A DNA stretch of 64,000 nt. Source: Caldilineaceae bacterium SB0661_bin_34. GTDB lineage: Bacteria; Chloroflexota; Anaerolineae; Caldilineales; Caldilineaceae. The stretch's first letter is position 1; each line of letters starts with the position of its first letter. Positions 1 to 64,000 of the stretch are shown in pieces. The notes below the pieces were generated by a model. It was not told where the DNA came from. It made no database searches and saw nothing but the letters and a program-made list of their open reading frames with translations. A program made the translations under genes and the position numbers. The stretch is taken from assembly GCA_009841145.1 (NCBI GenBank), contig VXMJ01000057.1:1-64000 (forward strand), written 5' to 3'.

Positions 1-1
1 C

Positions 2-430
2 CTGCTCTCCGTGGCCCGTTATGCCATCATGCCGGCCATGGCGGTGGTCATGGTGGGTGTGGCCGGCACGCTGATTTCGACGCGATCCCTGGTGACCACC
101 ATCCTTGGTGACGACTATCTTCAGTTTGCCCATGCCAAGGGGTTGCGCCGGTCCCACATTCTGATGCGCTACGTGCTGCGCAACGCCATGCTGCCCCAAA
201 TCACCGGTCTTGCACTGTCCCTGGGCTTTGTTTTGAACGGGTTCTACCTGGTCGAAATCATCTTCAACTATCCCGGGATGGGATCACTCTTCCTCTCGGC
301 CATCCGGCTTCTCGACTACAACCTGATTTTGGGAATTGTGCTCATGAGCATCACGGTGGTGCTCGCAGCCACGTTCATCATCGACTTGTTCCTGCCCCTA
401 ATCGATCCCAGAATCAAGTTGAGCGACTGA
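2..430 (+). CDS. ABC transporter permease, DppB/OppB type (5' truncated by window edge)
   Basis: This is the C-terminal 142 residues of an inner-membrane permease of a peptide/nickel-type ABC importer; the reading frame is open to the window edge, so the start lies outside. It carries the EAA cytoplasmic loop that contacts the ATPases (FAHAKGLRRSHILMRYVLRN) and at least three hydrophobic membrane segments around it. It ends 7 bases before the second permease and heads the run permease-permease-ATPase-ATPase, the usual dpp/opp order. The substrate cannot be read from this part; peptides, oligosaccharides and nickel are all carried by this family. Confidence 0.9.
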   Translation: MLSVARYAIMPAMAVVMVGVAGTLISTRSLVTTILGDDYLQFAHAKGLRRSHILMRYVLRNAMLPQITGLALSLGFVLNGFYLVEIIFNYPGMGSLFLSAIRLLDYNLILGIVLMSITVVLAATFIIDLFLPLIDPRIKLSD

Positions 431-437
431 CGGTACC

Positions 438-1307
438 ATGTTCGTCGTTGACGCCTGGAAACGCAGCGGCTATTTCCGCGTGGGCGGCATCATGCTCGCG
501 GTGTTGCTTGCAATCGCCGTACTGCAGCCGTGGCTGAGCCAGCTTGCGCTCCAAAATCCCGATGTGTCCCCCATGTCGATGGGCACCTTCGAACCGTACG
601 CCGATCCTTCGCTGCGCCACCCTGCGGGCACCGACAAGCTGGGCCGGGACATGCTGGCCCTGCTGTTTCTCGGGATTCGGGTTTCGATGCTGATTGCCCT
701 GATCGCGGGTTGCACCGCCACCGGCATCGGCATCTCGCTCGGATTCATCGCAGGCTACAAGGGAGGATGGATCGATGCGGTGCTGCGCACCGGCACGGAC
801 ATGGTGTTGGTCATTCCCAGCCTGCCACTGCTGATCGCGTTGGCGGCCTATCTGCCCACGATCAGCATTCCGGTCATGTCCCTGCTGCTGGCCGCGTTCG
901 CCTGGCCGTTCACCACGCGCATCATCCGCTCGCAGGTGCTTACGCTTAAGCAACGGCCTTTCGTAGACTTGGCCCGCACCAGCGATCAGGGCGACATGAG
1001 CATCATCTTCCTGGAAATCATGCCGAACCTGCTGCCGTTCCTAGGGGTGTCCGTGGCTGTGGGCATGAGTTCCGCCATGCTGGCCGAAATCGGCCTGCAG
1101 CTGATTGGCCTGGGGCCGGCCAGCATCAACACCCTGGGCCTCATGGTCCAGCAATCCGTGCAGTCAGGCGTCCTGGCCATTGGCAAATGGTGGATCCTGT
1201 TTGCACCGGTAAGTTGCCTGATCGCGTTCTTCGTCGCGCTCAATCTGATCAACATCGGTCTTGAGAGCGCGTTCAACCCACGTCTGCGGTCCGTAACCGG
1301 AGACTGA
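438..1307 (+). CDS. ABC transporter permease, DppC/OppC type
   Basis: This is the second membrane subunit of the dpp/opp-type importer, 289 residues. An N-terminal membrane segment (about residues 18-38) is followed by a periplasmic stretch containing the family signature HPAGTDKLGRD, then about five further hydrophobic segments. An EAA-like loop (ARTSDQGDMSIIFLEIMPNL) is present but weak, since the canonical A-x-G is degenerate. It starts 7 bases after the first permease and ends 2 bases before the ATPase gene, so the genes are very probably co-transcribed. The family is clear; the substrate is unknown. Confidence 0.9.
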   Translation: MFVVDAWKRSGYFRVGGIMLAVLLAIAVLQPWLSQLALQNPDVSPMSMGTFEPYADPSLRHPAGTDKLGRDMLALLFLGIRVSMLIALIAGCTATGIGISLGFIAGYKGGWIDAVLRTGTDMVLVIPSLPLLIALAAYLPTISIPVMSLLLAAFAWPFTTRIIRSQVLTLKQRPFVDLARTSDQGDMSIIFLEIMPNLLPFLGVSVAVGMSSAMLAEIGLQLIGLGPASINTLGLMVQQSVQSGVLAIGKWWILFAPVSCLIAFFVALNLINIGLESAFNPRLRSVTGD

Positions 1308-1309
1308 CG

Positions 1310-2329
1310 ATGACGGACGCAAGGCCCCTCCTCACCATTGAGGACATGCGGATCCACTACGACAGTGTGCGCGGGTCATACAAGGTGGTGGATGGAGTGG
1401 ACATTGAGGTGCATCGCAACGAGATCTTCGGTCTTGCCGGGGAATCGGGATGCGGCAAGTCCACATTGGTGGAGGGCATTCTGCGCCTGATCGAACCGCC
1501 CGGCCACATCCGTTCCGGGACCGCGTTGTTCCGTCCGTTTCCCGAGGATCCGGAGCGGAGTCTGGATCTCGTGCAGCTCGACTATCACGCCATGCGCGAG
1601 ATCCGCTGGAAGCATCTATCGTACATCCCGCAGGGTTCCATGAACTCCCTCAACCCGGTCATGCGGATCCGGGACCAGATGACGGATGTGGTGATGCACC
1701 ACGAACCCGGTGGCCAGGACGAAGTCAGTCGCAACATTGCGGCCGCCCTGGAGATGGTCGGCCTGCCCGAGTCGCTGGGCGCCCTGTATCCACACGAACT
1801 GTCCGGAGGCATGAAGCAGAGGGTCTGCATCGCCATGGCGATGCTGCTGCAACCAGCGCTGGTCATGGCCGACGAACCGACCACGGCACTGGATGTCAAC
1901 GTACAGAGGGCCGTCCTCGAAACCATCGCCCACCTGCGGGATCAGATGGGGGCAACGGTCATCTTCGTGTCCCATGATCTGGCCGTACACGCCGAACTGG
2001 TCGACCGCATGGCCATCATGTATGCCGGTGTCGTAATGGAACTCGGCACGGTCTACGAAATCTTCGACAACCCACAACATCCGTACACCAAACGACTGAT
2101 CCACTCCATCCCCGCCCTTGGCGGGCCCCGCGAACGGCTTGAATCCATCCCGGGCATGGCTCCGTCACCGCTGGCGTGGCCGGAGGGATGCCGCTTTCAT
2201 CCGCGGTGCCCCGATGCCATGCCGGCGTGCAGTACGACCACGCCCCGCACCATCGAACTGGACACCGGACGCAAGGTTACCTGCCATCTCTTCGATCCGG
2301 ACATCGACCTGGAGCAAGGTTCGGCATGA
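1310..2329 (+). CDS. ABC transporter ATP-binding protein, DppD/OppD type
   Basis: This cytoplasmic ATPase (339 residues) energises the neighbouring permeases. Walker A is GESGCGKS (about residue 45), the ABC signature is LSGGMKQR, Walker B is LVMADEP, and the switch histidine lies in VSHD. The C-terminal oligopeptide/dipeptide extension is present with its cysteine pattern (CRFHPRCPDAMPAC), which in some homologues binds an Fe-S cluster. The stop codon overlaps the next ATPase start in an ATGA arrangement (2326-2329), indicating translational coupling. DppD and OppD work with a DppF/OppF partner, which here is the next gene. Confidence 0.93.
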   Translation: MTDARPLLTIEDMRIHYDSVRGSYKVVDGVDIEVHRNEIFGLAGESGCGKSTLVEGILRLIEPPGHIRSGTALFRPFPEDPERSLDLVQLDYHAMREIRWKHLSYIPQGSMNSLNPVMRIRDQMTDVVMHHEPGGQDEVSRNIAAALEMVGLPESLGALYPHELSGGMKQRVCIAMAMLLQPALVMADEPTTALDVNVQRAVLETIAHLRDQMGATVIFVSHDLAVHAELVDRMAIMYAGVVMELGTVYEIFDNPQHPYTKRLIHSIPALGGPRERLESIPGMAPSPLAWPEGCRFHPRCPDAMPACSTTTPRTIELDTGRKVTCHLFDPDIDLEQGSA

Positions 2330-3330
2330 GCGAAGCCCTGTTGGCGGTGGACCGGCTGTCGGTGGTCTTCAGGGACACCGGGCTGTTCCAAGGCAACAAG
2401 ACCACCGTGGCGGTCGACGACGTCTCGTTCGAGCTCCCATCCGAACCAACGCTGGTCACGATTGTCGGCGAGAGCGGATCCGGCAAGTCCACGTTGGCGC
2501 GGACCATTCTGGGCCTCCAGCGGTCGGCATCGGGTACGGTTCGGTACCGCAACCGCGACCTATCCGGGTTCCGCGGAGCCGACTGGCACGCCTTCCGGCG
2601 CGAGGTTCAGCCGGTATTCCAGGACCCCTATGCCACCTACAACCCGTTCTACCGCATCGACCGCGTGCTGAAGGTCCTGGTACGGAAGTTCGCTCTGGCG
2701 TCCAACGACAGCGATGCCGAAGCCCTGATCGAGGATGCGCTGCGTGCCGTCGATCTGAGGCCCCAGGATGTTCTGGGACGCTATCCCCACCAGTTGTCGG
2801 GCGGCGAGCGACAGCGCGTGATGCTGGCCCGCGTCTACATGATGAAGCCGAAGCTCATCGTGGCCGACGAGCCCATCTCCATGATCGACGCCGCGCTTAG
2901 GGCCCTGTTCCTCAACATTCTCCTCGACTTCAGGGATCAGGGTATTTCCTCCATCTTCATCACGCACAATCTGGCTACCGCGTACTACCTGGGCGGCCGC
3001 ATCATGGTCATGTGCCGGGGTCGGATGATCGAATACGGCGACATGGACCAGGTGGTGCTCCATCCGTCGCATCCCTATACCCAGTTGCTGATCGACTCGG
3101 TCCCCAGCCACAACCCGCACCACCGGTGGCAGGAGGAGCGAAGCGAGTATGCGGTCGACGCGTCCGAGTTTGTCTTCTCCGAACAGGCCTGTGTCTTCGA
3201 GGCTCGTTGTCCACATGCCATGGACATCTGCCACCATCAACGGCCCCCCTTCGTGACCGCAGCCACCAAGGCCTCCCAACAGAGCGCCTGTTTCCTGTAC
3301 CACGACGAATATCGTCCGGATCAAGCCTGA
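2326..3330 (+). CDS. ABC transporter ATP-binding protein, DppF/OppF type
   Basis: This is the second ATPase of the importer, 334 residues. The ATG at 2326 overlaps the stop of the upstream ATPase and was chosen over a longer in-frame opening at 2176 that would sit inside that gene. Walker A is GESGSGKS, the signature is LSGGERQR, the Walker B region is LIVADEPISMIDA, and the H-loop is ITHN. The D-loop reads SMID where the family normally has SALD. The C-terminal extension carries CVFEARCPHAMDIC. A broken solute-binding-protein remnant starts immediately downstream, so no intact binding protein is visible on this side of the operon. Confidence 0.92.
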   Translation: MSEALLAVDRLSVVFRDTGLFQGNKTTVAVDDVSFELPSEPTLVTIVGESGSGKSTLARTILGLQRSASGTVRYRNRDLSGFRGADWHAFRREVQPVFQDPYATYNPFYRIDRVLKVLVRKFALASNDSDAEALIEDALRAVDLRPQDVLGRYPHQLSGGERQRVMLARVYMMKPKLIVADEPISMIDAALRALFLNILLDFRDQGISSIFITHNLATAYYLGGRIMVMCRGRMIEYGDMDQVVLHPSHPYTQLLIDSVPSHNPHHRWQEERSEYAVDASEFVFSEQACVFEARCPHAMDICHHQRPPFVTAATKASQQSACFLYHDEYRPDQA

Positions 3331-3331
3331 T

Positions 3332-3864
3332 CATTCACCGGATGTACCGTTCCATGCATCGGCCAGCCCGGAAAAGGCCATGCAGGTCCTCAAGGAATTC
3401 AACACCAACGTGGAACTGCACAACCTTTTGTCGAGGGGCGTTGAAGGCGAGCACTGGGTCCGGGCCGACGAGGCCAATCTGGTGATTGGCCTACTCCGAA
3501 GGAGTTATGGCGGACACCAGCCCCTACAACTCCAACACCGACTGGATGTTCGGCAACCCAGTGCCTACTACCGGGCCCGCAAGCGGGTGGGTGCCTGGGA
3601 GGCCACCAAAGTCATGAACCATACGGCGTAACCCTCGCGGATCCTTGGTTTCGGCGCCGATCGCACTCTGATCGAAACCGAAATCGCCCAGGTCGTGGCC
3701 GTCTGGGATGAGTTCGTGAAGCCCATTGAATGGGGGGGACAGCTATGCCGACAATGCCGCGGAGGTCTCCCAGAAACTGAACGACGCCGGTGCACAGGTC
3801 TTCATTGACGAAGTGCAACGGCAACTCGATGCCTGGGCCGCGGAGAACAGCCAACAACGGCATC
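3332..3864 (+). pseudogene. Decayed C-terminal part of an extracellular solute-binding protein (LipO/DUF3502-like)
   Basis: Three stretches in different registers read like the C-terminal domain of sugar-type solute-binding lipoproteins. The first frame gives SPEKAMQVLKEFNTN, then LLSRGVEGEHWV (to about 3480). A shifted frame gives SPYNSNTDWMFGNPV (about 3515-3560). The first frame resumes with VGAWEATKVMNHTA and reaches an in-frame TAA at 3629, then continues through LIETEIAQVVAVWDEF to IEWGG. A last shift at a run of seven Gs (about 3731-3737) leads into SYADNAAEVSQKLNDAGAQV (to about 3864). The roughly 350-residue N-terminal part is absent. Recognition is from memory of the family pattern WMFGN...GAWEATK; sequencing error could explain single shifts but not the missing 5' part. 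Confidence 0.7.
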
Positions 3865-4024
3865 CCGACATCCTCACGGCCCGGTCGACCTCAACGGCCG
3901 GTCGGGCCGTGTTGGGACAACCAGCACCGCCTGTGCGTCGGCTTGAGTCGGTGTACGAGTTACAATGAAGGCCCTGACTCCAAGACCCTCCTGGCTGGAG
4001 ACCAACTGCATTTGGGAGACTGCA

Positions 4025-4222
4025 ATGGCATATTCGCACAAGAACAAGAAGGGTGTTACCTACTACCTTCACGCCAACGAGCGTGCCACGAAGACGGGCA
4101 AGGTAACGAAGCTCTACTTCTTCTCGCGGGACGTGCGTCCCGAAAAGGCGGTTGACGAACTGCCCGAGGGCCGCCGGGTGGAAGAGACTGCAACCGGTAT
4201 GTTGGTCCTCAAGAAGGAGTAG
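4025..4222 (+). CDS. Small conserved protein of unknown function (65 residues)
   Basis: The opening MAYSHKNKKGVTYYLHANER resembles a family of 60-65-residue proteins seen in several bacterial phyla with no assigned role. I chose the ATG at 4025, which follows GGGAGA; the frame is open from 3965 but the extra 20 residues look non-coding. The protein is basic in its first half (K, R, H rich) and acidic near the end, with no cysteine, membrane segment or signal peptide. It is flanked by the solute-binding-protein remnant and a terminator, so it is probably its own transcription unit. Confidence 0.7.
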   Translation: MAYSHKNKKGVTYYLHANERATKTGKVTKLYFFSRDVRPEKAVDELPEGRRVEETATGMLVLKKE

Positions 4223-4290
4223 TCCGGGAGAAGGCCGGAGCACTCTCCGCGAGGTGTCCACAGTGCCCGTGCCAAACCCCGCAAGACGAA

Positions 4291-4316
4291 AAGCCCGGAG
4301 CGTTCGCTCCGGGCTT
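4291..4316. terminator. Bidirectional rho-independent terminator
   Basis: A perfect 11-bp stem (4291-4301 with 4306-4316, AAGCCCGGAGC) closes a 4-base loop. On the minus strand it is followed by a T-rich tail (TTTTCGTCTT), which suits the 3' end of metY. On the plus strand the tail (GTTGCTTCC) is weaker but serves the convergent small gene ending at 4222. Confidence 0.8.
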
Positions 4317-4415
4317 GTTGCTTCCGCTCCAGGGCAGCGGACGCTGCCCCCATCGATTGACGTTGTCGAATCGAACGCGCCTGGGATCAGGTCACGGGCT
4401 CAAGTACCCGGGAAG

Positions 4416-5723
4416 CTACATGGCCGCGGTCAAGGCCTGATCCAAGTCCGCAATAATGTCATCGATGTGTTCAATGCCGATCGACAGACGCACGTAGTTC
4501 TCGTTGACTCCGGTGGCGGCCTGCTCCTCGACTGACAGCTGGCTGTGGGTTGTGGTCGCCGGGTGGATCGCCAGCGTGCGGGCATCGCCGATGTTGGCCA
4601 CGTGGTAGATCATCTTCAGGCTGTCGATGAACCGACGTCCGGCATCACGGCCCCCGGTCAGTTCAAACCCGACCAGGGCACCGAGGCCCCCGGTCATGTA
4701 GGTATCTGCGCGACGGCGCTCCTCGCCTTCGAAGAAGGACGGGTAGATGACCTTGGTGATGCCTTCGCGGCCCGTCAGGTAGTCGGCCACCTTGGCCGCG
4801 TTTTCGCAATGGCGCTCCATGCGCAGGGGCAGGCTCTCGAGCCCTTGCAGGAAGAGGAAGGCATTGAACGGGCTCATGCATGAACCGAGGTCCCGCAACA
4901 GGGTGACGCGGGCCTTGAGGATATAGGCAATCGGGCCCAGGGGCTTGACCGCCTCGATCCAAACCGCGCCGTGGTAGCTGGGATCCGGCTCGGACAGGAG
5001 AGGGAAACGGTCCTGGTGCTTTTCCCAGTCGAACGTTCCGCTGTCGACCAGCACGCCGCCGATGGACGTGCCGTGGCCCCCAATGTACTTGGTGCTGGAG
5101 TAGACGATAATGTGGGCACCGTGGTCGAACGGACGGCAAATCACCGGGCAGGCGGTGTTGTCCACGATCAGTGGGATGCCCAGTTCCTCACCGATTGCAG
5201 CCACTTCCGCGATGGGAAAAGCCTGGAGCTTGGGGTTCGGCAGGGACTCGGCGTAATAGGCTTGGGTCTTGTCGTCCGAAGCGCGCCGGAAGGCCTCGGG
5301 ATCCGCCGGATCGACGAACCGCACCTCAATGCCTGCCGTCTTCAGCGTGTTGGCAAAGAGATTCCAGGTTCCGCCGTACAGGTCCGTGGAACTGACCACG
5401 TTGTCCCCGGCCTGGGCGATGTTCTGAATCGCAAAGGTCGACGCGGCCTGGCCGGACGAGAGGGCCAGAGCCCCAACGCCACCGTCCATGGCCGCCACGC
5501 GCTTTTCCAGGACATCGCAGGTCGGATTCATGATGCGCGTGTAGATGTTGCCCAATTCCTTCAGGGCAAACAGGTTCTCGGCATGCTGAGTGTCGTTGAA
5601 CTGATAGGACGTGGTCTGATAGATCGGCACGGCCACCGCACCGGTTACCGGATCCGAACGATAGCCGGAGTGGAGGACCACGGTCTCAGGATTGGTGTAG
5701 CTCGGCAGGTTGTCGTTCGACAC
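4416..5723 (-). CDS. metY: O-acetylhomoserine sulfhydrylase (O-acetylhomoserine aminocarboxypropyltransferase)
   Basis: This cytoplasmic PLP enzyme converts O-acetylhomoserine and sulfide to homocysteine in direct-sulfhydrylation methionine synthesis. The 435-residue length fits MetY rather than the roughly 390-residue MetB/MetC. The early motif HSGYRSDPVTGAVAVPIYQT and the PLP-lysine site SSTKYIGGHG (Lys212) are typical. The start is a GTG at 5723 preceded by AAGGAGAG (5731-5738). A strong promoter lies at 5828-5857, so it is transcribed alone, ending at the terminator at 4291-4316. I looked for a SAM-I riboswitch in the leader and saw none. Confidence 0.94.
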   Translation of the reverse strand: MSNDNLPSYTNPETVVLHSGYRSDPVTGAVAVPIYQTTSYQFNDTQHAENLFALKELGNIYTRIMNPTCDVLEKRVAAMDGGVGALALSSGQAASTFAIQNIAQAGDNVVSSTDLYGGTWNLFANTLKTAGIEVRFVDPADPEAFRRASDDKTQAYYAESLPNPKLQAFPIAEVAAIGEELGIPLIVDNTACPVICRPFDHGAHIIVYSSTKYIGGHGTSIGGVLVDSGTFDWEKHQDRFPLLSEPDPSYHGAVWIEAVKPLGPIAYILKARVTLLRDLGSCMSPFNAFLFLQGLESLPLRMERHCENAAKVADYLTGREGITKVIYPSFFEGEERRRADTYMTGGLGALVGFELTGGRDAGRRFIDSLKMIYHVANIGDARTLAIHPATTTHSQLSVEEQAATGVNENYVRLSIGIEHIDDIIADLDQALTAAM

Positions 5724-5827
5724 GGGCGTGCTCTCCTTGGCAAAGCCATGGAAATGGACAAAAAAAATGCATGCGGTGACCGGGTCGAACCTTCGTCGAA
5801 CCAGCGCACAGCACGCGGGACCCCCGG

Positions 5828-5857
5828 ATTATAGCCAGAGTCGGACGCAGGCGCCAA
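5828..5857 (-). promoter_or_regulatory. Sigma-70-type promoter of metY
   Basis: On the minus strand TTGGCG (5852-5857) and a perfect TATAAT (5828-5833) are separated by 18 bases, and TGGC precedes the -10 element. Transcription would start near 5821 and give a leader of about 98 bases. Confidence 0.75.
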
Positions 5858-6085
5858 AGGGTTGGGCTCAGGGAACCTGCAATCCGCCCCCCGCTGGCAA
5901 CCCAACAGGCTGTCTTGCGAGGACGCACAGCACCTGGTCGTGTCCGGCCCAACTTGGTGGTTGCGGCTCAGGTCACGTGGAAGCCTCTGGGTTCAACGCG
6001 TAGGTGCCGGTGGCCGTGCCCACCTTGGGACAGTCAGCGACGAGTCTGGAAGCCACCGCATCGGAATCCGATGCGAGCCAAATCG
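5858..6085. other. Rest of the 362-bp metY/PhyH intergenic region
   Basis: Together with the metY leader this is a 362-bp gap (5724-6085). Apart from the promoter and ribosome-binding site I see no gene, tRNA or clear riboswitch. No convincing terminator for the upstream PhyH gene is visible. Confidence 0.5.
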
Positions 6086-6862
6086 CTATGAGTGCAGATC
6101 GACCTCGTGATCCCAGGTTCCGGCAACCGTAACTCCATACTCCTTCAAACCCCCGGTGGCGGCGGCGCCGGTCACGGCAACTTCGATGCCTTCCCCGCCC
6201 ATACGCACGCCTTCTCCGTAGTCCGTGTTGAAAAAGTGAAAGGCCAACCCCGCGCGCTCGCGGTCCGAATTGTTCTTCTTGGTGGCATGGGCTGTCCCGT
6301 AGTTGAAAAACACCGCGCCGCCTGCCGACACTTCGCAGGGCACCTCTTCGCCTTCCATGCCCTTAATGTGAATGTGATGGTCCGAATCGGGATCGCGCGT
6401 GTGGTCGAACACCATCCGGTGGCTGTTCGGAATCACATGGAGCGTGCCGTTTTGAATGTTGGCATCATGGAGCGCGATCCACATGGCCGTTCCCCTGGTC
6501 GGATCCTGCAGTCTGAAGTAGGCATTGTCCTGATGCCAGTCGGTACCGCTACCGAGACCGGGAGGCTTCAGGAAAATCTGATCAAGGTGGCGCACGAACG
6601 GATCACCAATCAGGGCGGAAATGCACGCAACCACCTTGGGCGCAAACGGTAAGGCCCGTATCAGGTTGCTCTTGTCGTTAAGCGGAATAATTTGGTAGTT
6701 GACCTTGGCATCGGGATCGGTTGAAACGTTGCGGCCAAGTCCCTCCCGCTTGAAGCGCTCGAGTTCGCTCAGCAAGGCCGCCACCTCGCGCTCGTCGAAA
6801 AGGCCAGGCGCGACCGTATAGCCGTAGTCCCTGAAGTGCTGTACCTGACTGTCCGAAAGCAC
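6086..6862 (-). CDS. Phytanoyl-CoA dioxygenase (PhyH) family Fe(II)/2-oxoglutarate oxygenase
   Basis: This probable non-haem iron hydroxylase has 258 residues. The iron ligands are visible as WHQDNAYF (His and Asp) and a distal histidine in GTAHATKKNN, with the 2-oxoglutarate-binding arginine following in SDRERAG. I chose the GTG at 6862, placed 6-7 bases after AAGGAG, instead of the ATG at 6910 or 6880, because that ribosome-binding site decides it. It is the last gene of a minus-strand run with SDR, alcohol dehydrogenase and UxuA-like genes. The family oxidises varied small molecules; the substrate here is unknown. Confidence 0.88.
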   Translation of the reverse strand: MLSDSQVQHFRDYGYTVAPGLFDEREVAALLSELERFKREGLGRNVSTDPDAKVNYQIIPLNDKSNLIRALPFAPKVVACISALIGDPFVRHLDQIFLKPPGLGSGTDWHQDNAYFRLQDPTRGTAMWIALHDANIQNGTLHVIPNSHRMVFDHTRDPDSDHHIHIKGMEGEEVPCEVSAGGAVFFNYGTAHATKKNNSDRERAGLAFHFFNTDYGEGVRMGGEGIEVAVTGAAATGGLKEYGVTVAGTWDHEVDLHS

Positions 6863-6957
6863 GGCATTCTCCTTTCGCATGAAGGTTGTACTGGTTAGGC
6901 ATCCCACCAAGTAGGAATGTCAAGCAACCAAATTGTCAAGCGGCAGGCAATTCCGGT

Positions 6958-7764
6958 TCAATCCATAGGATAGAGGCTACATCCGCCATCGACCAACAAC
7001 ACCGAACCGGTCATGTAGGCAGCCATGGGAGAACACAGAAACAGGAAGGCATGGGCTACCGACTCCGGGGTCTGCATCTTACCCAGGGGAATGGCCTTGC
7101 GGGCCCTGGCCCGGTAGGACGGCTCGGTATCCCATTGTCGTTTGGCCATGCCCACGCCGACGATGCCGGGCGCTACGGCATTGGCACGAATGCCCCGGTC
7201 GGCCAGTTCCCGGGCATATCCCCGCATGAGGGTGCGCAAAGCCGACTTGCTGGTGGTATACGCAGTTATCTCGGGCCACGGCACGTCCTGAACCCATGAG
7301 GTGGTGTAGATCAGGTGGCCGTTCATGTCCATCGCCAGCCACTGTTCGACAGCTGCCCGGGACACCAGGAACGCGGATCCGAGATTCAGGTCGAGTGTTT
7401 CCTTGAAGTCCTTCGTGCCAAAGGTTTCGATGGGTCCCGGACGTACCAATCCGGCATGACAACAGACAACATGTGGCATCTGTTCCGTGCGGGCTAGTTC
7501 AGCGAAGAACGCGTTCACCTCGGTTTCCGACGTGCAGTCGATCTGTGAACAGTCAACGTCCTCTTCAACAACGCCGGCACTGTCCAGGGCCGCCTTGATT
7601 TTGTCCTCCGGTTCAATGTCCACCACACGAACCTGCGCGCCGTGTTCCGACAATACCCGGACCATCACGCGCCCGATGGCACCGGCTCCTCCGGTGATTA
7701 GTACGGAAAGCCCCGTCAAATCAATCAGGGACGACGCGACGGGAGAAGAATCCGGCTGCTTCAT
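6958..7764 (-). CDS. SDR-family NAD(P)-dependent oxidoreductase
   Basis: This is a classical short-chain dehydrogenase/reductase of 268 residues. The cofactor loop is TGGAGAIGR (about residues 24-32), followed by the active-site serine region (IYTTSWVQD), the catalytic YTTSK and the C-terminal VDGGCSLYP. Asp in VRVVDIE after the second strand suggests NAD+ rather than NADP+. It lies 34 bases downstream of the zinc alcohol dehydrogenase and 95 bases upstream of the PhyH gene. With the mannonate-dehydratase-like and FAH genes nearby it could oxidise a sugar or sugar acid; that role is inferred from context only. Confidence 0.9.
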   Translation of the reverse strand: MKQPDSSPVASSLIDLTGLSVLITGGAGAIGRVMVRVLSEHGAQVRVVDIEPEDKIKAALDSAGVVEEDVDCSQIDCTSETEVNAFFAELARTEQMPHVVCCHAGLVRPGPIETFGTKDFKETLDLNLGSAFLVSRAAVEQWLAMDMNGHLIYTTSWVQDVPWPEITAYTTSKSALRTLMRGYARELADRGIRANAVAPGIVGVGMAKRQWDTEPSYRARARKAIPLGKMQTPESVAHAFLFLCSPMAAYMTGSVLLVDGGCSLYPMD

Positions 7765-7798
7765 ACGAGTTCCGTGCCTGTGGCGCCAAGTCCATGGT

Positions 7799-8815
7799 CT
7801 ACCAAGGTTGCAACACTACTTTCCCGCATTGGCCGGTGCATTGCAGTTCCCAGGCTTCCTTGAGGTTCGTCAGCGCAAATCTGTGGGTGATCATGCGTTC
7901 GATGGAGTCGCCGACCAAGCCAATCTGCTCGAGCAGGCGATGCGTCCCGGCCCGGTTGTAGTGCCAGGATCCGATGATGGTAAGGCCCTTGAAAAGGATG
8001 GTCCCGCCGAGATGAACCGATGCGTGCCCCTTGGACGAGCCGACCACTGCCACCCGGCCCTTGACTGCGGCAGCCTCAATGCAAAACTCCTGTCCGGGCA
8101 CCGTGCCGGAACATTCGACGGCGACATCGACCCCGCGCCCACCGGTCAAATCCATGACTTCCGCCAAGGCCCCGTCGCGACTCGGATCAACGACATGGTC
8201 CGCGCCCAGATCCAAAGCCAGTTGCCTCCGCCAGGGATTGGGATCGCTGGCCACAACCAGCGATTTGCGATGCCTGCCGTTGATGACGGCACCCAACCCC
8301 ACCGGCCCCAGGCCGGAGACGAGGACTGCGGTATCGCCATCCACCTGCGCTCGCTCAAGCGCCCCGAAGGAAGGTCCCAAGCCGCAGCAGGCCATGGCCG
8401 CGTGGTCCAATGGCATGCCATCAGGCACAGGCACCAGCTGGTCGGCAGGTTTGAGCATGTACTGGGCAAACGTACCGACAGCGGCATCGCCTTCCAATTC
8501 GGCCTCCGCCGCTCGCTGTTGCCGGCAATGGATGTACTCGCCTTCCAGGCAGATGCGGCAGTGTCCGCAAGGAAGCTGAGGCATGACCGCCACTCGATCC
8601 CCCGCCTTGAAGCGGCCCGATGCGGCGGGGTCCTCCACGACTCCGGCAGCCTCGTGCCCCAATACGCCGGCGGCCTTGCCTTCGGCGTAACCATGGTACT
8701 CGTTGCACATGGGGACACTCAGCAACTTCACCAGAACCCAGTCCCCCCTTGCCGCCGGCACCGGCCTTTCGATGCACTGGATCGCCTTGTCGGCAGCCAA
8801 CCTCATTTCAATCAT
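7799..8815 (-). CDS. Zinc-dependent alcohol/polyol dehydrogenase (MDR family)
   Basis: This is a medium-chain dehydrogenase of 338 residues. The catalytic zinc site includes the N-terminal Cys in SVPMCNEYHG and GHEAAG (about residue 53). A structural-zinc-like cysteine cluster, CGHCRICLEGEYIHC, covers about residues 83-97. The Rossmann motif is GLGPVGLGAV, followed by an acidic residue (VVASDPNP), which suggests NAD+. It resembles threonine or sorbitol dehydrogenase relatives that oxidise polyols or sugar acids. The ATG at 8815 was used; ATG at 8806 is an alternative. It sits between the SDR and UxuA-like genes in one minus-strand operon. Confidence 0.9.
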   Translation of the reverse strand: MIEMRLAADKAIQCIERPVPAARGDWVLVKLLSVPMCNEYHGYAEGKAAGVLGHEAAGVVEDPAASGRFKAGDRVAVMPQLPCGHCRICLEGEYIHCRQQRAAEAELEGDAAVGTFAQYMLKPADQLVPVPDGMPLDHAAMACCGLGPSFGALERAQVDGDTAVLVSGLGPVGLGAVINGRHRKSLVVASDPNPWRRQLALDLGADHVVDPSRDGALAEVMDLTGGRGVDVAVECSGTVPGQEFCIEAAAVKGRVAVVGSSKGHASVHLGGTILFKGLTIIGSWHYNRAGTHRLLEQIGLVGDSIERMITHRFALTNLKEAWELQCTGQCGKVVLQPW

Positions 8816-8918
8816 GTGTCAACATCCTGTTGCGCGGCTGGAACCACAGTCCGGCGAACCGACCCGGAGGTCGCACGGACCCGGAGACATGATCCGGTTT
8901 CGGATCTGCGTGCCCCGT

Positions 8919-9929
8919 CTATGGCCGCACCTCCTCCTCCGCGCGCCGGACCAAGGCCTTCATGTAACCAATGGTATAGGCCGTGCCGACCCGCGGATGG
9001 CCGGCCATGTTGGGAATGTGGTCGGGAATGAGCACGCCGTCGAACCCAACCTTTTGAAGTGCCTTCATGGCCTTGTACATGTCGAAGTACCCGTCGTCGA
9101 CAAACGTTTCCACGAAGTGGGGCAACGGGGCATCCACATTCCGGAAGTGCACCTTGAAAATCTTGCTGCGGCCACCGAAGTCCAGGATGGACTCCTCCAC
9201 GCCCTTTCCCATCAGACTGCCGCCTTCCAACCAGCAGCCGATGCAGAAACAGATCCCCACGTTGGGGCTGTCCGCCACCTGCAAAGCCCGATCGTAGCCT
9301 TCATGGCTGGAAAAAATGCATCGGGGTACCCCAGCCAGTTCCGGCTGGGGGGGATCGTCCGGATGGATGCCAATGCGCACCCCTTCACTTTCCGCCACCG
9401 GCGCCACTTCCGCAACAAATGATGCGTAGTTGCTCCAGATTTCGTCGGCGGTGTACCGCCGACCATGCGAAAACGGCAGTTGAAATCTCTGGTCCTGCCA
9501 ACGACCCGATGTCGCCGTCGCCAGATTGAACCCACGGGCGTCCGCGCCCCCACGGGTCAGTTCCCGCTCCGTGCTCCAGATGCCGTTTGCCATGTGTGCA
9601 TAGGTGGTATACGGGATTCCAGCCTTGCCCAAGGCGCGCAAATGATTTTTGTACTCGGCAACCTTGGCATCCCGGTTCTCCAAGTTGAGCACGATGGCAT
9701 CCTGGTTGTGGACATCCGAGTTGCCAAACCCGTAAATCTTCAGGCCGTGATTCTCAAACAGGCGACGGCGGGACGCATAGTAGTCGTAGTGGGCATTTTC
9801 TCCGGTTGTCCAGAGCACGACGTAGTCCACACCCATCTGCCGTACAAACGCCAGGTCCTCCTCCGACGGTTCGGGCGACATCTGTGCCGCAATCTTCATT
9901 CCCGGTGGGATTTCCAACATCGAGGCCAT
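8919..9929 (-). CDS. Mannonate dehydratase (UxuA)-like TIM-barrel protein
   Basis: This 336-residue protein resembles D-mannonate dehydratase, which forms 2-keto-3-deoxygluconate in hexuronate breakdown, or a related xylose-isomerase-like enzyme. Visible UxuA-type signatures are IGIHPDDPP, IFKVHFRNV, DGYFDMYK and IPDHIP. I chose the ATG at 9929, nine bases after AAGGAG (9939-9944), over the longer opening at 10019. It is first in the minus-strand operon UxuA-like, zinc dehydrogenase, SDR, PhyH. Other isomerases of the same fold remain possible, but the motif set favours the UxuA clan. Confidence 0.82.
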   Translation of the reverse strand: MASMLEIPPGMKIAAQMSPEPSEEDLAFVRQMGVDYVVLWTTGENAHYDYYASRRRLFENHGLKIYGFGNSDVHNQDAIVLNLENRDAKVAEYKNHLRALGKAGIPYTTYAHMANGIWSTERELTRGGADARGFNLATATSGRWQDQRFQLPFSHGRRYTADEIWSNYASFVAEVAPVAESEGVRIGIHPDDPPQPELAGVPRCIFSSHEGYDRALQVADSPNVGICFCIGCWLEGGSLMGKGVEESILDFGGRSKIFKVHFRNVDAPLPHFVETFVDDGYFDMYKAMKALQKVGFDGVLIPDHIPNMAGHPRVGTAYTIGYMKALVRRAEEEVRP

Positions 9930-10189
9930 GGGGGAGTGCTCCTTGCTTGCGGACGGGTTCCTGCCCGGCGCAGTATGCATCACGGAGAAAGTTGCCCGAA
10001 ACACACGCCTACAGGTCAAACAGGACCTCCAAACCGGCTAGTCCAAGGTCCGGGAACGTTCGTGGGTTGGGACAGACAGTTGGCACCCTGCGGCATACCT
10101 GACGCGGTCAGGGTCCGGCATCCGGCTGGGGTAAGATTCGGCCAAGTTTCCTCTGACCAATGTGCCGGACAGGCATTCAGGAGCATGCA

Positions 10190-11056
10190 ATGAAACTCCT
10201 CTCGTTTTCGGATGGCGGTGAAAGTCGGCTCGGGGTCCTGCAGGACGACGGATCGATCGCCGACGTGTGCAAGGCCGATGCCGAAATCCCGACCACCATC
10301 AAGGACCTCTTCGCCGCGGGACCGGATGCAATGGAGCGGGTCAAGGCCGCGGCCGCCGGGATTGCGCCCGAAAACGTTCTGAACCAAAGCGGAGTGGACA
10401 TCGGCCCACCGATTCCCGATCCCGGCAAGATCCTGTGCATTGGGATCAACTACAAGGATCACATAGAGGAAACCAACTCCGAAACGCCCGAGTTTCCAGT
10501 CGTCTTTGCCAAGTATGCCAATACGATTGTCGGTCCCGAGGCCGATGTCCATCTCCCGACCTATTCGACCAAGGTCGACTACGAAGCGGAATTCGCCGTC
10601 GTCATCGGCAAGACTGCACGCAACGTATCCAAGGAGGACGCGCTCGACTATGTCGGCGGTTACACCTGCCTCAACGATGTGAGCGCCAGGGACCTGCAAC
10701 AGCGGACCTCGCAGTGGGTCATGGGCAAGTCGCCGGACACCTTTGCCCCGATTGGTCCGGTAGTCGTCACCAGCGACGACGTACCCGACCCACACAGTCT
10801 CGACATTAAACTAAGGCTAAACGGCGAAACCATGCAGTCCTCCAACACCAAGCACCTGCTGTTCCGTGTGGAGGACCTGATTTCCGACATCGCCCGTGTC
10901 ATTACACTCGACCCCGGAGACATAATCTCGACGGGGACACCCGGCGGAGTCGGCGCCGCCCGGGAACCTGCGGTGTTCCTCAAGCCGGGAGACAGCATGG
11001 AAGTTGAAATCAGCTCGATCGGCATCCTGCGGAACGGAGTGGTACAGGGACTCTAG
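10190..11056 (+). CDS. Fumarylacetoacetate hydrolase (FAH) family protein
   Basis: This 288-residue enzyme belongs to the FAH fold that cleaves or hydrates 2-oxo acid intermediates with Mg2+, for example 2,4-diketo-3-deoxy sugar acids, acylpyruvates or ureidoglycolate. Motifs are GINYKDHIEET, the metal-binding DYEAEFAVVIGK, GYTCLNDVSARDLQ and STGTPGGVG. The ATG at 10190 follows AGGAG. It is divergent from the UxuA-like operon and 80 bases ahead of a PhyH gene. With the SDR it fits a fuconate-type pathway ending in FAH cleavage; the exact substrate is not determinable. Confidence 0.9.
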   Translation: MKLLSFSDGGESRLGVLQDDGSIADVCKADAEIPTTIKDLFAAGPDAMERVKAAAAGIAPENVLNQSGVDIGPPIPDPGKILCIGINYKDHIEETNSETPEFPVVFAKYANTIVGPEADVHLPTYSTKVDYEAEFAVVIGKTARNVSKEDALDYVGGYTCLNDVSARDLQQRTSQWVMGKSPDTFAPIGPVVVTSDDVPDPHSLDIKLRLNGETMQSSNTKHLLFRVEDLISDIARVITLDPGDIISTGTPGGVGAAREPAVFLKPGDSMEVEISSIGILRNGVVQGL

Positions 11057-11136
11057 ACACCCGTACGATACGCCCGAGCTGTGGAGCCGCTGCGGCATCC
11101 GGAGGACCAAACAGGCAGAAACGGAGGGACATTCCC

Positions 11137-11997
11137 ATGGAAAGCGAACTGAAGACGCGTTTGGACTTCGAGTTCGAGGCCGGCGAGGAGGTGACCCAGG
11201 AGCAGATCGACTCTTTCAACCGGAACGGATTCATCGTGGTCCGAAACGCCCTCGACACCAACCAGGTCGACCACCTCCTCAACGTCATCATGGAGTTGAA
11301 GGGGGACCTCGAGCAGTCGAAACACCGGAGCGACACCTATGGTCTCAATATTCGCCCGGTGGTGGACAAGCACGACGCTTTTCTTGACCTGTTGGAATGC
11401 CCGACCACGTTCCCGAAGGCAGTCCGCTTCCTGCAGCACTTCAACCTCCAGCTCTTCACCTCGCATCTAATCATGGTGCCGCCGGATCCTGAACGAAGGG
11501 CCATCGGCTGGCATCCCGACGGCGGCAAACCGGGCATCGGCTTCTATGGTCGCAGGGCTCTGGCCACGCTCAAGGTGGGGTACTTCCTGCGCGATCTGAA
11601 AGAGAGCAACATGGGTGCCTTGATGGTGGTACCGGGTTCCAACCGGATGGACGGCGGTCCGTCGTTCCTCAACGGGGGAGACCCGGTCGGAGGCATGGAA
11701 CTAAAGGTTGCAGCGGGGGATGCCGTCATCTTCGGTCAGCCAACCTGGCATGCGTCGGCACCGAACCATTCCAACCAGGACAGGGTCGCGCTGTACTACG
11801 GCTACGGCTACCGCATCCTGCGGCCGATCGACTACGAAACCATGCCGCGGGAGATTCTTGACAAGTGTTCGCCGATCGGCCGCCAGTTGCTCGGTCACAA
11901 GTCAAGCCATCTGGGTTTCTACCTGCCCACCGACGAGGATGTGCCGCTCAGGGAATACTACCGGGAGCGCTGGGGCGAAACCTGGCAGGACTTGTAA
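11137..11997 (+). CDS. PhyH-family Fe(II)/2-oxoglutarate oxygenase
   Basis: This second PhyH-type oxygenase has 286 residues. The iron site reads GWHPDGGKPG (His-Pro-Asp) with the distal His in WHASAPNHSN and the 2-oxoglutarate Arg in QDRVALYYGY. The start at 11137 follows GGAGGG. It has a long N-terminal helix before the QIDSFNRNGF opening typical of the family and a roughly 40-residue C-terminal tail. It is 80 bases downstream of the FAH-family gene and 30 bases ahead of a haloacid dehalogenase-like gene, so the three are probably one operon. Substrate unknown. Confidence 0.87.
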   Translation: MESELKTRLDFEFEAGEEVTQEQIDSFNRNGFIVVRNALDTNQVDHLLNVIMELKGDLEQSKHRSDTYGLNIRPVVDKHDAFLDLLECPTTFPKAVRFLQHFNLQLFTSHLIMVPPDPERRAIGWHPDGGKPGIGFYGRRALATLKVGYFLRDLKESNMGALMVVPGSNRMDGGPSFLNGGDPVGGMELKVAAGDAVIFGQPTWHASAPNHSNQDRVALYYGYGYRILRPIDYETMPREILDKCSPIGRQLLGHKSSHLGFYLPTDEDVPLREYYRERWGETWQDL

Positions 11998-12027
11998 CCC
12001 CGCGACCCGGACGGAACCCGAAGCATC

Positions 12028-12765
12028 GTGATCAAGGCGCTGGTGTTCGATGTCTTCGGCACCCTGGTGGATTGGCACACGGGTGTGCGCCAGGCCGGGG
12101 AACTGGCCGGCCGCAGCGTTGGATCCGAACAAGATTGGAGCCAGTTCGCCTTGGACTGGCGTGCGGGTTACGGCCCTGCCATGGCAGCCGTCAACGACGG
12201 ACGAGCGTCCTGGCAAACCATTGATGGCATCCACCGGGCCATCCTGGACGAATTGTTGGCCGGTTATGGTTTGGAAACGCTGACGGAAGCCGAGAAACAA
12301 AAACTCAACAAGGTTTGGCATCGGCTTCCGGCTTGGCCCGATGTCGGCGCGGGTTTGGACCTGCTGCGCCGGAACCATCTGCTTGCACCGCTGTCCAACG
12401 GCAATGTGTCGCTGCTGATCGGTTTGGCGCGCACCAACGGCTGGCGATGGGACTGCGTTCTGTCCAGTGAACTGGCTGGGAAGTACAAGCCTGATCCGTC
12501 CGTCTACCGGACAGCGGCCAGGTTGCTGGATCTGAATTCGGCCGAAATCATGATGGTGGCGGCCCATGTCGGAGATCTGCGGGCTGCGGCCGCCACCGGC
12601 ATGGCCACGGGGTGGATTCACCGGCCTCTGGAATTCGGCCCGGTCGCTCCGCCGAAGTTCGAAGAGGTGTCACCAACAATCGCTGCGGACCTGGTTGCGC
12701 CCGACTTGACCACCTTGTCCCGGCAACTGGTCGGCTTCAACGACGGCAATGGTGCCGGCACATGA
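12028..12765 (+). CDS. Haloacid dehalogenase type II-like HAD hydrolase
   Basis: This HAD-superfamily enzyme (245 residues) resembles (S)-2-haloacid dehalogenases. Motif I is FDVFGTLVDW with the nucleophilic Asp at residue 8, motif II lies in LSNGN, the lysine motif is KYKPDP, and the motif III region is AAHVGDLRAA. The start is a GTG at 12028. It ends a three-gene plus-strand run with FAH and PhyH genes. HAD proteins with these motifs may also be phosphatases, so dehalogenation is likely but not certain; naturally halogenated marine organics would be a plausible substrate (inference). Confidence 0.82.
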   Translation: MIKALVFDVFGTLVDWHTGVRQAGELAGRSVGSEQDWSQFALDWRAGYGPAMAAVNDGRASWQTIDGIHRAILDELLAGYGLETLTEAEKQKLNKVWHRLPAWPDVGAGLDLLRRNHLLAPLSNGNVSLLIGLARTNGWRWDCVLSSELAGKYKPDPSVYRTAARLLDLNSAEIMMVAAHVGDLRAAAATGMATGWIHRPLEFGPVAPPKFEEVSPTIAADLVAPDLTTLSRQLVGFNDGNGAGT

Positions 12766-13004
12766 CGGTCTGGCCGAAACACCGGATACCAGGTGATCGA
12801 ACCGCACCGCGGTCCCTGTGCGACGGTGCCCAACAGGCTTGGCGGACCACACGTGCCCACTTCACGGCCGCGTACCCGTACAGTCCCTTGACAGCCATCG
12901 GGGTCTCCGAGGCGAAGCAGACCATTCGCCGGTAGCCGAACCCATGCCTGAGCCCGTTGACCGACGCGCACCCCTGCGTTGTATCAGCGTCGGCCAGACC
13001 GGAC

Positions 13005-14594
13005 TCAGGCAATGTCCTCCGGCTCAATGTAGGCGGCCACAAGATGTGAATTGCCGCCGGTGTCGCCGTAGTTGGTGTAGTCGGTGAAGTAAATCCTGCC
13101 GTCGTCCAGCAGCAGCCAGGACGAGTAGCCGTGGTCGGGACCCGGCTTCTGGTCCGGATGGTTGCCGTGAATCTGAATCATCCGTTCCCGCTGGTAGTGA
13201 TCCGGCAACAGGCCGGATGATGCCTCCCACGACCAATCGAAGTCGTCCAACGTTCGATTGCGAATGGAGCAGGACACCCGGGACCACCAACTGCGCCCGC
13301 CCACATCGGCCTGGCCCCAGGCCGTGTACCCCGACAGGTCGCCCGAGCGGATGGCATTGCCCACCGGTTTGGGTTCCCTGAAGATGCACATGTTGATGAC
13401 CGTCTCGCCATCCACCTTGACCTGCAGCCAGCCGCGGCGGTGGTGGAGCTCAAGATCCCGGGACCGGGTCATGTCGACCGGGTGCATGAAGTCGTGCCCC
13501 GGACGTGTCCGAATGCCGTTGGGACCGATCTGAAGGACAACTCCCAGCTGGGATATCGACATGAACGAATTCGGCGTGGACGGGCCGCCCTCAACCCGCA
13601 CGCGGGCAGCGAACCTCACCTCGCTGAAGGCATTCTCGGGCGGCAACAGGCAGTAACGGGCCTCATGGCCGGGCAGGTTCCGAATTTCCAGTTCGCCGCC
13701 CACCAATTGCGCCTGGTACTTGCGTCTGGGCCCTCCAATTTGGTAACCGAGTTCGGACTTCAAGTCGCCGCACCAGCCATAGGTTCCCAGCGGTCCGTTC
13801 ATGTGGCGCCCCGTCACGAACACCCGTCCGTCCGGAAGCTGCTTGCCATAGGGTCGATCCAGGGCGAAGGGACACATGGCCGGCTGGGACCAGCTGTGGC
13901 CGTTGTCCTCCGAAAAGGACACAAAACTGGGGGTGCCGGCATGGTGGTTCTCCCGCAGGATGCAGGCCAGCAACCGGCCCCCGTCCATGATGACGATGCC
14001 GCCCTCGCAATAGCGGTAGTGCCCGTCATGGGCCACTACGGCGCGTCGTTGCCAGGTGTTTCCACCATCCCCGGACACCGTCAGGATTTCACCCAGCTCC
14101 TGTGTCTCGCCAAACATCACATGTGTTCCGACCCCGAGGGTTCCATCCGGGAGATCCAGGATTCGATCCGGCTCGAAGCCCAGGATGGAGGGCTCCTGAG
14201 GCCTGCTCCATGTATGGCCCTCGTCCTCACTCCACCAAATCCAGTTGCCGGTGGGTTGGTCCTCGTGGAAGAAGGAATGATCGTCGTGATCGCAAATGGC
14301 CGCCAGGCGGCCGTCCGCCAATTGGCTGAGGCGCGGCGTGACCAGGCGGTGGTCGCCGGCTGCCATCACCGCCCGGTCCACCTCGGCGCGCTTGTTCCAG
14401 GTCTGGCCGCGGTCCTCGCTGGCCAGGATCGTGATGACTTGGTCAGTTTGGGACCAGTGGGCGTCGGTGTCCGAATAAATCAGGAGGAACGCGCCGGACG
14501 GCGTTTCGACGACATCGGGGTTCTTGGTAAACCGTCCCGGGCTGCGCCAGATGTCAAACACCTTGTGGGCCACGGAGCGGGGATGAATGTGCAT
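13005..14594 (-). CDS. Sialidase-like BNR/Asp-box protein with C-terminal beta-sandwich domain
   Basis: This 529-residue protein has a six-bladed-propeller-type sialidase domain with four Asp-boxes in order: SEDRGQTW, SEDEGHTW, SGDGGNTW and SEDNGHSW. A second region of about 180 residues (about 310-490) reads like a laminin-G/concanavalin-type beta sandwich. Start ATG at 14594 follows AGGAAAGG. No secretion signal is evident at this start. It is the last gene of a minus-strand operon with cupin, Gfo/Idh, another sialidase-like protein and PhyH. Many environmental proteins of this class act on substrates other than sialic acid, so sialidase activity is not claimed. Confidence 0.85.
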   Translation of the reverse strand: MHIHPRSVAHKVFDIWRSPGRFTKNPDVVETPSGAFLLIYSDTDAHWSQTDQVITILASEDRGQTWNKRAEVDRAVMAAGDHRLVTPRLSQLADGRLAAICDHDDHSFFHEDQPTGNWIWWSEDEGHTWSRPQEPSILGFEPDRILDLPDGTLGVGTHVMFGETQELGEILTVSGDGGNTWQRRAVVAHDGHYRYCEGGIVIMDGGRLLACILRENHHAGTPSFVSFSEDNGHSWSQPAMCPFALDRPYGKQLPDGRVFVTGRHMNGPLGTYGWCGDLKSELGYQIGGPRRKYQAQLVGGELEIRNLPGHEARYCLLPPENAFSEVRFAARVRVEGGPSTPNSFMSISQLGVVLQIGPNGIRTRPGHDFMHPVDMTRSRDLELHHRRGWLQVKVDGETVINMCIFREPKPVGNAIRSGDLSGYTAWGQADVGGRSWWSRVSCSIRNRTLDDFDWSWEASSGLLPDHYQRERMIQIHGNHPDQKPGPDHGYSSWLLLDDGRIYFTDYTNYGDTGGNSHLVAAYIEPEDIA

Positions 14595-14659
14595 GGGCAC
14601 CTTTCCTAAGGGGAGCTGATCAACATGTCTGGTTTCCCGGCTGGGAGCCGGCTTGGGAG

Positions 14660-15559
14660 TCACGCGAAGGCCGTCGCCACCGATTTGGTCAAACCGCTGC
14701 CCTTCGCCACAAGTTCCGCGCGCCACTCGTCCCAGGTTGGGCGCCTGGCCTCCCCGGCCAGGGGAATCCGGGCGCGATTGGGAGCCAGCTTGTTCTGCAT
14801 GAACATCTCGCTAGCTACAACCTGTTCCGACAGTTCGTGCTCGTCCAAGGTGCGCGAATACCGGATATCGATGCTCCACCGTACGGCGTCCGTGAGATTG
14901 AGGGTGCTCTTGTGGAAGGTCAGGTTCGAAAAGAGGAAGATGTCGCCCTTGCGCATGGGCAGGGGCACGGCCGTGCCCATGGAGTCGATGTCGCGGTTGG
15001 TGCGCATGTTCATGTCCGCGCCGCGCTTGCCGTGCAGAAGGCCCCAGGTTTGACTGCCCGGCATGACCTGCAGACAACCATTCCGCTCATCAACATCGAC
15101 CAGTGGAATCCAGACCGTGACGATCAGGGCATGCTGGCTGTCCGCGCCGTAATACTGGCTGTCCTGGTGCCAGGGAAACGCGGTGTACGAACTGTTGGGA
15201 AGCTTGGGCCGCACATGGTAGTCGCCGTTGAAGCCAAAGCCAGGACCCAGGATCGGCAACAGCGCACGGGTAATACCGGGGTGGCAGATGACGTTGTACA
15301 GTCCCTCCCCCATCGCGATGTTGTTCCAGCTGCGCAACCGCTCCTCGGTGCCTCGGTTCAGGGCGACCAGACGGTCCGGGAACGGCAGATCCTCGTGAAT
15401 ATCACTGATTTCGCCCTTGGCCCGCAGGCTTTGGGCGTATTCGTCGATGGCTTCCTCGATATGCGCAATCAACGGATCCAGATCCGCAGATGGTACGGCA
15501 TTCCGGACCAGCAGGCAGCCATCGCGCTCGAAATCGAATTGTGTATCCATGGCGGGCAC
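14660..15559 (-). CDS. PhyH-family Fe(II)/2-oxoglutarate oxygenase
   Basis: This third PhyH-type oxygenase has 299 residues. The iron ligands are FPWHQDSQYYG (His, Asp) and the distal His in LTFHKSTLNL, followed by the cofactor Arg in DAVRWSIDIRY. The start is a GTG at 15559 just after GGAGGT; an ATG three codons in (15550) is the alternative. The gene begins one base after the stop of the sialidase-like gene, so the two are tightly coupled. The combination suggests that an oxygenase acts on a product released by the glycosidase-like proteins, which is inference. Confidence 0.88.
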   Translation of the reverse strand: MPAMDTQFDFERDGCLLVRNAVPSADLDPLIAHIEEAIDEYAQSLRAKGEISDIHEDLPFPDRLVALNRGTEERLRSWNNIAMGEGLYNVICHPGITRALLPILGPGFGFNGDYHVRPKLPNSSYTAFPWHQDSQYYGADSQHALIVTVWIPLVDVDERNGCLQVMPGSQTWGLLHGKRGADMNMRTNRDIDSMGTAVPLPMRKGDIFLFSNLTFHKSTLNLTDAVRWSIDIRYSRTLDEHELSEQVVASEMFMQNKLAPNRARIPLAGEARRPTWDEWRAELVAKGSGLTKSVATAFA

Positions 15560-15560
15560 C

Positions 15561-16793
15561 TCAGACCTCCAGATCGCGTTTTGTGGGCAGGTCGTTCAGT
15601 TCGGATTCCCGGATTTGCATGTGCAGGACGCGTTGCCAGGACTGGGACATGAACAGATTCAATACCCCTTCGTCGGCAAACCCATCGACGTAGGAACACT
15701 GGTAGTTGCGAAACGGTGAACCCAGGTCGGTTTGCCGGGCCATGGTGCACAGAAACCCGGGCTCGCTCCAGAACCGGCCCCAATCCGTTGACAGGGACGC
15801 CCACAGCTGTCCCCGATCGTACATCCCATCCATCATGCCGGCCAGACCCACATATTGACCTTGGGTGTGGACATTGTGATGGATGCTGACCCAGGTTCCA
15901 CCGTCGGACAGGGGGAACAGCATGGGCGGTGCATCCGGATGCACCATGGACGTTGGCTTGGGATCGGACCAGGTCCTTCCATCATCCCGGCTGCGCAGGT
16001 CCCAGAGATGACCTGTGGGGGTACGGGCCAGCAAATACACCTCGTCGCCTTCGGCAGCCAACGGGCGGCCCTCGTCCATGCGGCCCATGGGCGGTGCATG
16101 CCAACCTCCATGCCGCACACCCGGCAACAAATCCCAGGTATCGCCGCGATCCTCGGACCGCAGAACATACTGCCTGGTGATGAGCGGTTTGTAGCTCCAG
16201 TCGCCCTCGTGGCTCCCCACCAGCCAGGTGCCGCGCGCAGTCTCCGTCATGCGCATGACGGACATGCCGCGGAACCCGGGATCGTTCACCGGGCGTATGA
16301 GTCTGACCTCGGACCAAGCATGGCCGTGATCGTCGGAGTAGCGGAATCCGATGGGCGCATTCTCCTGCAGGCCGCGTTCCCGTGTCCACATGCCCGGAAT
16401 CGGCTGCGTTCCAAACGCGTACACCCGTTCGGAGCCGGCCGGATACAAGGGAATGAACCCGTGCTGGCTGTAGTTTATGTCAAACGCCAGCTGCGGCCCT
16501 TCCCAAGTGCGTCCCCGATCCCGGGATCGGTAGGCCAGCATGTCGTTGTCCTTTTCGTGGGTCCGGCCATAGTGGTTGCCGTCCGGAAACATCAGCAGGT
16601 AGTCCCCGTTGGGCATGCGCGCGCCCCTGGATTCGAACAGGCCCTTTTCGGAATCGCGGGCATTGTGGACCACTTGGCCCGAGAGTCCCGGAACACAGGC
16701 CAGTCCCAGGTGCGGGTCCAACTGCAGGCCTGTCGGCAGTGCGGCGGATTCGACGGTTCCGGTCGCGATGCGAACCTGCTCCAGCAACGGCAT
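15561..16793 (-). CDS. Sialidase-like BNR/Asp-box protein
   Basis: This 410-residue beta-propeller protein has Asp-boxes SRDRGRTW, SDDHGHAW, SEDRGDTW and SRDDGRTW, plus a degenerate STDWGRFW. ATG at 16793 follows GGAGGT and replaces a longer opening at 16820. No signal peptide is visible, so the protein may be cytoplasmic. It lies between Gfo/Idh/MocA and PhyH genes with 37-base and 1-base gaps. It differs from the neighbouring 529-residue paralogue by lacking the C-terminal sandwich domain. Exact glycosidic substrate unknown. Confidence 0.85.
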   Translation of the reverse strand: MPLLEQVRIATGTVESAALPTGLQLDPHLGLACVPGLSGQVVHNARDSEKGLFESRGARMPNGDYLLMFPDGNHYGRTHEKDNDMLAYRSRDRGRTWEGPQLAFDINYSQHGFIPLYPAGSERVYAFGTQPIPGMWTRERGLQENAPIGFRYSDDHGHAWSEVRLIRPVNDPGFRGMSVMRMTETARGTWLVGSHEGDWSYKPLITRQYVLRSEDRGDTWDLLPGVRHGGWHAPPMGRMDEGRPLAAEGDEVYLLARTPTGHLWDLRSRDDGRTWSDPKPTSMVHPDAPPMLFPLSDGGTWVSIHHNVHTQGQYVGLAGMMDGMYDRGQLWASLSTDWGRFWSEPGFLCTMARQTDLGSPFRNYQCSYVDGFADEGVLNLFMSQSWQRVLHMQIRESELNDLPTKRDLEV

Positions 16794-16830
16794 GCGCACA
16801 CCTCCGTTGGACGAATTCAAGGTGTCCGGC

Positions 16831-17907
16831 TCAACCGTTCCCCAAGTGGGACTTAATCAAGTTGATGATCAGGCCGACATCGTGATGCACCTCGGACAGG
16901 GGTGTGCGGCACTCCCGGCCTTCCCTGATGCAGCCGTGAAATGCCTGCATCTCGCGGATGAAGGCGCTGGCCCAGTCGATGGCGGGGGTCCGCGCCACCA
17001 TCGTGCCGTTGGCGTCAATCTCCTGCACCGTCACTTCGGACAACTGGCCCCGCGAAAAGCCCGTGGGGTACTTGAGCGTGACGCGCTTGTCGTCGGCACA
17101 CACTTCCAGGGTCTCCTTGAAGTCCCACAGATCCGGCAGATCGATCCAGGTGCCGTTGCACCGGGCCCCGTTCGCATACTCCACCTGGAAGGTCACCGCC
17201 CGTCCCTCTTGCCAGATGTCCACATTGTGGATTCTGGTCGGCACGCCCATGATGTGGCGCAAACCGTAAAGGTCGTGGATCATGCTTCCGGACAGCAGGA
17301 AAAAAGCCCTTGCCACACCGTCCGGAGGAGCGGTACCAAGAGCGTGGACCAAGGCGGCCCGGCGCGCGGCAACGGTCTCTTGGATGACGGCGGCCGGCAC
17401 ATCGTCGAAACGCTGGACATCGAACTGGGCCAAATGCAGATCGTTGGTCGGGTGCAGGTGATGGATTTGTACGAATCGCACGTCCATGTCCGCGGCTTCC
17501 GCAGCCACCACTTCAAACGCCGGGTCGTAAACCTTCATGTAACCGGCCTGGCCGACCACTCCGGCCCGTTCCTGGGCCGACACCATGGCCGAGATTTCGT
17601 CCAGGTTGAAGCAGACCGGCTTCTCCACGAAAACGTGCTTGCCGGCATCCAGCGCCTGCAGCACGTAGTCCGTCTTGGGATCGGTTTGGCAAAACACCAC
17701 CGCCTCGATGTCCGAAGCCAGGAACGCAGCATAGTCGGTAAAGTGGGCGGGAACGTCAAAGCGGGCGGCGACATGGGCCGCCGCCCGGGCGGAAACGTCG
17801 CATACCGAATTGAGGTCGTAGAGGTGCCAAAGCTCCTTGAGATTGGGCGCGTGGTGGACCTGGGCAATGGCGCCGCAGCCCACAATTCCAATGCGTACGT
17901 TGTCCAT
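16831..17907 (-). CDS. Gfo/Idh/MocA family NAD(P)-dependent oxidoreductase
   Basis: This 358-residue enzyme of the glucose-fructose/inositol dehydrogenase family has the N-terminal Rossmann motif GIVGCGAIAQVHH and the family signature HVFVEKPVCFNL (about residues 93-104), which contains the catalytic lysine. It oxidises or epimerises sugar-derived alcohols through a bound nicotinamide. It lies 44 bases after the cupin gene and 37 bases before a sialidase-like gene. In glycoside degradation such enzymes can provide the 3-keto intermediate used by NAD-dependent glycosidases; this role is suggested only by context. Confidence 0.9.
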   Translation of the reverse strand: MDNVRIGIVGCGAIAQVHHAPNLKELWHLYDLNSVCDVSARAAAHVAARFDVPAHFTDYAAFLASDIEAVVFCQTDPKTDYVLQALDAGKHVFVEKPVCFNLDEISAMVSAQERAGVVGQAGYMKVYDPAFEVVAAEAADMDVRFVQIHHLHPTNDLHLAQFDVQRFDDVPAAVIQETVAARRAALVHALGTAPPDGVARAFFLLSGSMIHDLYGLRHIMGVPTRIHNVDIWQEGRAVTFQVEYANGARCNGTWIDLPDLWDFKETLEVCADDKRVTLKYPTGFSRGQLSEVTVQEIDANGTMVARTPAIDWASAFIREMQAFHGCIREGRECRTPLSEVHHDVGLIINLIKSHLGNG

Positions 17908-17951
17908 GGGGATTGGCCTCCAGGCCTGGCTAGGGTCTCGGACCCGCCGAA

Positions 17952-18554
17952 TTAGTCGTTGGCGCGCGGTGCCAACTCGTTCCAGACATCGTCCAGGCGC
18001 GCCAACCGGGTGTGCAACTCGCGCAAAGCCTCCCAGATCGTTTCGCGCGTGCCGGCTGCAAACGCCGCCGTCTCATCAATCACCTCGGAGGCCTGCCTAG
18101 CGGCCTCCGCAACGGTGCCGCTGGCGTTCGCCAGCCGGGCCAGCAGTTCCTTCTCGTCTACGGATTCGTCCACTTCGACATCGTAGCTGGAACTGGGCGC
18201 GAACCGCGAAGGCTGACGCGTGCCGTCCTCGTTCCAAAACGTATGGGTGGGCTGGACATGCGGCGTGACCGACAGATACATGATCATGGGCTCGTCGCCG
18301 ACCACCCTGACTTGGTGCCACTGGTCCACCAAGGCCACACAGAGCTGGCCGGGACCCAGCACCTCGGTTTCGCCGTCGATTGTGAACTCGCACCGCCCGG
18401 AGAGGATCAGAAAGATCTCGTGTCCCAGATCGTGCGTGTGTCCCTGTGCCTCGGTGCCCGGTTCCATCCTCAGGAACCGTGACCTGATCTGGGGGGTGAC
18501 CAGCATGTTGGTGATGTGTTCCGGATTGCGGAAGTCGTAGACAGGGAAGCCCAT
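17952..18554 (-). CDS. Cupin-domain protein with C-terminal helical extension
   Basis: A single cupin barrel occupies residues 20-110 of 200. Metal-binding positions are visible as HTHDLGHEIFLILSG and later DQWHQVRV. The last 80 residues are rich in Ala, Glu and Arg and look helical (ELLARLANASGTVAEAARQ), which is unusual for a minimal cupin. The start at 18554 was chosen because the cupin homology begins there, although no clear ribosome-binding site is seen. It leads the Gfo/Idh-sialidase-PhyH-sialidase run. It could be a sugar isomerase or sensor; function unknown. Confidence 0.75.
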   Translation of the reverse strand: MGFPVYDFRNPEHITNMLVTPQIRSRFLRMEPGTEAQGHTHDLGHEIFLILSGRCEFTIDGETEVLGPGQLCVALVDQWHQVRVVGDEPMIMYLSVTPHVQPTHTFWNEDGTRQPSRFAPSSSYDVEVDESVDEKELLARLANASGTVAEAARQASEVIDETAAFAAGTRETIWEALRELHTRLARLDDVWNELAPRAND

Positions 18555-18801
18555 GGCGCGGTGATGCCTTTGTTTTGGGGAACGGGGAAGTTGTCCGGAA
18601 CGCGTTCCGGGCACCGAATCATAACCCGGAGGTTGGGCCGTCCGATCCGAATACCCATGGACCGTGGGCGTTGGATGCAACTAGCCTCCGGCCGTTGATC
18701 GCCAAGTTCCGGGCCTGAACGGCTTGCCGGCCCGGCCCCTGCATAACCGGGGCAAACACCATGACCGGGCCTATCCCGCCAACGCCTTCGGACAACCCGG
18801 A

Positions 18802-19959
18802 TCAGTTGAAATCCGCATGTTCCGGCGAGGCGGACAGCCATCTCGCGCGGTTGGCGCGAGGCCGAACGTAGTGACGGGTGCGTGGAGAGGAGATGTTGCC
18901 GGAGGACGGATAGTGGGTAATGGCCTCCGGAACAATATCGATTCCCAGCCCGGGCCGGTCCGGAACCACGATGTGGCCCGCCTGAATCTCCGGTTGGGGC
19001 TCCATCACCTCGTACCGCTGCGGCACATCGTCCTCCAAGTGTTCCAAAATCAGGAAGTTGGGCAGTGTTGCGCACAAGTGCACTGCCGCCATTTCGGCCA
19101 CCGGGCCAAGCGATCCGTCGTGCGGGGCGAACGTTACAAAGTGGGTTTCGGCCAACGCAGCAATCTTGCGCATCGCGTTTAGCCCACCGGCACGGCCTGT
19201 ATCCGGCTGTACAACGTCGATGATGTGGTCTTCGATGAGCTGCTGAACGCCCCAGGTCCAGGCATGCCTCTCGCCCGCCGCGATGGGCAGATTCACATTC
19301 CTCGCCACTTCCGCGATGGCACCGGGGATATCCGGCGCCACCGGATCCTCATAGAACAGGAGGTCGAACTCCTCCAGTGCCTTGCCCAGTCGAATGGCAT
19401 CCGGCACCGTCAACCAGGGCGGTCCATGCACGTCCGCCATCAGGTCGATTTCATCCGGGAGCTCGTCGCGCAATGTTCGGATTTTCCCCAGAGGTTCGGT
19501 GACTCCGCCCGTCTTGAATGCGTCAAATCCCCTTTCCATGTAGCGCAGACACTGGTCCGGGGTATGGGCATGGGTGTAGAGGCGCAATGTGTCATGCACC
19601 TTCCCGCCGAGAAGGTTCCAAACCGGTGTGCCCAGCGCCTTGCCCTTGACATCCCACAACGCCATCTCAATCCCCGCGATGGCACCGGCACCCACCACCC
19701 CGGTCATGCCGTGTCCCATCATCGCCACCTGCAGCTGCTGGACGATGGACTCGATGTGGAACGGATCTTGGCCAACGACCAGCGGAGTCAGATCCCGGAT
19801 GGCCGTTTCCACTACCCGGGGCCAACCACTGCTCTCACCGACACCGTAGAGACCTTCGTCGGTATGAACCCGGACAAACAACCAGTTGCGGGCACTCCAT
19901 CCGCCGCTTTCCGGAACACCGGCATGCATCAGAAACGTGTCAATGGACGTGATTTTCAT
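18802..19959 (-). CDS. Mandelate racemase/muconate lactonizing enzyme (enolase superfamily) protein
   Basis: This 385-residue acid-sugar dehydratase or racemase shows the three metal ligands in DVHG, YEDP and GERH and the general-acid His-Asp dyad region FAPHDGSLGP. The ATG at 19959 is about ten bases after AAGGGAG; an upstream in-frame GTG at 19971 abuts that site and is less likely. The preceding gap of 335 bp suggests its own promoter. It is followed by the cupin operon after 247 bp. Likely substrates are aldonate or uronate sugars, by family. Confidence 0.9.
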   Translation of the reverse strand: MKITSIDTFLMHAGVPESGGWSARNWLFVRVHTDEGLYGVGESSGWPRVVETAIRDLTPLVVGQDPFHIESIVQQLQVAMMGHGMTGVVGAGAIAGIEMALWDVKGKALGTPVWNLLGGKVHDTLRLYTHAHTPDQCLRYMERGFDAFKTGGVTEPLGKIRTLRDELPDEIDLMADVHGPPWLTVPDAIRLGKALEEFDLLFYEDPVAPDIPGAIAEVARNVNLPIAAGERHAWTWGVQQLIEDHIIDVVQPDTGRAGGLNAMRKIAALAETHFVTFAPHDGSLGPVAEMAAVHLCATLPNFLILEHLEDDVPQRYEVMEPQPEIQAGHIVVPDRPGLGIDIVPEAITHYPSSGNISSPRTRHYVRPRANRARWLSASPEHADFN

Positions 19960-20306
19960 GGGCAATTTCACTCCCTTGTAGAAGCTGCGGATCAGGTGCC
20001 GCGGCGGTCAATCACCTCTGTATCGCCGGGTATCGATGATGCAAGGCTCCATCCTGGATGAATCCGGTTCGCGGCATGTTTGAAGTGAAGGCCGCCCGAT
20101 CCAAAGCCACCGAATACCATGCCGAAGCAAACCACCAATCAGGTTTGGACCATATACGCGTTCACCCGCGCGCCGGCTGGCCAAACTCGGAGATTCCGGC
20201 TGTGCCCAACTACTTGAGTCCAGCAGGCCAACCGAGCAATCGCGCTACCGCGTCCAGGCTCCTGGATCAGTCCGTCGGAAGGGTGAATTGAGGACCGTCA
20301 GGCGTG
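19960..20306. other. Intergenic region between sulfatase and enolase-superfamily genes
   Basis: These 347 bases separate two minus-strand genes. They hold the ribosome-binding site of the enolase gene (AAGGGAG on the minus strand, ending near 19970). A weak promoter-like pair TTGCAT/TACAGA with a 16-base spacer can be read on the minus strand near 20030-20060. I see no small ORF with family resemblance and no convincing terminator. Confidence 0.4.
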
Positions 20307-21785
20307 CTACGGCATGCCAATGCGGTCGCCGCTCGCATCGCGCGGCGGCAACGGCCAATGAATGCCCCGCTGCCCGGACAGGTCCCTGTTGGGAGCAGCC
20401 GCGAAATCCGGCTCGGGCATGCCCACGAGTTCCCCGTCCACCACCCAATCGAGATCCGGTCCGTACAGCTCGGCGACAAGGAGCTTCGTCAACCGTTCCA
20501 GGTCGTTGGCATGGGCGGAGAGAGAAGCCAGGTCCCGTTGCTCGGCAGGATCGGCATCCACATCGAACAACTGGCGCCGGTGGCCCCAGGGGTAGTAGAT
20601 CAGCTTCAGCGAACCCTGTCGGATCATGCGGCTCGACTTGGGTCCCTCGCCACATTCTCCGTACAGATGGCTGCGGCATTCGGAACCGAACATGGACCGG
20701 CCTTCCACGTGGTCGGGGACCTCCAACCCGGCCATGTCCAGCAGCGTCGGCATGACATCCTGCCAACCCACCAATCGGTCGGACACCGTGCCGGCGGTTG
20801 CGGCGGCCTGTTCGCGCGTGCCCTGAACCAGCAAGGGCACATTCGCCGAGGCTTCGTAGTACACGCGCTTGGCCCACAAGCCATGGTCGCCCAGCATGTC
20901 GCCGTGGTCGGAGGTGAACATGATGATCGTGTTGTCCAGCAAACGTTCTTCGCGCAGAGTGCCGACCACAAGGCGCATCTGGTGGTCGATGTGCGTGCAC
21001 AGGGCATAAAACGCCCTGCGGATACGTGCAATCTCGCCCGGAGGCATGTGCTGCCACTTGGATCGGATCACCCTCAGGAGGTAGGGCAGGCTGTCTGGAT
21101 CGCCGCTCCAGTCCCCCGTGCACGCATCGTCCATGTCCAGGTCCCGGTACAGATCCAGATATGCCTGGAGGGGCACCAACGGCGGATGGGGATGCACGTA
21201 GGACAGATACCAGAAGGCCGGCCTGGTTGGATCGCGCCGCTTGATCTGACGGCACATCGTCCGGGTAATCCAGTTCGTGGTGTGGTGGGATTCGGGTAGG
21301 TGCCACGGTCTGAAAGTGTACTCGTTGTTGCTCATGCCGTGGGCGTAGCCCAGGCCGGCCTGTCCCTGCTCCGCCAGCCAGAGGTCGTAGTCGTCGACCG
21401 CGCCCAATATGGGACGGCCCTCCTCCACCAGCATCACATCGTCGAAGCCGATCCGATCCCGCTGCGGGTACACATGGAGCTTGCCCACGGCCTGGGCCTG
21501 GTAGCCGTTGTCGCGGAAGGTTTGGGCCAGAGTCGGGAAGGCCGGCATTGGTTCCAACACCTTGAACTCGCGGTCGCCGTGGGCGCGGGTGGACATGCCC
21601 GTCATCAGCGTGCGGCGCGCCGGTATGCAAACCGGACATTCACTGTAGGCATTGGTGAACCGGACCCCATTGCGCGCCAGGGTATCCAATGTCGGAGTCC
21701 TGGCCACCGGGTGTCCAGCCTCGCCCATCAACCGGGCAGGCCAGTGGTCGGTGCAAATCAACAGGACATTGGGTTGGCTGGACAC
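20307..21785 (-). CDS. Type I (formylglycine) sulfatase
   Basis: This 492-residue alkaline-phosphatase-superfamily hydrolase cleaves sulfate esters. The early metal motif is LLICTDHWPARL and the nucleophile site is CPVCIPARRTLMTG, with Cys53 as the residue expected to be converted to formylglycine (CxPxR). The second metal site is TSDHGDMLGDHGLW. I chose the GTG at 21785 because homology starts there; the open frame runs 170 codons further upstream without resemblance. No signal peptide is seen, so it may act inside the cell on imported sulfated sugars. No sulfatase-maturase gene is obvious adjacent to it. Confidence 0.88.
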   Translation of the reverse strand: MSSQPNVLLICTDHWPARLMGEAGHPVARTPTLDTLARNGVRFTNAYSECPVCIPARRTLMTGMSTRAHGDREFKVLEPMPAFPTLAQTFRDNGYQAQAVGKLHVYPQRDRIGFDDVMLVEEGRPILGAVDDYDLWLAEQGQAGLGYAHGMSNNEYTFRPWHLPESHHTTNWITRTMCRQIKRRDPTRPAFWYLSYVHPHPPLVPLQAYLDLYRDLDMDDACTGDWSGDPDSLPYLLRVIRSKWQHMPPGEIARIRRAFYALCTHIDHQMRLVVGTLREERLLDNTIIMFTSDHGDMLGDHGLWAKRVYYEASANVPLLVQGTREQAAATAGTVSDRLVGWQDVMPTLLDMAGLEVPDHVEGRSMFGSECRSHLYGECGEGPKSSRMIRQGSLKLIYYPWGHRRQLFDVDADPAEQRDLASLSAHANDLERLTKLLVAELYGPDLDWVVDGELVGMPEPDFAAAPNRDLSGQRGIHWPLPPRDASGDRIGMP

Positions 21786-21879
21786 GACGGACACCTGTTG
21801 GCAAAGGGGCAGGGGATGCGGCAGGTCCCGTCCGAGTGCCGTTCTTGGGCAACAGGGGCGACCAAACCGCACACACCCA

Positions 21880-21885
21880 TATAAT
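21880..21885 (+). promoter_or_regulatory. Possible -10 element for the SMP-30-like gene
   Basis: A perfect TATAAT lies in the divergent gap between the sulfatase and the SMP-30-like gene, 97 bases ahead of the latter's start. No good -35 hexamer is found 16-19 bases upstream, so this is tentative. The overlapping minus-strand sequence TATTAT could serve the sulfatase. Confidence 0.4.
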
Positions 21886-21981
21886 ACGTGACCAATTTCG
21901 ATCCCGTTTGCCGTTGCCGATCCGTTGCGATGGATCGGCCAATTGGCTGTTTGCGGCTGTAGCCGATGGAGCCCGATCAGA

Positions 21982-22860
21982 ATGAGCATCGTTCCGGAAG
22001 TACGCGTGGGCCTTAATGCACTGGTTGGGGAAGGCCCGATCTGGGACTCGGATAAGAGGGTGCTGTGGTGGATTGACGTCCTGTCCAGCGAGTTGTACGC
22101 GTTTGACCCCGCGAACGGCAGCAACCGAACCTGGGACACGGGCCACCATGTGGGCACCGTGGTGCCATGGACCGAGACCCATGTGCTCCTGGCCCTCTGG
22201 GACGGCATCGGTTCACTCGAACTCGAGACCGGCCGGATAACCGTCCACAACGACCCGGAGGCCAACCTGCCGGGCAACCGATTCAACGACGGCAAATGCG
22301 ATCCCGCGGGCAGGCTGTGGGCAGGGACGATGGCCTACGACAATCCCACCGATCAGGGAAGCCTCTATCGCATCGACACGGACTTCAACGTCACCAAGAT
22401 TCTGGGCGGCATCGGCATATCCAACGGCATCGTCTGGAGTGCCGATCAGTCCACGATGTACTACATAGACTCCATGTCCTACAAGGTTCGAACCTGGAAC
22501 TTCGACCCGGAGTCCGGCGACATTTCCGGTGAACAAACCCTCTTGGAGGTCGAGCCGGACTTCGGGTTGCCGGATGGCATGACCATCGACGAGGAAGGAC
22601 ATCTTTGGGTGGCCTTCTACGGAGGCGGCAAGGTTTGTCGGGTTCATGCCCAATCGGGAGCGATCCTCGACACCATCGACCTGCCCGCACGCAACATTAC
22701 GGCCTGCGCCTTCGGAGACGACGACCTGGGCACGCTGTACATCACGAGTGCAGCCCAGCAGATGTCCAACGACGAACTGGCAGCCGCCCCCATGAGCGGA
22801 AATCTGTTTTCCTGCCGGCCGGGCATCAAGGGCGTGCCCGCCATTCGGTTTGGCGGCTGA
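21982..22860 (+). CDS. SMP-30/gluconolactonase family protein
   Basis: This 292-residue six-bladed beta-propeller lactonase has the metal ligands expected for the family: Glu in GEGPIWD, Asn in RFNDGKCD, Asn in ISNGIVWS and Asp in GLPDGMTID. It would hydrolyse sugar lactones to acids, following an NAD-dependent sugar oxidation. The ATG at 21982 begins the conserved part; the frame is open from 21925 without resemblance. It is divergent from the sulfatase gene and could share a control region with it. Ordinary length for the family. Confidence 0.9.
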   Translation: MSIVPEVRVGLNALVGEGPIWDSDKRVLWWIDVLSSELYAFDPANGSNRTWDTGHHVGTVVPWTETHVLLALWDGIGSLELETGRITVHNDPEANLPGNRFNDGKCDPAGRLWAGTMAYDNPTDQGSLYRIDTDFNVTKILGGIGISNGIVWSADQSTMYYIDSMSYKVRTWNFDPESGDISGEQTLLEVEPDFGLPDGMTIDEEGHLWVAFYGGGKVCRVHAQSGAILDTIDLPARNITACAFGDDDLGTLYITSAAQQMSNDELAAAPMSGNLFSCRPGIKGVPAIRFGG

Positions 22861-22934
22861 ACCTGATGCCGCTCCCTGCACCGGGCGGCTCGGCCTGACG
22901 TTCGGCCAACATTGTTGCAACCCCGAGGCCGAAC

Positions 22935-23948
22935 TTGTACCGATGCAAGGCCACCTGCCGCGCGTACGCCAACATTGCCTTCGTCAAGTACTGGGGCGTG
23001 GTTGATGCAAACCTGAACCTGCCGGCCAACGGGTCCCTCAGCATGACCCTGAGCCATGCGCATGCCACCACCACCGTGGCATGGACGAATGGGACTCCCG
23101 CCTGGGAGGCCGACATCGTGGTCATCGACGGCAAGGAACAGTCGGGATCCGTCTATCGGCGCACCGTTAGCCACCTGGATCGGATTCGCACCGCCATGGG
23201 CGTCAATTGGCCTGCGCGGGTGGAAAGCCGCAACAGCTTCCCTGCCAGCGCGGGCATTGCCTCCTCGGCCAGTGGGTTTTGCGCCTTGACCGTAGCAGCC
23301 TGCCAGGCACTGGCCGCCGGCGGCCGGCACGATGTCCCGGACCAACTGCACCAGGCGCGGTTGGCACGACGGGCCAGTGGCTCCGCCTGCCGCAGTTTCC
23401 AGGGAGGGTTTGTGGAGTGGTCCGCGGGCGACGACTCCACGAGCGTTGCATGCCAGGTGGCCGGTCCGGACCATTGGCCACTGTACGACGTTGTGGCCGT
23501 GCTTGATGCCGGGCCCAAATCGGTGAGCAGCCATGACGGCCACCGACTGGCTGCCACCAGTCCCCTCCAGAAGGAACGCGTACGCCAGGTACAGTCGCAT
23601 CTGAATGCAGCGCGGGCGGCGATCCACGCCCGCGACCTCAAGACCCTGGGCGCAATCAGCGAACGCGATGCCATGCTGATGCACGCGGTCATGGTTTCGT
23701 CGGAACCTCCCCTGTTGTTCTTGAGCGCACGGTCCGTTGCATTGATGCGACAAATTCGGGACTGGCGGTTACAGGAGGGGCTGGAGGTCTACTTCACCGT
23801 TGACGCGGGTCCGAACCTCCACGTGCTCTGCAACGAGGCCGACGTCGGGGAAGTGTCGCATCGCCTTGCCCGTGGTCCCTCGGTCCAGGACATACTCATC
23901 AACGGACCGGGACCTGCACCCGAACTCCGAAATTCGCACTTGTTCTGA
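22935..23948 (+). CDS. Diphosphomevalonate/phosphomevalonate decarboxylase (GHMP family)
   Basis: This 337-residue GHMP-family decarboxylase acts in the mevalonate route to isopentenyl units. Motifs are ANIAFVKYWG near the N terminus, the ATP loop SSASGFCALTV, the catalytic-arginine region ASGSACRSFQGGFVEW, and the catalytic-Asp region TVDAGPN. The lysine that normally follows YWG is replaced by Val (YWGVVD). The start appears to be a TTG at 22935, six bases after GAGG, because no ATG or GTG precedes the conserved motif. It stands alone among catabolic genes, 74 bases after the lactonase gene. Confidence 0.88.
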   Translation: MYRCKATCRAYANIAFVKYWGVVDANLNLPANGSLSMTLSHAHATTTVAWTNGTPAWEADIVVIDGKEQSGSVYRRTVSHLDRIRTAMGVNWPARVESRNSFPASAGIASSASGFCALTVAACQALAAGGRHDVPDQLHQARLARRASGSACRSFQGGFVEWSAGDDSTSVACQVAGPDHWPLYDVVAVLDAGPKSVSSHDGHRLAATSPLQKERVRQVQSHLNAARAAIHARDLKTLGAISERDAMLMHAVMVSSEPPLLFLSARSVALMRQIRDWRLQEGLEVYFTVDAGPNLHVLCNEADVGEVSHRLARGPSVQDILINGPGPAPELRNSHLF

Positions 23949-23952
23949 CCCA

Positions 23953-23972
23953 CGCGCGCCCCGGGGCGCGCG
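23953..23972. repeat. Perfect 20-bp palindrome (CGCGCGCCCC / GGGGCGCGCG)
   Basis: Ten bases are followed directly by their exact complement, centred between 23962 and 23963 and starting four bases after the decarboxylase stop codon. There is no spacer for a loop in the perfect form and no T-run, so it is a poor terminator. It could be a protein-binding site or a scar at the left edge of the decayed TnpB element. Confidence 0.6.
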
Positions 23973-24010
23973 ATTCGCCGCGGCGCGTCACCCATCCGCT
24001 CCCGGACATC

Positions 24011-24391
24011 CCTGGCCGGAAAGTGAAGCAGAAGTTGGGGCTCAACCGCAGCATCCTGGCCAGTGGCTGGGGTTCGTTGGAGCGCAAGCTGGAGTACAAG
24101 GCCGGCGAACTGCGTAAGGTGGCTCCGGCCTACACGTCGCAGACGTGCAGCCGGTGCAGCCATGTGCACAGGGACAACCGGCCGTCGCAGGCGGTGTTCG
24201 CGTGCGGGGCCTGCGGGTTCCGTGCCAACGCCGATCACAATGCGGCAATCAACATCTTGGTGCGGGCGGGGCTTCCGTGCGTGCCCGTTTCGGCCCGTGG
24301 GACAGGGGCGGCTGCACGGCGAGGGGCGATCCCGTCAGGGACCCCAACGACCCGTGAACGAGATGGGCCGGCTGTCAAGTCCGGCCTATAA
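24011..24391 (+). pseudogene. 5'-truncated TnpB (IS200/IS605/IS607-type accessory nuclease) remnant
   Basis: The last 120 codons or so of a TnpB gene remain. They begin in GRKVKQKLGLNRSIL and run through the zinc ribbon YTSQTCSRCSHVH...FACGACGF and the third RuvC motif NADHNAAINIL. The N-terminal domain and the first two RuvC acidic motifs are missing and no start codon with a ribosome-binding site is present. No transposase gene is nearby. This copy keeps both CxxC pairs, unlike the full-length TnpB at 38768-40207, so it comes from a different lineage. A 35-residue tail after NIL looks unrelated. Confidence 0.85.
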
Positions 24392-24397
24392 GTCCCA

Positions 24398-24403
24398 TAT
24401 AAT
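24398..24403 (+). promoter_or_regulatory. -10 element of a near-leaderless transcript
   Basis: A perfect TATAAT ends eight bases before the ATG at 24412, so transcription would begin at or within about two bases of the start codon. A weak -35-like TGTCAA lies at 24373-24378 (19-base spacer), inside the region after the TnpB remnant. No Shine-Dalgarno fits in between apart from GGCAGG overlapping the expected start site. Confidence 0.6.
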
Positions 24404-24411
24404 CGGCAGGC

Positions 24412-25899
24412 ATGGACATCCTCTACATCCATCCGGCCAAACAGGAAGTGGAAGCCGAGTACGGAAAGTACCGGGCCAGCCCCTTCTATCCGATCATTCC
24501 GGTCGGCGTGATCGGAATGGCCAATCTATTGCGCAGCCAAGGATGGTCCCTGCAGGGTCTAAACCTGCCGCTGGAACGCATGCTGGACGCCGGTTTCCGG
24601 CTGGAACGCTGGCTGCAGGAAGTCGAGCCGCCCTCCCTAGTCATGATTGACCTGCACTGGTACGAACACTGCTTCGGGGCCGTCGATGTTGCCCGACACG
24701 TGCGCCGGTTGCTTCCGGACGCCAAGATCGTGGCCGGCGGTTTGACTGCAACATACTTTGCCGAGGAAATCCTCGCCACCCATCCGGAATTCGATTTCAT
24801 CATTCGCGGCGATGCCGAAGTTCCCCTCGCCACCCTGGTCGACCAGATTTGCGGCGATGCCGTATGGGATCCGGCGGGGGTGCCGAACCTAACTTGGAGG
24901 GAAGGCGGCCGCGTTCGCAACAGTACGGAGTTTTACACAGCCGATGCGCCGATGTTGGACTCGCTTGACTTTGTCGGCCTTGACTGGCTTGCGCACAACG
25001 AAAGCTATGGTGCCCTGCAATACACGGGCGGTGGTCGCATCGATGCCCACAGGACGGAGCGGAAGGGCCACTGGCTGACCATCGGGCGCGGCTGCGCCTT
25101 CAACTGCATCTACTGCGGCGGCTCCAAGGAGGCCCACACCGAACTGGCCGCACGGTCCGGCTACGTTATGCGGGATCCGGTGAATGTCGTTGACGACGTG
25201 GAGCGACTTGCTGCTTCAGGCTACAAGCAGGTCTCCCTGTCACTGGATCCGGCCACCTTTCCGGCCCGATGGTGGCGAACGTTCTTCGGCGAGTTGCAGA
25301 CTCGGGGCATTCGCATTGGCATCTACAATGAGTTTTTCCAGCTCCCGTCGCAGGAATTCATTCGGTTGCTGGGGGAGACGGCGGACCTGGAGCACACTGA
25401 GGTGGCCATTTCACCCCTGTCGGGCAACGAGGAAGTACGCAATCTGAACGGCAAGCACTACTCCAACGAACGGTTCCTGCGGATGCTGGGCAACCTAGAG
25501 CAGTACCAAATACCGATCTTTGTGTATTTCAGCCTCAACCTGCCCGGCGAAACCGTGCTGACATTCCGGGAGACAATCCGACTGGCCAGGGCGGTGGGCA
25601 AGGCCTACCCGGCCCGACTGCTGCGCATGCTCAATCCCTGTCACACCATCGATCCGATGTCGCCCATGAGCCGGCTCCCGGGCAACTTCAAGATCCATGT
25701 CGAATACAACTCCTTCAAGGACTACTACGAGTACTGCCGCACCACCGGGTGGGAGCCCAGAAAGGTCGTCCGCGGTGAACGGCGCGGTTTCTCAATGGAC
25801 GGACGGCCTGCAGAGACGGTGGAACAGATGGCCCGCATCTGGGACGGCTTTGCCCAAACCCAACGGTTCCAGTGCTTTCCGGTGGCAAGGGTCTGGTGA
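24412..25899 (+). CDS. Radical SAM protein with N-terminal B12-binding-like domain
   Basis: This 495-residue protein has an N-terminal cobalamin-binding-like Rossmann domain (about residues 1-150; MIDLHWYEHCFG but no exact DxHxxG), followed by a radical SAM core with CAFNCIYC (Cys228, Cys232, Cys235, the CxxxCxxC 4Fe-4S site). The family performs methylations, thiomethylations and ring rearrangements on diverse substrates. No operon partner points to the reaction: TnpB debris lies upstream and a 358-base gap downstream. The promoter at 24398 suggests a very short or absent leader. Exact function unknown. Confidence 0.88.
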   Translation: MDILYIHPAKQEVEAEYGKYRASPFYPIIPVGVIGMANLLRSQGWSLQGLNLPLERMLDAGFRLERWLQEVEPPSLVMIDLHWYEHCFGAVDVARHVRRLLPDAKIVAGGLTATYFAEEILATHPEFDFIIRGDAEVPLATLVDQICGDAVWDPAGVPNLTWREGGRVRNSTEFYTADAPMLDSLDFVGLDWLAHNESYGALQYTGGGRIDAHRTERKGHWLTIGRGCAFNCIYCGGSKEAHTELAARSGYVMRDPVNVVDDVERLAASGYKQVSLSLDPATFPARWWRTFFGELQTRGIRIGIYNEFFQLPSQEFIRLLGETADLEHTEVAISPLSGNEEVRNLNGKHYSNERFLRMLGNLEQYQIPIFVYFSLNLPGETVLTFRETIRLARAVGKAYPARLLRMLNPCHTIDPMSPMSRLPGNFKIHVEYNSFKDYYEYCRTTGWEPRKVVRGERRGFSMDGRPAETVEQMARIWDGFAQTQRFQCFPVARVW

Positions 25900-26257
25900 A
25901 AGCGGCGCCGAAAACCAGCCCGGTTGCCCGGTCCCAATCGCTGCCGCATGCCCGAAGCCGTGCAGGGCATACCCGCCCGCCTGTGTATCGCCAGCACAGG
26001 GCCAATCCGCGACTGCCGTGGCTATGGATGCCCGGTGTTTCCTGGCCGGTTCGATGCAAAACCGAACGATGACGGCGGCACAGAAAGCTCGCGGCACCGC
26101 CATGCGTCCGGTTGGCTCCGCGCTCCCGTGGCCATCGTGTCCAACCCGACTTTGTTTAACCCAATGTGCGCGCACTGTCTATAATCAGGAGTCCCTCCGG
26201 GAACAGTGACTCGCCTGCCCGGCCTGTTGCTGCGACCCTGACCGTTGCACAGAAGGC
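25900..26257. other. Intergenic region upstream of hflX
   Basis: This 358-base gap holds no ORF with family resemblance. It contains a -10 element at 26180-26185 and, just after it, a small imperfect hairpin (GAGTCCC...GGGAACAGTGACTC, about 26189-26212) that would lie at the 5' end of the hflX leader. No tRNA or riboswitch core was recognised. Confidence 0.4.
26180..26185 (+). promoter_or_regulatory. -10 element upstream of hflX
   Basis: A perfect TATAAT lies 73 bases before the hflX start. The best -35 candidate is TTTAAC at 26155-26160 with a 19-base spacer, so the match is good only in the -10 part. Confidence 0.5.
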
Positions 26258-27688
26258 ATGCCTCAAGCCGAAGCCATGGCTGCGCCGCGCAATACATCCT
26301 CCATTACACAGGTTGACGACTTCAGCCGCGTGGCCCGCGATGGGTCGGACAGTCCCCTGCGGGATGAGCAGGGACTCATCGTCTCCGAACCGCAACGGGA
26401 ACGGGCTGTTGTGGTCGGCGTCGAACTCCGGTCGGAACCCGGAGCGCTGCCACTGGAGGATTCACTGGCCGAACTGGAGTTGCTGTCCGACACGGCCGGC
26501 ATCGACGTAGTCGCGCGCCTGAGCCAGCGTATGCAAACTCCGAACCCCGCCTCCCTGGTTGGCGAAGGCAAGGTCGCCGAATTGGCCGAAGTAGTTGCGG
26601 ACACCGGCGTCGGCGTCGTCGTTTTTGACGCGGAGCTGTCGCCCCGACAGCAGCGTGTCCTGGAAACAGCGGTGTCCGAAAACGTCAAGGTGATTGACAG
26701 AACCGCGCTCATTCTGGACATCTTCGCCAAGCACGCGCGTACGCGCGAGGGCATCGTGCAGGTTGAACTGGCCCAATACCAGTACAGGCTCCCGCGCCTG
26801 ACCAGGGCTTGGACCCACCTGGCCCGACAGGCCGGCGGTGGCGCCGGAGGACCGGGAGGAGGAGTTGGCCTGCGGGGTCCGGGCGAAACCCAGTTGGAGC
26901 TGGACCGGCGACAGATTACGTCCAGGATTGCCAGACTCAACACCGAACTGGAGACCATCAAGGCTCATCGGTTGCGCACCAGTGCCCGCCGCACCCAGGA
27001 TGCAACCCCGCGGCTGGGCCTGGTCGGCTACACCAATGCGGGCAAGAGCACGCTGCTGAACCGGTTGACTGACGCCTCGGTATACGCCGACGACCTGCTG
27101 TTTGCCACGTTGGATCCGATTACGCGCAAGTTGAAGCTGCCCAAGGGCCAGGAAGCCTTCGTAACCGACACGGTGGGTTTCATCCAGAAACTGCCCACCT
27201 CTTTGGTCGCGGCCTTTCGGGCCACCCTGGAAAGCGTCAACGAGGCCGACCTCCTGTTGCACGTGGTGGATGCGACGCATCCCAACCTGGAGGAACACAT
27301 CAACGTCGTTGAGGAACTGTTGGATTCGCTGGGTGCGGGGCGTACCCCGATGATTCTGGTACCCAACAAAACCGACCTTTTGGCAACAGGCCAGGACCCG
27401 CTGACCCGACTGCCCACCGGATGCCGGGAGACCTATCAGGCTGTCGCACCGGTCAGCGCGGCACACGGAACCGGCGTGGCCTCCCTGCTTGACACGCTGG
27501 TTGAAGTGCTCGCTTCGCAAATGGAGCCGGTCACACTACACGTACCCTACGCCCGAGGCGATGTGGTTTCACTGATTCATCGCTACGGACGGGTTGAATC
27601 GGAGTCCTACGACACCGACGGGACGCATTTGGTGGGGCGCGTGCCTCAACACCTCAGCGGGAAGCTGTCCTCCTTTGTAGTCAACTGA
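26258..27688 (+). CDS. hflX: Ribosome-associated GTPase HflX
   Basis: HflX binds the 50S/70S ribosome and splits stalled ribosomes under stress. The 476-residue protein has the N-terminal HflX domain (VGEGKVAELAEVV, IDRTALILDIFAKHA), the glycine-rich linker GGGAGGPGGGVGLRGPGE, then the GTPase motifs: G1 GYTNAGKS (about residue 255), G3 DTVGF and G4 NKTD. ATG at 26258 follows AGAAGG. It has an additional roughly 45-residue N-terminal stretch before the HflX domain. It is followed 49 bases later by citrate synthase; a shared transcript is possible. Confidence 0.95.
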   Translation: MPQAEAMAAPRNTSSITQVDDFSRVARDGSDSPLRDEQGLIVSEPQRERAVVVGVELRSEPGALPLEDSLAELELLSDTAGIDVVARLSQRMQTPNPASLVGEGKVAELAEVVADTGVGVVVFDAELSPRQQRVLETAVSENVKVIDRTALILDIFAKHARTREGIVQVELAQYQYRLPRLTRAWTHLARQAGGGAGGPGGGVGLRGPGETQLELDRRQITSRIARLNTELETIKAHRLRTSARRTQDATPRLGLVGYTNAGKSTLLNRLTDASVYADDLLFATLDPITRKLKLPKGQEAFVTDTVGFIQKLPTSLVAAFRATLESVNEADLLLHVVDATHPNLEEHINVVEELLDSLGAGRTPMILVPNKTDLLATGQDPLTRLPTGCRETYQAVAPVSAAHGTGVASLLDTLVEVLASQMEPVTLHVPYARGDVVSLIHRYGRVESESYDTDGTHLVGRVPQHLSGKLSSFVVN

Positions 27689-27737
27689 GCCGTACCACCG
27701 CCGATCCCGCACCGAAATTTGATCGGGAGCTGATTTG

Positions 27738-29021
27738 ATGTCGCAATCCGTAATCCTGACCGACAGCCACAACCGCACGCAGGTGGAGATGCCCGTCATC
27801 GACGGTGCCATCCCGGCCAAGTCCCTCCAGAAACTACGGGTGGCGCAAGACGGGGCGGGACTGGTGTCCTACGACCCGGGCTACCAGAACACGGCTCCGG
27901 CGATCAGCAGCATCACAATGATCGACGGCATGGCCGGGAAACTGTTGTATCGCGGCTATCCGATCGAAGTCCTGGCGGTTGAATCCAACTACCTGGAAGT
28001 GGCGTTTCTCCTCAACAACGGGGAATTGCCTTCCACCGCTGCCGCGGCTCGGTGGCGGGAGGAAATCCAGGCACACGCGACGTTGGACCCGTTCATCGTC
28101 GACCTGATTCGCTCCTTTCCGCGCGATGCGCATCCGATGGGCATCCTGATCAGCGCCCTGGGTGCCATGGGTACGCTGTATCCCGAGGCCAAGGAGGTTC
28201 TGGACAGCGATGTCCGGCGGCGGCAAGTGTATCGGCTGCTTGGGCAGCTGCCCGTGGTGGCCGCGCACATCTATTGCCATGGCCAGGGCATCGAGGCCGA
28301 GGAACCCAAGGCGGACGACGGCTATATCGGCAACTTTCTGCGGATGGTCCGAAACTTCGGCCTTGAAACCGCCGAGGAAGTCCCGGCCATCCGGGCCGCC
28401 ATGAACTGCTTGTTCATCCTGCACGCCGACCATGAGCAGAACTGTTCGACCACCGCCATGCGTTCCATCGGATCGTCCCATGCCGATCCCTACAGCAGCA
28501 TGGCCGGCGCCGTGGCCGCCCTGTATGGCCCGTTGCACGGCGGCGCCAACGAGGCGGTGTTGCGCATGCTCGAGGAAATCGAGTCCGCAGACCACGTGGA
28601 GGGCTTTTTGCAGCGCGTGATCAACCGGGAGGCCCTGCTGATGGGGTTTGGCCACCGGGTGTACAAAAACATGGACCCGCGGGCAACGTTGATCAAAACA
28701 CTGGCCTACAGCGTCTTCGAAGTCACGGGCGCCAATCCCAAGATCGACCTGGCCCTTGCCCTGGAGCAGACAGCGTTGGGCATGGAGTACTTCCAAGTCC
28801 GGCGCCTTTATCCGAACGTTGACTTCTACAGCGGCATCATCTACCAGGCCCTGGGCATTCCGGCGGACTATTACACCGTCCTGTTTGGCATCGCGCGCGC
28901 CGCGGGATGGCTGGCCCACTGGCAGGAGCAGCTGGAGGATCCGGCACAGAAAATCGCGCGTCCGAAGCAGATCTACCGCGGGCCGGACGAGCGGGCATTC
29001 GTGCCCTTGGAGCAACGTTGA
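27738..29021 (+). CDS. gltA: Citrate synthase
   Basis: This enzyme condenses oxaloacetate and acetyl-CoA to citrate, the entry step of the TCA cycle. The 427-residue protein shows the catalytic histidines in GPLHGGANE and GFGHRVYK, together with the FILHADHEQNCSTT signature. The length matches the hexameric or longer bacterial type. The start is ATG at 27738 after GGGAG; a TTG one codon upstream is less likely. It is 50 bases ahead of a D-2-hydroxyacid dehydrogenase gene on the same strand. No unusual residues were noticed. Confidence 0.95.
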   Translation: MSQSVILTDSHNRTQVEMPVIDGAIPAKSLQKLRVAQDGAGLVSYDPGYQNTAPAISSITMIDGMAGKLLYRGYPIEVLAVESNYLEVAFLLNNGELPSTAAAARWREEIQAHATLDPFIVDLIRSFPRDAHPMGILISALGAMGTLYPEAKEVLDSDVRRRQVYRLLGQLPVVAAHIYCHGQGIEAEEPKADDGYIGNFLRMVRNFGLETAEEVPAIRAAMNCLFILHADHEQNCSTTAMRSIGSSHADPYSSMAGAVAALYGPLHGGANEAVLRMLEEIESADHVEGFLQRVINREALLMGFGHRVYKNMDPRATLIKTLAYSVFEVTGANPKIDLALALEQTALGMEYFQVRRLYPNVDFYSGIIYQALGIPADYYTVLFGIARAAGWLAHWQEQLEDPAQKIARPKQIYRGPDERAFVPLEQR

Positions 29022-29070
29022 CGGTGGGTCCCCGCATCCGCCCTTCCACCTTCCGCCAGGAGACGACAGC

Positions 29071-30057
29071 ATGAGCAAGGCCAAGGTATTCGTGACGCGC
29101 ATCATCCCTGAACCGGGCATGCAGACGGTGCGGGACGCCGTGGACGCGACGGTCTGGCCGGAGGATTTGCCGCCACCCAGGGAGACCGTCCTGGAAGGGG
29201 TAAGGGGGTGCGACGGCATTCTGTCCCTGCTGACCACGCCGATTGACCAGGAGGTCATGGATGCCGCGGGTCCGCAGTTGAAAGTGGTCAGCAACTACGC
29301 GGTCGGCTTCGACAACGTGGACACGGACACCGCGACAGCCCGGAATGTCCCCGTCGGACACACCCCGGATGTTCTCACGGATACCACCGCGGATTTCGCC
29401 TTCACCTTGCTGATGGCCGCGGCCAGGCGGGTCACGGAAGGATCCCGCTATGTGCTGGAAGGCAAGTGGCAGACCTGGGGACCCTCGTTGCTCCTGGGTC
29501 AGGACATCACGGATGCAACCCTGGGTATTGTCGGATTTGGGCGGATTGGCAAGGGCATGGCCCGCCGCGCCTCGGGTTTCGACATGGACATCCTCTTTGC
29601 CGACGATTGGGTGGCGGCGGATGATCCGGTGGCGGTCGCAATGGGTGCCCGCAAGGTGGACCTGGATACACTCCTTGCCGAATCGGACTTTGTGTCCGTT
29701 CACACACCGCTCACACCGGAAACCACGCATCTGTTCGATGCCGCGGCCTTCGCCAGAATGAAGTCCACGGCCGTCCTGATCAACACCGCCCGCGGTCCGC
29801 TCGTGAATCCCGACGATCTGCATGCGGCCCTGAAATCGGGAGACATCCTCTACGCGGCCCTTGATGTCACGGAGCCCGAACCGCTTCCGCTCGACAGTCC
29901 GCTGTTGGAACTCGACAACATCATTGTTGTGCCGCACATTGCCAGCGCGAGCGTGACCACTCGGGCGCGCATGTCCGAGATTGCGGCCGCCAACCTTCTT
30001 GCCGGTTTGGAAGGCAGGCGGCTCCCGCATTGCGCCAACCCCGAAGTGTACGGTTAG
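29071..30057 (+). CDS. D-2-hydroxyacid dehydrogenase (glyoxylate/hydroxypyruvate reductase-like)
   Basis: This 328-residue NAD(P)-dependent dehydrogenase has the Rossmann motif GIVGFGRIGKGMA (about residue 153), the catalytic Arg in NTARGPLVN and the C-terminal His in VVPHIASAS. The sequence pattern SNYAVGFDNVD is typical of glyoxylate reductases. The ATG at 29071 follows AGGAG (29058-29062); the longer open frame from 28756 lies inside citrate synthase. Placement after citrate synthase suggests a link to glyoxylate or TCA metabolism, but this is inference. Confidence 0.9.
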   Translation: MSKAKVFVTRIIPEPGMQTVRDAVDATVWPEDLPPPRETVLEGVRGCDGILSLLTTPIDQEVMDAAGPQLKVVSNYAVGFDNVDTDTATARNVPVGHTPDVLTDTTADFAFTLLMAAARRVTEGSRYVLEGKWQTWGPSLLLGQDITDATLGIVGFGRIGKGMARRASGFDMDILFADDWVAADDPVAVAMGARKVDLDTLLAESDFVSVHTPLTPETTHLFDAAAFARMKSTAVLINTARGPLVNPDDLHAALKSGDILYAALDVTEPEPLPLDSPLLELDNIIVVPHIASASVTTRARMSEIAAANLLAGLEGRRLPHCANPEVYG

Positions 30058-30391
30058 CCGTCCGGTGCGGCTCATCCCCTGCAGCCCGGATTGACCACAG
30101 GCAACCCGGCAATCCTGCAGAGCACGTTTGCTGACGGGGCGGAACTCGGGACAAGGACAGCCGCACGTCCCGGCCCCCTGGGCAGGCCGGCTTCATCGGT
30201 CATGGACACGGCCCGACAAGGATCGGACAACCGGCCTCGTCGCCACTGGGGTTCCGGACTTACGTTCCACTGCCCGACCGAGCCAACGGGAACGTTGATC
30301 TCCGGGAGCCGGTCGTTAGGCCCGGCGAACGGGCCAGGTGTTTGCCGGGGTCGGAACTACGCTGTCAACTGCCGGCGGCGCACGCTCGCGG
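30058..30391. other. Convergent intergenic region
   Basis: This 334-base gap lies between two convergent genes, the hydroxyacid dehydrogenase and recG. I see no gene, tRNA or strong hairpin followed by a T-run in either direction. Confidence 0.4.
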
Positions 30392-32842
30392 CTAGAAGGG
30401 TATTGCAGGTTGTGCGGATGAATCGGATTTGTCCGGTTCCGGAAATTCGCGCGCTATCCATTCCACAACCTGGTTGTCGATCCAAGCAGCCCTGTCCAAG
30501 TCCGGCAGGCCAGTCTGCCGTGTACCCATGAGTTCCCCCGGCCCCCGCTGCTTCAAGTCGTATTCGGCGATTTCGAAACCATTGTCCAACGACGTCAGGA
30601 TTTCCAGCCGTTCCCGGGACTCCTGATCGTCCGTGCTACAGAACAGTACGCAGGTCCCGGGGTGGCTTCCCCGCCCGACCCGACTGCGCAACTGGTGCAG
30701 TTGGGCCAACCCGTAGTGCTCGGCGTTTTCGATGAGCATCAACGTTGCATTGGGTACATCGATGCCGACTTCGATAACCGTTGTGGCTACCAACACGTCT
30801 ATGGACCCCTGGCGGAATCCTTCCATCGCCGCGTCCGCTTCGGGCTGGTCCATGCGCCCATGGAGCTTGGCCAACCGTAGGTCGGGGAACACGTCGCGGA
30901 CCAGCCACTCGAACTCCGTTTCCACCGCACCCACCGACGCCTCGTGCCGGTCCGCGTCGATGCGGGGATAGACAATGCAGGCCTGTCGGCCTTCCGCAAC
31001 TTGCCGCCTCAGGTGACGGTGCACCTGCCGGCGATCCTCCGGTCTGCGGAGCAGGGTCCGGATGGGAAACCGGCCGGCCGGCCGGCTTCGAATTTCGGTG
31101 ACATCGGAGAAGCCAGTCAGTATCCGGTTGAGCGAGCGCGGAATCGGTGTGGCCGACATCGATATCACGTGTGGTGTAAGGCTCCCAGCCGCGCCACGCA
31201 ACTCGTCGGAAACGCTTTCCCGTTGGTTTACGCCGAATCGGTGTTCCTCGTCGATCACCAGCAATCCAAGACGGTGGAACCGCACCTGTGCCTGCACCAA
31301 GGCCGTAGTGCCAACCACGATGCGGCTCTGGCCGTTGGCCAGCCGCGTACGGACGTCGGACTGCTCCGCCTGGGTCTGGGATCCCGCCAGTAAGTCCACT
31401 TGGACCGGATCCAATGCCCGATCGCCCTTGATGCCCTTGACTAGGGCATCAAGCGTGTTCCGATGTTGGCGCGCCAGCAACTGTGTGGGCGCAATCATCA
31501 CAGCCTGGAACCCCAGGTCCGCAGTCAAAATCATGGCAGCGGCAACGACGGCGGTCTTGCCGCTGCCGGCTTCACCGCGTACCATGCGGCGGGTCGGAAC
31601 ATCGTCGTCCAAATCATCCAAGATCTCAATCACTGCTCGTTGCTGCTCTTTCGTGAGCTGAAACGGCAGCGACGCGGCGTACTCGGCGATGAACGTCGGT
31701 GGTGCCGGCATGCGCGGTGCCTGCCGATCGAGCCACGCCCTGCGGCCGGCCCGGATGCGGTCGTGCAACCCATACAGTTCCTGGAACGCCATCCGCCGGC
31801 GCGCCCTGATCCACTCCTCCTCCTCCGCAGGTTGGTGGAGCATCTTGAGCGTCATCCATAGGGAAGGAAGGTCGTAACGCTGTCGCAAGTCCCCTGACAA
31901 GGGATCGTTGAGCTGCTGGTGCAACCGCGCATCCAGGAGGCCGCCAACCAGTTTGCGCATAAAACTGTTGGTCAGGCCCGCCGCCAGCCGATAAATGGGA
32001 AAGCAAGTGTGGCGGGGCATGTGCCCGCGGGCGGCAAGATCCAGATTCTGTCGAACGGTTCGGCCGTCAATCGGTTGCATCTGGGGATTGTTGATAAAGC
32101 ACCGCGTGCCCCGCTTCTCGACTTGGCCGTAAATGTGGTAGAGCGCCCCTTCATCAACTGCATTGAAGACCCACTGATTCCACCAAATCAGCTCGACTTC
32201 CCCAGAACCATCCGCAATCCGCGCCCGGATGCCCGTCTTGCCCACATACTTGCCGTAACGGAAACGAGCCTTGCTGCCGGTCACAACGCGTCCCATCACG
32301 GACACCGCGCGTCCGGGTTCCAGTTCGCTCAATTGCAGGTTGTCGAACATCTGATACCGCCTCGGGAAAAAAAACAGAAGATCCCCCAAGGTGTGGACAT
32401 TAAGTTGTGCCAGCCTTTCGGCCATCGCCGGTCCTACTCCTCGGACAGCAGTGACCGGATCATCCAGTCCGGCATCGGTTTTAACCAGGTCCTGTCCGGC
32501 ATGTCGATCGTTCATGGCCGCGTGTAGCTCCTCCTCCTCCGCGTCCAAGTCCGCCCCGCTTTGGTTCGAGCCCTCGCACCAGCCGCGCAGGTGCCGAAGC
32601 AGCGACGGCCGCAAATGCTCACAGTCGTCATACAGTCCCAACAACTCTGCGACCGTCTCGATGGCATCCGTGGCCAAATCGGTCGTCTGGGCCGCGTGGG
32701 CCCAGCTGATCCCCAACTTTCGCATACCCCAGGGGGTACTGCGATTGGCAAAACCCTGTGCTTCTTCCAGATCGAGGACCAGCTGCAGACGCGCCAGGAG
32801 CGCCATGCCAGCCTGATTCGGCCCGTTCACAGTCACAAGCAT
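30392..32842 (-). CDS. recG: ATP-dependent DNA helicase RecG
   Basis: RecG remodels stalled replication forks and branched DNA. The protein has an N-terminal region of about 130 residues before the wedge-domain opening VRGVGPAMAERLAQLNVHTL, then the SF2 helicase core: P-loop GEAGSGKT (usual family form GDVGSGKT), DEEHRFG, SATPIPRS and the C-terminal QLRSRVGRG. Length 816 exceeds the roughly 690 of E. coli. I chose the ATG at 32842, which overlaps the end of the degV gene and follows GGTGGAGCG. It is the third gene of a FakA-DegV-RecG operon. Confidence 0.93.
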   Translation of the reverse strand: MLVTVNGPNQAGMALLARLQLVLDLEEAQGFANRSTPWGMRKLGISWAHAAQTTDLATDAIETVAELLGLYDDCEHLRPSLLRHLRGWCEGSNQSGADLDAEEEELHAAMNDRHAGQDLVKTDAGLDDPVTAVRGVGPAMAERLAQLNVHTLGDLLFFFPRRYQMFDNLQLSELEPGRAVSVMGRVVTGSKARFRYGKYVGKTGIRARIADGSGEVELIWWNQWVFNAVDEGALYHIYGQVEKRGTRCFINNPQMQPIDGRTVRQNLDLAARGHMPRHTCFPIYRLAAGLTNSFMRKLVGGLLDARLHQQLNDPLSGDLRQRYDLPSLWMTLKMLHQPAEEEEWIRARRRMAFQELYGLHDRIRAGRRAWLDRQAPRMPAPPTFIAEYAASLPFQLTKEQQRAVIEILDDLDDDVPTRRMVRGEAGSGKTAVVAAAMILTADLGFQAVMIAPTQLLARQHRNTLDALVKGIKGDRALDPVQVDLLAGSQTQAEQSDVRTRLANGQSRIVVGTTALVQAQVRFHRLGLLVIDEEHRFGVNQRESVSDELRGAAGSLTPHVISMSATPIPRSLNRILTGFSDVTEIRSRPAGRFPIRTLLRRPEDRRQVHRHLRRQVAEGRQACIVYPRIDADRHEASVGAVETEFEWLVRDVFPDLRLAKLHGRMDQPEADAAMEGFRQGSIDVLVATTVIEVGIDVPNATLMLIENAEHYGLAQLHQLRSRVGRGSHPGTCVLFCSTDDQESRERLEILTSLDNGFEIAEYDLKQRGPGELMGTRQTGLPDLDRAAWIDNQVVEWIAREFPEPDKSDSSAQPAIPF

Positions 32843-33675
32843 CGCTCCACCACCACCGCACCGACCACATTGGGGCCCAATTGGGCCGCCAATCCAGGCG
32901 GATACGGCAGGTCCACCACACTGATCCCCGGGATTTCCTGGGGAAGGCGTTCTCGCAGACTGGTCGCCACGTCGGAATAGGCATGGTGCATGATGCCGAT
33001 CTGCTCGATCTGCGTGTACTCCAGGACATGGGCGCACAACGTGTTGGTCAACTGCTCCCGGCTACAAACTTTCTCAATGGGGATCAGTCTGCCTTCCTCC
33101 ATCGTCAACAGGGGCTTGATCCCCAACAGCGATCCCAGGCGGCTCAAAGAGGCTGTGAGGCCGGTGCTTCTCTCGAGATAATGGAGGCTTTCCGCGAAGA
33201 AGGTGGCAAACAACCTGGGAACAGTGCCAGCCACCTCCCGGGTAATCCAATTCATGTCCGAGCCCGCGGCGGCGGCCACCACCGCCGTCTCAACGAGGAA
33301 CCCCAGCCCCAAGGAAACACTGCGCGAGTCGATGACACGTACGGACACCCCCGCCAAGTCCCTGCTCGCGCTCACCACCGCCTGATGGATGGGACTCACC
33401 ATGCCACTACTGTGAATCGCGACGATGCTCCGGCTCTCGCGGGCCGCCAACTCAAGGGTTGCCCGCACCGTATCGGGCTTCGGTGGCACCACTTCCGGCA
33501 TGGAGGCGGACGTGCACGGTCCAGAACGGACCAGCCGGTCGAACATAGCGTCCGCCGTGAGTTCCGTATCCTCCACTTCCTGCCCAAGCAGGCGGATCCG
33601 ATGGGGAATGGTAAACACCGGCAGACCCGTCCGAAGAAAGGCGTAGCTATCCGTGACGATCGCGGTGTCTTGCAT
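32833..33675 (-). CDS. DegV family fatty-acid-binding protein
   Basis: DegV/FakB proteins hold a fatty acid while a FakA kinase phosphorylates it. The 280-residue protein has the N-terminal IVTDSYAFL, the ATSASMPEV-like segment TSASMPEVVPPK, and the fatty-acid pocket region IHSSGMVSPIHQAV. It is 31 bases downstream of a FakA-like gene and overlaps recG by ten bases (32833-32842). This pairing supports a FakA/FakB fatty-acid activation system. Binding specificity cannot be told from sequence. Confidence 0.88.
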   Translation of the reverse strand: MQDTAIVTDSYAFLRTGLPVFTIPHRIRLLGQEVEDTELTADAMFDRLVRSGPCTSASMPEVVPPKPDTVRATLELAARESRSIVAIHSSGMVSPIHQAVVSASRDLAGVSVRVIDSRSVSLGLGFLVETAVVAAAAGSDMNWITREVAGTVPRLFATFFAESLHYLERSTGLTASLSRLGSLLGIKPLLTMEEGRLIPIEKVCSREQLTNTLCAHVLEYTQIEQIGIMHHAYSDVATSLRERLPQEIPGISVVDLPYPPGLAAQLGPNVVGAVVVERCL

Positions 33676-33706
33676 GAAGATGTTCGACGAAGGTCAAGGA
33701 CGCCTG

Positions 33707-35389
33707 CTACTCGATCGCAAACAAGTACATGTGGTTCCGTTGGCGGGTGTCCACCCACTCCAGGTCAAGTGAAGTGGCAGCGGCAACCAGCGCCTCCACG
33801 GCCGCATCCTGGTCAGGCCCGGCGTCGGCTCCCCGGTACGCGGTCAGGAACTCCGCCTGCCCTTGCTGAATCGCTGCAAACTGAGGCTGAAGATATTCCC
33901 TCAGGAGAAAGTCCACTGCGTCCTCAACCCGGGACCATCCTCCCAACACGGTTTCGCCGCCAGCGAGCGCTACGAACTGTCCTTCCAACACCGGTCCACG
34001 CTCCGAACCGGAATTGCGCACGGACTTGGCAACAGAGCCGTACACGGACGCATTGGCTGCTTCCTGCATTCCGCCCACAACCGCATTCCGGGGTCCCCCG
34101 CTTGGTTCGAACCTGTACATCGCGGCCACGCCGGACAACACAAAGGGAGTACCAATCACGGTCGCCGAGGCGGGTGGTAAACCAGCTACGGCAGCCTGTG
34201 CTGCCGGCAGGGCATTGCTGTGGTTGGGCAGCACGAGCACGTGGCTGCCTCCGGCTGTCCGGATTGCATCCTGAAACTGTCCCACCGAGGGGTTGTAGGT
34301 ATCGTTGCATTGAATCAAGCAATTGGCTCCCAGCGACTCGAACAATTCCGCGAACCCCGGACCAGCCGCAACCGCGACCAAGGCCAGTTCATCGGATCGG
34401 GCTGGTTGAAGCACCTGTACTGTCCCTTGGTCCTGTGTGGATGCCCGGTCCTTCGCCATGGCCGCGGCCTGAGCATCCAGATTCTCGACCACGACATCCG
34501 TAATGAAAGCACTGGCACAGCCCCATGACAACACTGTGCCCGGATCGCGCGCATGCACGTGCACCTTGACCAGTTCCTCGTTGCCTTCGACTAATCCGTA
34601 CTCGCCCATGGCTTGCAGTTCGGCGCGCATTTGGTCCACGGGATTGACCGGATGGTGTGCCAGGAACTGGATATCGAAGCCGTGTTCGACAGCCGGAACT
34701 TCGCCCTTGGCATAACCGACAGGCAACGGTGCTATGGATTCGGCCGGCGGGTCGAATTCGGAAACCTGCACGCCCCTAAAACCCTTAAGCAGACCTTCCA
34801 GGTAAAGTGCCAAACCCCATCCACCTGCGTCCACGACTCCTGCCTCCTTCAGGACAGGCAGGAGTTCCGGGGTACGTTGAACCGAATCCCTGGCTTCCTC
34901 ACACGCCGCGGACAACATGGCGTCGAAGCCGACCGACACGGGCAGCCGGGCCACGTGCTCCGCAACATCCCGAGCCACGGTCAACACCGTACCTTCCCGC
35001 GGTTCGGCCACGGCGGACTGCGACTTTCCGGCTCCCGCCGCGAACGCCTTTGGCAACACGGAGGCATCCAGCCGGCCGGCTGATGTCACCTCTGCGGCAA
35101 AGCCAGCCATGAACTGGCTGAGGATGACACCAGAATTGCCCCTCGATCCGGCCAAGGCAGCTTGCGCTGCTCGGGCCCATATGGCCCGGGCGTCGTCCGG
35201 GCCCGAACTGCCGGCAGCCTCTACGACCGCCTGCAATGTCAGTGTCAGGTTAGTTCCGGTATCTCCGTCGGGAACCGGAAACACGTTCTCGCGGTTCAGC
35301 TGCTCCCGGTGCCGCGCCACCCAAGCGGTGGCCATACCAAGCATGCGGACGGCCACGTCGCGGGATACGGGTCCTGTCTGGGATTGCAC
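33707..35389 (-). CDS. DAK domain protein, FakA-like fatty acid kinase
   Basis: The N-terminal DhaL-type ATP domain shows NVFPVPDGDTGTNLTLTL with the Mg-binding aspartates and the ASR motif ALAGSRGNSGVILSQ. A central linker and a C-terminal domain bring it to about 560 residues, the usual FakA size. The start is uncertain: the frame is open to 35548; GTG at 35389 gives the normal FakA N terminus, while TTG at 35422 has a better GGTGG site. A TATAAT at 35465-35470 on this strand supports a start in this range. Operon with degV and recG; divergent from rpmB. Confidence 0.85.
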   Translation of the reverse strand: MQSQTGPVSRDVAVRMLGMATAWVARHREQLNRENVFPVPDGDTGTNLTLTLQAVVEAAGSSGPDDARAIWARAAQAALAGSRGNSGVILSQFMAGFAAEVTSAGRLDASVLPKAFAAGAGKSQSAVAEPREGTVLTVARDVAEHVARLPVSVGFDAMLSAACEEARDSVQRTPELLPVLKEAGVVDAGGWGLALYLEGLLKGFRGVQVSEFDPPAESIAPLPVGYAKGEVPAVEHGFDIQFLAHHPVNPVDQMRAELQAMGEYGLVEGNEELVKVHVHARDPGTVLSWGCASAFITDVVVENLDAQAAAMAKDRASTQDQGTVQVLQPARSDELALVAVAAGPGFAELFESLGANCLIQCNDTYNPSVGQFQDAIRTAGGSHVLVLPNHSNALPAAQAAVAGLPPASATVIGTPFVLSGVAAMYRFEPSGGPRNAVVGGMQEAANASVYGSVAKSVRNSGSERGPVLEGQFVALAGGETVLGGWSRVEDAVDFLLREYLQPQFAAIQQGQAEFLTAYRGADAGPDQDAAVEALVAAATSLDLEWVDTRQRNHMYLFAIE

Positions 35390-35464
35390 GGGGGTATCGC
35401 TGAATTTGCGCCGAACAGGCAAGGCCCACCAAGCCGGACGGTGGACACCGTGCCCTCGGTGCAA

Positions 35465-35470
35465 ATTATA
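35465..35470 (-). promoter_or_regulatory. -10 element of the fakA-degV-recG operon
   Basis: On the minus strand a perfect TATAAT gives an expected start near 35458. No canonical -35 hexamer is seen at 17 bases. Confidence 0.45.
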
Positions 35471-35783
35471 GACATTCGAACCGGTTGGGCCCCGGTGTGG
35501 GGTTGTCCCGGTAAGGCTCCGGGTTCGAAAATCGCGGATTGGGCCCACAGATCCCTGCCGGCACTCTCGCGGCCGGTCGGGCGCGAGCCGACCTCCGCCA
35601 CCAACGGATCTGGTTCAACCCGGAAGCCTCGACGCCGTACTGCAAACCCCTGCCACTACCGTCGTTGGATCAAACCTCCACCCAATCGGGCGAGTTGGAG
35701 TAGACTGTCTGCTTGCCTCCCAGGCGTCCACGCGGCGCCCACACGGAAGGAAACACGATCGGGACTGTCGAGAGGAAGCAACA
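35471..35783. other. Divergent control region between fakA-like gene and rpmB
   Basis: About 310 bases remain after the fakA -10 element. They carry the rpmB ribosome-binding site (GAGGAAG, about 35770-35777). No ORF, tRNA or riboswitch was recognised. A TAGACT at about 35701 could be an rpmB -10 element but lacks a -35. Confidence 0.4.
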
Positions 35784-35960
35784 ATGCCAAAGTGCGACAA
35801 CTGTGCCAAAGGCCCCCTGTACGGCAACAACAGACCCTGGTCGAACAAGGCAACCCGAAGGCAGTGGCACCCCAACATTCAAAAGATCAAGGTGATCGAG
35901 GCCGGCCGCAAGGTGACCAAGCGACTGTGTACCTCCTGCATCAAGTCCCTGAGTCGTTAG
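35784..35960 (+). CDS. rpmB: Large ribosomal subunit protein bL28
   Basis: This 58-residue ribosomal protein was found by direct translation. It starts [15 protein letters not shown] and continues [19 protein letters not shown], the L28 core, ending in [12 protein letters not shown]. The two CxxC pairs (CDNC and CTSC) mark the zinc-binding form of L28. ATG at 35784 follows GAGGAAG. It is divergent from the fakA-degV-recG operon, a conserved neighbourhood in Firmicutes and Chloroflexota, and overlaps the convergent rlmN by three bases. Confidence 0.95.
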
Positions 35961-37066
35961 GCGACACTGTCCCCGGCTTGCAGCGCAACGGGTGCAGATT
36001 CCAACTTGAACCTGGTGCTGAGTTGGCCGCAGCCGGCGTCCATCTCGACACCGCGGCGCACCCGGACGCTGACCGGTACCCCACTCGCCTCCACTTGCGC
36101 GGCGAACGCCCGAACCCGCCCATCCGGAGTGGGCCGGTAGGGCTGTCCGGGTATCGGGTTGAACGGAATCAGATTGACGTGGCAGCGCCGTCCCCGTAGC
36201 ACCCGCCCAAGTTGTCGGCCAAGTTCAAGGGTATCGTTTACGCCATCGAGCATCACATATTCGTATGTGACCCGGCGTCCAATTCGTTCGACGTATTCGT
36301 CCGCCGCTGCCATGATGTCGCGGATGGGCCATCGCCTGCCCGGCGGCACCAATTGGGTACGCAGGTGGTCATGGGGAGCGTGGAGGCTGACGGCCAGCCT
36401 TAGCTGGAGCCCTTCGCCGGCCAGCCTGCGCATGGCCGGCACCACGCCGATCGTGCTGACGGTTATGTTGCGTGCACCCAGTCCGTATGCCTCGGGGGAT
36501 GTCAGCATGCCGATTGCATCCCGCACCGGACCGTAGTTGTGCAGGGGTTCGCCCATGCCCATGAAGACAACATTGGTGACCCGCGAACCGTCGGCCCGCG
36601 CGCGATCCGTTGCCAAATCCCGGCGCTGTGCCAGCAGACCCGACAAGGCCAGGACCTGCCCCACGATTTCGCCTGCCGTTAGATTGCGGGTCAGGCCATC
36701 TAGGCCCGTGGCGCAAAATGTACAGCCCATGGCACAGCCGGCCTGGCTGCTGATACACAGGGTTCGCCGCCGATCGTAGAGCATCAGGACCGCCTCGATC
36801 GTGGCACCGTCGGCAAGCCGGAACAGTACCTTGAGGGTATCGCCCGACTTAGACAGGCGACTGTCCGCGATCTCCAGTGGCCAAACGGACCCCCAATCCG
36901 CCAGTTGCCGTCGCAGCGGTTCCGGCAGGTTGGCCATCTGCTCGCTGGCTTCAACATACTGTCCATACACCCAACTGTAGATCTGCCTGGCCCGGTAGGC
37001 CGGGTATCCCCATTCGGCCAGCAACCCCACCAAGTCATCGCGAGACAGGTCGAGCAGGGAACGCAT
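35957..37066 (-). CDS. rlmN: 23S rRNA/tRNA (adenine-C2)-methyltransferase RlmN
   Basis: This radical SAM methyltransferase modifies A2503 of 23S rRNA and A37 of some tRNAs. The 369-residue protein has the 4Fe-4S motif CAMGCTFC, the preceding SSQAGC, the GMGEPLHNY motif, and the catalytic Cys region [12 protein letters not shown] near the C terminus. ATG at 37066 was used; a TTG at 37075 is possible and no clear ribosome-binding site decides it. Its TAA stop lies in the end of rpmB on the opposite strand. Confidence 0.95.
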
Positions 37067-37172
37067 AGCGGTCAAGGTTCGGAGGGGGGCAAGAACTTGT
37101 ACGGAACGAACTCGGGGCCTGGCAGGTAACTGCGTCCATCCTGTGTCGCAGCCGGGCGGCGAATGCCCGACG

Positions 37173-38339
37173 CTACGAGTCTGCCACCCCTCCGTCCGAG
37201 TGGAATGCGCCGTACACCCGGCGCGTCAGACCACCGGCCGTTCCACTATCGAAATCGGGTGCGCAACGGGCTACGGCCTGTTCGTCGACTTCAACTCCGA
37301 GTCCCGGTCGGGTCGGGGGCTCGATCCAGCCGTCCGACACCGGCAGCGGATCGACAACCAGTTCGTAGACATCCGGATTGTCAGCCGGGTCGATCATTTC
37401 TTGGATCACGAAGTTCGGCATAGCGAAGTCTGCGTGGACACACGCCGCCGTTGACACCGGACCGTAGGGATTGTGGGGGGCGATGCCGGCATAGTGGACA
37501 TCCGCCATCGATGCAATTTTCATCAGTTCCGTGATGCCGCCTGCGTGACAACAATCCGGCTGCAGAATGCTGGCGGCATCAACATCAAGAATTTCCCGGA
37601 AACCCCAGCGTGTGAACAATCGTTCACCGGTGGCGATCGGAGTATCCAGCTTTTCGCGCACGGCCGCCATGGCCTTGGGATTTTCGGCCTGGCAGGGTTC
37701 CTCGAGGAAAAACGGCGACGCCTCTTCGAATGCACGACCATAGCGGACAGCCATTTGCGGGGTCAGGCGGCCGTGCAAGTCCAATAGGATGTCGACTTCA
37801 TCGCCCACCGCCTGCCTAACTTCATTGAGGGACGCAGCAGCCTGTTTCACCTTCGGGATACCCTCCACGATGCCGGTGATCGGAACCGGTACGGTCTTGA
37901 TAGCGGACCACCCCGCGTCCTTTTTGGACACCGCCGATTCTGCCGCCGATTCCGCGGTGTCGCCACCAAAGTGGGTATAGGCCCGGACTCGGTCTCGAAC
38001 CCTGCCCCCCAGCAACTCGTACACCGGCCGCCCAAACTCCTTGCCCTTGATGTCCCAAAGCGCCTGGTCGATGCCGGACAGCGCCGACAGGCCAATCACT
38101 CCCTGTCTCCAAAAGCCGCTGCGATACATCAGTTGCCAAAGGAACTCCGTGCGCAGAGGGTCCTCGCCTTGAATCATGGATGCGAAATCCCGGAGGCAAC
38201 CCGCCACGGCACGCGGCTTGCCTTCAAGGGAGGCTTCGCCCCATCCAACCAAACCGGGCTGATCCGTCTCGACTTTGACAAACACATATATCCGGCTCGC
38301 ACCGGCTGCCAGCAGGGGCTTGACGTCCGTAATTTTCAT
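37173..38339 (-). CDS. Enolase-superfamily acid-sugar dehydratase (galactonate dehydratase-like)
   Basis: This 388-residue member of the mandelate racemase group has metal ligands in DLHGRL, EEPCQ and GERLF and the His in APHNPYGPV, a pattern similar to D-galactonate/D-gluconate dehydratases. I chose ATG at 38339 where homology starts; the open frame extends 53 codons further into the cupin gene. It is 49 bases downstream of a small cupin gene, so both probably form an operon whose upstream side is now occupied by the IS607-family element. Confidence 0.88.
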   Translation of the reverse strand: MKITDVKPLLAAGASRIYVFVKVETDQPGLVGWGEASLEGKPRAVAGCLRDFASMIQGEDPLRTEFLWQLMYRSGFWRQGVIGLSALSGIDQALWDIKGKEFGRPVYELLGGRVRDRVRAYTHFGGDTAESAAESAVSKKDAGWSAIKTVPVPITGIVEGIPKVKQAAASLNEVRQAVGDEVDILLDLHGRLTPQMAVRYGRAFEEASPFFLEEPCQAENPKAMAAVREKLDTPIATGERLFTRWGFREILDVDAASILQPDCCHAGGITELMKIASMADVHYAGIAPHNPYGPVSTAACVHADFAMPNFVIQEMIDPADNPDVYELVVDPLPVSDGWIEPPTRPGLGVEVDEQAVARCAPDFDSGTAGGLTRRVYGAFHSDGGVADS

Positions 38340-38388
38340 AGTTTGGCACGGAAGCGCAAGGATAGAGACAACACGGTACCACCACCTG

Positions 38389-38724
38389 TCAGTACTTGTA
38401 GTCTTCCCTGATCGGACTGAAAATATCCACCACCCTAGCGGTTTCCGTCCCCTTGACAACCACGCTGTGCTCCACGTTGCCGGGGACGAAAAACACACCT
38501 CCGGGACCTACCGTTGTGGTTTCGCCCTGCATGGTGAATTCCAGGGTTCCGGAAACGACGTAGCCCGCCTGTTCCTGCGGGTGGCTGTGGACGGGCACCA
38601 CCGAGCCGGCCTGCATGTCCACGAGTGAAATCATGATGTTGTCGCCCCAGAACGTCCGGAGCGCAGGACCCTGGTCGCCGAACGGTGTCAGCGCCGGGCG
38701 GTTGTCGGAGTCGAAAAACGGCAC
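38389..38724 (-). CDS. Small cupin-domain protein
   Basis: This 111-residue single-domain cupin has metal ligands visible as PVHSHPQEQAGYVVSG and later NVEHSVVV. I chose the GTG at 38724, seven bases after AGGAG; the frame runs on into the TnpB gene. It is likely co-transcribed with the galactonate-dehydratase-like gene. Its upstream region is only 43 bases from the stop codon of tnpB, so its original promoter may have been displaced by the insertion. It may isomerise or bind a sugar acid; function unknown. Confidence 0.8.
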   Translation of the reverse strand: MPFFDSDNRPALTPFGDQGPALRTFWGDNIMISLVDMQAGSVVPVHSHPQEQAGYVVSGTLEFTMQGETTTVGPGGVFFVPGNVEHSVVVKGTETARVVDIFSPIREDYKY

Positions 38725-38767
38725 GGATGTACTCCTGGCTTGTATGGATGGTTCGGCTACTGTTCCT

Positions 38768-40207
38768 TTACCAAGTACATTTCGGTACCGGTTCGGGTAA
38801 TTCGCTCTCGGTTGATGGGGACGGCGTTGCAAGCCCCCGCAACTCGAGTCCGGGTGGAGCAGTCCCCACCGTAGTCCTGGTTCGTTCCGCGAGCAGGGCG
38901 CGCACGTCCCTGTAGGGCATGTACAACGTGATCTCCTCGTCGTACAGCCTCGCCAGAATGTTGCAGGCGGCATTGACGTCCGCGTCCAGCACAACCCCGT
39001 CAAGACAGTAAAACCGGTCCCAGCGACGATGGCCCTGCAACAGGCCCGTGCGGGAGTCGATTTGCGATGTGTAGGCCGGATTGACCAATGCCAACGCAGA
39101 ACCTCTGCGCCGAGATATCGAGGTGAGGGTGTCCGCCATCACGCCCTTGACCCAGCCGCTCAAACGGCGGTTGGTGTCCCTGTGGCGGTACGGAGCGGAC
39201 TTCATGTGTGCGGACAGGTCCTCGCAGGCGATCGTGCCGGCCTTGTCCACGACGGTGTGGGCGGCCTGGCAGAGGTGGTCGCGCACCTGCCTGTGGTGCA
39301 GGGTCCGCCGCCGGTTCCTCTTTTGGTTGCCGAGATTGTTCTTCCGGATGGTGTCGGCCTTGCGGTGGTTGCCCTTGGCCCGGTGCTTCTGCTCGGTGTC
39401 CCGGAGGTGATTGCGCCGCGTTCCCTTGACCTTGCGGTGGTCGCTCTCGGCGGACAACAGGTCGCCCAGACCCTCGCCGTGGCGCGTCCCGTCGCTGTCC
39501 GTGTAGGCTTCGGTGTAGCCCTTGTCCACCCCGACCGTGGCCTCCCCGCAGGGACGCGTGCTGCACACCCGGGTCTCGTCCACCGCATAGTGGACTTCCA
39601 CCTGCTCGTTGTCCCGCAGGAGGATGCGGAGGGTGCCGGAGGGCAGGTGTGTGCCCTTGAGCGGAATGGCAATGCGTTGGCCGCGTTCCAAACCCTGGAG
39701 GTACACCCAGGCCCGGTCGTGCCAGACCTTGGTGGTGTAGGAGCCGGCGTCGGCCACGATCTGATTCGTCACATGGGACCGGCCGCCCCGCCACTGCTTC
39801 CGCATCTGCCGGTGCAGGAACGGGTCCTCGGTCCAGCGGTTTTGCTTCAGCAGGCTGTACAGACGCTCGCGTTCGGCCTTGTCGCCCCGCGTGCGGTGCC
39901 GGATGACCTTCTTGACCGGCACCTTGGAAGCCTCCCGCGCCGCCGCGATGTCCCCCAGGGCATCGGCCAGCGTGGCCTTGCCCAGACGCGCCGGCAGCCC
40001 GTGCCAGTCACAGCCCTCCACCATCCAGGCATCGCGGATCTCGTAGGGGGATTGAAGGACCGTGGCCACTCCGCTGCACCGTCGCCAGGCATCCGCGCGC
40101 ACCTGGCCGCACAGCGCGGCCATGTCGGATAGCTGTTCGTACTTGGCCGCGTTCAGCCCCTGGCTGTGAAGTACGCGCGTGACCTTCTCAGCCATCGACG
40201 GCGGCAT
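38768..40207 (-). CDS. tnpB: TnpB RNA-guided nuclease of IS607-type element (no zinc ribbon)
   Basis: This 479-residue TnpB has RuvC acidic residues in VGVDKGYTEAY (Asp228), IACEDLSAHM (Glu329) and DADVNAACNI (Asp410). The segment between the second and third motifs, where TnpB normally carries two CxxC pairs, reads YTSQIDSRTGLLQGH and DRFYCLDGVV and so lacks the zinc ribbon. The ATG at 40207 overlaps the end of tnpA by 20 bases. TnpB proteins cut DNA with an RNA taken from the element's 3' end; here that RNA would overlap the tnpB 3' end and the short gap before the cupin gene. A roughly 50-residue tail extends beyond the RuvC fold. Confidence 0.9.
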   Translation of the reverse strand: MPPSMAEKVTRVLHSQGLNAAKYEQLSDMAALCGQVRADAWRRCSGVATVLQSPYEIRDAWMVEGCDWHGLPARLGKATLADALGDIAAAREASKVPVKKVIRHRTRGDKAERERLYSLLKQNRWTEDPFLHRQMRKQWRGGRSHVTNQIVADAGSYTTKVWHDRAWVYLQGLERGQRIAIPLKGTHLPSGTLRILLRDNEQVEVHYAVDETRVCSTRPCGEATVGVDKGYTEAYTDSDGTRHGEGLGDLLSAESDHRKVKGTRRNHLRDTEQKHRAKGNHRKADTIRKNNLGNQKRNRRRTLHHRQVRDHLCQAAHTVVDKAGTIACEDLSAHMKSAPYRHRDTNRRLSGWVKGVMADTLTSISRRRGSALALVNPAYTSQIDSRTGLLQGHRRWDRFYCLDGVVLDADVNAACNILARLYDEEITLYMPYRDVRALLAERTRTTVGTAPPGLELRGLATPSPSTESELPEPVPKCTW

Positions 40208-40790
40208 CCCTGATTTGCTTCCGGTACCGGCGCAGGCTGGGCAGGCGACCGGAAAAGGTTCGCATCACCAACATCAAACCTTCGACCCACTCCGCCTGCG
40301 GGGACAGACTGGGCTGGTTGACCACCCGGATCTCGCAGCCGTGGCTCTCGGCAAAGTACGCGAACCAGTCAAACCCGAACCGGCAGAGACGGTCCTCGTG
40401 GGCCACCAGCAGGAGGCCCGGTTCGCGCTTCCCGATCCGTTCCATCAACGCACGGAACACGGGCCGCCGGAAGTCCAGGCCGTCCCCGATTTCGGTCCGC
40501 CACGCGTCCACCGCCAGGCCCGCCCCCAGGCAGAACGTCTCCATCGCCTGCTGTTGCGACCGCAGCTCGTCCCCTTGCGCCCGGTTGGACACGCGGCAGT
40601 AGACCACGGTGCGCCCGGCTTCGGAGGCACGCTCCACGCCGAAGTACCGCTCCACGTCCGCCTCCGTGTAGTAGCGGTGGCCGGCCGGCGTGCGGCGGTC
40701 CGGCAGCTTGCCCTTCAGGCTCCAGGCCTTGACCGTGTTCTTGTGCACCCCAATCTTGGCCGCGAACGCGGCCGCCCGATGGATCTTCAT
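40188..40790 (-). CDS. tnpA: IS607-family serine recombinase/transposase TnpA
   Basis: This 200-residue recombinase has an N-terminal MerR-like helix-turn-helix (KIGVHKNTVKAWSLKGKLP, residues 12-30) followed by a resolvase catalytic domain. The nucleophilic serine is in VVYCRVSNRAQ (Ser68), with the downstream arginine-containing EDRLCRFGF. ATG at 40790 opens the conserved part; the frame is open further upstream to 41027. It precedes and overlaps tnpB, the normal IS607 order. A hairpin CCCTG-CCGTT-CAGGG lies about 60 bases upstream. Confidence 0.92.
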   Translation of the reverse strand: MKIHRAAAFAAKIGVHKNTVKAWSLKGKLPDRRTPAGHRYYTEADVERYFGVERASEAGRTVVYCRVSNRAQGDELRSQQQAMETFCLGAGLAVDAWRTEIGDGLDFRRPVFRALMERIGKREPGLLLVAHEDRLCRFGFDWFAYFAESHGCEIRVVNQPSLSPQAEWVEGLMLVMRTFSGRLPSLRRYRKQIRDAAVDG

Positions 40791-41015
40791 ATCCACAGAA
40801 TGCCCTTCAGTACCGATATGTTGTGCTGGTAAGATGCTCCCTGAACGGCAGGGACCGGCAACCCTGCGTCCCGCCATTCCCGTGTCGGCCTCCGGCCGGC
40901 GCGCCAGTGTGCCACAGAGCATCCGGTGCCCACCGATGCAGTCTCGGCCATGGCGACGCGGACACGCGGCTCCTGCGCTAGAATGCGGCCCATCCCTCCA
41001 TCCGGTTCCCTGTCC
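40791..41015. other. Left flank of the IS607-family element and promoter region of the next gene
   Basis: Between tnpA and the divergent hydroxyacid dehydrogenase are 225 bases. They contain a 5-bp-stem hairpin (CCCTG...CAGGG, about 40843-40857) and a TAGAAT at 40979-40984 that may be the -10 element for the plus-strand gene. The element's left end is somewhere in this region. Confidence 0.4.
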
Positions 41016-42023
41016 ATGACCCGGCATCCACTAACGGCTGCGGTGGCAGTCAGTCCATCCCTTTTCAACGCCTTGTTCGGAGAAGGGAGCCAGCAGGATC
41101 TGGCTTCACTGGCCGCGTTGCGCTACCAGGAGGAGGACGAGCGCCTTTCGGAGGACGAGTTGATCGCCTTGATCCGGGATTGCGAGGTCGCGATCACTGG
41201 CTGGGGGACACCTCCGTTCTCCCAAAATGTGGTGGATGCCTGTCCGAATCTGAAGTTGGTGGCCCATTCCGCCGGTACCATCAAGCGTCTACTTCCCGAT
41301 CCGGTCTGGAACAGAGGAATCAAGGTTGTCCATGCCGCAGCCGCAATCGCGCCGGCCGTGGCCGAGATGACAATCCTGCTGATGCTGATGTGCCGCCGAG
41401 ACGTGCACAACATCAGCAGTCGCATGCATGCGGGAGAACAGTGGCCCCAATCATCGGAGTTGGGCTTCGAGCTGGGGGGGACCCGGGTCGGGGTCATCGG
41501 AGCCGGTCACACCGGCCGCAACGTCATCAAGCTCCTACACGGGTTCTCCGCGGACATTGTGGTCTACGATCCGTACCTGTCCCCGGAACGGGCTGCCGAA
41601 CTGAAGGTGACCCGGGTGTCACTGGAGAACCTGATGTCCACCTGTCCCGTCATCACGGTCCAGGCTCCGACCACGCCGGAGACCTACCACATGATCTCCA
41701 AGGAGCATCTGGCCATGATTCAGGACGGGGCCCTGTTCATCAACACGGCCCGTTCCCATGCCGTGAATGCCGATGCCCTCTACGAAGCCCTGAAGACGAA
41801 CCGTTTCCAGGCCGCACTCGATGTCTTCGACAGCGAACCCCTGGCTGTCGCCAGCCGTTTGCGCGGGCTGCCCAATTTGGTGCTGACCCCGCACTTGGCG
41901 GGCAAGAGCGAACAGGCCCGCAAGCGACAGGGAGCCCTGATTGTCGAACAGCTGCACCTGTACGCGGCTGGCCAGCCGCTGACGCAGGAAGTCACGCGGG
42001 ACATGTTGGTCACCATGGCCTGA
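41016..42023 (+). CDS. D-2-hydroxyacid dehydrogenase family protein
   Basis: This 335-residue NAD-binding protein of the D-isomer-specific 2-hydroxyacid dehydrogenase family has the Rossmann motif GVIGAGHTGRNVIK, the substrate Arg position in NTARSHAVN and the terminal His in TPHLAGKS. The family's catalytic Glu region is LDVFDSEPL. It differs clearly from the paralogue at 29071-30057. ATG at 41016 opens the conserved part. It is 19 bases ahead of an isochorismatase-like gene. Substrate unknown. Confidence 0.88.
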   Translation: MTRHPLTAAVAVSPSLFNALFGEGSQQDLASLAALRYQEEDERLSEDELIALIRDCEVAITGWGTPPFSQNVVDACPNLKLVAHSAGTIKRLLPDPVWNRGIKVVHAAAAIAPAVAEMTILLMLMCRRDVHNISSRMHAGEQWPQSSELGFELGGTRVGVIGAGHTGRNVIKLLHGFSADIVVYDPYLSPERAAELKVTRVSLENLMSTCPVITVQAPTTPETYHMISKEHLAMIQDGALFINTARSHAVNADALYEALKTNRFQAALDVFDSEPLAVASRLRGLPNLVLTPHLAGKSEQARKRQGALIVEQLHLYAAGQPLTQEVTRDMLVTMA

Positions 42024-42026
42024 ACA

Positions 42027-42032
42027 TACAAT
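42027..42032 (+). promoter_or_regulatory. -10-like element just before the isochorismatase-like gene
   Basis: TACAAT ends ten bases before the ATG at 42043 and three bases after the previous stop codon. If active it would give a transcript with almost no leader. No ribosome-binding site other than TCCTGCAAC is present, which also favours leaderless initiation. Confidence 0.4.
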
Positions 42033-42042
42033 CTCCTGCAAC

Positions 42043-42780
42043 ATGCGCATCAACCTTCAATCCCAGTCACTCCGGACCAATTCCCAAGGACTGTCGGAGT
42101 GGGTCAGGGATGTCAGGGAAACCGAAATCGAACCGGCCCACAGCGCAATTCTGGTCTGCGACGTATGGGATCGGCACTGGTCGAAAGGTGCGAACCTGCG
42201 CTTGGCGGCCCTGCTGCCGCGGATGGAAGACCTCCTGCACCGTACACGCAGTCGCGGCTTCCACATTGTCCATGCGCCTTCGGACACGTTGGCGTTCTAC
42301 GCAGACTCCCCGGCGCGGAAACGAATTGCCGAGTTGCCGCTGATTCCCCCACCGGCAGATTCGGTCCGTGAAGATCCGCCCCTGCCGATCAACGACCAGG
42401 ACGGTGGTTCCGATTCGGGCGAGGACACGCCGACTGCCGTTTGGACTCGCCAACACCCGGCCCTGACCATCGATCAGGACCGGGATGTGGTATCCGACAA
42501 CGGACCGGAAATCTGGAGCTGGATGCAACACACCGGAATCCGTCGGCTGTTCATCCTGGGTGTCCACACTAACATGTGCATTCTCAACCGAACCTTCGGC
42601 ATCAAACAGATGGTCCGCTGGAATGTGCCTGTGGCCCTAGTCCGGGACCTCACCGACAGCATGTACAATCCGGCCTGTCCTCCCTATGTCAGCCACGATG
42701 CAGGCACCGGTCTGGTCATCGACTACATAGAGAAGTTTTGGTGTCCCACCGTCCACAGCCAATACCTGTTCGGCTTGTAG
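42043..42780 (+). CDS. Isochorismatase-family cysteine hydrolase
   Basis: This 245-residue hydrolase of the cysteine-hydrolase (nicotinamidase/isochorismatase) fold has the catalytic Asp in LVCDVWDRHW and the nucleophilic Cys in GVHTNMCILNR. The central lysine is not evident, so activity may be on a non-standard amide or ester. It includes an insert of roughly 60 residues between the first Asp and the cysteine. It lies between the hydroxyacid dehydrogenase and a VOC-family gene on the same strand. Substrate unknown. Confidence 0.85.
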   Translation: MRINLQSQSLRTNSQGLSEWVRDVRETEIEPAHSAILVCDVWDRHWSKGANLRLAALLPRMEDLLHRTRSRGFHIVHAPSDTLAFYADSPARKRIAELPLIPPPADSVREDPPLPINDQDGGSDSGEDTPTAVWTRQHPALTIDQDRDVVSDNGPEIWSWMQHTGIRRLFILGVHTNMCILNRTFGIKQMVRWNVPVALVRDLTDSMYNPACPPYVSHDAGTGLVIDYIEKFWCPTVHSQYLFGL

Positions 42781-42831
42781 ACAACCTGGTGGGACCTGTC
42801 GTCGCCATTATGTTCACAGGAATCAGACCAG

Positions 42832-43254
42832 ATGCCCCTGGGTACCGCAAACCAAGTCATCGCCGGTGGCGGCTGCCACCACATCGCCCTTCAAACCCGT
42901 GACTGGGAGGCCTCGCTGAGGCTGTACCGGGATGTGCTGGGCATGCCGGTGTCCGCTCAGTTCGGCACTCCGGAACGGAGAGTTTGGCTTCTCGACATGG
43001 GCGATGGCAGTTTCATGGAACTGTTTGAGCCCACTGCGGACACCCCGGCGCCCGGTACCGATGCGGCCAACGATCCCATCTTCCATTTCGCGTTGGCCAC
43101 GTCGGACACCAAGTCCAGCATCGAACACGTACGGTCCGCCGGTTACGAAGTGACCGTGGAACCCAAGACGGTTGAACTTGGCGACATGACCGTAACAATC
43201 GCCTTCTTCAACGGTCCCAGCGGGGAGAGCATCGAGTTCTTCCAAGTGCACTGA
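42832..43254 (+). CDS. VOC (glyoxalase/bleomycin resistance/dioxygenase) family protein
   Basis: This 140-residue paired beta-alpha-beta-beta-beta protein has metal-ligand positions visible in GGCHHIALQTRD (His), SFMELFEP (Glu), IFHFALATSD (His) and GESIEFFQVH (Glu). These are lactoylglutathione-lyase-like positions, but the family also contains epimerases and dioxygenases. ATG at 42832 follows an AGGA. It ends the short accessory run beginning at 41016, about 130 bases before the SF1-helicase-like gene. Confidence 0.85.
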   Translation: MPLGTANQVIAGGGCHHIALQTRDWEASLRLYRDVLGMPVSAQFGTPERRVWLLDMGDGSFMELFEPTADTPAPGTDAANDPIFHFALATSDTKSSIEHVRSAGYEVTVEPKTVELGDMTVTIAFFNGPSGESIEFFQVH

Positions 43255-43381
43255 CAGCGGCATCGCCGGGTTGCCCGCGCACCGGTACCGCAGCGGCTGG
43301 TGCGACGCCACTTGGGATCCTTGTTGACGGGGCCCTCCAATTCGGCCCCGCAAGTTGCGCGTTTCCGGGGAGAGGCTGGCA

Positions 43382-45619
43382 GTGACCGGATTGCCGATCC
43401 TGGCCGATAAGGCGGCGGCCAAGGCCAGATCACCACTGAAGCTCTATGTGCAGGGTCCGTACGGCACCGGCAAGACCTCCTTGTCCCTGCACAGGTTGGC
43501 CTGGCTGCAACAAACCTTTCCGGCTGAGGGCTTCAGGACAGTGGTCCTCCTGCCGACCAACCTGTCGCGGCCCGAGTTCCGCAGACGGTGGTGCCCATTC
43601 GCCAACCGGACCGCCAACCAGCCGCGGATACTGACGCCCCATCGCCTGGCCAGCACCGCGGTGACCCTGGCTTGGCCTGAACTGGCGGCGGAAGCCGGCT
43701 TTGCAACGCCGCTGGCCGAACCTGTCCCCATCACCCGGGAGCATGTGCAATACATCCTCATCCCCCGTGTGAAGTCCCTGTTCCAAGAGGGCAGGCTTGC
43801 GGGGGCGGCAGCCAAGTACAGCCGCCGGGAACGGAGGGTGGTACGGGAGGCGATTGAAATCCTGCGGGCGTCCGCAATGTACAGGCTGACGTTCCAGGAG
43901 GCGCAGAACCGCCTGATTGACGGTCTTCAACCCGGACCCTACCGGGAAGGAGTTGCGGCATCCCTGACCAATGTCGCGGACCTCCTGGCAGACTTCCGGC
44001 GGTTCTGCCTGGCACACGGCCTGATCGACGAAAGCCTGCTGATCAGCCTGTTTTACCGGGTTATTGAACGTGAAGACCTCCTGCAAAGCTGCGTGTTACC
44101 CACCTGTCGCCACTTGCTGGTCGAGAATTTAGAGGAACAGACCTATAACACCCACGCGCTTATTCGAACACTGGCGCCCCATTTGGAATCACTCCTCATC
44201 ACGGCGGACGAGGATGCCGGTGTCAGGTACTTCGATGGTGGATACCCCGAAGGCTGCAGCGACATTGCCGCACTGTGCGATCTGCGCGTGCGGACCGCCA
44301 ATCCGGCCAATCCGATCCAATCCCTTCTGGCCGAAGGGCTCAACGCAGCGAACAGAGACCGGGATCCTGCCCTATCCGAAGTCATCGACTGGGACGTGGA
44401 TGGGCGGATCGAATTGCGTTCAACGGGTGGCAGGGCGAAGGGACCGCATGGCGGACGATTGGTCCACTCCAGCCACCAACACAACATTGACATGCTCGCC
44501 GGGGCAGCGGATCTCGCGGCGAGTCTGATTGCAGGCGGCGTTGAGCCCGGCGCCATCGCCTTGGTGGCCCCGATCGTCACCAATCAAATGAGGGTGACCC
44601 TGAAACAGCACCTTGCCGATGCCGGTGCCAACCTGTACTCGCACCGTCCCAGCCGCGCCCTGCACGAAGAACCAGCCACGAGAGCATTGTTGTGTCTCGC
44701 CCGGATCGCCTATCCCGGACTCGCCGCGAGTGGACCCGGAGAGCTTGATCTCCGCGTTGCATTGATGAAGTCCATCAAGGGTCTGGCCGGTCTACAGGCG
44801 CACCACTTAGCCAGGGCCTGGCTCCCCCACTGGGAGTCCGATGAAACGGGATTCATTCACTTGCCCGCCGAGATAGGCGAGCAAATCGGCACAACCCGTG
44901 GCCGGGACTGGGACGCACTAAGGAATTGGTTGGTTGCCTACCGAAGCGAGGAAAGTACATTTTCACTGCACGGATTTCTCGCCCGTCTGATCCACGAAGT
45001 GCTGAGCAAACCCCAGTATGGATTCGACCGTAATCCGGAGGATATGCGAGTAGCCGCGCATTTGGCACGTTCGGCTGCCGTGTTCAGGGAACTCGTACTG
45101 AAACACGGAATCCATACAGACTTGGCAACCGACCCGGAGAACGGGGCCGCCGCGCTGTTCACGGATCTCGTGGAAGAGGGGTTGCTGGGCGATCCCTATG
45201 TCCCGGACGAGGATCCGCCCGGAGACGCCGTCTTCCTGGCACCTGTGACATCCCTACTGATGCGGTACCGGTCATGGCGACACCAGATATGGCTAGACAT
45301 TGGCAGCGAACTCTGGGGGCAACGCCTGCGCGGGCAGCTGGCTCATCCGTGGGTGCTGTCCCCCACACGCACGCATGGCGGCCCGTGGCGGGACGGCGAG
45401 GAAACCCTGGTCAGCAGGATGCTCCTGCATCGCTTCGTGACGGGCCTGGCACGGCGCACCCGCGATTGTGTATGGCTCCTGCACTGCGACTACAACGAAA
45501 GGGGTGGCGAACAACGAGGCCCGTTGTTGCCCGTTTATCAGTACGTTGCCAATGTGGAAGAGGAAAGCAGTCACCCCCCCACCCCGTACGAGGTTGTGCA
45601 ACCCCGGAACCGGTCATGA
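43382..45619 (+). CDS. SF1 (UvrD/Rep-like) helicase-like protein with degenerate motif II
   Basis: This 745-residue P-loop protein begins with the helicase Walker A QGPYGTGKTS (Lys31) followed by an SF1-type SLHRLAWL helix. Where UvrD has DExQ, this protein reads LLVENLEEQTYN. Later stretches such as ALVAPIVTNQMRVTLKQHL and the C-terminal LLHRFVTGLARRTRDCVWLL resemble helicase domain 2 and a motif VI-like region. No nuclease motif or zinc finger is seen. GTG at 43382 follows AGAGG; a TTG at 43355 is possible. Its stop overlaps the methyltransferase start (ATGA, 45616-45619). Exact function unknown. Confidence 0.65.
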   Translation: MTGLPILADKAAAKARSPLKLYVQGPYGTGKTSLSLHRLAWLQQTFPAEGFRTVVLLPTNLSRPEFRRRWCPFANRTANQPRILTPHRLASTAVTLAWPELAAEAGFATPLAEPVPITREHVQYILIPRVKSLFQEGRLAGAAAKYSRRERRVVREAIEILRASAMYRLTFQEAQNRLIDGLQPGPYREGVAASLTNVADLLADFRRFCLAHGLIDESLLISLFYRVIEREDLLQSCVLPTCRHLLVENLEEQTYNTHALIRTLAPHLESLLITADEDAGVRYFDGGYPEGCSDIAALCDLRVRTANPANPIQSLLAEGLNAANRDRDPALSEVIDWDVDGRIELRSTGGRAKGPHGGRLVHSSHQHNIDMLAGAADLAASLIAGGVEPGAIALVAPIVTNQMRVTLKQHLADAGANLYSHRPSRALHEEPATRALLCLARIAYPGLAASGPGELDLRVALMKSIKGLAGLQAHHLARAWLPHWESDETGFIHLPAEIGEQIGTTRGRDWDALRNWLVAYRSEESTFSLHGFLARLIHEVLSKPQYGFDRNPEDMRVAAHLARSAAVFRELVLKHGIHTDLATDPENGAAALFTDLVEEGLLGDPYVPDEDPPGDAVFLAPVTSLLMRYRSWRHQIWLDIGSELWGQRLRGQLAHPWVLSPTRTHGGPWRDGEETLVSRMLLHRFVTGLARRTRDCVWLLHCDYNERGGEQRGPLLPVYQYVANVEEESSHPPTPYEVVQPRNRS

Positions 45620-46230
45620 ACGAGGAAACAGCCTATTGGAACGGGCGGTACACCCACGGCAGTACGCCTTGGGACACCGGCATCACACCACCCGAAGTCG
45701 TTGCGTTCTGGGAAGCACACAGCGACCACTTTCCCCCAGACGCCTTGGCCGTGGATGTAGGTTGCGGCACACAGACCAACCTGGAGTTCCTGGCCCAACA
45801 GGGCGTCCGTGCCATCGGCTTCGACTTGAGTCTGGTCGCCCTGATTAAGGGTCTGCATCGGCACCGGGAGGCTCGGGCTTCCGGTTTGCGGACGGGAGCT
45901 GCCGTCGCGGACGCGTCCACATGGCCATGCCGAACGTCGGAAGCCAGCTATGTGCTCGATGTCGGCTGCCTGCACACTCTGGAACCGGACCAGCGACGTG
46001 CGTATGTCCTTGAACTGGCACGCGTGCTGAAACCCGGAGCCTGGTATCACCTGTTCTGCTTTCAGCGGCTTTCGCCGGCGCCACTCGACCTGGAACAGCG
46101 CAGGTTCTTCCTCAAGGGGGAGCTGGATGCGTTGTTCGACGAACAGTTTGTCACCGACCTGGAACAAGTGGACGAACAACCCCAAGACGGGAAACATGGC
46201 ACGTGGAGGCTGATGCGCAGCATAGGATGA
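45616..46230 (+). CDS. SAM-dependent methyltransferase (TPMT/class I-like)
   Basis: This 204-residue class I methyltransferase has motif I DVGCGTQTNLEFL (about residue 47), the acidic residue after the second strand in IGFDLS, and a post-motif region YVLDVGCLHTLEP. The N-terminal YWNGRYTHGSTPWDTG resembles thiopurine or tellurite methyltransferase-type enzymes that act on small, often sulfur or chalcogen, substrates. ATG at 45616 overlaps the stop of the helicase-like gene, so the two are co-translated. Substrate unknown. Confidence 0.87.
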   Translation: MNEETAYWNGRYTHGSTPWDTGITPPEVVAFWEAHSDHFPPDALAVDVGCGTQTNLEFLAQQGVRAIGFDLSLVALIKGLHRHREARASGLRTGAAVADASTWPCRTSEASYVLDVGCLHTLEPDQRRAYVLELARVLKPGAWYHLFCFQRLSPAPLDLEQRRFFLKGELDALFDEQFVTDLEQVDEQPQDGKHGTWRLMRSIG

Positions 46231-46349
46231 TCGCGGCCTTGACCCGTCCGCACCACTTCCCAACCTTCGCCGACGGCGATTCGGCCGCGCGGGGAGGGAA
46301 TGGTCCCGGCCGTCCCCGACATCAGGCGGTTCCCCAGGCCGTCTAACAT

Positions 46350-46363
46350 TGAGCGATTGCTCA
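46350..46363. repeat. Short inverted repeat TGAGC-GATT-GCTCA upstream of the alpha/beta hydrolase gene
   Basis: Two 5-base arms flank four bases, 42 bases before the ATG at 46405. It could be an operator or chance; no second copy was seen. Confidence 0.3.
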
Positions 46364-46404
46364 GGGACCAGACCTCGATCCCGCAACCAAAGACAGAGTG
46401 CACC

Positions 46405-47436
46405 ATGCCAGATTCCCAAACCCGATTTCGGTTGGATAATTCTTTGGAGACTCTTTACGCCGGACGGGCTGCCGACCTGGCCTGCACCGCCGATGATCCC
46501 CGCTCCCTGTTGGCGTGGCAAGTCGCAACGCGGCGTCAAGCGAAGGCGATGCTGGGCATCGCGGATGTGCCAACTCCCCGCATCACGTCCAGGTTTCTGT
46601 TGCACAAGCGGGATCGGGGCCTCATCGAAGAAGAAAAGTGGCTGGTCGAGACCGACTCGGCTCCGGACATACCCCTGTACTTGTTGCGGCCAACCGCGTC
46701 CAATCCCCGGGGCACACTGCTGGTCTTCCACGGACACAACCCGTCCGTCCAGACCATTCTGGGAAACTACCCGTCGAAAGAGGAGCAGAGTGAGGCCGAG
46801 GGACGCGACGGAAACTACGCCCAACTGTTGGCCGAAGCCGGCTATCTGGTGTGTTCGGTGGAACAGCGGGGTTTCGGCGAACGGCAAAGCGGAACCCCTG
46901 TGCAGGACATTCCCAACTCGTGTCGGCACCAGTCGTTCTTCTACCAGATGTTGGGGCGCACCATGGTTGGGGAACGGTGCCTTGACGGCAAAGTCGCACT
47001 GGACTTCCTGGCCACCATGGAGAACCCGGTGTCCGGCGACATCGGCATAACCGGCAACTCTGGCGGCGGCACGACCACACTCTGGCTGGCAGCCATCGAC
47101 GAGCGGCTCGCGGTGGCCGTACCGGGATGCTACTTCTGCAGCTTCAAGGAGTCGATCATGGATATCCGACACTGCGAATGCAACTATGTGCCCGGGTCCG
47201 CCGGCCGGCTTGACATGGGAGACTTGGCCGCCTTGATTGCCCCGAGACCGCTCCGGTGTATTCAGGGAATCATGGATCCGATATTCCCGATCGACGCATC
47301 CCGCGCGGAATTCGCACGAACCAGGAAGGTCTACGAACTCCTGGAGGCTTCGGATCGGATCAGCATGTCCGAATTCGAGACCGGGCACGCCTACAACGCA
47401 GGGGCCGCCGCCGATTGGTTCGACCGCTGGCTTTGA
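46405..47436 (+). CDS. Alpha/beta hydrolase (acetylxylan-esterase/dienelactone-hydrolase-like)
   Basis: This 343-residue alpha/beta hydrolase has the nucleophile motif GNSGGGTTT, an aspartate in GIMDPIFPID and the His in ETGHAYNAG, in the expected order. It has a roughly 60-residue N-terminal cap before the LLVFHGHNP core strand and oxyanion region. The family includes esterases that act on acylated sugars. ATG at 46405 opens the conserved part, after an open leader from 46300. It heads the plus-strand catabolic cluster with sulfatase, PhyH, Gfo/Idh and isomerase genes. Confidence 0.85.
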   Translation: MPDSQTRFRLDNSLETLYAGRAADLACTADDPRSLLAWQVATRRQAKAMLGIADVPTPRITSRFLLHKRDRGLIEEEKWLVETDSAPDIPLYLLRPTASNPRGTLLVFHGHNPSVQTILGNYPSKEEQSEAEGRDGNYAQLLAEAGYLVCSVEQRGFGERQSGTPVQDIPNSCRHQSFFYQMLGRTMVGERCLDGKVALDFLATMENPVSGDIGITGNSGGGTTTLWLAAIDERLAVAVPGCYFCSFKESIMDIRHCECNYVPGSAGRLDMGDLAALIAPRPLRCIQGIMDPIFPIDASRAEFARTRKVYELLEASDRISMSEFETGHAYNAGAAADWFDRWL

Positions 47437-47694
47437 GCGTACCGGTTGGCGAGACCAGGTACGTGAGGACCGCAAGCGATGCAGCCCCCGCGCGCAACGG
47501 AACCGGACCACCAGGCAGCGTGCATCGCCACTTGGCAAACGGGCAGCTCGGGGTTCCCGGCGGCCTGACTGCCGGAGGCGAAACCCAACCATCGTTTCCC
47601 GCACCTTCGTCCGGTAACCTACAATTTCCGTGCCGGGCCCGGTTCCCGCAGCCCGATCGTTCCCGTCCCCTGCAACCCGTCCCGCGAGGTTTCC

Positions 47695-49095
47695 ATGGCC
47701 GCAGCGCAGTCACGTCCCAACCTGATCCTGATGGGCATCGATTCCATTCGTGCCGACCACATGAGCTGCTACGGCTACGAACGCCTGACAACCCCCCATC
47801 TGGACAAGTTCGCGGACAGCGGCGCCTTGTTCGAGAACACCATCAGCGCCCACATTCCAACCACATCGGCCTACGGTTCGATGCTGACCGGCCGCGACAC
47901 GTTCGGAACGCAGGTTGTGGCCCTGCGCCACCGCGGAGGTCTGCGATCGGACATCAAGACCTTGCCGGAAATGCTGCGGGCCGTTGGATACGACACCACG
48001 TGTGTCGGGTTCACGGGCAACCCCAGTTCGCGTGGCTTCGACACCTACCTGGACTATGCGGCCTGGGGCAGCTGGGCCACGGGACGCAGTCCCAAGGCCC
48101 AGAAACTGAACGAGGTTGCGGTACCCGAGCTGGAACGCTTGGCGGCGGGCGACAGGCCCTTCTTTCTCTTCCTCCGGCACATGGATCCGCATGCCCCCTA
48201 CCTGCCGCCGGCACCATACGAACGGGCGTTCTACCACGGCAATGAACTGGACCCCGGCAACCGCTCCATGGATCCGGTGATGGCGTTCAAGCCCTTCAGG
48301 GACTTCTTCCGCATGTGGATGCCGCCCGGTGTCACCGACAAGGACTACGTGATCGCGCAGTACGACGGCGCGATTGCGTACATGGACGCCTGCATCGCCA
48401 CGCTGCTCGAATCGATCACCGCCCTGGGGCTGGACAACAACACGCTGGTGGTGATCAACGGGGATCATGGCGAGACCCTCTACGACCACGAGTGCTGGTT
48501 CGACCACCACGGCATCTACGACAACGTACTGCACGTGCCGCTGCTGATGCGGTTCCCCGGCCGAGTCCCGGCAGGCCTGCGCCTGGCCGGCTACAACCAG
48601 CACAAGGACCTAGTCCCGACCATCCTCGACTATCTCGGGGAGGAGACCGACCAGGATCTGGACGGACGCAGTCTGCGCAAGCTGGTCGACGGGGAGATGG
48701 ACACCTTCGAAACCGGGATTTACATCACCGAATGCACCTGGATGCGCAAGCACGGCTGGCGGACTCCGCAATTCAAGTACATGCATGCCCTGGAGCCGGA
48801 TTTCCACTTCAAACCCGAAATCGAGCTGTATGATCTGAGTGTGGATCCGGGGGAAGACCACAACATCGCGCCGGAAAATCCCGAACTGTGCGACTATTTC
48901 GAAGGTCGGATCCAGGCCTGGATCGCCAAGCGGGAGGCCGAGACCGGTCTGCCCAACCCCGTGCAGAACCAGCCGCACTGGCATGGGAACATGGACATTG
49001 AATACTTCCGTTCGTCGCAGGAGGCCTACGACACCCTGCATATTGGGGATCCCATGCAGGGCCAGCGCCTGCAGGCGGGAGAGAGCGAGGATTGA
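47695..49095 (+). CDS. Sulfatase-like hydrolase of the alkaline phosphatase superfamily without FGly Cys/Ser
   Basis: This 466-residue protein has the N-terminal metal motif LMGIDSIRADHMSCYGY and the second metal site INGDHGETLYDH. At the nucleophile site, where sulfatases have CxPxR or SxPxR, the sequence is SAHIPTTSAYGSMLTG (residues 51-66), with neither Cys nor Ser at the expected place; a Thr (56 or 57) may take its role. ATG at 47695 follows GAGG. It is 72 bases ahead of a PhyH gene. It could be a phosphodiesterase or sulfatase variant; substrate not determinable. Confidence 0.83.
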   Translation: MAAAQSRPNLILMGIDSIRADHMSCYGYERLTTPHLDKFADSGALFENTISAHIPTTSAYGSMLTGRDTFGTQVVALRHRGGLRSDIKTLPEMLRAVGYDTTCVGFTGNPSSRGFDTYLDYAAWGSWATGRSPKAQKLNEVAVPELERLAAGDRPFFLFLRHMDPHAPYLPPAPYERAFYHGNELDPGNRSMDPVMAFKPFRDFFRMWMPPGVTDKDYVIAQYDGAIAYMDACIATLLESITALGLDNNTLVVINGDHGETLYDHECWFDHHGIYDNVLHVPLLMRFPGRVPAGLRLAGYNQHKDLVPTILDYLGEETDQDLDGRSLRKLVDGEMDTFETGIYITECTWMRKHGWRTPQFKYMHALEPDFHFKPEIELYDLSVDPGEDHNIAPENPELCDYFEGRIQAWIAKREAETGLPNPVQNQPHWHGNMDIEYFRSSQEAYDTLHIGDPMQGQRLQAGESED

Positions 49096-49167
49096 CAGGC
49101 CCGGTCGGACCACAGCCGGCCACCCATCAATGCCCTTGAACGAGACCAGAGGAGGAGCAAGGCACCC

Positions 49168-49953
49168 ATGTTGAGCCAACAGCAAATCGATCAGTTCCAC
49201 CGCGACGGCTTCCTGAACGCCGGCAAGGTCCTGTCCCAGGAGACTGTCGACCGCCTCAACGCTGAGGTGATGCGGACTATCGAGGACAGCGAAAACCCCG
49301 AAGTCCGGCAACCCGTCAGCTGCCGCAACCTCAATGTGAACGACGAGGAACCGGTGTGGCAAATCGTGGACATCTGGATCAGTTCGGAATCCTTCCGCGA
49401 GCTGATTTTCCACCGGGACGTGACGCAGGGACTGGCACAGCTGACCGATGCCACCGAGTTGCGGATCTGGCACGACCAAATCCAATACAAGCCACCGCAG
49501 AAGGGCGGAGTCAACATGTGGCACCAGGACGCGCCGCTGTGGCCCATCATTGCGCCCATGACGGAAGTCACGGCCTGGATTGCGCTGGACGATGCGGGAA
49601 TCGACAACGGCTGCATGAGCATGGTGCCCGGATCCCACAAATGGGGCGACAACATCGACTTCCTCAATACATTGGAAAACTATGAGGCGATGCCGTCCAC
49701 CTTCGATGGTCATGACATTGAAGTCCGGCGGTGTCCGGTCCAGGCCGGCGAGGTCCACTACCACCATTCCCTGACCTGGCACGGCAGCCACGCCAACACC
49801 AGCGGCCGGCCGCGGCGGGCCATTGCCCTCCACTACATGACCCAGGAAACCACATACGTTGCCAGCGGCGAACACATCATGAAGCCCTATGTCACCGTCA
49901 ACGACGGCGACTTGTTGCAGGGCGAATATTTTCCGCGCGTCTATCCACATTAA
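49168..49953 (+). CDS. PhyH-family Fe(II)/2-oxoglutarate oxygenase
   Basis: This fourth PhyH-type gene encodes 261 residues with the iron site NMWHQDAPLWP (His, Asp), the distal His in LTWHGSHANTS and the cofactor Arg in RPRRAIALHYM. ATG at 49168 follows GGAGGAG. It is in a four-gene plus-strand operon: sulfatase-like, PhyH, Gfo/Idh/MocA, TIM-barrel isomerase (gaps 72, 42 and 38 bases). It is clearly different in sequence from the other three PhyH proteins of the window. Substrate unknown. Confidence 0.88.
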   Translation: MLSQQQIDQFHRDGFLNAGKVLSQETVDRLNAEVMRTIEDSENPEVRQPVSCRNLNVNDEEPVWQIVDIWISSESFRELIFHRDVTQGLAQLTDATELRIWHDQIQYKPPQKGGVNMWHQDAPLWPIIAPMTEVTAWIALDDAGIDNGCMSMVPGSHKWGDNIDFLNTLENYEAMPSTFDGHDIEVRRCPVQAGEVHYHHSLTWHGSHANTSGRPRRAIALHYMTQETTYVASGEHIMKPYVTVNDGDLLQGEYFPRVYPH

Positions 49954-49995
49954 GATCCGGACCCAACCGGGTCGACAGTCCAAAGGACCTTCCCC

Positions 49996-50982
49996 ATGCT
50001 CAACGTTGCCGTGGTCGGTATCGGGAACATCGGCCAAAACCACTCGCGCATCTACCAGGCCCACCCGGACACGGAGCTCGTGGCGGTGGTGGACGTCGTC
50101 GAAGCCGCTGCCGTCGCCGGTGGCGAACGATTCGGCGTACCCCACTTCACATCCATCTCGGATCTGCTCGCGAGCGATATCCACGTGGACATGGCCAGCG
50201 TCTGCACCGCGGGCAAGGAAAACGGCGGCGACCACTACGAACCGACCATGGCCCTGCTCGGGGCCGGCATTCCGGTGCTGGGGGAGAAGCCGATTTCCAA
50301 CGAGCTGCCCAAGGCGCGGGAGATGGTGGCCCTGGCCCAGGAACGCAACCTGCGATACGGCATCAACCTGAACCATCGGTTCACGCCTGCCGCCATACGG
50401 GCCAAGGAGTGGGTGGATGCCGGCCGCCTCGGGGAACTCAACATCATCAACATGACGATGTGGATCAACAACCCCAACGAGACGTCGGAGCATTTCCACA
50501 TGCGGGCGCTGCATCCGCACTCCCTGGACGTGATGCGCTACTTCGCCGGCGATGTCGAGAAGGTGCAGGCGTTCTTCAAGAAGGGAAAGGGCCGTGCCAT
50601 CTGGTCCAACGTGCAGGTCAACCTGCTCTTCCGGAACGGCGTCATCGGGCACCTGACCGGCAGCTATGATGCGGGGGGCAGCTTTGGGCTGGAGACCCTC
50701 GAGGTTGTGGGCTCCGCCGGCCGCTTCGTCCTGCGCGAAGCCTGCCAGCATCTGGAGTTCTACCCGCGCCACAGCATGGAAACCGAGTCCTACGCCTACC
50801 TGGGCGGCATGATGGCGTTTCCGGAGACCTTCGACTCGAGGCTCGCACGCTGGATCGAGCAGAACAAGGCCGGCGCGGCACCCGAAGACATCGATGCCTC
50901 GGGGGAGGACGCCCTGCGAGTTCAAACCATCATTGAAGGCGCGATTGAGTCCTGGCACACCGGAAAGGTGGTGTCCGTCTAG
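49996..50982 (+). CDS. Gfo/Idh/MocA family oxidoreductase
   Basis: This 328-residue member of the family carries the Rossmann motif VVGIGNIGQNHSRIY and the lysine signature PVLGEKPISNEL. It likely oxidises a sugar hydroxyl with NAD(P). ATG at 49996 follows AAGGA. It stands 42 bases after the PhyH gene and 38 bases before the isomerase. Its paralogue at 16831-17907 lies in the other sialidase-type cluster, so both catabolic clusters carry one Gfo/Idh enzyme together with one PhyH oxygenase. Confidence 0.9.
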   Translation: MLNVAVVGIGNIGQNHSRIYQAHPDTELVAVVDVVEAAAVAGGERFGVPHFTSISDLLASDIHVDMASVCTAGKENGGDHYEPTMALLGAGIPVLGEKPISNELPKAREMVALAQERNLRYGINLNHRFTPAAIRAKEWVDAGRLGELNIINMTMWINNPNETSEHFHMRALHPHSLDVMRYFAGDVEKVQAFFKKGKGRAIWSNVQVNLLFRNGVIGHLTGSYDAGGSFGLETLEVVGSAGRFVLREACQHLEFYPRHSMETESYAYLGGMMAFPETFDSRLARWIEQNKAGAAPEDIDASGEDALRVQTIIEGAIESWHTGKVVSV

Positions 50983-51020
50983 CCTACTTCCAAGTCCAAA
51001 CTTTCGCCTAAGGAGCCCAC

Positions 51021-51818
51021 ATGCAGCTTGGCATCAATTCGGTCCTATTTGGGGGCCACGACCTGGAGACCGCCTTCAAGTACGCCCAGTGCGCCGGCTA
51101 TGACGGCATTGAGCTGGCCGCCATCCCCGCAATGGCCGACCACTTGGACCTAGATCGATGGCAGGACCAGGCCGAGGACATCCGAAACCTGTCCCGGACC
51201 TACGAATTGCCCCTGCTAGCGATGGAGCAGCCGAGTCAGGAGCCCGAGGTGATGGAGAAGGCCATGCAGGCCGCCGCCGAGATTGGCGTACCCATCGTCA
51301 ACTGCGGCCCGGGCGGCGAAGCCGACAATGAGGAGAGCCTACAGCAGTCCATCGAGGCACTGGGACGCCTGACGGACCGTGCCGAGCACTACGGTGTAAT
51401 CCTCTGCGTTAAGGCCCATGTGGGCAACGCCGTGTACAACACGCCCACTACCCTGAAAGTCATGGAAGCAATCTCCAGTCAGGCTTTCGGCATCGACATG
51501 GACCCCAGCCACATCCACCGCGCGAACGAGAATCCCGTCGAGGCCATCGCGGCCGTAATCCAACGGGTAAAGCACGTTCACATCAGGGACTGCCGGGGGC
51601 GTCAGGAAGGACCCGGCGATCCGCAAAACCAAGCCAACGGCCGTGGCGACATCGATCTTCTGGGCTACATTCGCGTACTGCACGAACACGGCTACGACGG
51701 CCCCTTGAACCTGGAGGTGATTGGCGCCAGGGAATATGGCGTTGCCGAATGCTGCGTGATTGCCGCAGAGGCCAAGGGCCACATGCAAGCCTGCCTACAG
51801 GCTTGCGGAGCCCGTTGA
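51021..51818 (+). CDS. Sugar phosphate isomerase/epimerase (xylose isomerase-like TIM barrel)
   Basis: This 265-residue protein of the AP-endonuclease-2/xylose-isomerase-like fold has probable metal ligands near CVKAHVGNAV, FGIDMDPSHI and VKHVHIRDCRG, with a terminal Glu in NLEVIGARE. ATG at 51021 follows AAGGAG. It ends the sulfatase-PhyH-Gfo operon. Proteins of this family interconvert keto and aldo sugars or act on inositol derivatives; no more can be said. Confidence 0.85.
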   Translation: MQLGINSVLFGGHDLETAFKYAQCAGYDGIELAAIPAMADHLDLDRWQDQAEDIRNLSRTYELPLLAMEQPSQEPEVMEKAMQAAAEIGVPIVNCGPGGEADNEESLQQSIEALGRLTDRAEHYGVILCVKAHVGNAVYNTPTTLKVMEAISSQAFGIDMDPSHIHRANENPVEAIAAVIQRVKHVHIRDCRGRQEGPGDPQNQANGRGDIDLLGYIRVLHEHGYDGPLNLEVIGAREYGVAECCVIAAEAKGHMQACLQACGAR

Positions 51819-52009
51819 GGATACCGGGACGGAATCCATGTGGGGCTGCGGCTTATGCCGACAGCCCGTTGACGGACACCCCAAGCTGACGAACCATCGC
51901 GCATGCGTCTCTGTGAGACGCCCCCGCCTACGAACGCCGGACCGGACCCGTAGGGCCGACGGTCTGGCCCGCTCGAATTATCCGGACTTCGCCTGCGGAG
52001 GCCCCTCCC

Positions 52010-54175
52010 ATGTCTGTGCAGGCTGAAGTCCTGCAAACCATATCGAGACCGGTTGAGGCGTCCCTCCAGACCCTGTTGCGGCCTGTTCGATTTTTTAGGG
52101 ATTACAACCCAGACGACTTTCCCGCCGATCTGATGGCGGGCATTACGACCGGCATCATCCTGATCCCGCAGTCGATTGCCTACGCCCTGATTGCCGGCCT
52201 GCCGCCCGAAGTCGGCCTTTACACGGCGATCGTTGCCCCGATCGCCGCCGCATTGTGGGGTTCCAGCAATCACCTCCACACGGGTCCGACCAACGCAGAG
52301 TCGTTGCTGGTCCTCATGATTGTGAGTTCCGTCGCGACCAGCAGTGATCCGATCGAGTTCCTCCTGATCGCGGGACTCCTCACCGTGCTCATCGGTGTCA
52401 TGCGGCTGGCCTTGGGGTTGTTGCGGGCCGGATTCATCATTAATTTCATTTCCGACGCGGTCATGGTCGGCTTTACAGCTGGTGCCGGCCTGCTGATCAT
52501 CACGTTCCAACTAAGCGGTTTGCTGGGGCTGGACGTGGAACGGACGTTCACGTTCATCGATGCCGCGCGCACCCTCGGGCAGACGTGGGAGAGCCTGCAC
52601 TTCGTCAGCCTGGCCCTGGGTTTGGGCACGGTAATCCTGATTTTCGCGCTACCGCAGCTCCATCCTCGGTTGCCGTCGCTCTTCCTGTCCGTGTTCCTTA
52701 TGTCGGTGCTGGTGGCCTCGTTCGGCCTGGCTCACCGCGGTGTAAGCGTGATTGCGCCAGTGCCGGCCGTTCTGCCCCCTGTCGCCAATCTGCCCCTGAC
52801 GGATTTCCAGTTGGTCGCCAAGTTGATCCCGGGCGCCTCGGCCATTGCCCTGATCGGCTTGATCGAGGCCCTCACGATTGCCCGTTCGATCGCGAGCCAG
52901 ACCGGCCAACACCTGGACAACAACCAAGAAATCGTCGGGCAGGGAGTTGCCAACATTCTCGTCGGATTCCTGTCCGGATATTGCGCATCCGGCTCCTTCA
53001 CCCGCAGCAGGGTGAATCTCAACGCCGGCGGAAAAACCCCCATGACGACCCTTTTGTCTGGCGTGTTTGTACTGGTGGCCGTGCTTACCCTTGGTTGGGC
53101 CATCCGCTACCTGGCCAAGCCGGTGCTGGCAGGGTTCGTGATTGCCACCGCCATCACCCTCATCAACCTGCCCCACGCTCTTCAGATCCTGCGTACGAGC
53201 AAATCGGAAACCTTCATCATGCTCGTTACCTGGGGTTCGGTGTTCGTCTTCTCCCTAGTCGAAGCAGTGGCCATCGGCATCACCGCCTCGCTGCTCGTGT
53301 ACGTCTACAAGACCAGCCGACCCCGCGTGGTCCCACTGGTCCCGGACGCGAAGTTCAAGCACCTCCGCGAACGGAACCCCAACAAGGACCCGGTCTGTCC
53401 CCAACTGGACATCATCGCCATCGAAGGCGATTTGTACTTCGGGGCTGCGAACCATGTGGAGTACCTGCTGAGAAATCGGCTGGCGGATGCCGGACGCCAG
53501 TACTACGTTCTGCTGAACCTGCAGAACATGGTGAGGGTCGATATCAGCGGTGTCCACATGCTGGAGAATTATGTAAATGAAATCCGGGGCCAGGGAGGGG
53601 ATGTCTATTTCTTCAAGATGACGGACATCGCCCGGCGCCTGTTCACCTCTTCGGGTTTCATGGACTTGGTCGGCCCGGATCACTTCCTGCACGACGAAAA
53701 CGCCATCGACTACCTGTTCCATCGTGTGCTGAACCCCAAAGTGTGCATATACGACTGCCCCCTGCGTGTGTTCCGCGAATGTCAGAACCTGCCCAAAATC
53801 TCCATCCCCTTCCAGGACAAGGTCCAAGGCATGACTTCGTTGCCGTATGTACCCCTGATCCACGTGGAGGAGTTGGAGGGCCGATGCACGCGGCGGCCCC
53901 TGGACTTTGAACTCATTGACGTGCGGGAGGAGATGGAGTGGGACCGCGGCCACATTCAGGTGGCGAGGCACATGGCCTACTCGACCTTTAGCGTGGAGGA
54001 CCTGGATGTGACGCCCGACCGCGAGGTGGTGGTGATCTCCCGTTCCACCCGTCGCTCGCGCATCATCGCCTACGTGTTGATGGAGTCCGGTTTCAGCAAT
54101 GTCAAGGTGGTCGAAGGGGGCATGTCCGCCTGGATCGACGCCTCCTTCATGACCGCCATAAGCGTATACACATGA
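52010..54175 (+). CDS. SulP-family anion transporter with STAS and degenerate C-terminal rhodanese domains
   Basis: This 721-residue protein carries an N-terminal SulP transporter domain of about ten or more membrane segments (to about residue 430; signature GLPPEVGLYTAIVAP), then a STAS domain (about residues 460-570), then a rhodanese-like domain (about residues 620-715). The rhodanese active-site loop reads VVVISRSTRRS, so the expected cysteine is Ser677 and the following Gly is Thr680. It probably imports sulfate or another anion such as bicarbonate. ATG at 52010 follows GGAGG. It overlaps the next gene by four bases (ATGA). Confidence 0.9.
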   Translation: MSVQAEVLQTISRPVEASLQTLLRPVRFFRDYNPDDFPADLMAGITTGIILIPQSIAYALIAGLPPEVGLYTAIVAPIAAALWGSSNHLHTGPTNAESLLVLMIVSSVATSSDPIEFLLIAGLLTVLIGVMRLALGLLRAGFIINFISDAVMVGFTAGAGLLIITFQLSGLLGLDVERTFTFIDAARTLGQTWESLHFVSLALGLGTVILIFALPQLHPRLPSLFLSVFLMSVLVASFGLAHRGVSVIAPVPAVLPPVANLPLTDFQLVAKLIPGASAIALIGLIEALTIARSIASQTGQHLDNNQEIVGQGVANILVGFLSGYCASGSFTRSRVNLNAGGKTPMTTLLSGVFVLVAVLTLGWAIRYLAKPVLAGFVIATAITLINLPHALQILRTSKSETFIMLVTWGSVFVFSLVEAVAIGITASLLVYVYKTSRPRVVPLVPDAKFKHLRERNPNKDPVCPQLDIIAIEGDLYFGAANHVEYLLRNRLADAGRQYYVLLNLQNMVRVDISGVHMLENYVNEIRGQGGDVYFFKMTDIARRLFTSSGFMDLVGPDHFLHDENAIDYLFHRVLNPKVCIYDCPLRVFRECQNLPKISIPFQDKVQGMTSLPYVPLIHVEELEGRCTRRPLDFELIDVREEMEWDRGHIQVARHMAYSTFSVEDLDVTPDREVVVISRSTRRSRIIAYVLMESGFSNVKVVEGGMSAWIDASFMTAISVYT

Positions 54176-55266
54176 CGATTCCCAACAGCCGTCCGGCTTG
54201 GCCAAACCATGAGATACCGGAACATCCGGAACCCTACCCCTACGTCTTCATGGGATTCGAGCTGGCGCGGGCTACGGAAGCCGCAGCGCTGGCCGCAGGT
54301 CGGTATGTCGGTTTGGGGCTGCCCCAACAGGCGGACGAAGAGGCCTCTACAAGCCTGCTCAAAGAACTTGGCTGGCTACCGTGCCAAGGGTATGTTATTG
54401 GCCACGGGCACCGTGAGCGGGAGGTCCAGAATCCGGACAATCCGGATTTGTGGGTTGGAACGGGTTCCGGGCCGGAGATGGACGTGGTCTACGCCGCGGT
54501 CGATGGCGCAAACCTTCTGGCACAGGGCAGACCCGGTGCCGTCTCCGTGATTTGCGCCACGCCCCGGGACCAGATGTGGCTGCCCCGCTCGGCCCTCAAC
54601 ATGCAGAAAATCGTAGTGGATCGCAGGGTGGCAAAGGCCCTGGTACCGGAGTGTCTGGACGCGCCGCCCGGATGGGTCCTGGCCTTGGTGGCACGCGAAC
54701 TGGACAAGGACATCAGCGATTTGGTGGTCTGGGTACTCGACAGACCCCGCCACACCAACCTGGTATCTCAGATCCGTCTGGCGGGGGCCAGAGCCCAAAT
54801 CCGCATTGACGGCGACATCGCCGGTGCCTTGCTGGCGGGCAATCCGGACAGCCGGGTGGATGTGCTCATGGGCGTGGGCGGGGCGGTGGAGGGCCTCCTG
54901 GCAGCCGCCGGCGTCAAGGCCATGGGCGGGGCCATGGTGACCCGGCTGGCTCCGCGCGACGAGGAAGAGCGCAGGATGGTCCTGGACGAGGGACACGACC
55001 TGCAGACCATCCAGGCGCTTGACGACCTGGTCAAGACCAACGACATCTACTTCGCGGCCACCGGAATTACCGACGGCGAACTGATACGCGGTGTGACCTT
55101 TACGGGTCGGCTCGCGAAAACCCACTCCCTGATCCTGGGCGAAGGCGGTGTCAAGCGATTTGTGCAGTCCGAACACCCCATGCGCGGCGGTCGTTCGATT
55201 GGCATGCAGGACAGTCACACCGTGCGCGCAGCCGATCCGGAAGCCGTCAGCGTTCCGCGATTGTGA
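54172..55266 (+). CDS. GlpX-like (class II fructose-1,6-bisphosphatase family) protein with altered active site
   Basis: This 364-residue protein matches GlpX over its whole length: ELARATEAAALAAGR, RIDGDIAGALL, MGVGGAVEGLLAA and FAATGITDGELIRG. From memory of E. coli GlpX, ligand positions Glu57, Glu59 and Asp61 (IGEGEID) are here His78, His80 and Glu82 (IGHGHRE), Asp85 is Ala108, and Thr90 is Ala113; the Asp33 equivalent remains (Asp55). Canonical metal-dependent bisphosphatase activity is therefore doubtful. Translationally coupled to the SulP gene; its last 20 bases overlap a convergent enolase-superfamily gene. Confidence 0.88.
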   Translation: MTIPNSRPAWPNHEIPEHPEPYPYVFMGFELARATEAAALAAGRYVGLGLPQQADEEASTSLLKELGWLPCQGYVIGHGHREREVQNPDNPDLWVGTGSGPEMDVVYAAVDGANLLAQGRPGAVSVICATPRDQMWLPRSALNMQKIVVDRRVAKALVPECLDAPPGWVLALVARELDKDISDLVVWVLDRPRHTNLVSQIRLAGARAQIRIDGDIAGALLAGNPDSRVDVLMGVGGAVEGLLAAAGVKAMGGAMVTRLAPRDEEERRMVLDEGHDLQTIQALDDLVKTNDIYFAATGITDGELIRGVTFTGRLAKTHSLILGEGGVKRFVQSEHPMRGGRSIGMQDSHTVRAADPEAVSVPRL

Positions 55267-56431
55267 TGTCCCCCGCGTGCGCGGCGATGAAGTCCCAGTC
55301 GTAGACAACACCCAGGCCCGGTCCCTGCGGCACCGGGACGCAGCCATCCTCGTCCAACGCCTCTGGGTGATCCAGATAGCCGCAGGCATATATCGGAGGA
55401 ACGCAATTCGGCATGTCCGGACCGATGAGTGCCATCTCGTACATGTGCGTGTTCGGCAGCGCTGACATCAGCGCCCGGTGACCAGGCCCGCACGCGTGCA
55501 GTTGCAGGTCGAACCCGAGCGCCTGGCACACGTGTGCGATTTTCAAGGCTCCGGTAATGCCCATGTCGTATTCGGGATCGACATGCACCATGTCGCACGC
55601 ACCGTCCAGCAGAAAGTTCGCCTTCAGTTCGATGCCGCGCACATGTTCGCCCACGAGCAGCGGTGTCCGCAGCCGTTCACGCAGCCGGCGATGGCTGCGC
55701 GCCGAGGTTCCGCTGTCGCGGTAGGGATCCTCGTACCAGAAAAATCCGGCCTCGTCGCAGGCCTGGCCGACGTACAGGGCATCCATCCAGGTACGCAGCT
55801 GGCAGGCCGGATCCAGCATCAGCCTCCAGTCATTGCCCACGGCCGCACGCACGGCCAAGGCGTTCTCGGCCTCCTCGCGGGCGTCGCCTTCGTGCCAGCC
55901 ATGGATTTTGAAGCCCCGAAAACCTGCTGCCCGGCATTCGCGGGCGTAGTCGACATAGGCTTCAATGCTGTCGAGGCCACCCGGTTCGCGCTGACCGTGA
56001 TAGGTGCTGGCATAGGTCGGCAACCGAGAGCGAAACCCTCCGAGCATGGCTGAGACGGAAACTCCGTGTGCCTTGCCGGCCAGATCCCAGAGGGCCAGAT
56101 CGAAGGACCCGTGTCCCATATGGTCGTAGGCGCGTGCCTCTCGCTTCAACTCCTCGTAAATCAGTTCCCGCTGCAGGGGATTCCGGCCCAGCAGCAAGGG
56201 TGCCAGCATCCGCATCTGCCCGAGTGTGGATTCGGTACCCACCCAATGCGTTACATACTCCCCGCTCAACCCTTCGTCGCAGAGAATGCGCACCGCGAAG
56301 CGCCGAACCGGCAACGAGCCGTCCCGGTCGGCAACCATGTTGCCGACGCCCTGGGCATCGTGAACTCCAAGGGACAGACCGGCAACCTGAAATGTGAATG
56401 GGTGGATCTCCACGCGGCGGATTTGGCTCAT
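55247..56431 (-). CDS. Enolase-superfamily (mandelate racemase-type) protein
   Basis: This third enolase-superfamily gene of the window encodes 394 residues. Metal ligands appear in LMLDPACQL, WYEDPYR and VGEHVRG, with a KxH motif (FKIHGWHEG) and a C-terminal histidine in LQLHACGPGHR. This arrangement resembles L-fuconate or other acid-sugar dehydratases less clearly than the two paralogues. The ATG at 56431 has no clear ribosome-binding site. It is convergent with the GlpX-like gene and overlaps it by 20 bases; its own promoter region is shared with the divergent valS leader. Confidence 0.86.
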   Translation of the reverse strand: MSQIRRVEIHPFTFQVAGLSLGVHDAQGVGNMVADRDGSLPVRRFAVRILCDEGLSGEYVTHWVGTESTLGQMRMLAPLLLGRNPLQRELIYEELKREARAYDHMGHGSFDLALWDLAGKAHGVSVSAMLGGFRSRLPTYASTYHGQREPGGLDSIEAYVDYARECRAAGFRGFKIHGWHEGDAREEAENALAVRAAVGNDWRLMLDPACQLRTWMDALYVGQACDEAGFFWYEDPYRDSGTSARSHRRLRERLRTPLLVGEHVRGIELKANFLLDGACDMVHVDPEYDMGITGALKIAHVCQALGFDLQLHACGPGHRALMSALPNTHMYEMALIGPDMPNCVPPIYACGYLDHPEALDEDGCVPVPQGPGLGVVYDWDFIAAHAGDITIAER

Positions 56432-56664
56432 GGCTATGGCACCGAATGCATGGTGGGAAGGGAAGCGGCCTTGATCCTACCCGCAGGCTGTAGTCGCTAA
56501 GGACCTTGGGCAGATCCAAGCCGTTGATCGGCACCTGAAACCAACCGGTGGACACTTACCAGTCTACCCCGGTACCTCGGCCACATCGCAGCCCCGCACA
56601 GACGGTTCAAGCTTCCTGCCCGTTGCAGACTTCGGCCGGCAGCCAACACAAGGAACAGTCCGGC

Positions 56665-56694
56665 TTGACCGCTGCCCGGCAGCCTGCCTATACT
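56665..56694 (+). promoter_or_regulatory. Sigma-70-type promoter of valS
   Basis: TTGACC (56665-56670) and TATACT (56689-56694) are separated by 18 bases, upstream of the T-box leader. Transcription would start near 56701. Confidence 0.75.
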
Positions 56695-56699
56695 GAAAG

Positions 56700-56956
56700 C
56701 AGTTCAGCAGAGAACTGGATCGCACCGGACCAGTACCTGCCCAACGCAGCTGCAGAGAAGAGGGCCGCAAGGCTGAAAGCCCTCCGCTGGCAGTAGGCAG
56801 TGAAGTCACCGGGAAGCCAGGGCAGGTGAATCGGCGGACAGCCTGCTTCGGGTCAGCCCGTTACAGCTGCGCAAGAGAGCGGCGCCGGTTGCAACGGGTG
56901 CCGAATCAAGGTGGTACCGCGGAGACCGCTTCGTCCTTGTACGAGCGGTCTTTTTT
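56700..56956 (+). promoter_or_regulatory. T-box riboswitch controlling valS
   Basis: The leader has the T-box sequence AAGGTGGTACCGCGG (56908-56922), whose TGGT can pair with the ACCA end of uncharged tRNA-Val. A long Stem I is closed by ACCTGCCC/GGGCAGGT (56735-56742 with 56820-56827), with an upper helix GAGGGC/GCCCTC (56760-56765 with 56779-56784). A GTC valine codon in GAAGTCACC (about 56803-56811) is a plausible specifier. Uncharged tRNA-Val would stabilise the antiterminator and allow valS transcription. The specifier assignment is inference; the T-box and terminator are clear. Confidence 0.9.
56923..56956 (+). terminator. Regulated terminator of the valS T-box leader
   Basis: An 8-bp stem AGACCGCT/AGCGGTCT (56923-56930 with 56944-56951) precedes a run of six Ts (56951-56956). 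Its left arm follows directly on the T-box sequence, as expected for mutually exclusive antiterminator and terminator folds. Confidence 0.9.
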
Positions 56957-56983
56957 GTTGCCCACAACAACGGACTCACGGCG

Positions 56984-59698
56984 ATGCCCAGCAACGTAAG
57001 CCAGGCCTGGAACCCGTCCCAACACGAGGAAGCCCTGTATCGGGCGTGGGAAGAGGCTGGATATTTCCGGCCCGAGACCCAGGTCGCCCTGGGTCAGGCG
57101 GACCCCGAAAAGGACCCCTTCGTGATCGCCATGCCGCCGCCCAACGTGACCGGCGCGCTGCACCTCGGCCACGCCATCATGGACGCGGTTGAGGACTTCC
57201 TGGTGCGGTACCGACGCATGCAGGGCCATCCCACACTCTGGGTGCCGGGAACCGATCACGCGGGCATCGCCACACAAAGCGTTGTGGAGAGACATCTGGA
57301 GGCGCAAGGCACCAGTCGGTCGGATTTGGGCAGGGAAGCCTTCGAACAGGAGGTCTGGGCCTGGAAGGACGAGTATCACCAACGTATCTCGAGCCAACAA
57401 CGACGCATGGGCATCGCATGCGACTGGAAACGGGAGCGGTTTACGTTGGATCCCGGCCTCTCCCGCGCGGTGCGGTCATCGTTCGTCCAGTTGTACCGTG
57501 AAGGTCTGATCTACCGCAAGCACTACTTGGTGAACTGGTCGCCCCGCCTTCAGACGGCGGTGTCGGACCTTGAAGTTGAGTACAGCGAAGAGACGGGAAC
57601 CCTCTACACGTTTCGCTATCCCCTGGAAGACGGTGACGAGTTCATTCCCGTCTCCACCACAAGGCCGGAGACGATCCTGGGGGATACCGGTGTGGCCGTG
57701 CACCCGGACGACGACCGCTACCGCCGGTTCATTGGCCGCCACGCCGTGGTGCCGGTCATGAACCGGCGCATCCCGGTGATCGCCGACGAAGCCGTGGACA
57801 AGGATTTCGGGACCGGAGCCCTCAAAATCACCCCCGGCCATGACCATACCGATTACGAGATCGGCTCGCGCCACGATCTTTCGACCGTGACGGTCCTGGA
57901 CAGGCATGGCAACCTCAACGAGAACGCCGGCAGGTTCGCGGGTCTGGATCGTGAGACGGGACGCAGGCATGTCTGGGAGGCACTGGAACAGGAGGGGCTG
58001 GCAATCGGCACGGTACAGCACCTGCAGAGGGTGCCCAGATCCCAGCGTTCGGGCGAAATCATCGAGCCCAGACTGAGTCTGCAATGGTTCGTGTCCATGC
58101 AGGACATGGCTGCCGCCGCGTCGGATGCGGTGCGCAGCGGCGAGATCCGGATCGTGCCCGAACGGTTCGAGGCCGTGTTCCACAACTGGCTCGACAACAT
58201 TCGCGACTGGTGCATTTCCAGACAGCTGTGGTGGGGACATCGCATACCTGTCTGGTACGGCCCGGACGATCACGAGTTCTGCGCCATGGACGAAGACGAA
58301 GCCCGTATGCAGGCGCGGGCACACTACGGACGCGATATAAACCTGCGTCAGGACCCGGATGTCCTGGACACGTGGTACAGCAGTGGCCTGTGGCCCTTCA
58401 GCATCCTGGGTTGGCCGGAAGACACCCAAGACATGCGGGACTGGTATCCGACCACGGTGCTGGAGACCGGTTACGACATCATCTTCTTCTGGGTGGCCCG
58501 CATGATCATGATGGGGCTCAAGTTCACCGGGCGCATTCCCTTCCACACGGTCTACCTGCACGGCCTGGTGCGTGCCGAGAGTGGCGAGAAGATGAGCAAG
58601 TCGCTTGGCAACGCCGTCGATCCCCTCGACCTCATTGCCGAATACGGTGCCGACGCGCTGCGGTACTCGCTGTTGACCGGGATCACGCCGGGCAACGACG
58701 TGCAATTGAGTACCCAACGCCTGCAAAGCAACCGGAACTTCGGGAACAAGCTTTGGAACGCCGCCCGGTTCGCATCGATGCACCTGGACGGCGTGGACCT
58801 CGCCTTGACCGAACCCGCCAACCGATTCCAAACAGCGTACGCGGTGGATCGGGAGCGGCTGACCTGTCTGGCCAACCAGTGGATCCATGATCGGTGCCAA
58901 GCCGTCACGGCGGATGTCACGCGCTTGATCGACAGCTGGCAGATTGGCGAGGCCGGAGCCATTCTCCATAATTTCGTTTGGCACGAATTCTGCGACTGGT
59001 ACCTGGAGTCGGCCAAGGTGTATCTCCAGAGCGGTCAAGTGGACACGGTGGCCGAAACCCGTCGCACCATCGCCTGGAGTCTGGAACGAATCCTCCGGCT
59101 GTTGCATCCCTACCTGCCGTTCCTAACGGAAGCGGTTTGGAAGCAACTGCCCGGTATTCCCGAGCGTGCCGCAACCCTCATGATGGCCCGGTGGCCGGAT
59201 GCGGAACGTGTGCAGCCCGGATCCGGGCGCGACTACGCCCTGATCCAGGACATCGTCCGCACCGTCCGCAATCTCAGGTCGGAGTACCGCCTGGACCCCG
59301 GCCGACGCTTGGATGCATGGCTCGTGTCGCAGAAGGATTCCGAACTCCTCACCCGGAACCGTGACATCCTGTGCTCGCTGGCCAGGCTGGATGCGGGGTC
59401 GCTGCAAATCCAAACCGAAACCCCGGCCCAATCACAAACGGCCACCGCAACCTCGGGACCGGTAACCATTCATTTGCCCCTGGCCGGAATTCTCGACATT
59501 CCGGCAGAGCGCACGCGGTTGGCCAAGGACCTCGAATCCCTCGAGGCCAGACGCGGACACGCCGTTCGCATGCTGGACAATCCCGGCTTTGTCGCCAAGG
59601 CTCCTTCGGAAGTGGTTCAACGGGAACGGGACAAGGTCAACGGTTTGACCTCTGAAATCGAACAGACGCGGACACGCCTGCTCGCTTTGGGGACCTGA
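56984..59698 (+). CDS. valS: Valine-tRNA ligase
   Basis: This class I aminoacyl-tRNA synthetase charges tRNA-Val. The 904-residue protein has the HIGH-type motif PNVTGALHLGHA (about residue 52), the WVPGTDHAGIATQ motif, a CP1 editing domain with the TTRPETILGDTG signature, DIIFFWVARMIMMG, and the KMSKS loop EKMSKSLGNAVDP. A C-terminal coiled coil (ERTRLAKDLESLEARRGHA) is present as in other ValS. Expression is controlled by the T-box leader upstream. No odd residues noticed. Confidence 0.97.
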   Translation: MPSNVSQAWNPSQHEEALYRAWEEAGYFRPETQVALGQADPEKDPFVIAMPPPNVTGALHLGHAIMDAVEDFLVRYRRMQGHPTLWVPGTDHAGIATQSVVERHLEAQGTSRSDLGREAFEQEVWAWKDEYHQRISSQQRRMGIACDWKRERFTLDPGLSRAVRSSFVQLYREGLIYRKHYLVNWSPRLQTAVSDLEVEYSEETGTLYTFRYPLEDGDEFIPVSTTRPETILGDTGVAVHPDDDRYRRFIGRHAVVPVMNRRIPVIADEAVDKDFGTGALKITPGHDHTDYEIGSRHDLSTVTVLDRHGNLNENAGRFAGLDRETGRRHVWEALEQEGLAIGTVQHLQRVPRSQRSGEIIEPRLSLQWFVSMQDMAAAASDAVRSGEIRIVPERFEAVFHNWLDNIRDWCISRQLWWGHRIPVWYGPDDHEFCAMDEDEARMQARAHYGRDINLRQDPDVLDTWYSSGLWPFSILGWPEDTQDMRDWYPTTVLETGYDIIFFWVARMIMMGLKFTGRIPFHTVYLHGLVRAESGEKMSKSLGNAVDPLDLIAEYGADALRYSLLTGITPGNDVQLSTQRLQSNRNFGNKLWNAARFASMHLDGVDLALTEPANRFQTAYAVDRERLTCLANQWIHDRCQAVTADVTRLIDSWQIGEAGAILHNFVWHEFCDWYLESAKVYLQSGQVDTVAETRRTIAWSLERILRLLHPYLPFLTEAVWKQLPGIPERAATLMMARWPDAERVQPGSGRDYALIQDIVRTVRNLRSEYRLDPGRRLDAWLVSQKDSELLTRNRDILCSLARLDAGSLQIQTETPAQSQTATATSGPVTIHLPLAGILDIPAERTRLAKDLESLEARRGHAVRMLDNPGFVAKAPSEVVQRERDKVNGLTSEIEQTRTRLLALGT

Positions 59699-59773
59699 TT
59701 CAAGGATCCATACCGCTGATGAATCCGCATTTTCCAACCCTGTGCGATCCAGCCCGGCAACCGACTGCTGTGC

Positions 59774-59779
59774 TACAAT
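59774..59779 (+). promoter_or_regulatory. Possible -10 element for the Rieske-cytochrome operon
   Basis: TACAAT lies in the 287-base gap after valS and 207 bases before the Rieske start. No convincing -35 hexamer accompanies it. The rest of the gap shows no other feature. Confidence 0.35.
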
Positions 59780-59985
59780 CCGCGCCGTTACCGGGGCCAC
59801 AAGCACGTAGATTTTTTAGCCTTTCCGCCGTTGCTGACTGTTGGTGAGCCGACCCCCACAGTTTGTTGATTGCTGCTCGTGTTTCCGCTATCGCCCCCTG
59901 CCTTCTTCCCTGACTCCAGTCATCGCCCCGATCGTCCGCATCCTGCCTTAGATGGCCAGGATGGTTCCAACGCGTAGTCAATCCC

Positions 59986-60906
59986 GTGGCTGAACTCTCA
60001 TCCGCCGGCCAGGCGCACATCCTGGAAGCCAAGCGAAGAGCCGCCGAAAGGCTGGGCATTCCGTTTGATCCGGAGGCCACAGACGCGGCACCGGCCCCAT
60101 CTGCCACCGAAGCTCCATCGGTTCCGGAACCGGAGGCACGCACCGACCCGCCTGCAACGGAAGCTTCCGTTGCGGCGGAAACGGAAACGGCGCCCTCGAT
60201 TGACGCAGAAGCCCCCGAACCGCCCGTCTCTCAGGCTGATACAGCCCCGGCGGCGACTACCCCGTCACCCGAACCCGCGGCTCCTGCGGCAACCCCGGCC
60301 AGGCCGCAACCCAGTCCGGCCGCTCCCGCCGCGCCGCCCGAGCCGGAAGTGGCGGAACCCACCTACTTCCAGAGCCAGGTCCGGACCGTAAACCGAAGGG
60401 AGTTCCTCGCCTATTCCTGGACCGCGGCCGTGGGTGTCGTCACCGCCCAGAGTTTGGTCGCCACCGGCCTGCTCATGTACCCGCGGTTCAAGGCAGGCGA
60501 ATTCGGCGGCGACTTCCTGCTCGGTTCCTCGTCCGGCTTGCCGTCGTTGGAAGCGGCGCCGCAAAGCGACCCGATCGGGAAGTTCTGGCTGGTCAACACC
60601 GACGAGGGCCCGCGTGCCCTTTACATGGTATGCACGCACTTGGGCTGTCTCTTCAAGTGGGTTGACGCCAACAAGCGCTTCGAATGCCCTTGCCATGGTT
60701 CCAAATTCACGCGCGAAGGGGTCTATATCGAAGGACCCGCGCCCCGCAGCCTGGACCAGTTTGTGATTGAAGTAACGCAAGACGGCAGCGTCGTGGCTTC
60801 CACCCAAAGCGCGGATGGCGGTATCCAGCCCCCGGGCACGCCTACCGAAGGCACCGAAATCGTGGTCAAGACGGGCAGCAGAATTCAGGGACCAGCCATT
60901 CCGTAG
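59986..60906 (+). CDS. Rieske iron-sulfur protein with long Ala/Pro/Glu-rich N-terminal extension
   Basis: This is the Rieske 2Fe-2S subunit of a quinol-oxidising bc-type complex, 306 residues. Cluster ligands are Cys216/His218 in CTHLGC and Cys234/His237 in CPCHGS, with the second cysteines forming the usual disulfide. A twin-arginine motif ([10 protein letters not shown], residues 136-145) leads into a membrane segment (about 143-164), the standard Tat-anchored Rieske entry. Residues 30-125 are low-complexity Ala/Pro/Glu, unusual for the family. The start is a GTG at 59986. Operon: Rieske, cytochrome b, cytochrome c. Confidence 0.93.
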
Positions 60907-60910
60907 TTCG

Positions 60911-62536
<1,626 letters not shown>

Positions 62537-62589
62537 GCCATCCGGGCCATCCGGCATCGCAAGCCCGTTTCAAACCCAAGAACTGTTTG

Positions 62590-63537
62590 ATGCGCTCCCT
62601 TTACGTCCGCAGTTTCGGCTCCAAACTGATCTGGGGGCTGGTTTCATCGTTCGTGATCGTGGTCTGCGTGGGCCTGACCGCCCAAACCGAGGAAACCCGC
62701 ATGGAGATCCAGACGAAGAATTGGGAAGGCCGTGGAATCGAAAACGGCGCCGTCATCTTCGCCAACAACTGCGCCACCTGCCACGGACAGCAAGGCCAGG
62801 GCCTGCAGGGCGTCGCACCGGCCCTGAACAGCCGCTACTTCTTTACCCGCCGCTTGGGGGATGTGGGCCAGGACGGGGTGATGACCTTATCCAACTACGT
62901 CTACCTGACGGTGGCCGCAGGCAGGCCCAGCAAGGACAACTCCCAGTGGGCCAACCGCATGGTCCCGTGGAGTTCCCAGTTTGGCGGTCCCCTGCGCGGC
63001 GATCAGGTGGTTGACGTGGTGGCTTATGTGATGAATTTCGAGGAGACGGCGCTGCAGCAGACCGCCTCCGAGGATCCGTTCCAGCCGTTCCTGGACGTGG
63101 CCAAGCCGCCCGAGTTCCAGAACATCGGAATCAGCGCGGATGCAGAGTGGACGCCGGTCCAATTGGCAGTCACTTCGGTTTTGCCCATGGGCGACCGGGA
63201 TCCGGACTACCTGTTCGGAGCCCTGGCATGCAGCGGCTGTCACAAATTGGATGAACCGCAGGCTCCGTCGTCCATGGGCGAAAGCGGCCCCAACTTCGGG
63301 ACCATCCACGAGCTGGGAACCTACCGTCCGGAAGCGGCTGCCGATCCGGCCGCCTACCTCAAGGAAAGCATCGTGTCCCCCGATGCATTCCGCGTGGAGG
63401 GCTACGACGACGCCATGCCCGACGACTTTGCCAGCCGCATGACGGAAGAGGAAATCGATCGGCTGGTGCAGTGGCTTCTGGATCCCAATCGCGTCATCCA
63501 TACGCGGGATGCCGAAGGCAACATCATCGACGAGTAG
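62590..63537 (+). CDS. Membrane-anchored dihaem cytochrome c
   Basis: This 315-residue cytochrome c has an N-terminal uncleaved signal/anchor (about residues 10-30) and two haem-binding motifs: CATCHGQ (Cys61, Cys64, His65) and CSGCHKL (Cys214, Cys217, His218). Axial Met candidates include RMVPWSSQFG for the first haem. It lies 53 bases after cytochrome b and would pass electrons from the bc complex to a terminal oxidase. The start is ATG at 62590; a TTG precedes it directly. Confidence 0.92.
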   Translation: MRSLYVRSFGSKLIWGLVSSFVIVVCVGLTAQTEETRMEIQTKNWEGRGIENGAVIFANNCATCHGQQGQGLQGVAPALNSRYFFTRRLGDVGQDGVMTLSNYVYLTVAAGRPSKDNSQWANRMVPWSSQFGGPLRGDQVVDVVAYVMNFEETALQQTASEDPFQPFLDVAKPPEFQNIGISADAEWTPVQLAVTSVLPMGDRDPDYLFGALACSGCHKLDEPQAPSSMGESGPNFGTIHELGTYRPEAAADPAAYLKESIVSPDAFRVEGYDDAMPDDFASRMTEEEIDRLVQWLLDPNRVIHTRDAEGNIIDE

Positions 63538-63553
63538 CACCTCGTAGCGGAGT

Positions 63554-63581
63554 TTGTGCGCGTTTCGCCTTGGCGTATGAT
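63554..63581 (+). promoter_or_regulatory. Promoter of tRNA-Gly
   Basis: TTGTGC (63554-63559) and TATGAT (63576-63581) with a 16-base spacer precede the tRNA by 29 bases. Confidence 0.6.
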
Positions 63582-63592
63582 TCCCGCCAAGG
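63568..63592. repeat. Inverted repeat CCTTGGCG-(9)-CGCCAAGG overlapping the -10 element
   Basis: Two perfect 8-base arms (63568-63575 and 63585-63592) flank a 9-base loop that contains the TATGAT of the tRNA promoter. It could form a hairpin ending the cytochrome operon, but there is no T-run after it; an operator role is equally possible. Confidence 0.5.
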
Positions 63593-63610
63593 ACAGTGGT
63601 TTCCCTGCCG

Positions 63611-63682
63611 GCGGGTGTAGTTCAGTGGTAGAACGTCAGCTTCCCAAGCTGAATGTCGACGGTTCGAGTCCGTTCACCCGCT
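63611..63682 (+). tRNA. tRNA-Gly (anticodon CCC)
   Basis: A complete 72-base cloverleaf is present: acceptor GCGGGTG/CACCCGC, D-stem GTTC/GAAC, anticodon stem TCAGC/GCTGA with loop TTCCCAA (anticodon CCC, reading GGG glycine codons), T-arm GACGG-TTCGAGT-CCGTT. The discriminator base is T and CCA is not encoded. Its promoter lies at 63554-63581. Confidence 0.95.
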
Positions 63683-63770
63683 CTTCGCTCCGGCGCAGCT
63701 CCTAACACCGGTTTGCGCCGGCCTTCGCAACCGGCCAACCAGCAGTTCCACCTGCGGGCGGGTGCTGCCT

Positions 63771-64000
63771 GTGGTAATCCCGAACATCCCCTCCGAGATC
63801 TGGTTCTCCGCCATATTGGCGGTGGCGACCTATCTCTTCATCACGGCCCGGGTTTCGTGGGAACTCACGTCGATCCTAATCATGGTGGGCTTGGCTTTGA
63901 CCCGGATCCTGACTCCGGCGGAGGCGGTGGCCGGCTTCGCCAACCTGGCCACGGTCACCATTGCCGCCATGTTCGTACTGAGCGAAGGCATGGTGCGCAC
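63771..64000 (+). CDS. SLC13/DASS-type transporter, N-terminal part (cut by window edge)
   Basis: Direct translation from the GTG at 63771 gives 76 open codons to the window end. IPSEIWFSAILAVATYLFIT is the first membrane segment, and ITARVSWELTSILIMVGLAL then LTPAEAVAGFANLATVTIAA match the start of SLC13-type anion transporters, often with TrkA-C domains. An alternative GTG lies at 63762. It would move dicarboxylates, sulfate or similar anions with Na+. Only the first two or three membrane segments are in view. Confidence 0.75.
   Translation, partial: MVIPNIPSEIWFSAILAVATYLFITARVSWELTSILIMVGLALTRILTPAEAVAGFANLATVTIAAMFVLSEGMVR

Follow-up and report, generated by a model that had tools for sequence, protein, structure and literature searches.

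The stretch of DNA analysed here (the window) comprises 64,000 nucleotides from Caldilineaceae bacterium SB0661_bin_34, a member of the Chloroflexota, and the gene of interest in it encodes a UvrD-fold protein predicted to be inactive, which we call H (Table 1). Its GTG start is preceded by GGGGAG. Its frame is 92-93% identical in three congeners, and this conservation, the low dN/dS and the family of relatives described below rule against a chance reading frame. The start/stop overlap with a following methyltransferase gene, already reported in the first-pass annotation, was confirmed as a 4-nt ATGA, and the assignment of that second protein to the small-molecule type also stood; it beats the Pfam TPMT cut-off (47.7 bits vs 26; TPMT/Methyltransf_25 type). 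Further downstream, window positions 46300-54175 hold abhydrolase, sulfatase, dioxygenase-like, oxidoreductase-like, isomerase-like and SulP-like genes, of which Pfam profiles cover the first two only; H is thus surrounded in the window by metabolic rather than repair genes.

Table 1. Coordinates of H, its motifs, neighbouring genes and related loci elsewhere
Feature	Location	Strand	Remarks
TnpB/Cas12f-like protein	window 38768-40207	-	PADLOC Cas12f E 3.6e-14; RuvC residues seemingly intact by eye
IS607-type serine recombinase	window 40188-41027	-	PADLOC pair with TnpB
IS607-type pair, full span	window 38768-41027	-	
H, UvrD-fold protein predicted inactive, 745 aa	window 43382-45619	+	GTG start; stop 45617-45619
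H Walker A, GPYGTGKT, residues 25-32	window 43454-43477	+	Lys kept in 116/117 resolved relatives
H degenerate motif II, LLVENLEE, residues 245-252	window 44114-44137	+	family signature [DE]NxEE
H motif III region, DEDAGVRYFDG instead of GDxxQSIYxFRG	window 44207-44239	+	from the family alignment
H Arg pair at motif VI position	window 45452-45457	+	one motif VI Arg retained in 120/121 relatives
TPMT-like small-molecule methyltransferase, 204 aa	window 45616-46230	+	ATG start; overlaps H
U	contig C71, 29671-31839		all SF1 motifs and catalytic residues kept
N	contig C71, 8031-8807		nuclease residues and four Cys kept
H-U-N-RecJ operon on plasmid pSR56	L244, 8986-16869		preceded by XRE-type regulator and small hypothetical gene

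The clear Walker A motif and UvrD-like layout that the first-pass annotation had seen in H were borne out by Pfam, UvrD and PcrA alignments. It had also described LLVENLEE in place of DExQ, and this motif is truly degenerate after proper alignment: both the Pfam UvrD-helicase profile (E 9e-4, under the gathering cut-off) and PcrA profiles put LLVENLEE at motif II, where it aligns with ILVDEFQD of E. coli UvrD. Relatives of H with about 30-38% identity, for the most part 31-36%, were found in 47 of 61 related genomes, and across 121 relatives the position of the catalytic Glu is occupied by Asn in 120/121, preceded by Asp (113) or Glu (8), while the first Glu of the following EE is present in 121/121. 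Motif II of the family consequently reads [D/E]-N-x-E-E vs D-E-x-Q-D in active helicases, and since this pattern is all but constant across the 121 relatives, ENLEE is the form that a fixed [D/E]NxEE signature takes in the genus of the window. A 31-row alignment of H has invariant Gly25, Gly28, Gly30 and Lys31 in Walker A and Asn249, Glu251 and Glu252 in motif II, whereas the family alignment shows neither the Gln of motif III nor the TxHxxKGLE sequence of motif V. Within the genus, dN/dS of the gene is 0.13-0.17, so H is under purifying selection and is not decaying. In P-loop motors, loss of the catalytic Glu with retention of Walker A predicts that nucleotide is bound and not hydrolysed; going by its residues, H would bind ATP without hydrolysing it.

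A search of NCBIfam with H returned no family-level model, and profile matches in the PDB to ricin, PhoH, PsbX and similar proteins were dismissed as chance-level. An AlphaFold2 model of H (pLDDT 78.1, pTM 0.76) shows a complete UvrD fold, with the highest Z scores against UvrD, PcrA and Rep cores (26-27.6) in tight alignments of about 450 residues at 3.4-3.8 A, such as 456 residues at 3.4 A with the SF1A structure 4c2t_D. Longer stretches were covered by AdnB (Z 23.9, 614 and up to 630 residues aligned, 5.2 A) and by AddB (Z 21.7, 590 residues, 6.5 A), and RecB is present and RecC absent among the structural matches listed for H. The match to AddB spans AddB residues 2-696 and ends before the AddB nuclease, which agrees for the predicted model with the first-pass annotation's statement that H has no nuclease domain. 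Its sequence profile lies nearer to PcrA (E 1.9e-16) than to AddB (5e-10), so H resembles AddB in its architecture and is not necessarily descended from it. Curated AddB models, run against 31 members of the H family, gave few matches: TIGR02773 matched one (E 0.048) and ADDB_N four (best 0.0071).

Outside the family of the window, genomes of the class Anaerolineae (Chloroflexota) carry H as the first gene of an operon on one strand, followed by U, an intact UvrD-type helicase without a nuclease domain, then by N, a stand-alone Fe-S PD-(D/E)XK nuclease of 285 residues without a motor, and then by RecJ. Scanning one genome per species yielded 487 relatives of H, and the locus counts given here refer to the best 80 of these 487, nearly all of which are labelled Chloroflexota and include the cultured Anaerolinea thermolimosa and Ornatilinea apprima; one metagenome-assembled genome among them is labelled Fraserbacteria and may be mis-binned. 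U lies co-directionally 3' of H in 61 of these 80 loci, and 11 of the remaining 19 terminate within 3 kb; N also follows in 41 of the 80 and RecJ also in 31. Stop/start overlaps join H to U in 25/61 cases and U to N in 23/41. The model of N (pLDDT 84) is most similar to the AdnA nuclease (Z 17.8, 218 residues aligned, 3.4 A), followed by the Argonaute-associated Cas4-family protein ACE1 (Z 16.2) and the AddB nuclease (Z 14.8, 230 residues, 4.3 A), with other Cas4 and RecB proteins lower. Going by these models, H would correspond to the motor half of AddB/AdnB and N to the nuclease half of AdnA/AddB, so that between them they make up an AddB-like protein; U would take the place of the AddA motor.

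The four genes also occur in identical order, at 40-44% identity, on plasmid pSR56 of Salinibacter ruber M8 (Rhodothermota), where H is annotated merely as a hypothetical protein; the presence of the whole operon there suggests that it passed between the two phyla as one block. A plasmid of Ilyobacter polytropus (L245, 8989-10962) encodes a distant relative of H (657 residues, 22% identity over 61%, motif II DNLEN) with no U or N beside it, and judging from this relative the H family may extend beyond Chloroflexota and be older than that phylum.

Distribution across genomes links the three proteins as well. A sample of 301 genomes across Chloroflexota contained H and U together in 33 and neither in 268, with no discordant genome, and all 33 belong to Anaerolineae. 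Within the Anaerolineae part of this sample, 33 genomes have both and 8 neither (Fisher p ~1e-8, a value that does not correct for shared ancestry). Among the 61 genomes closest to that of the window, 41 have H, U and N, 12 have none and 8 have part of the set, most of these 8 being incomplete assemblies; the corresponding counts for 38 high-quality relatives are 27 with all three, 10 with none and one with U and N only. The exceptions include G014, in which U and N are present without H, and the genomes G018 and G023 (genus g16), in which H and N were found and no U was detected at E 1e-20; U may have been lost there, may have diverged or may lie outside the assembly.

In the window's own genome the operon is split, with H beside the methyltransferase on contig C13 and U and N-RecJ on C71. 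RecJ directly follows N, and the two are adjacent in all four congeners. A TnpB reading frame similar to the one in the window directly follows U in this genome (L169, 5921-7357). The genome additionally encodes PcrA (C89) and AddA-AddB-like genes (C62), and because both sets coexist there, H-U-N is not a simple replacement of AddAB. A role of H as replacement of AddB was likewise rejected, since AddB-like genes are not complementary to H and both occur in 13/61 genomes.

From these sequence-level observations (the motifs, the operon, the co-occurrence, the intact partners and the purifying selection), together with the correlated evolutionary distances of H and U and the structure models, we consider it probable that H serves as the subunit with an inactivated helicase in a split helicase-nuclease, similar to AddAB/AdnAB, that acts on DNA ends. 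U, which is AddA-like and nuclease-free, would unwind and pull the DNA; H, AddB-like and equally nuclease-free, would hold ATP and, as a scaffold or ssDNA-channel subunit, lead or scan one of the single strands; N, corresponding to the AddB/AdnA nuclease domain as a separate chain, would cut the DNA; and RecJ, as 5' exonuclease, would shorten the 5' strand. The helicase-like domain of AddB lacks most helicase motifs and acts as an ssDNA scanner; in AddAB and RecBCD alike, the ssDNA channel and the search for Chi belong to the inactive helicase domain, that of AddB or of RecC, and the Chi complex is made more stable when AddB binds nucleotide at its ATP site (PMC4824097). On the simplest reading, H would thus do for U the channel job of AddB or RecC. 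We infer from the same observations that H, U and N may form a physical complex, that strand scanning may be part of its activity and that it may serve in break repair. Several findings weigh against the reading: by sequence profile and by Z score H is closest to PcrA-type helicases, the window's genome also has AddA-AddB-like genes and PcrA, and G014, G018 and G023 have incomplete sets.

In the alternative that fares best, H and U are the two subunits of a regulated UvrD-type helicase that works in replication or excision repair, and N and RecJ are separate enzymes under common regulation. It draws on the tie between H and U being the tightest of all, with 33/33 co-occurrence vs 30/33 for N in the phylum-wide sample and with a correlation of evolutionary distances beyond PcrA that is stronger for U (partial r 0.82; 0.87 when the window's genus is left out) than for N (partial r 0.47), although under shared ancestry such correlations are suggestive only; N-RecJ also lies apart from H and U in the family of the window. 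Against this stand the near-constant presence of N alongside H and U, the best match of N to the nuclease domain of AdnA and AddB, and the U-N overlaps in 23 of 41 operons, which leave us regarding the two-subunit helicase as unlikely, though worth keeping in mind. That H is a working helicase, unrecognised so far and with an atypical motif II, is far less probable still: H does retain Walker A, the motif II acid and the motif VI Arg, but it has Asn in place of the catalytic Glu in almost all relatives, lacks the motif III and motif V elements and is nearly always encoded with an intact helicase.

The first-pass annotation had paired H with the methyltransferase and proposed an undescribed nucleic-acid or defence-linked module. 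The overlapping pair is retained in all four congeners (4/4 genomes of the genus), which speaks for a functional unit, but in every genome examined outside the genus the adjacency is absent, even though both genes are widespread, and in other genera the methyltransferase homologue sits on other contigs or 0.24-1.9 Mb from H. The methyltransferase was therefore rejected as partner of H, and its small-molecule type adds to the case against the pairing, so that the outcome is largely the one that the annotation itself had named as speaking against its proposal. A link to defence fared no better: PADLOC gave no match for H of the window and, among ten neighbouring window genes, matched only the IS607-type transposon pair. 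For H at locus L059, the best GajB match (E 1.5e-5) extends over 72 residues of the shared P-loop region, short of a family-level match to Gabija. No relative of H was found in the viral contigs or phage records searched, and with the operon widespread in Anaerolineae, a phage or defence origin of H was rejected. What stands of the proposal is a module of which the literature searched gave no description, with other partners than the methyltransferase; a nucleic-acid or defence module made of H and the methyltransferase we consider highly improbable. Least credible of all is that H has lost its function and is decaying, a notion that its degenerate motifs might invite and that its low dN/dS and class-wide invariant residues practically dispose of.

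If H is indeed the inactive subunit of a split helicase-nuclease, the encoding of motor, dead motor and nuclease by separate genes would let each role be removed or swapped alone and so allow a direct test of the part played by the inactive helicase domains in AddB and RecC, and a repair system would be added for Anaerolineae, a large and poorly studied bacterial class. To our knowledge, the bacterial end-processing enzymes known so far have motor and nuclease fused, and a literature search of partial coverage found no description of H-U-N-RecJ in Anaerolineae. We see an even chance that H-U-N, possibly with RecJ, adds one more class to the bacterial machines for DNA end resection, RecBCD, AddAB and AdnAB, and that this class is defined by a separate motor, a dead motor with the [DE]NxEE signature and an Fe-S nuclease, is widespread in Anaerolineae and has been transferred as one block between Chloroflexota and a plasmid in Rhodothermota.

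Several known systems share parts of this arrangement. UvrD, PcrA and Rep have the same four-subdomain SF1A fold as H, and U is an intact member of their wider group, but H differs from them in having no intact motifs II, III and V, and the genomes carry a separate PcrA. An operon of Clostridiales described in a phylogenomic study of Cas4 combines an unfused UvrD with a Cas4-like/RecB-type nuclease outside any defence context, as is the case here, whereas no inactive third helicase or RecJ was described for it (PMC5704561). AdnAB provides the best long structural cover of H in AdnB and the best match of N in the AdnA nuclease; AdnA and AdnB each fuse a motor to a nuclease, however, while H and U have no nuclease and N has no motor. 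AddAB offers a further parallel: H resembles AddB in its UvrD fold with a retained Walker A and a motor that is inactive or, for H, predicted to be so, and in being encoded together with an active motor of UvrD type and an Fe-S PD-(D/E)XK nuclease, with the difference that in H-U-N the nuclease is a protein of its own, the motor U is free of any nuclease and RecJ forms part of the operon.
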